Source: Candidatus Aerophobota bacterium | GTDB lineage: Bacteria > Aerophobota > Aerophobia > Aerophobales > B3-G15 | Length of the DNA: 18,377 bases | Reading direction: 5' to 3' | Assembly (NCBI GenBank): GCA_014859225.1 | Contig: JACUUP010000018.1 | Location: 1 to 18,377 of the forward strand | In this document: positions 1-18,377 of the stretch, in pieces | Layout of the letters: each line of letters opens with the position of its first letter | Position numbering within the stretch: position 1 is the first letter of the stretch | Notes under the pieces: model-generated | What the model was told of the DNA's origin: nothing | The model's input: the letters and a program-made list of their open reading frames with translations, nothing else | Databases searched by the model: none | Position numbers and translations under genes: made by a program

Positions 1-212
1 TTTTGCCTAATTTTGTGCTTTTAAATAATGCTATCTCTCAAACAGAGAATAAAAAGATGAATATTACTCAGGAAAATTTCAAAGAATTTTTACGGGAAAA
101 GTTAGAGAAAATAGATTTTGCCAGAGTTAGAAGGGATGTAGAACGATTTTTAGTTGATAAGAATGAGCTGAAGTTATTGAATAAAGAGCTTATTAAAGAG
201 GCTGTTAAATAA
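1..212 (+). CDS. C-terminal end of a probable AbiEii-type nucleotidyltransferase (partial)
   Basis: The reading frame is open to the left edge, so this is the tail of a longer gene; only about 69 residues are visible. The tail has the pattern leucine-rich helix, then IDFARVRRDVERFL, then DKNELKLLN. I recognise this as like the C-terminus of nucleotidyltransferase AbiEii/AbiGii-family proteins (PF08843), which commonly end in 'iD..kv..DvepFl.d..el..l'. Family members act as toxins of abortive-infection type toxin-antitoxin pairs, and some are of unknown function. The catalytic GS...D motifs would lie outside the window and cannot be checked. The gene converges on the SNF2/zinc-cluster operon. 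The family call is inference from a short tail. Confidence 0.45.
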   Translation, partial: LPNFVLLNNAISQTENKKMNITQENFKEFLREKLEKIDFARVRRDVERFLVDKNELKLLNKELIKEAVK

Positions 213-217
213 AAAGA

Positions 218-243
218 CGGATATTCTGGATATTCCGATTTTT
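218..243 (+). terminator. Possible weak rho-independent terminator
   Basis: Six bases after the stop of the left-edge gene there is an imperfect stem (CGGATAT against ATATTCCG with one bulged T), followed by a run of five T and a second T-rich stretch. The stem is short and AT-rich. The same bases also form a direct repeat of GGATATTC, so the terminator reading is tentative. Confidence 0.35.
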
Positions 244-315
244 AATTTTTGTCAGAAAAGGAATTAAATGCAAGTTCATACAAATTGATTACGACAACTG
301 TTTAACTTTGTTAAA

Positions 316-330
316 ACATTTTGAAAATGT
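316..330. repeat. Perfect 15-bp palindrome between convergent genes
   Basis: ACATTTT and AAAATGT flank a single central base. It lies 47 bp past the stop codon of the minus-strand zinc-cluster gene. Read on the minus strand it is followed by T residues, so it could be a weak AT-rich terminator. The 213-376 gap otherwise shows no gene. Confidence 0.4.
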
Positions 331-376
331 AATCCCAGGAATCATTTTCTTCATCCGCAACTATTATAGACCCCTT

Positions 377-1495
377 TTACCATTTGTTTTTACATGCAGG
401 GCAGTGCTGGGGAAAGCATTTTTTGCAGATTTTTTTGCCACATCCCGGGCAGGAAAAATGGCAGTGGGGACAGAGAGTGTGAAGCTGGTCACACAAGAAT
501 ACACCGTAGGTTTCTTCTCCGCAAGCATCACATACAAGTGGTTCTATCGGTTCTCGTTCCTTGAGTAGAGGGTTCCAGAAAAACAGAATGCTTTTTTCCT
601 GAGATTTTCTTTGCACATCATATCTTGTTACCACTTTGGGTAGGTATATCCGGCAAGCGCTGAAAGGTGAAAGAGAAACTTTCAGGGAATACCTATCTTT
701 CAGGTCCTCTTTTTTTCTTTGAAATTCCATATCTACTGCCTTGATTTTGCCTGGAATACTCTCTTTTTCCTCAGGGGAAAGTGATTTTCTCTGTTCTCTG
801 CGTTTTAGCTCCTCTTTCAAATCCTCGTAGTAATTCCCCAGTCTTTCAATATCTCTTCGCATTCTTCTCACGTGGCTTTTCATAAACTCTTTTAGGTTCT
901 CTCTTATCCTGGCTGTAGCCTTTTGCTTTGCCCGTTCTATCACTTCTGGTAAGCAATAGACTTCAAGAATGTCAACAGGCTCTTTTTCCTGAAAACTGAA
1001 GGGAAAGGAAAATGGAAATCTGGTATCCTGAAAAGTTCTGAGGGTTTGTTCGTCCACCATAATTGAAGTAAGGTCTTCTTTTCTCTCATCTGAGATGATA
1101 CTCACCCTGAAGTTAACCACCAGATAAGAGCAGGTTACCCTTTCACTGAAAGTATGACCCAAATTTTTCACATTTATAAACTGGAATTTCTCATCAATTA
1201 GCTCTGGTATTCCCTCTTTTTTTAAACTCACATCGTTTACAGCTACGGCTGTTGTCAATCCAATATCTTCACTCAGGGAAAGGATGTCGTCCAGAAGAGG
1301 AGAACCGTAAGTTATCAGTTTCCCCGGCTCATCGGGAGAAAAAGAAAGTGTTTCATATTCTTCCAGGCAAAGTTTTTTTTGAAGCTGAGGAGGAAAAAGA
1401 GCATCAATGCTTTTCCTGTTCTCTTTTTTAGAGTCTACTATTCCTCCTTTTACCTCAATTATCCTGATTACAAAATCCTGCAGGTTATAGCTCAT
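377..1495 (-). CDS. Coiled-coil, C-terminal cysteine-cluster protein; partner of SNF2 helicase
   Basis: A 372-residue protein of no family I can name with certainty. Residues 1-180 form a mixed alpha/beta N-terminal region. Residues about 185-270 are strongly charged and helical, a likely coiled coil with many Arg/Lys/Glu. Residues 322-368 carry a dense cysteine cluster: CxxC pairs at 322/325, 342/345, 349/352, 357/360 and 365/368, plus C335 and nearby histidines, enough for two or more zinc sites. The start codon overlaps the end of the SNF2 gene by 11 bp and has no clear Shine-Dalgarno site, so translational coupling is likely. The coiled-coil segment ending in a 'y.lkv.lsp.sa..i.lP' strand pattern resembles regions I associate with the C-terminal parts of long HepA-like SNF2 proteins. 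I infer a split accessory domain of the helicase. Function unknown; nucleic-acid or protein binding is plausible. Confidence 0.8.
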   Translation of the reverse strand: MSYNLQDFVIRIIEVKGGIVDSKKENRKSIDALFPPQLQKKLCLEEYETLSFSPDEPGKLITYGSPLLDDILSLSEDIGLTTAVAVNDVSLKKEGIPELIDEKFQFINVKNLGHTFSERVTCSYLVVNFRVSIISDERKEDLTSIMVDEQTLRTFQDTRFPFSFPFSFQEKEPVDILEVYCLPEVIERAKQKATARIRENLKEFMKSHVRRMRRDIERLGNYYEDLKEELKRREQRKSLSPEEKESIPGKIKAVDMEFQRKKEDLKDRYSLKVSLSPFSACRIYLPKVVTRYDVQRKSQEKSILFFWNPLLKEREPIEPLVCDACGEETYGVFLCDQLHTLCPHCHFSCPGCGKKICKKCFPQHCPACKNKW

Positions 1496-3806
1496 AGTCG
1501 TGCTGAAATATTTGCTGGTCGTATTCTTTTATCTTCTGGTACCTTTTTTTGGCCTCAATAAGTTTTTCTCCCAATTTCTCAAACTCCTCCTCTTTGTTAT
1601 CCTGAAGCCATATATCCATGAGTATATCGGAGAAATCTTTGCTATCATCAAGATTTCCAAGAATTGCATCCATCTCTCCTATCACCAGTTCAAACATATT
1701 GATTTTCTTATCCAGTATTTCCAGAAGATAATCCTCCACCGTTCCCCTGGCAGAGAGGTTGAAAATGAAAACGTCTCTTTGTTGACCTATTCGGTGTATC
1801 CTTCCCACTCTTTGCTCTATGCGCATGGGGTTCCAGGGAAGGTCATAGTTAACCATAGTTCTGCAAAAATGCATGTTCTTCCCTTCTCCTCCAATTTCTG
1901 TAGAGATGAGAACTTTAACCTTTTTCTGGAAAAGATTTATGTTCTCTTCCTTTTGCCGGGTAGACAAACTCCCGTTAAAAAGGGTGTAGGGTATTCCTTC
2001 TTTTTGTAGAGTGCTGGCTAAAAAAGTTTGGGTAAGCATGTAGTTAGTAAAGACAATAACCTTATCCTCATTTTTATTCAAAATTTCTATCAGTTTTTTA
2101 GCCTTGGCGGAGGTTGAGATGCTCTTAGATAGTTGAATAAGCTCGTTTACTTTATTCAGGATGGGTGGGGGAAGTCTTTCTTTTTGTACCAGATTAAAAA
2201 GTGTTGATGCTACCGCCTGAGAACTGGAACCTGCCTCCATTTGCAGGAGAGTGCAGGTGAAGCGGTCAAGATGATAAGAGAGGTAGCTTTCTTTGACGAA
2301 GCTGCTGAGCTCAGAGTAAAATTCCTCTTCCCAGTTTTCTGCGTGTAGCCTGAAGGTCGTGGCATACCTTTTCGGTAGATTAATATTCGCCAGGCTCCTG
2401 GTGTTCCTTATCATTACCTGTTGCAGAAGCTCTCTTAGTTTTTCTCTGTTCTCAGGAATTCGGGGGTCACCTCTTTTTACAAAGGATTTTCTGAAAGAAG
2501 AGGCGGTTTGAAGATGTCCCGGTTTCAGCAAGGTAATAAGATTATGAAGTTCCATAAGGTTGTTGTGAATCGGGGTTGCGGTGAGAAGCAGTATGAATTT
2601 TTTCTTCAAGGAGTTTACAAATTTCCAGCTAAGAGTTCTTCTGTTTTTTAAATGATGAGCCTCGTCCAGGATTACTAAATCGTAATCTATACTGCTGACA
2701 GCCTCAAAATTTTTCTCGGATTTGGCAATATGCAGGGAAGCGATTATAAAGGCATTTTTTTTCCAGAAAAGTTTTCCCTCCTTTTGATAGGAGGAATCAT
2801 CCGTGGTGACAAAATTAAGGTTGAATTTGGACTGCATCTCATCTTTCCATTGAACCACAAGAGAAGGAGGGGTGAGAATAAGGACTTTGCGCACCAGTGC
2901 TCTCATAAGGTATTCTTTCAGAATCATTCCTGCCTCAATTGTTTTTCCCAGACCTACCTCATCACAGAGAAGAACTCTTCCCCGGAAGTATTTTAATGTT
3001 TTTCGTACCGCCTCAATCTGATACCAGAACTTTTCTACTCCCCTGAGTTGATTAAGGCACATCAGATGGTCAAATCCTTTAAGCAGGGAAAGCTCAGCAG
3101 CCTGACCTTGCAAGGTATACAAATCAAATGGCTGGTATTGCTTGTTTTGAATAGCCTGAGTAAGCTCCCTATTTTCTTTAAAGGTGAATTTTTGGGCAAT
3201 GTTAAGCTCTGTTAGCACTTTTTCCAGGCTCAGGTTAGTTTCCCCTTTTTGCTTTTCTGTGGGTTCTTTACTTTTTGCCACCTGTTCATATCTCGCATCT
3301 TTTTCCTGGATTTTTTCTCTCACCCTCTGAGCAATCTGCTTTGCCTTCTCCTCTCTCATTTCTTTAAACATCTGGCGTCTTTCTTTTGCCTCTTGTCTTA
3401 TTTGTTTTTCTAAGGAAGAGAGATTTTTCTTCTGCGTGAGCAGGGAGATAATTTTTTCACAACAATCATCAGCCTCCTCTATCCTATCCAGGAAGAGATA
3501 GCTATCGCTCAGATAGTGATATACAAAAGGATTTTGCGGGTCTTCACCTTTAGCCTCCCACAAATGGCTCAGGGCTAACTGCGGCTTATTCTCTCTGTTG
3601 TAGAGATATCCCAAGTAAATGTGGCCAGGAACGAAATGGGGGTCAGATTTTGTAGCCCGGGTAAGTAGCTGAATGGCAACAGAGAAATTTTCCTTCTCTG
3701 CAGCCTGCTGTGCTTCTTCAAAGAGCTCCCAGGCTTTAGTTTTGGCAAAAAAGCGGTGCTCTATTCTTCTTTCCTCTTTTTTTGTGTCCCTTTTTCCTTT
3801 TTTCAT
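1485..3806 (-). CDS. SNF2-family DNA-dependent ATPase with N-terminal TPR-like repeats
   Basis: A 773-residue superfamily 2 helicase-like ATPase of the SNF2/HepA type, expected to translocate on duplex DNA and remodel protein-DNA complexes. Residues about 22-125 look like two to three TPR units (for example 'HFVPGHIYLGYLYNRENKP'), followed by a charged helical linker at 130-190. The motor shows motif I DEVGLGKTIEAG (282-293), motif II DEAH (381-384), motif III LLTATP (407-412) and the C-terminal-lobe motifs TEIGGEG (636-642) and QRVGRIHRIGQ (665-675), so both lobes look intact. It overlaps its cysteine-cluster partner downstream. No Shine-Dalgarno site is visible before the ATG, and a TATAAT box ends 9 bp upstream, so the message may be leaderless. 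A role in defence, DNA repair or RNA polymerase recycling is possible. The sequence does not decide. Confidence 0.9.
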   Translation of the reverse strand: MKKGKRDTKKEERRIEHRFFAKTKAWELFEEAQQAAEKENFSVAIQLLTRATKSDPHFVPGHIYLGYLYNRENKPQLALSHLWEAKGEDPQNPFVYHYLSDSYLFLDRIEEADDCCEKIISLLTQKKNLSSLEKQIRQEAKERRQMFKEMREEKAKQIAQRVREKIQEKDARYEQVAKSKEPTEKQKGETNLSLEKVLTELNIAQKFTFKENRELTQAIQNKQYQPFDLYTLQGQAAELSLLKGFDHLMCLNQLRGVEKFWYQIEAVRKTLKYFRGRVLLCDEVGLGKTIEAGMILKEYLMRALVRKVLILTPPSLVVQWKDEMQSKFNLNFVTTDDSSYQKEGKLFWKKNAFIIASLHIAKSEKNFEAVSSIDYDLVILDEAHHLKNRRTLSWKFVNSLKKKFILLLTATPIHNNLMELHNLITLLKPGHLQTASSFRKSFVKRGDPRIPENREKLRELLQQVMIRNTRSLANINLPKRYATTFRLHAENWEEEFYSELSSFVKESYLSYHLDRFTCTLLQMEAGSSSQAVASTLFNLVQKERLPPPILNKVNELIQLSKSISTSAKAKKLIEILNKNEDKVIVFTNYMLTQTFLASTLQKEGIPYTLFNGSLSTRQKEENINLFQKKVKVLISTEIGGEGKNMHFCRTMVNYDLPWNPMRIEQRVGRIHRIGQQRDVFIFNLSARGTVEDYLLEILDKKINMFELVIGEMDAILGNLDDSKDFSDILMDIWLQDNKEEEFEKLGEKLIEAKKRYQKIKEYDQQIFQHDYEL

Positions 3807-3815
3807 ACGATATGG

Positions 3816-3821
3816 ATTATA
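3816..3821 (-). promoter_or_regulatory. Candidate -10 box for the SNF2 operon (leaderless)
   Basis: Read on the minus strand, a perfect TATAAT ends 9 bp before the SNF2 start codon. This would place the transcript start about 3 bases ahead of the ATG. No good -35 lies at 16-18 bp; a TTGACC occurs 25 bp upstream, which is too far. No ribosome site precedes the ATG, in keeping with leaderless translation. Confidence 0.4.
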
Positions 3822-3871
3822 TAAAAATTGGAGAAAAAGAAAAATGGGTCAAAAAAGGAGGTCAAGAGAGA

Positions 3872-3944
3872 GGGGTCTGGTCTTGAAATATCACATTTTC
3901 AATGGGAAAGGGAAGAAATGTGAAATGCTCAAGCCCTAACCTAC
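3872..3944. repeat. Palindromic mini-element (MITE/REP-like) with long imperfect hairpin
   Basis: An outer left arm starting GGGGTCTGGTCTTGA (3872-3886) faces a degenerate right arm TCAAGCCCTAACC (3929-3941). Inside lies a perfect 8-bp pair, TCACATTT (3891-3898) with AAATGTGA (3916-3923), around a 17-base loop. The whole reads as one hairpin about 73 bp long with no coding potential. The outer arm shares 11 of 14 bases with the sequence at 8140-8153. From memory, GGGGTC..GTCTTGA ends resemble the flanks of REP-associated or IS200-like elements; this is not verified. The right edge coincides with the hcp stop codon and a tandem 8-bp repeat, CTAACCTA at 3936-3943 and 3944-3951. Confidence 0.5.
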
Positions 3945-5263
3945 TAACCTAATATCTGTTTTATATCCTCCTCCGGACTGCTTATGAGTCGGATATTATA
4001 AGTTTCCTTCAATATCTTGAGAATATCGTCATTTATCCAGGCAGGAAGAATTGGCCCAAGATATATCCCTTTTATGCCAATTGAGAGCAAACTCCACAAA
4101 ATAGCAACTGCTTTCTGTTCCATCCAGGTAAGAACTAACGTTACGGGAAGCTCATTTACTCCTTTACCAAAGAGCTCACTCAGTGCCTCTACAACTTCTA
4201 TGGCGACAATAGCATCGTTGCACTGTCCAACATCTATTAATCTGGGTATGCCTTCAATCTGACCAAGGTCAAGGTCGTTAATTCTGAATTTACCGCAGGC
4301 ACAGGTCAGGATAATTGTGTCCTCTGGTAGTTGTTGAACAAATTTTCTGTAGTATTCCCCTTTTTTCAGGGGCGAATCACATCCCCCAACCATAAAGAAA
4401 TGGCGAATTTTACCTTTCATTACCAGTTCTTTAATCTTATCCTTTAACGATAAAATGGTGCTTTTGGAAAAACCGGTTGTTAACGTAACTTCTCCTTCTT
4501 CTTCCTCCAGTTCAGGTAAAGATTTTGTCTTATCAATTAGAGGGGTATAATCGTAGCCGGAAAGGTGTTTTACCCCGGGAAGTCTGGCAGGTCCTGTGGT
4601 AAAAATCCTGTCCCGGTAATCTTCTTTTGGTATTAAAACACAGTTGGAAGTTCCAAGAATGGTAACCGGGTAGGAAGAGAATAACTTTTTTTGGTCAAAC
4701 CATGCTTTCCCCAGATTGCCCACGAGGTGCGGGTGCTTTTTCAGGTTAGGATATCCATGAGCGGGCAAAAGCTCGGAGTGAGTGTAAACATTAATACCCG
4801 TATCCTTTGTTTGTTTAAGTAGTTCGGCAAGTGCTTTTAACCCGTGACCGGTGGCAATTATTCCGCGTCCCTTAACTGTTCCTGTTTTTACCCCGGTAGG
4901 CTGCGGTTCACCGTAGGTTTCAATGTGCGCCTTTTTGAGAAGTTTCATTGTTTTAATATTCAACCTTCCAGCATCAATAGCTAATCTGAGAAAATCTTCT
5001 GCATCAAAATTCACATTGGTTAAAGTTGAATAAAAGGCACTTTCTAAAAAGGCGTCCACTTCCTCATCTGCATATCCAAGTTCTCTTGCGTGATACAGAT
5101 AAGCGCTTATACCTTTTATAGCAAAAAGAAGGTTGTCTTGAAGACGAGCAACCGTTGCCTCCTTTCCGCACACTCCTTTTACAGTGCAGCCTGTCCCCCT
5201 AACAGTCTGGGAACACTGATAACAGAACATAGCTAACTTATCTGCATTTTTTGAAGTAGACAT
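3944..5263 (-). CDS. hcp: Hybrid cluster protein (hydroxylamine reductase family), short class III type
   Basis: Cytoplasmic iron-sulfur protein of 439 residues, associated with nitric oxide/hydroxylamine detoxification and S-nitrosylation in anaerobes. The N-terminal cluster ligands C14, C17, C26 and C32 have CxxC-x8-C-x5-C spacing. Every expected hybrid-cluster ligand can be placed: H140 (ATGH), E164 (THSE), C208 (TSNC), C295 (GGCD), C323 (CACGK), C348 (GQCN), E382 and K384 (WMEQKA). At about 440 residues it is shorter than the roughly 550-residue class I/II enzymes, matching the class III form that lacks much of the helical second domain. The start is supported by AGGAGG at 5273-5278, nine bases upstream. 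No hcr reductase gene is adjacent, so the electron donor must be encoded elsewhere. It is divergent from the oxidoreductase at 5412. Confidence 0.95.
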
Positions 5264-5302
5264 CTCTTACAACCTCCTCATTCATTTTTTCAACCCTTTA
5301 TA

Positions 5303-5331
5303 ATAATACCAGTAATTTTGTATTGGGTCAA
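5303..5331 (-). promoter_or_regulatory. Sigma-70-type promoter of hcp
   Basis: On the minus strand, TTGACC (5326-5331) and TATTAT (5303-5308) are separated by 17 bp, about 40 bp before the hcp start. The ribosome site AGGAGG follows at 5273-5278. I saw no convincing NsrR, HcpR or FNR palindrome between the boxes. Confidence 0.65.
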
Positions 5332-5366
5332 TTAAGCGCGTTAACTTAAATTCTTGAGGCTACATT

Positions 5367-5394
5367 TTGACAGCCCTGTTGAATGATTTATAAT
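5367..5394 (+). promoter_or_regulatory. Consensus promoter of the Gfo/Idh/MocA gene with very short leader
   Basis: Perfect TTGACA (5367-5372) and perfect TATAAT (5389-5394) with a 16-bp spacer. Transcription would start near 5401, which is where the ribosome site GGAGG (5401-5405) begins, so the 5' leader would be only about 11 bases. Strong constitutive expression is likely. Confidence 0.75.
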
Positions 5395-5411
5395 ATTAGT
5401 GGAGGAAAACG

Positions 5412-6422
5412 ATGGTAAATGTAGCTGTTGCCGGGGTAGGTGTTTGGGGGAAAAATGTGGTTAAAAATTTCTATGATGTCAAGCAAGCTAATCTTCTTTT
5501 TTGTTATGATTCTAATCCTGCCTCCTTCAAGTGGGTAAAGGAAAATTATCCCACGGTAAAAACAGTGGATGATTATGCGAAGGTTTTGACTAACACAAAA
5601 ATAGATGCAGTTATTATTGCTACCCCGCCCCACACCCATTTTGAGCTTTCCAGAGGTGCGCTTGATGCTGATAAACATGTTCTTGTGGAAAAACCTTTAA
5701 CCTTGAGCAGCAGGGATGCTGCTGAGCTTGTTGAGCTTGCTCATAAAAAAGGCAAAAAACTGATGGTGGGACATCTTTTAAGATATCACCCCGCAGTTTT
5801 GAAAATGCGGGAAAAAATTGAGACAGGTGAGCTGGGAAAAATCTTTTATATTCAGTCCCAGAGACTTGCTCTTGGCAGGGTGAGGAGGGTGGAAAATGTT
5901 ATGTGGTGTCTTGCAACACACGATGTTTACACTGCAGTTTATCTTCTTGGCAGATACCCTGAAAAAGTTATCGCTGTGGGAAAAAGTTTTCTGCAGAAGG
6001 AAAAGGGTATAGAAGATGTTGTGTTTTTGACTTTGTTTTTTGATGAAGAAGTTTTTGCCCATATCCATACAAGCTGGATTGACCAGGAAAAGGTTAGAAA
6101 GACGAAGGTTGTTGGAGAAAAAAAAATGATTGTTTTTGATGAGCTTGCTTCTCCCATCTGTAAATTAAAAATGTACGACAAAGGAATACATGTAGAGCAG
6201 GAAAAAAGTGGCATAAACTTCCATGTAAGGGAGAACAATGAAGCTATAGTGAACGTTGACGATAAGCAGCCTTTAAGGGAGGAATGTTTGCACTTTATAA
6301 AATGCATTGAAGAAAATAGCCCTCCCCTTACCGATGGAGAGGAGGGGTTGAAAGTGGTCAAAGTGCTTGAGGCAGCCCAGAGGTCGCTTAAATTGGGGGA
6401 AGCTGTGGATATTTCTTTGTAA
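5412..6422 (+). CDS. Gfo/Idh/MocA family NAD(P)-dependent oxidoreductase
   Basis: A 336-residue sugar dehydrogenase-type enzyme. The Rossmann nucleotide site is AGVGVWGKN (7-15, glycines 8, 10 and 13). The family signature EKP is at 93-95, with K94 as the expected catalytic lysine. GHLLRYHP (120-127) and the THD pair at 169-171 fall where the family places its substrate-binding and catalytic His/Asp. Residues about 125-300 form the C-terminal alpha/beta domain. The overall pattern, including 'HDVYTAVYLLG', recalls WlbA/UDP-N-acetylglucosamine-uronate dehydrogenases, but no sugar-nucleotide pathway genes lie beside it, so the substrate is not assigned. GGAGG sits six bases before the ATG. The zupT-like gene follows after 83 bp and has its own ribosome site, so the two may be cotranscribed. 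Confidence 0.9.
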   Translation: MVNVAVAGVGVWGKNVVKNFYDVKQANLLFCYDSNPASFKWVKENYPTVKTVDDYAKVLTNTKIDAVIIATPPHTHFELSRGALDADKHVLVEKPLTLSSRDAAELVELAHKKGKKLMVGHLLRYHPAVLKMREKIETGELGKIFYIQSQRLALGRVRRVENVMWCLATHDVYTAVYLLGRYPEKVIAVGKSFLQKEKGIEDVVFLTLFFDEEVFAHIHTSWIDQEKVRKTKVVGEKKMIVFDELASPICKLKMYDKGIHVEQEKSGINFHVRENNEAIVNVDDKQPLREECLHFIKCIEENSPPLTDGEEGLKVVKVLEAAQRSLKLGEAVDISL

Positions 6423-6505
6423 ATTAAACTGAGATTTTCCCGGTAAAAAACCACAAACCTTAATTAACTTAAAAAATAATATTTAAGAGCTTCGGAGGAA
6501 CTCTC

Positions 6506-7333
6506 ATGCCACAGCCAGTTTTGTTTGCTTTTTTGCTCACTTTGTTTGCAGGCTTATCCACGGGCGTGGGAAGTTGCCTGGCTTTTTTTGTAAAAAAGTC
6601 CAATACAAGTTTTCTTTCCTTTGGTCTTGGGCTATCCGCAGGTGTAATGGTTTACATCTCCTTTGTGGAAATACTGCAAGAATCAAAAGAAACCCTTGGC
6701 ATGCTTTATGGCTTACGAGCGGGAAGCTGGATTGCGGTGGGGAGTTTTTTCTTAGGCTTTGCCATAACTGCCTTGATTGATAAACTCATTCCTGAATATG
6801 AAAATCCCCATGAGGCAAGGTCAGAGCATGATTTGAACTTATTGAAGCGCGGAGATGCTGCTGAGACTTCGTCTTCCGAATCTTTGAAAAGGACAGGTGT
6901 TTTAACCGCATTAGCTATTGCCATCCATAATTTTCCCGAAGGACTGGTAACATTTCTGGCTGCTTTAGTTAACCCTTTTTTTGGAATTTCCATTGCCGTG
7001 GCAGTCGCCATTCATAATATACCAGAGGGATTATCGGTTTCTGTCCCTATTTTTTTTGCTACGGGTAGTCGTAAAAAAGCTTTTGCCTACTCATTGCTAT
7101 CTGGTCTGGCAGAGCCCGCGGGAGCTCTGGCAGGTTATTTCATCTTAAGGCCTTTTTTAAACGATGGGTTAATTGGTATATTGTTTGGAGTAATTGCCGG
7201 GATTATGGTTTTTATATCTTTTGATGAACTCTTACCCACCGCAAGAAAGTATGCTCGGGGACACACTGCTATTATGGGACTGGTGTTAGGAATGGCAATC
7301 ATGGCAGTAAGTTTAGTGTTATTTATGCGTTAA
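6506..7333 (+). CDS. zupT: ZIP family divalent metal transporter
   Basis: A 275-residue inner-membrane protein that takes up zinc and possibly iron or manganese. Eight hydrophobic segments can be traced: about 5-28, 36-55, 72-92, 132-153, 158-180, 192-214, 221-240 and 253-273. The metal-site signatures HNFPEG (141-146) and HNIPEG (170-175) are both intact and sit in the fourth and fifth helices as in ZupT. The loop at 95-130 is acidic and polar with two histidines, as in the variable metal-binding loop of this family. The start is supported by GGAGG at 6494-6498, seven bases upstream. No Zur-like operator was recognised. The subfamily (ZupT/GufA) is inferred from length and motifs. Confidence 0.9.
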   Translation: MPQPVLFAFLLTLFAGLSTGVGSCLAFFVKKSNTSFLSFGLGLSAGVMVYISFVEILQESKETLGMLYGLRAGSWIAVGSFFLGFAITALIDKLIPEYENPHEARSEHDLNLLKRGDAAETSSSESLKRTGVLTALAIAIHNFPEGLVTFLAALVNPFFGISIAVAVAIHNIPEGLSVSVPIFFATGSRKKAFAYSLLSGLAEPAGALAGYFILRPFLNDGLIGILFGVIAGIMVFISFDELLPTARKYARGHTAIMGLVLGMAIMAVSLVLFMR

Positions 7334-7411
7334 CAGTTTTTTGCTTATGTATAAAAATTATCGGCTGCGGCTATTTTTCATATAACTGTTTTTATGCAAA
7401 CTTTAGGTAGA

Positions 7412-8057
7412 TTAGTAATTTTTATTTTCTTGCAGGGTCTCCCACATTGCCATAAAGTTTTCGGGCGGAACATCGGCTTGTATATTGTGGATGCTGGCAA
7501 ATACGTATCCACCCCCGGGGGCAAAATCATCAATTCGTCTTTTAACTTCATCTTTTCTTTAATTCAGCTCTTAGATTTGTTATTCTGGCCGCATCTTTAG
7601 GCTCAGGCCAGTTATAATTGTTAATGTCTTCAATCTTGGCTATATTTGCCAGAGGATGGGATTTTCCTGGCACCTGGTCGAAATAATAGCCATCTTTTGG
7701 GCTTATCCATATACAACCCAATTCGTCAGTAAAGGCTTTGTTACCTTCCATCTCTTTAATTTCTAATTTCCAGGCAGAAGAGTTTTTAAATGAACTTGCG
7801 CGCGTATCAACTTTTAGCGCCCGCTTCATTGCTTCATCTATTTTTGCCAGCCCCTGCAATGTTTCATAATGGGATGATTGCTGCCTGTTTTTAAGTAGAT
7901 AATCTTTACCTAAATAATGGAGCAAATTATTATAAGTGACAGAGTGAATCCCGGTAACACTTGTGGAACCCAAGTCGTAAGGGATGTAGTCAGGCTCTTT
8001 ATGCTTCAAAGTTGTGAGTACTCGTTCACGTGGGGTTAGATTCTGCTTATGGTTCAT
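7412..8057 (-). pseudogene. Uroporphyrinogen decarboxylase-family protein, internally deleted and frame-shifted
   Basis: The N-terminal part (8057 down to a TGA at 7548-7550, 169 residues) starts MNHKQNLTPRERVL and matches URO-D-like proteins: 'LKHKEPDYIPYDLG' and the 'NYNWPEP' region. Directly after the stop, in a different minus-strand frame (7412 to about 7555, stop TAA at 7412-7414), the sequence encodes RRIDDFAPGGGYVF, then HNIQADVPPENF. That is the conserved C-terminus of the same family. Intact relatives are about 340-400 residues, so roughly 130-180 residues of the barrel are missing between the halves. An A-rich stretch (AAGAAAAGA) lies at the junction. A good site GGGAGG (8063-8068) remains before the ATG, so the loss may be recent. 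Relatives include uroporphyrinogen decarboxylase and corrinoid methyltransferases (MtaA/CmuA type); this one looks like the latter group, not HemE. Confidence 0.85.
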
Positions 8058-8134
8058 AAAAACCTCCCGTATCGTTGATGTATCAAATTTTGAGGAATGA
8101 GTCAATAAAATGGCATCTGTTTTTATTAAAACTT

Positions 8135-8153
8135 AAATGTCAAGGTCTGACCC
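8135..8153. repeat. Fragment of the same palindromic element family (GGGTCAGACCTTGA end)
   Basis: On the minus strand this reads GGGTCAGACCTTGACATTT. Its first 14 bases match the outer arm of the element at 3872-3886 at 11 positions. From memory, this type of sequence often flanks REP-associated tyrosine transposases in bacterial genomes; I could not check that here. No opposing arm or transposase is visible, so it is at best a relic end. It abuts the stop codon of the small ORF at 8155-8439. Confidence 0.35.
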
Positions 8154-8154
8154 T

Positions 8155-8439
8155 CTACTCTGCAAGTGCTACGGCTTTCCGCACAGATTCATGGATAGTT
8201 TCCTTTTTAACCACGCTTACTATTACTTTCTCTTGTCTTTGGTTAACTTGTGCAAAGGCGGGGTTGATTTTAAAGTTTGTTTGTGCTACGCTCAAAATAG
8301 CTTTTTTTGTGTTTCTTAAAAAAAAGAAAAAGTTTTTGCCTCCATTCTTTCCTTCCTGCCAGAGCAAGCTAAACAGCCCGAAAATTAGTAAAGCTGAAAT
8401 TTGCATGAGGGAAAGTGAAATTTTAACTATTTTTTGCAT
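8155..8439 (-). CDS. Small membrane-anchored or truncated exported protein, uncertain
   Basis: A 94-residue ORF with one hydrophobic segment (about 5-27, ISLSLMQISALLIFGLFSLL) after a lysine, like a signal anchor. A polar tail follows, containing 'SVVKK'. A GAGG ribosome site lies six bases before the ATG, and TTGACA occurs further upstream without a matching -10. The ORF ends one base before the GGGTCAGACC element end, which suggests that a longer gene was cut there. The N-terminal anchor followed by 'VIVSVVKK' faintly recalls HtrA/DegP-type proteases, but this is only a resemblance. If the ORF is not real, the 8106-8514 stretch holds no gene. Confidence 0.35.
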   Translation of the reverse strand: MQKIVKISLSLMQISALLIFGLFSLLWQEGKNGGKNFFFFLRNTKKAILSVAQTNFKINPAFAQVNQRQEKVIVSVVKKETIHESVRKAVALAE

Positions 8440-8514
8440 TTCTTACCTCGTGTTTTTTGATGTCAAAAACGGGTGTGGTCATTTTTGTTTATTCTGTTTT
8501 TATTGTAGAGCCAT

Positions 8515-9891
8515 TTATTCCCACATTAGTTTCTTTTTATAAAACCACCTGATAGCCCTATCTATTTCTCGTCTATCTGGTTTTAAGCAACAAAGAAGTG
8601 TATATGGAGTTATTTTGCTGTCCCGTATTTTCCTTTTAAGTTCGGCTAAATAATTCTTTTTTTCTTTAGCATCTGTTATTTTTTTACTGACTTCTTTTTT
8701 CTCCAGGTCAGAGATTATAGATTGCCAGTTTTCGCTGTATCTCAGGCAAAGAACTATTATACTCCACAAATCATTACGGGTAAAAGGGATACATTTTCCC
8801 TCTCTGGGTACATCTAATTTCAGTAATACTTCAGGACCTTTAGGGGATGGCGGCAAAATTTTATTAATTTTGCCATCCTTTCTGATTATACAGGATATAG
8901 CTTGCTGGATTTGCGCATCAGAGTTGATTTTTCCTTGCTCCTTGAGATTTTTGTAAAATTCTGCCACATTATACAGTATTCGGTCAACTTCCTCATAAGT
9001 GAGAGCCGGCTCGGCGTATTCCCGGGGAATAAACTTTGATACAAAATAGCTAAAATCCCAGGTTTTGAAATCTTCTAAACAGGTTTTTCCAAAGGAAAAA
9101 CACTCGGTAAAATGAATGAAACACTGGATATCTTCCCAGGCCTGTTCAATTTCCTCCAGTGGAGTTTTTTTTCTTCGTAGATTCTCCAGGAAGGATACAA
9201 TTTGTCTTTGTTCCAGCATGCAAGCATCATCTATGTACTTGTTGAAGCAGTTTTCCACCTCCTGGATGAGTTCCAGATAATCTTCTTCCTCTTGCGGTAA
9301 AAAATTTTTCTTTTGCCGCTTTCTTTTTTCCATAGCATCTTTCAGAAAGTAAACTTCTAACAGTATCTCTGATAAAATCTTGCGCAGTTCTCTCGGGATA
9401 ACTACAATCTTGTAAAATCTATTTTTTACCGGTGTTCTACCCACGAACACAAGACCCCGTTCCCTTAACTGTCCCAGAGGACTTGATGGTGGCTCATCCA
9501 CCCACCACCAGCTATCCCCGCTTTCATCTGTATTTGCCTGGCGGGACAGAGTCTGAAAAGTTGACCATCCCCCTCTGGATAGTAGGTATTTAAGGATAAA
9601 AAGTGAACTTTTGCTAAGTTCCAGCAAAAGCTTTTCTAAAAATTTTTTGCTGGTGAGGATGTGGGTTATATGCCGGATTTGTTCATCCTTATCCATCCTT
9701 TCTAAGTAACCAAGCTCCTGGCATATTGCCTGGCTCCAGTGGGAAGGAAGCTTATTAAGCTCTATTTTCAGGCGAGCATCTTTACTTATACCTTTCTTAT
9801 CTTCTGCTTCTTTCCATTTTTTTTCCAGTTCTTCCTGGATTGACCTTAGTAGATACCGTTCAATGGAATCATCTCTTCTTCCCTTACTCAT
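8515..9891 (-). CDS. Uncharacterised protein with possible winged-helix (XPB N-terminal-like) region
   Basis: A 458-residue soluble protein that I do not recognise as a named family. Residues 10-50 are charged and helical. Residues about 85-185 run 'SSLFILKYLLSRGGWSTF', then SWWWVDEP (127-134), 'SPLGQLRERGLVFVGR' and a 'VVIPRELRKIL' strand-helix. This arrangement resembles the winged-helix XPB/Ssl2 N-terminal-type domain seen in some bacterial helicase-associated proteins. Residues 185-240 form a lysine-rich helical stretch. The C-terminal half (about 290-458) is helical without a clear motif. It has its own promoter and GGAGG (eight bases before the ATG) and is divergent from ligA. A DNA-related role is a guess. 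It could belong with the SNF2 pair, but hcp and other unrelated genes lie between them. Confidence 0.75.
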   Translation of the reverse strand: MSKGRRDDSIERYLLRSIQEELEKKWKEAEDKKGISKDARLKIELNKLPSHWSQAICQELGYLERMDKDEQIRHITHILTSKKFLEKLLLELSKSSLFILKYLLSRGGWSTFQTLSRQANTDESGDSWWWVDEPPSSPLGQLRERGLVFVGRTPVKNRFYKIVVIPRELRKILSEILLEVYFLKDAMEKRKRQKKNFLPQEEEDYLELIQEVENCFNKYIDDACMLEQRQIVSFLENLRRKKTPLEEIEQAWEDIQCFIHFTECFSFGKTCLEDFKTWDFSYFVSKFIPREYAEPALTYEEVDRILYNVAEFYKNLKEQGKINSDAQIQQAISCIIRKDGKINKILPPSPKGPEVLLKLDVPREGKCIPFTRNDLWSIIVLCLRYSENWQSIISDLEKKEVSKKITDAKEKKNYLAELKRKIRDSKITPYTLLCCLKPDRREIDRAIRWFYKKKLMWE

Positions 9892-9919
9892 TTTGTATAC
9901 CTCCGCTTATTTCACCCCT

Positions 9920-12042
<2,123 letters not shown>

Positions 12043-12044
<2 letters not shown>

Positions 12045-12105
12045 CAGGTGAGACGCCTGTCCTACGATGCACTCTCATCTTAATAGGACGGCGGCGTCTC
12101 GCTTG
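12043..12105. repeat. REP-like nested hairpin between convergent ligA and glnA
   Basis: GAGACGCC (12050-12057) pairs with GGCGTCTC (12093-12100), and GTCCTA (12059-12064) pairs with TAGGAC (12084-12089), with a 1x3 internal loop and a 19-base loop. A second, smaller palindrome is nested in the left arm: GACAGG (12043-12048) with CCTGTC (12056-12061). It is more GC-rich than its surroundings, overlaps the last two bases of the ligA stop codon and lacks a T-run. It looks like a dispersed palindromic repeat and may also act as a bidirectional transcription barrier. Confidence 0.55.
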
Positions 12106-12140
12106 ATAACGTACTCATCGCAATAGTTGCTCTGGATATA

Positions 12141-13547
12141 TCAAAGGGTTAAATTTTCCTCCATTTCTCTGGGGGTTATATCCAGACGGTAGTTTATCCA
12201 TTCTTTTAGTTTGGTCTCTATTAATTTTTCCATCACTTCTTCTCCCAGGGCTTCCTTTACAAGAGGACTGTTTGTGGTCTCTCTTATAGCGGCATAAAGG
12301 CCATGAGGGAGAGACTCAATTTTTGCTCTTTCCCTTTCTAATTCGGACATAATGTAAAGGTCTTGATTTACAGGTTCAGGCAGAGGATATTTAGCGTCAA
12401 TACCTTTCAGCCCGGCTGTAAGTAGAACTGAAAAGGCGAGGTAGGGGTTACATGCTGCATCGGGGAATCTTATCTCTATCCTTGTTGCGCTTTCTTTGCC
12501 TTTTCTATATACGGGTATTCTTACCAGAACAGACCTGTTTTTTTCTGCCCAGGCGATATAAACTGGAGCTTCAAATCCAGGAACAAGCCTTTTGTAGGAG
12601 TTGTACCACTGATTGGTTATGAGGCACATCTCTTTGCTGTGTTTAATGATACCAGCTAAAAAATATTTCGCTGTGGCAGATAAATTGCAGGCATCATCCT
12701 GGGAAAAAAAGCTATTTTTTTCGCCCCGAAAAAGAGAAAGGTGAATATGCATTCCAGAGCCATTTTCACCTCTGATGGGTTTCGGCATGAAAGTTGCATG
12801 AACTCCATTTCTTTCAGCTATTTCCTTAACCAGCCATTTGTGGGTTTGCAGATTATCAGCCATAGTCAGTGCATCTTTGTATTTGAGGTCAATTTCGTGC
12901 TGAGAGGGTGCTACTTCGTGATGAGCATATTCAACAGGAATATTCATACTTTGCAGGGCGAAAACGGTTATCTCTCTTAAACCATCTCCCTGGTCAACCG
13001 GATTTAAATCAAAATATCCTGCCTCATCCAGTATTTTGGGTTCTTTCTTATTGGCAAAATAAAAGTATTCTGCCTCAGGTCCGATGTTCATATGGGTAAA
13101 GTCATACCGGGAAAGCTTCTCTAAATTTTTAATTAGTATTTGCCGGCTATCACTAAGGTAAGGCTCGCCCGCCGGGGTATAAATAGAGGCAAACATTCTA
13201 AGAGCTCTGCTGCCGCCTATTTTAAATGGGATAAGCTGTACTGTTTCTGGTAAGGGAAAGGCAACCATATCACTTTCCTGAATTCTTTTGTAACCAAGTA
13301 TAGAAGAACCATCAAAACCCATACCATAAGAAAAAGCATCTGATAACTCAGTAGAGCTTATACTGAAACTTTTCAAAAATCCTAAAAGGTCGGTAAACCA
13401 GAGCCGAATAGAATCTATACCTTTATCTTTTACGAACTCTTTTACATCTTTTGCGTCTCTTAATGTTAGTCCTGTAGGCGAACCGTAACTTTTTACATAT
13501 TCCTCCATCTTTTCCCTGAAAATTTCCACACTTTCTCTCATCGTCAT
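12141..13547 (-). CDS. glnA: Glutamine synthetase, type I (alpha-like)
   Basis: Makes glutamine from glutamate, ammonia and ATP; cytoplasmic dodecamer in this family. The 468 residues carry the N-terminal signature GFDGSSILGY (77-86), metal ligands in PEAEYF (157-162) and HHEVAPSQHE (209-218), the ATP/glutamate loop with ENGSGMHIH (261-269), 'SYKRLVPGFEAPVY' (317-330), RIEIRFPD (356-363) and NPYLAF (367-372). It lacks the insert typical of the beta subtype. The adenylylation-site region reads DLYIMSELER, not NLYDLPPE, so control by adenylylation is unlikely and feedback inhibition is expected. AAGGAG (13558-13563) lies ten bases before the ATG. The SH3-like gene ends 35 bp upstream, so the two probably form an operon. 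The protein is slightly longer than the usual 440-450 residues, mainly at the N-terminus. Confidence 0.96.
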   Translation of the reverse strand: MTMRESVEIFREKMEEYVKSYGSPTGLTLRDAKDVKEFVKDKGIDSIRLWFTDLLGFLKSFSISSTELSDAFSYGMGFDGSSILGYKRIQESDMVAFPLPETVQLIPFKIGGSRALRMFASIYTPAGEPYLSDSRQILIKNLEKLSRYDFTHMNIGPEAEYFYFANKKEPKILDEAGYFDLNPVDQGDGLREITVFALQSMNIPVEYAHHEVAPSQHEIDLKYKDALTMADNLQTHKWLVKEIAERNGVHATFMPKPIRGENGSGMHIHLSLFRGEKNSFFSQDDACNLSATAKYFLAGIIKHSKEMCLITNQWYNSYKRLVPGFEAPVYIAWAEKNRSVLVRIPVYRKGKESATRIEIRFPDAACNPYLAFSVLLTAGLKGIDAKYPLPEPVNQDLYIMSELERERAKIESLPHGLYAAIRETTNSPLVKEALGEEVMEKLIETKLKEWINYRLDITPREMEENLTL

Positions 13548-13582
13548 TTTCTCTTCTCTCCTTCCCTTTAAAATTTTTTGTT

Positions 13583-13795
13583 CTATATTTTTTTAAGAAA
13601 CTGAGGGTTAAGGTAAGCAAGGTTTTTGTTTTCTAACTCTACCAGAGGCTCACCCGCCGCAGATATATCTTTTACTGTTCCTGTTTCACCCGACTGAATC
13701 ATGCCCATGCCCGGGACAGCGAAAGCTCTTGTGACTTGCACTTTGTCGTTTTTCTGGAACTTAATTGTGGGGCCTCTAAAACTCCATGTAGACAT
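13583..13795 (-). CDS. Small SH3-like beta-barrel protein preceding glnA
   Basis: A 70-residue protein, mostly predicted beta strands: NDKVQVTRAF, 'GMIQSGETGTVKDI', EPLVELENK and LAYLNPQFL. The glycine-centred turns and the 'G.tGtV.di' pattern resemble KOW/SH3-like barrels that bind RNA or proteins. I do not recognise a named family. The start is well supported by AAGGAG (13802-13807), six bases upstream. It is 35 bp ahead of glnA on the same strand, so a link to nitrogen metabolism or to glutamine synthetase itself is possible but inferred from position only. Confidence 0.75.
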   Translation of the reverse strand: MSTWSFRGPTIKFQKNDKVQVTRAFAVPGMGMIQSGETGTVKDISAAGEPLVELENKNLAYLNPQFLKKI

Positions 13796-13826
13796 ATCAA
13801 TCTCCTTGAATATATTATGAGGTTAC

Positions 13827-13843
13827 TGATAATAATTTTATCA
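13827..13843. promoter_or_regulatory. Palindrome in the promoter region of the SH3-like/glnA operon
   Basis: TGATAA (13827-13832) and TTATCA (13838-13843) flank five bases, giving a 17-bp palindrome about 30 bp before the first gene. On the minus strand it overlaps a TTGATA that could act as a -35, with CATAAT 19 bp later. It does not match the GlnR box (TGTNAN7TNACA). It is a candidate operator only. Confidence 0.35.
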
Positions 13844-13913
13844 AAATATGTGAGGTTGAAAAGGGTAGATTCATTTAAAAGGGGTAAACTAAAATGTTTG
13901 AAGTAATATGTGG

Positions 13914-14813
13914 TTAATGCTCTGCGTCTTGGGGAAATTTTAAAAGGTTAGTTTTAGCTTTAGAGCTGTGGATATCTTTTTTATACTCTTTCATTAAGAC
14001 TTTAGTTATATCTCCTACCTCACCTTTTCCTATGGTGCAAGAGTTCACCCGGGCAAGTGGAATCACCTCTCGTAAAGAGTTAGTTAAAAAAGCCTCATCA
14101 GCTTTAAGAAGCTCCTCAGGTTTTACTTTTTTTTCTTCAAATGGAATGCTTTGTTGATTGCAAAGGGCAAGTATTACGCTGCGGGTTACTCCAGGGAGAA
14201 TTCCCGATGATAGAGAGGGGGTAATTACCTTTCCTTTTTTTACTATAAAGATATTGCTTGTAGAGCCTTCGGTGAGAAAACCCTCGGTATTCAGGAAAAT
14301 AGCTTCCTGGTAGCCTTTTTCCTCAGCTTCTCTTTTAGCAATTATATTTTCCAGGAAATTTAGAGTCTTATGGGTATAGATGAATGATGAGGAGCTCTTT
14401 TTTATGCTGGCAATGCTTGCTTTAATTCCTTCTTTGTACCAGTTGTCAGGGTAGGGAACAAAGGGGAGAGTCTGGATGATAAAGTTAGGCTCCGAAGGAG
14501 CTTGAGATATTTTACCCGTATAAATTCCACCTGACAGGATTAATTTAATGTAGGCATCATAAAGGTTGTTAATGCTTAGAGCTTTTTGAATAGTTTCAGA
14601 TATTGTGGCGCCTGGGAAGGGTAGGGGTATTTTCAAAAAATCAGCGGAGAAACTGAGCCTTTTGATATGTTCTTCAAGCCTGTAAACAAATCCCTCGTAG
14701 GAGCGCATAGTTTCAAAAAGTCCATATCCAAATAAAAATCCTGTATCCTGGATAGATATCTTTGCTTTTTTTGCCGGCAAAAATTTTCCCTTGATAAAAA
14801 TTTTATATTCCAT
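13914..14813 (-). CDS. pabC: Class IV aminotransferase-fold enzyme, probable aminodeoxychorismate lyase
   Basis: PLP enzyme converting 4-amino-4-deoxychorismate to p-aminobenzoate plus pyruvate for folate synthesis. Of 299 residues, the fold-IV signatures are: 'GFLFGYGLFETMR' near 25-37, the PLP lysine in THKTLNF (K149), EGSTSNIFIV (182-191) and GILPGVTR (204-211). Sequence alone does not exclude a branched-chain or D-amino-acid aminotransferase; the call rests on overlap with pabB. I chose the ATG at 14813, preceded by GAGG at 6 bases, over the TTG one codon upstream. It overlaps the pabB end by 11 bp, consistent with coupled translation. The C-terminal tail after about 275 is lysine-rich and longer than usual. 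Confidence 0.85.
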   Translation of the reverse strand: MEYKIFIKGKFLPAKKAKISIQDTGFLFGYGLFETMRSYEGFVYRLEEHIKRLSFSADFLKIPLPFPGATISETIQKALSINNLYDAYIKLILSGGIYTGKISQAPSEPNFIIQTLPFVPYPDNWYKEGIKASIASIKKSSSSFIYTHKTLNFLENIIAKREAEEKGYQEAIFLNTEGFLTEGSTSNIFIVKKGKVITPSLSSGILPGVTRSVILALCNQQSIPFEEKKVKPEELLKADEAFLTNSLREVIPLARVNSCTIGKGEVGDITKVLMKEYKKDIHSSKAKTNLLKFPQDAEH

Positions 14814-16239
14814 CAACTTCCTCGTGTAGAGATTGAATCAGAGCTTTAGCTTTGTCCAGGGTTTCCTGGTATTCTTTTTCTGGCTCAGAATCGGCAACAA
14901 TTCCTCCTCCTACCTGGAAATAAATTTTGTTTTTCCTCATTAAAAAAGTGCGGATAACTATGTTAAGGTCCATAGTACCGTTAAATCCAAAATAACCGAG
15001 TGCTCCTGTGTAGATGCTTCTTTTTGTCGGTTCAAGCTCATCAATGATTTCCATAGCTCTAACTTTTGGTGCTCCCGTAATTGAGCCTCCGGGAAAAGTT
15101 GCTTTGAGAAGGTCTATTCTGTCTTTCCCGGGATGAAGCTCTCCTTCTATGGTGGATACAGTATGAAATACGGTTGGGTAAGCTTCAAGTTTCACCAGCT
15201 CCTTAACCTTTACCGAACCGTACCTGCATACTTTTCCCAGGTCGTTTCTTTCAAGGTCTACAATCATTATTAGTTCTGCCCTATCTTTTTCGCTCTTCAA
15301 AAGCTCGTTTGCCAGTTTTTCATCCTCGTCTTTGTCTTTGCCCCGGGGGCGGGTCCCTTTTATGGGTCGTGTTTGCACCTTTCTATCTATTAACTTTAAA
15401 AAGCGCTCGGGGGAAGAACTCGCAACCACAACCTTCCCAAAATTTAAATAGGCAGCAAAAGGAGCCGGGTTTATTTTTCTGAGTATCTGGTATAGCCTGA
15501 AAGAGGGAATGTTTAAGTTCGTCTCAAATCTCTGGGATAAATTTACCTGATAAATATCACCTGCTGCTATATACTGTTTCGCTTTTTTTACCGCTTTAAT
15601 ATAATCTGGTTTGGTAAAATTAGAGGTAATAGGCAGGCTCTCTGGGGGAAAAGCTTTTTTATAAATTAAGGAGGGAGTAGGTACCGGATGAGGGTCAAAA
15701 TTTTTTAACAGGGTTTGCCTGAACATTTCCAGTTTTTTTTCTACCCCAACTGTTTCACCCGGGAGCCTGATGCCAGCTGCAAAACTTTTATTTAAAATAT
15801 GGTCTATTATTAATACCTTATCGTAAAAGGCAACAAAAAGCTCCGGGATATTTATGTCATCCCTGCAAACTGCAGGAACTTTTTCAATAAAGTGGCAAAG
15901 GTCATAGCTTAAATAACCTATACCTCCGCCGAGAAAAGGGGGAAGGTCAGTCGGAGTAGGACCAATATGGAAAGTATTTAAGAGACTGCGCAGGATGTCA
16001 AAGGGATTTTCCCTTTTTGCCTCTAATTTATCTTTTTTTATTATCCTGATAGATTTTCCTTTGCTTTGGACAATCAGGAAAGGGTCAAAGGCAAGGAAAG
16101 AGTAACGCCCGAGTTCATTCTTGTATATTCCAACTCCACTATCAAGGAAGGAAAAATAAAGTTTGTTGGCTAATGAGGGAAAAAGTTCTGGAAGGGAAGG
16201 GATGCAGGAAAGCTCTTCTATGGCAAAATTTCTCTTCAT
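14803..16239 (-). CDS. pabB: Aminodeoxychorismate synthase component I
   Basis: Chorismate-binding enzyme of 478 residues that aminates chorismate in p-aminobenzoate/folate synthesis. The N-terminal domain (about 1-190) resembles the anthranilate synthase I N-region and includes PFLGGGIGYLSYD (101-113). The catalytic chorismate-binding domain (about 210-470) contains AAGDIYQVNLSQ (225-236), SSSPERF (274-280), PIKGTRPRG (292-300) and FPGGSITGAPK. The lysine in PIKGT (K294) is diagnostic for PabB; TrpE has PIAGT. No glutaminase subunit (pabA/trpG) is next to it, so it either shares one encoded elsewhere or uses ammonia. The start has no obvious Shine-Dalgarno site (it is preceded by ACCACCCAA), unlike its neighbours. 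Confidence 0.93.
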   Translation of the reverse strand: MKRNFAIEELSCIPSLPELFPSLANKLYFSFLDSGVGIYKNELGRYSFLAFDPFLIVQSKGKSIRIIKKDKLEAKRENPFDILRSLLNTFHIGPTPTDLPPFLGGGIGYLSYDLCHFIEKVPAVCRDDINIPELFVAFYDKVLIIDHILNKSFAAGIRLPGETVGVEKKLEMFRQTLLKNFDPHPVPTPSLIYKKAFPPESLPITSNFTKPDYIKAVKKAKQYIAAGDIYQVNLSQRFETNLNIPSFRLYQILRKINPAPFAAYLNFGKVVVASSSPERFLKLIDRKVQTRPIKGTRPRGKDKDEDEKLANELLKSEKDRAELIMIVDLERNDLGKVCRYGSVKVKELVKLEAYPTVFHTVSTIEGELHPGKDRIDLLKATFPGGSITGAPKVRAMEIIDELEPTKRSIYTGALGYFGFNGTMDLNIVIRTFLMRKNKIYFQVGGGIVADSEPEKEYQETLDKAKALIQSLHEEVDGI

Positions 16240-16289
16240 TTGGGTGGTTATCTATTCATCATATCGTACAAACGCTGTCTGCTGTCCCC

Positions 16290-16317
16290 ATTATAACCTG
16301 TCCATAGAGACTGTCAA
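16290..16317 (-). promoter_or_regulatory. Perfect sigma-70 promoter of pabBC
   Basis: On the minus strand, TTGACA (16312-16317), a 16-bp spacer and TATAAT (16290-16295). Transcription would begin near 16283, giving a leader of about 44 bases before pabB. No attenuator-like hairpin was seen in the leader. Confidence 0.75.
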
Positions 16318-16333
16318 GGATGTGCACCTTTGG

Positions 16334-16361
16334 TTGACAGAATTTTTAAACTTCATAGACT
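16334..16361 (+). promoter_or_regulatory. Promoter of the creatininase-family gene, back-to-back with pabBC
   Basis: TTGACA (16334-16339), a 16-bp spacer and TAGACT (16356-16361, 4 of 6 matches); TATATA follows directly. The two divergent -35 boxes are only 16 bp apart, so a single regulator could affect both. The leader to the ATG at 16473 would be about 105 bases. It contains GTATA/TATAC inverted repeats at 16443-16447 and 16457-16461, just before the GGGG ribosome site. Confidence 0.45.
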
Positions 16362-16472
16362 ATATATTTAATAACTTAATACTTAAGGTGATTACAGGAG
16401 AAAGTCTCTGAAGTAGTGAATAAATACCTCACGGAAAATAGGGTATACAAATAATCTATACGGGGAAAGAAA

Positions 16473-17309
16473 ATGAGAGAAAATAGCGAGGCGGCATGTC
16501 AGGATAAGGTTTTTTTGCATAAGATGTCCTGGGTTGAAGTCAAACAGGTTGCTCGGGAAAATACAGTGGCAATTATCCCTACAGGTTCTATTGAGCAACA
16601 TGGACCCCATCTTCCTCTGGCAACGGATAGTTATATCGGGTATGAGCTGTGTAAAAGGCTGGAGCAAAAATTGGCAGGGAAGCTTCCCTTTATTATCACC
16701 CCCCCTGCAGTGTTTGGAGCATCGTCTCATCACCTCGATTTTCCTGGAACGCTATCACTTAATATCAACACGTACATTGCATTAATGCAGGACCTTTGCA
16801 ACTGTCTGGTTCACCATGGCTTTAAAAGAATTCTCCTGCTGAACTCTCACGGAGGCAACATCGCTCCTTTAAATGTGGTAATTAGAAATATACGGGACCA
16901 ACACCGGATAATTATTGCAACAGCGACCTACTGGGTGGTTGCCAGTGAAGAAATAGCGCGTATCAGAGAATCAGGACCTGGTGGAATAGCCCATGCTGGT
17001 GAGCTTGAGACCTCCTGTATGCTTATAATTAAACCTGAGCTGGTCAAGGAAGATTTATTTGAGAACAAAGTACCAACCTGGAAAACGGATTACATTCTTC
17101 TGGACCTTCAGGGAGAAGGTAAGGTTAGTCTGGCTCAACACCTATCTGATTTCACCCCTACCGGTGTTATTGGTAATCCTCTCCTTGCCAGCAGGAAAAA
17201 GGGGCAGAAATTTTTGGAAGCAGCTACAAACAGCCTGGCTGATTTTATTGTGGAATTTGCAACCTGGAAACTCGGGGCAATGGTTAATAATGATGAAGAA
17301 AAAGGATAA
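16473..17309 (+). CDS. Creatininase-family metal-dependent amidohydrolase
   Basis: A 278-residue cytoplasmic hydrolase with a two-metal site. Visible motifs: GSIEQHGPHLPLATD (38-52; E41, H43 and D52 as metal ligands), NSHGGN (124-129; H126) and HAGELETS (174-181; E177). True creatininases have GHYEN where this protein has SHGGN, so creatinine is not the likely substrate. The HGGN form occurs in other family members such as formamide hydrolases of the ArfB type and MftE. The start follows GGGG at seven bases; the first 15 residues are polar and not conserved, so a start a little downstream (M18) is possible. It lies 187 bp before a substrate-binding protein gene on the same strand, suggesting that the imported compound may be hydrolysed by this enzyme. 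Confidence 0.88.
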   Translation: MRENSEAACQDKVFLHKMSWVEVKQVARENTVAIIPTGSIEQHGPHLPLATDSYIGYELCKRLEQKLAGKLPFIITPPAVFGASSHHLDFPGTLSLNINTYIALMQDLCNCLVHHGFKRILLLNSHGGNIAPLNVVIRNIRDQHRIIIATATYWVVASEEIARIRESGPGGIAHAGELETSCMLIIKPELVKEDLFENKVPTWKTDYILLDLQGEGKVSLAQHLSDFTPTGVIGNPLLASRKKGQKFLEAATNSLADFIVEFATWKLGAMVNNDEEKG

Positions 17310-17408
17310 AAGTGTGATTGGCATAAAAAGATGAAAAGGAACATGCAAATATAAGAATAGGAAAAAGTTTAAAAAAAGTTTGGGGAAACCGCAGAACAAA
17401 AAGCCGAA

Positions 17409-17475
17409 AAGGAGGTGAAAATTACACAAAAGGCTAACAGAAAGAAAAACGGGTGTTTTGTACAACAAAGCCAAT
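17409..17475 (+). other. Gap with an orphan strong Shine-Dalgarno and a possible leader peptide
   Basis: In the gap between the hydrolase and the binding protein, AAGGAGGTG is followed after five bases by ATT, not ATG. The ATT frame stays open for 18 codons (ITQKANRKKNGCFVQQSQ) to a TAG. A GTG overlaps the ribosome site itself. Either a non-canonical start is used, or this is the remnant of a lost start or gene. No promoter was recognised in 17310-17496. Confidence 0.25.
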
Positions 17476-17496
17476 AGAAGATGAGGAGGTAAGCTG

Positions 17497-18324
17497 ATGA
17501 AAAGAAGACATATACGCATACTGTCTTTGCTCATAATGGCGATATTGTGTATTGGTCTTTTTGCAACGATGGTTGTAGCACAACCATCCAAAATGGTGGA
17601 AGAGAGCACTTTGAAAACAGTGCTTAGAAGAGGCGTTTTGAGGGTCGGTGTCCTAACTGACGGTGCACCATGGGGTTATCTGGATGAGAAATATGAAATT
17701 GTAGGATTTGATGTAGATATTGCAAAACTTATGGCTGAGAATTTAGGTGTGAAACTGGAACTTGTCCCCACCAAAAATGTTAATAGAGTTCCCTTTTTGG
17801 TCACCGGGAAGGTGGATGTAGTGATTGCCTGTTTTGGCAGTACCCTGGAACGAGCCCAATCTGTTGCCTTCTCCAAACCATATGCTCCTTACACCCTGGT
17901 ACTGGTTGGTCGTAAGGCTGATAAGGACCTCCAGAGCTGGAGGGATGCAGGAGGAAAAAGGGTAGCTGTGGGACGAGGAACCACAATAGACCTGATTTTC
18001 ACCAGGATGGCTCCTGAGGGAACTGAAATTGTTCGCTACGAGACACCGACCGATTGTTTCCTGGCTTTAGAACAGAGAAAAGTTGATGCTGTGGGAGAAG
18101 GTTACACCATATGTGCATATCAGGTACAGCTGCATCCTGAATGGGAAATAAAGGGAGAGCCCTTCGCCAGAACCTTTCCTTCTATGGGAGTACCTCTGGG
18201 GGACCAGGTCTGGCTGGACTGGGTAAATTTATTCATTGAACATATGCTAAACGATAGAAAAATTCAAGAGCTGTGGGTAAAGCATTTCCAAGTTCCCTGG
18301 ACGGAGATATGGCCGAGCTACTAA
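17497..18324 (+). CDS. Amino-acid-type ABC transporter substrate-binding protein
   Basis: A 275-residue exported solute receptor of the SBP_bac_3 (PBPb) class. The signal peptide has a basic start (MKRRHIR), a hydrophobic core at 8-25 and a probable signal-peptidase I site after VVA (A28). The cysteine at 18 lies in the core without a lipobox, so it does not look like a lipoprotein. The mature part starts with the usual LRVGV (48-52) strand. GFDVDIAKLMAENLG (70-84) is a hallmark of the family, and VDVVIACFGSTLER (106-119) is the equivalent of the 'vD.i.ag.t.T.eR' motif. AGGAGG is at 17484-17489, seven bases before the ATG. No permease or ATPase gene is in the window. The terminator hairpin just downstream suggests that it may be a single gene or that the permease genes are separately expressed. 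Ligand unknown. Confidence 0.92.
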   Translation: MKRRHIRILSLLIMAILCIGLFATMVVAQPSKMVEESTLKTVLRRGVLRVGVLTDGAPWGYLDEKYEIVGFDVDIAKLMAENLGVKLELVPTKNVNRVPFLVTGKVDVVIACFGSTLERAQSVAFSKPYAPYTLVLVGRKADKDLQSWRDAGGKRVAVGRGTTIDLIFTRMAPEGTEIVRYETPTDCFLALEQRKVDAVGEGYTICAYQVQLHPEWEIKGEPFARTFPSMGVPLGDQVWLDWVNLFIEHMLNDRKIQELWVKHFQVPWTEIWPSY

Positions 18325-18353
18325 AAGATAGTTTCCCTTAAAATGGATGAACC

Positions 18354-18377
18354 GGGGCTCGCATACCACCGAGCCCC
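18354..18377 (+). terminator. Perfect GC-rich terminator hairpin after the binding-protein gene
   Basis: GGGGCTCG (18354-18361) and CGAGCCCC (18370-18377) form a perfect 8-bp stem with an 8-base loop, 29 bp after the stop codon. The window ends at the stem, so the T-run that would confirm a rho-independent terminator cannot be seen. Confidence 0.7.

Follow-up and report, generated by a model that had tools for sequence, protein, structure and literature searches.

A conserved YqhH-YqhG-type SNF2 gene pair whose smaller protein resembles the C-terminal half of RapA

Organization of the locus

The window, that is, the whole stretch of DNA analysed here, is an entire contig of 18,377 bases from an incomplete assembly (91% complete, 273 contigs). 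It carries a two-gene unit adjoining the contig-end region. The upstream gene (P0002, positions 1485..3806, minus strand) encodes a 773 aa SNF2 ATPase of the YqhH type, hereafter the motor. The downstream gene, on the same strand (P0001, positions 377..1495, minus strand), encodes a 372 aa protein, hereafter the partner, which is a divergent YqhG homologue with a likeness to the Spacer and CTD of RapA. Both open reading frames were found where the preliminary description had placed them, together with the 11-bp overlap (1485..1495, minus strand) in which the stop end of the motor gene meets the start of the partner gene. All coordinates given below for parts of the two genes likewise refer to the minus strand. 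An AbiEii gene at positions 3-209, outside the two-gene unit, runs off the end of the contig.

The motor protein

The SNF2 motor is intact, as had been described, with all motifs present and high-confidence Pfam domains (SNF2-rel_dom, 2e-37; Helicase_C, 2e-24). The two-lobe motor, residues 230-740 (1587..3119), is supported by Pfam, the motor tree, AlphaFold and the fold search. By motif position, Walker A (DEVGLGKT, residue 282) lies at 2940..2963, Walker B (DEAHH, residue 381) at 2652..2666 and motif VI (GRIHRIGQ; GRIHR at residue 668) at 1782..1805, and TATP is found at residue 409. Ahead of the motor, residues 24-127 (3426..3737) form TPR-like helical hairpins. Pfam TPR models match the N-terminus below their gathering score (best E 9e-4), and AlphaFold places three antiparallel helix pairs there (H24-37/41-54, 60-72/75-86 and 93-106/112-127); their pLDDT, about 52-79, is moderate. 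With weak Pfam matches and helix pairs of moderate confidence, "TPR-like", the term used in the preliminary description, is a fair one. The N-termini of these motors vary: TPR-like in the window, short in Bacilli and with a zinc-ribbon-like start at several loci (L052, L054, L056, L059).

The best solved-structure match of the motor is RapA, both by sequence (1e-37) and by fold. A motor tree was built from 55 rows, with a small sampling of RapA. YqhH-type, RapA and DrmD-like motors came together, apart from ten SNF2 proteins mostly with a C-terminal motor (100/100). RapA formed a separate clade, and the window motor fell outside it, among the YqhH-type rows (87/98 for their 31-row clade, 100/100 for the window with G005); support for the whole YqhH group was 66/79, lowered by the haloarchaeal rows. 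The fused long SNF2 proteins L208 and L216 grouped near RapA, and their tails resemble the RapA C-terminal half (P 3.4e-5 with the RapA profile). A direct match of the partner to these DrmD-like tails was weak (P 0.026) and was set aside.

The partner protein

The long basic coiled coil and the five CxxC pairs ascribed to the partner are both present. The AlphaFold model of the partner, made with 43 natural homologues, has a mean pLDDT of 90.4 and a pTM of 0.73. It begins with an N-terminal alpha/beta region (residues 1-156, 1028..1495), supported by AlphaFold, Foldseek/VIA and hhalign, whose alignment with RapA starts at residue 712, in the Spacer region. A long basic antiparallel coiled coil follows (residues 182-268, 692..952), which by model and alignment corresponds to the coiled coil at the C-terminus of RapA; residues ~182-270 hold 26 K/R against 19 D/E. 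After the coiled coil, AlphaFold shows a beta hairpin (residues 272-307, 575..682). The cysteine cluster (residues 322-368, 392..532) contains exactly five CxxC pairs, at 322, 342, 349, 357 and 365, and to judge by its sequence it is probable that it forms zinc-binding knuckles. This cluster is absent from Bacilli YqhG, while in partners of other lineages the number of CxxC motifs ranges from zero to 28, the cluster being extended to 23-28 motifs in some phyla.

No accepted family was found for the partner in Pfam, NCBIfam or PADLOC. Its score with Pfam YqhG (PF11079) is 13.7 bits (E 0.03) against a gathering cut-off of 25, and that of its nearest relative is likewise sub-threshold (E 0.0015). 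Because it falls below the cut-off, the window partner is regarded as a divergent homologue outside the curated limits of YqhG. With non-Bacilli partners as its sole input, an HMM reached Bacilli YqhG at 2.9e-14. In hhalign, the partner profile matched Bacilli YqhG at 99.9% (P 5e-33, 288 columns); the reversed control gave P 0.0044, a level that the coiled coil alone can reach. A PF11079 scan gave no match in the window's order, which reflects the limits of the family model and not absence, and a single-sequence partner scan of genome contigs gave no matches because the partner is too divergent. Papers on a periplasmic "YqhG" of E. coli and S. aureus deal with what we take to be another protein sharing the name.

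The preliminary description had presented the pair as a little-described system. It is not an unusual one: the pair is a divergent member of the YqhH-YqhG two-gene unit, which is widespread and uncharacterised; Pfam YqhG occurs in 111/151 genomes of one Bacillota class.

Conservation of the gene pair

One genome from the same order carries a close relative of the pair, with a partner at 51% identity and a 17-bp overlap with the motor gene, and the partner also occurs in scattered genomes of other lineages. An SNF2-based scan of named GTDB genomes yielded 80 loci, which are the top scorers from a larger set; the counts from them therefore describe this SNF2 subfamily and not SNF2 proteins generally. 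These loci come from Bacillota, Chloroflexi, Cyanobacteria, Planctomycetota, Acidobacteria, several Proteobacteria, Latescibacterota, Riflebacteria, Actinomycetes, haloarchaea and others. Downstream room was available at 78 of these 80 best-scoring loci. The partner lay at most 300 bp downstream of the motor on the same strand at 73 of the 78 and overlapped the motor gene at 50 of those 73. It was 0.5-2.1 kb away at four of the 78, with a transposase-like ORF interrupting one, and only one of the 78 had no partner downstream. Of the 3,760 ORFs searched, the partner model matched 112, spread over 111 loci, and is therefore specific. Since the gene order is repeated across dozens of genomes, the overlapping arrangement is not a matter of chance.

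An SNF2 gene adjoined YqhG at all 20 of the Bacilli loci examined. Three of the 12 partner genes of the first non-Bacilli set were apart from the motor gene; the three genomes with an unlinked partner carry a motor of the same subfamily, located on a different contig. Motor presence was scored at E 1e-70 or better in 290 genomes, 17 of which had the motor subfamily and 14 both genes with the first models (Fisher p 3e-21); the partner without the motor was found in none of the 290. The three genomes that the first models scored as motor-only comprised one in which the refined model finds a partner, one with a divergent partner-like gene and one with a deletion joining the motor to the partner tail. 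Two candidate joined proteins were rejected: the apparent natural fusion in L160 is an overlapping frame, and the joined motor/partner in L117 is a deletion junction.

Homologues of the two genes, which the preliminary description allowed might usually lie apart, were thus adjacent at 73 of the 78 best-scoring testable loci. Together with the co-occurrence in 290 genomes, this bears out the view of the pair as a two-gene system, and we consider it nearly certain that motor and YqhG homologue are a conserved unit.

Relationship of the partner to RapA

The partner model was compared with the PDB by Foldseek. The four best matches were all E. coli RapA (E 1.7e-6 to 4.4e-6, prob 1.00) and the next, unrelated match had E 0.15, which leaves RapA as the sole significant one. 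VIA aligned the partner on RapA residues 712-968 with Z 8.1-8.2 over 226-230 residues. The two structures superpose loosely (rmsd 9-12 across 230 residues), and the subdomains of partner and RapA are therefore arranged differently; coiled-coil-only rows reach Z 9.3 in VIA, against about 8 for the full match. Profile comparison with hhalign agreed, the mixed-set partner profile matching the RapA C-terminal profile at 87.8% (P 3.3e-6, 201 columns, collinear) and the non-Bacilli partner profile at 93.5% (P 2.3e-7), with reversed controls at 0.1-0.2% (P 0.26-0.41). The Bacilli YqhG profile alone gave 8.6% (P 0.004) against RapA, over the coiled coil only. As Bacilli YqhG alone falls short of RapA, its link to RapA is transitive, by way of the other lineages.

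In RapA, the Spacer and CTD follow the motor, and D744, in the Spacer, makes contact with the beta' zinc-binding domain of RNAP (PMC8501970). The suggestion that the partner is a split-off accessory domain was supported by fold and profile, which both match it to RapA 712-968, the Spacer/C-terminal half that is fused to the motor in RapA. We hold with high confidence that the partner equals this half.

Proposed function

The pair is probably a two-subunit SNF2 remodeller of stalled transcription complexes, similar to RapA/HepA, a function that we infer from its relatives; RapA of E. coli releases RNA polymerase that has become stuck. The larger protein would be a motor driven by ATP and acting on double-stranded DNA, its TPR-like N-terminus being lineage-specific and standing where RapA has its NTD, and the smaller one a counterpart of the RapA Spacer and CTD with an added zinc-knuckle tail, as though a RapA-type chain had been cut after the motor to give two proteins. 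The gene overlap would favour coupled translation and assembly. Motor and partner would bind to each other, the partner completing the motor, and very probably form a stable complex. This complex would bind double-stranded DNA through the motor and dock on RNA polymerase, in part by way of the partner; using ATP, it would move the DNA so as to free stalled or post-termination RNA polymerase or make it backtrack. Further contacts, whether with polymerase, nucleic acid or other proteins, may come from the zinc tail and the TPR-like region. That RNA polymerase is the main target of the pair is, by analogy, somewhat favoured.

The literature on the Bacillus proteins bears on this proposal. B. subtilis YqhH is named HepA/RapA and listed as RNAP-interacting (PMC7385302), and a B. 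subtilis eDNA screen gave yqhG transposon hits alongside mfd and topA hits (PMC3487849). A 2025 review assigns B. subtilis RapA to YwqA, not YqhH (PMC12448304). B. thuringiensis YqhH has ATPase activity and reported DNA unwinding, and survival after UV is reduced in its absence (PMC10054049).

The UV sensitivity of the B. thuringiensis yqhH deletion and the in-vitro unwinding (PMC10054049) would also suit a conserved two-gene motor for DNA repair or fork remodelling that acts directly on DNA without RNA polymerase, its partner being a DNA-binding processivity or targeting subunit. The partner's basic coiled coil and putative zinc knuckles would be appropriate for DNA binding. We regard this alternative as unlikely, however, since RNAP-bound RapA is the closest solved relative of both motor and partner, total helicase activity was unchanged in the yqhH mutant (PMC10054049), and the UV phenotypes are also compatible with removal of stalled RNAP.

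A component of anti-phage defence (DISARM DrmD, BREX BrxH or Dpd-like), which would fit the AbiEii gene at the contig edge, is very improbable. The AbiEii-like tail noted before is genuine (3-209; PADLOC AbiEii, 8.7e-12, profile positions 197-264 of 270), and the top NCBIfam/PADLOC names for the motor are DrmD and BrxHI. Elsewhere, two haloarchaeal copies adjoin DUF1156/HmaB-type methylases, one of them also an HmaC/DUF499-type ATPase, and one Magnetococcales copy adjoins BrxC. The NCBIfam DrmD scores, however, are far under their cut-offs (248.7 bits against 950; 245.1 against 610), and a reading of the window ORFs revealed no other DISARM, BREX or Dpd genes, the unit lying close to the end of the contig. 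At 40 non-Bacilli loci, the surrounding genes are mostly non-defence, with few exceptions, and unlike one another, no defence family matching more than three of the 131 neighbour proteins; presence in Bacilli is wide and core-like (111/151 genomes). The defence-type neighbourhood envisaged in the preliminary description was accordingly not upheld, and the defence reading is weak for the window copy. The pair may have been recruited locally to defence clusters, which is not the rule.

That the two genes are functionally untied neighbours with a chance overlap, for which the 3/12 partner genes lying apart in the first non-Bacilli set might be cited, has negligible probability and is refuted by the neighbourhood counts, given adjacency at 73/78 of the best-scoring loci and strict co-occurrence even where the genes are unlinked.

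Significance

What is new here is the identity of the partner, namely its link to RapA, through which YqhG, a Pfam family of unknown function, gains a fold relative and a testable role. The literature searched, mainly papers outside subscription, contained no link between YqhG and RapA and did not name YqhG as the partner of YqhH. The accessible parts of two YqhH studies handle the motor without YqhG (PMC7385302, PMC10054049), and the RapA link suggests that the Bacillus SNF2 motor (HepA/RapA or YqhH) has been studied without its other half. The result also bears on the choice of the RapA equivalent among the B. subtilis SNF2 proteins. We judge the chances about even that YqhH-YqhG is a widely distributed RapA counterpart made of two subunits, in which the post-motor half is a separate co-encoded subunit in Bacillota, Chloroflexota, Planctomycetota, Proteobacteria, Cyanobacteria, haloarchaea and others and TPR-like or zinc modules can be swapped, and that it acts there as the SNF2 factor for recycling transcription complexes.

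Comparison with known systems

DrmD of DISARM, BrxHI of BREX and DpdE have a related motor; unlike the window pair, they are single long proteins in multi-gene defence sets. YqhH-YqhG of Bacillus and other Bacilli (PF11079, "unknown function") is like the window pair in gene order, overlap or near-overlap and SNF2 subfamily, and Bacilli YqhG shares with the window partner the homologous core of 288 columns. Bacilli YqhG is without the cysteine cluster and Bacilli YqhH without the TPR-like N-terminus, whereas the window pair has both. E. coli RapA/HepA is the best PDB match of the motor, and its residues 712-968 match the partner in fold and profile. It is a single chain of NTD, motor, Spacer and CTD, whereas the window system consists of two polypeptides, the motor protein ending at 773 aa. 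No counterpart of the RapA NTD, the domain that touches the RNAP zinc-binding domain, could be recognised in the window pair, which has the TPR-like region instead, and the window partner, unlike RapA, carries the extra putative zinc knuckles. RapA_C was not found in genome G000. Since the single chain and the NTD were tested for and are absent, the window pair is not a RapA ortholog, though it most likely works like RapA.

Other genes in the window

An AbiEii-like toxin gene runs off the contig end, leaving its C-terminal part at 3-209 on the plus strand (PADLOC, 8.7e-12). On the minus strand, a 185-aa ORF (7548-8105) looks like a uroporphyrinogen-decarboxylase-like protein with the C-terminal half missing and is possibly a truncated gene, and a 458-aa ORF (8515-9891) had no accepted matches in Pfam, NCBIfam or PADLOC.

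The SNF2-partner pair in other genomes

DUF1156/HmaB-type methylases adjoin the pair in the haloarchaeal loci L190 (2-5799) and L195 (2248-4923), the former also carrying an adjoining HmaC/DUF499-type ATPase, and these defence-like clusters may have recruited the pair. The partners in four further loci (L052, L054, L056 and L059) are 557-750 aa long with 23-28 CxxC motifs each, a striking expansion of zinc-knuckle-like repeats, and the motors beside them have a zinc-ribbon-like rather than TPR-like N-terminus. In a Terrihalobacillus (L134, 7636-10395), insertion of an ORF resembling a transposase has split the partner gene.

Long fused SNF2 proteins are encoded on the minus strand of L208 (1247-4603) and L216 (1384-4836). 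They may correspond to the pair in fused form, and their C-terminal half resembles that of RapA (hhalign P 3.4e-5).
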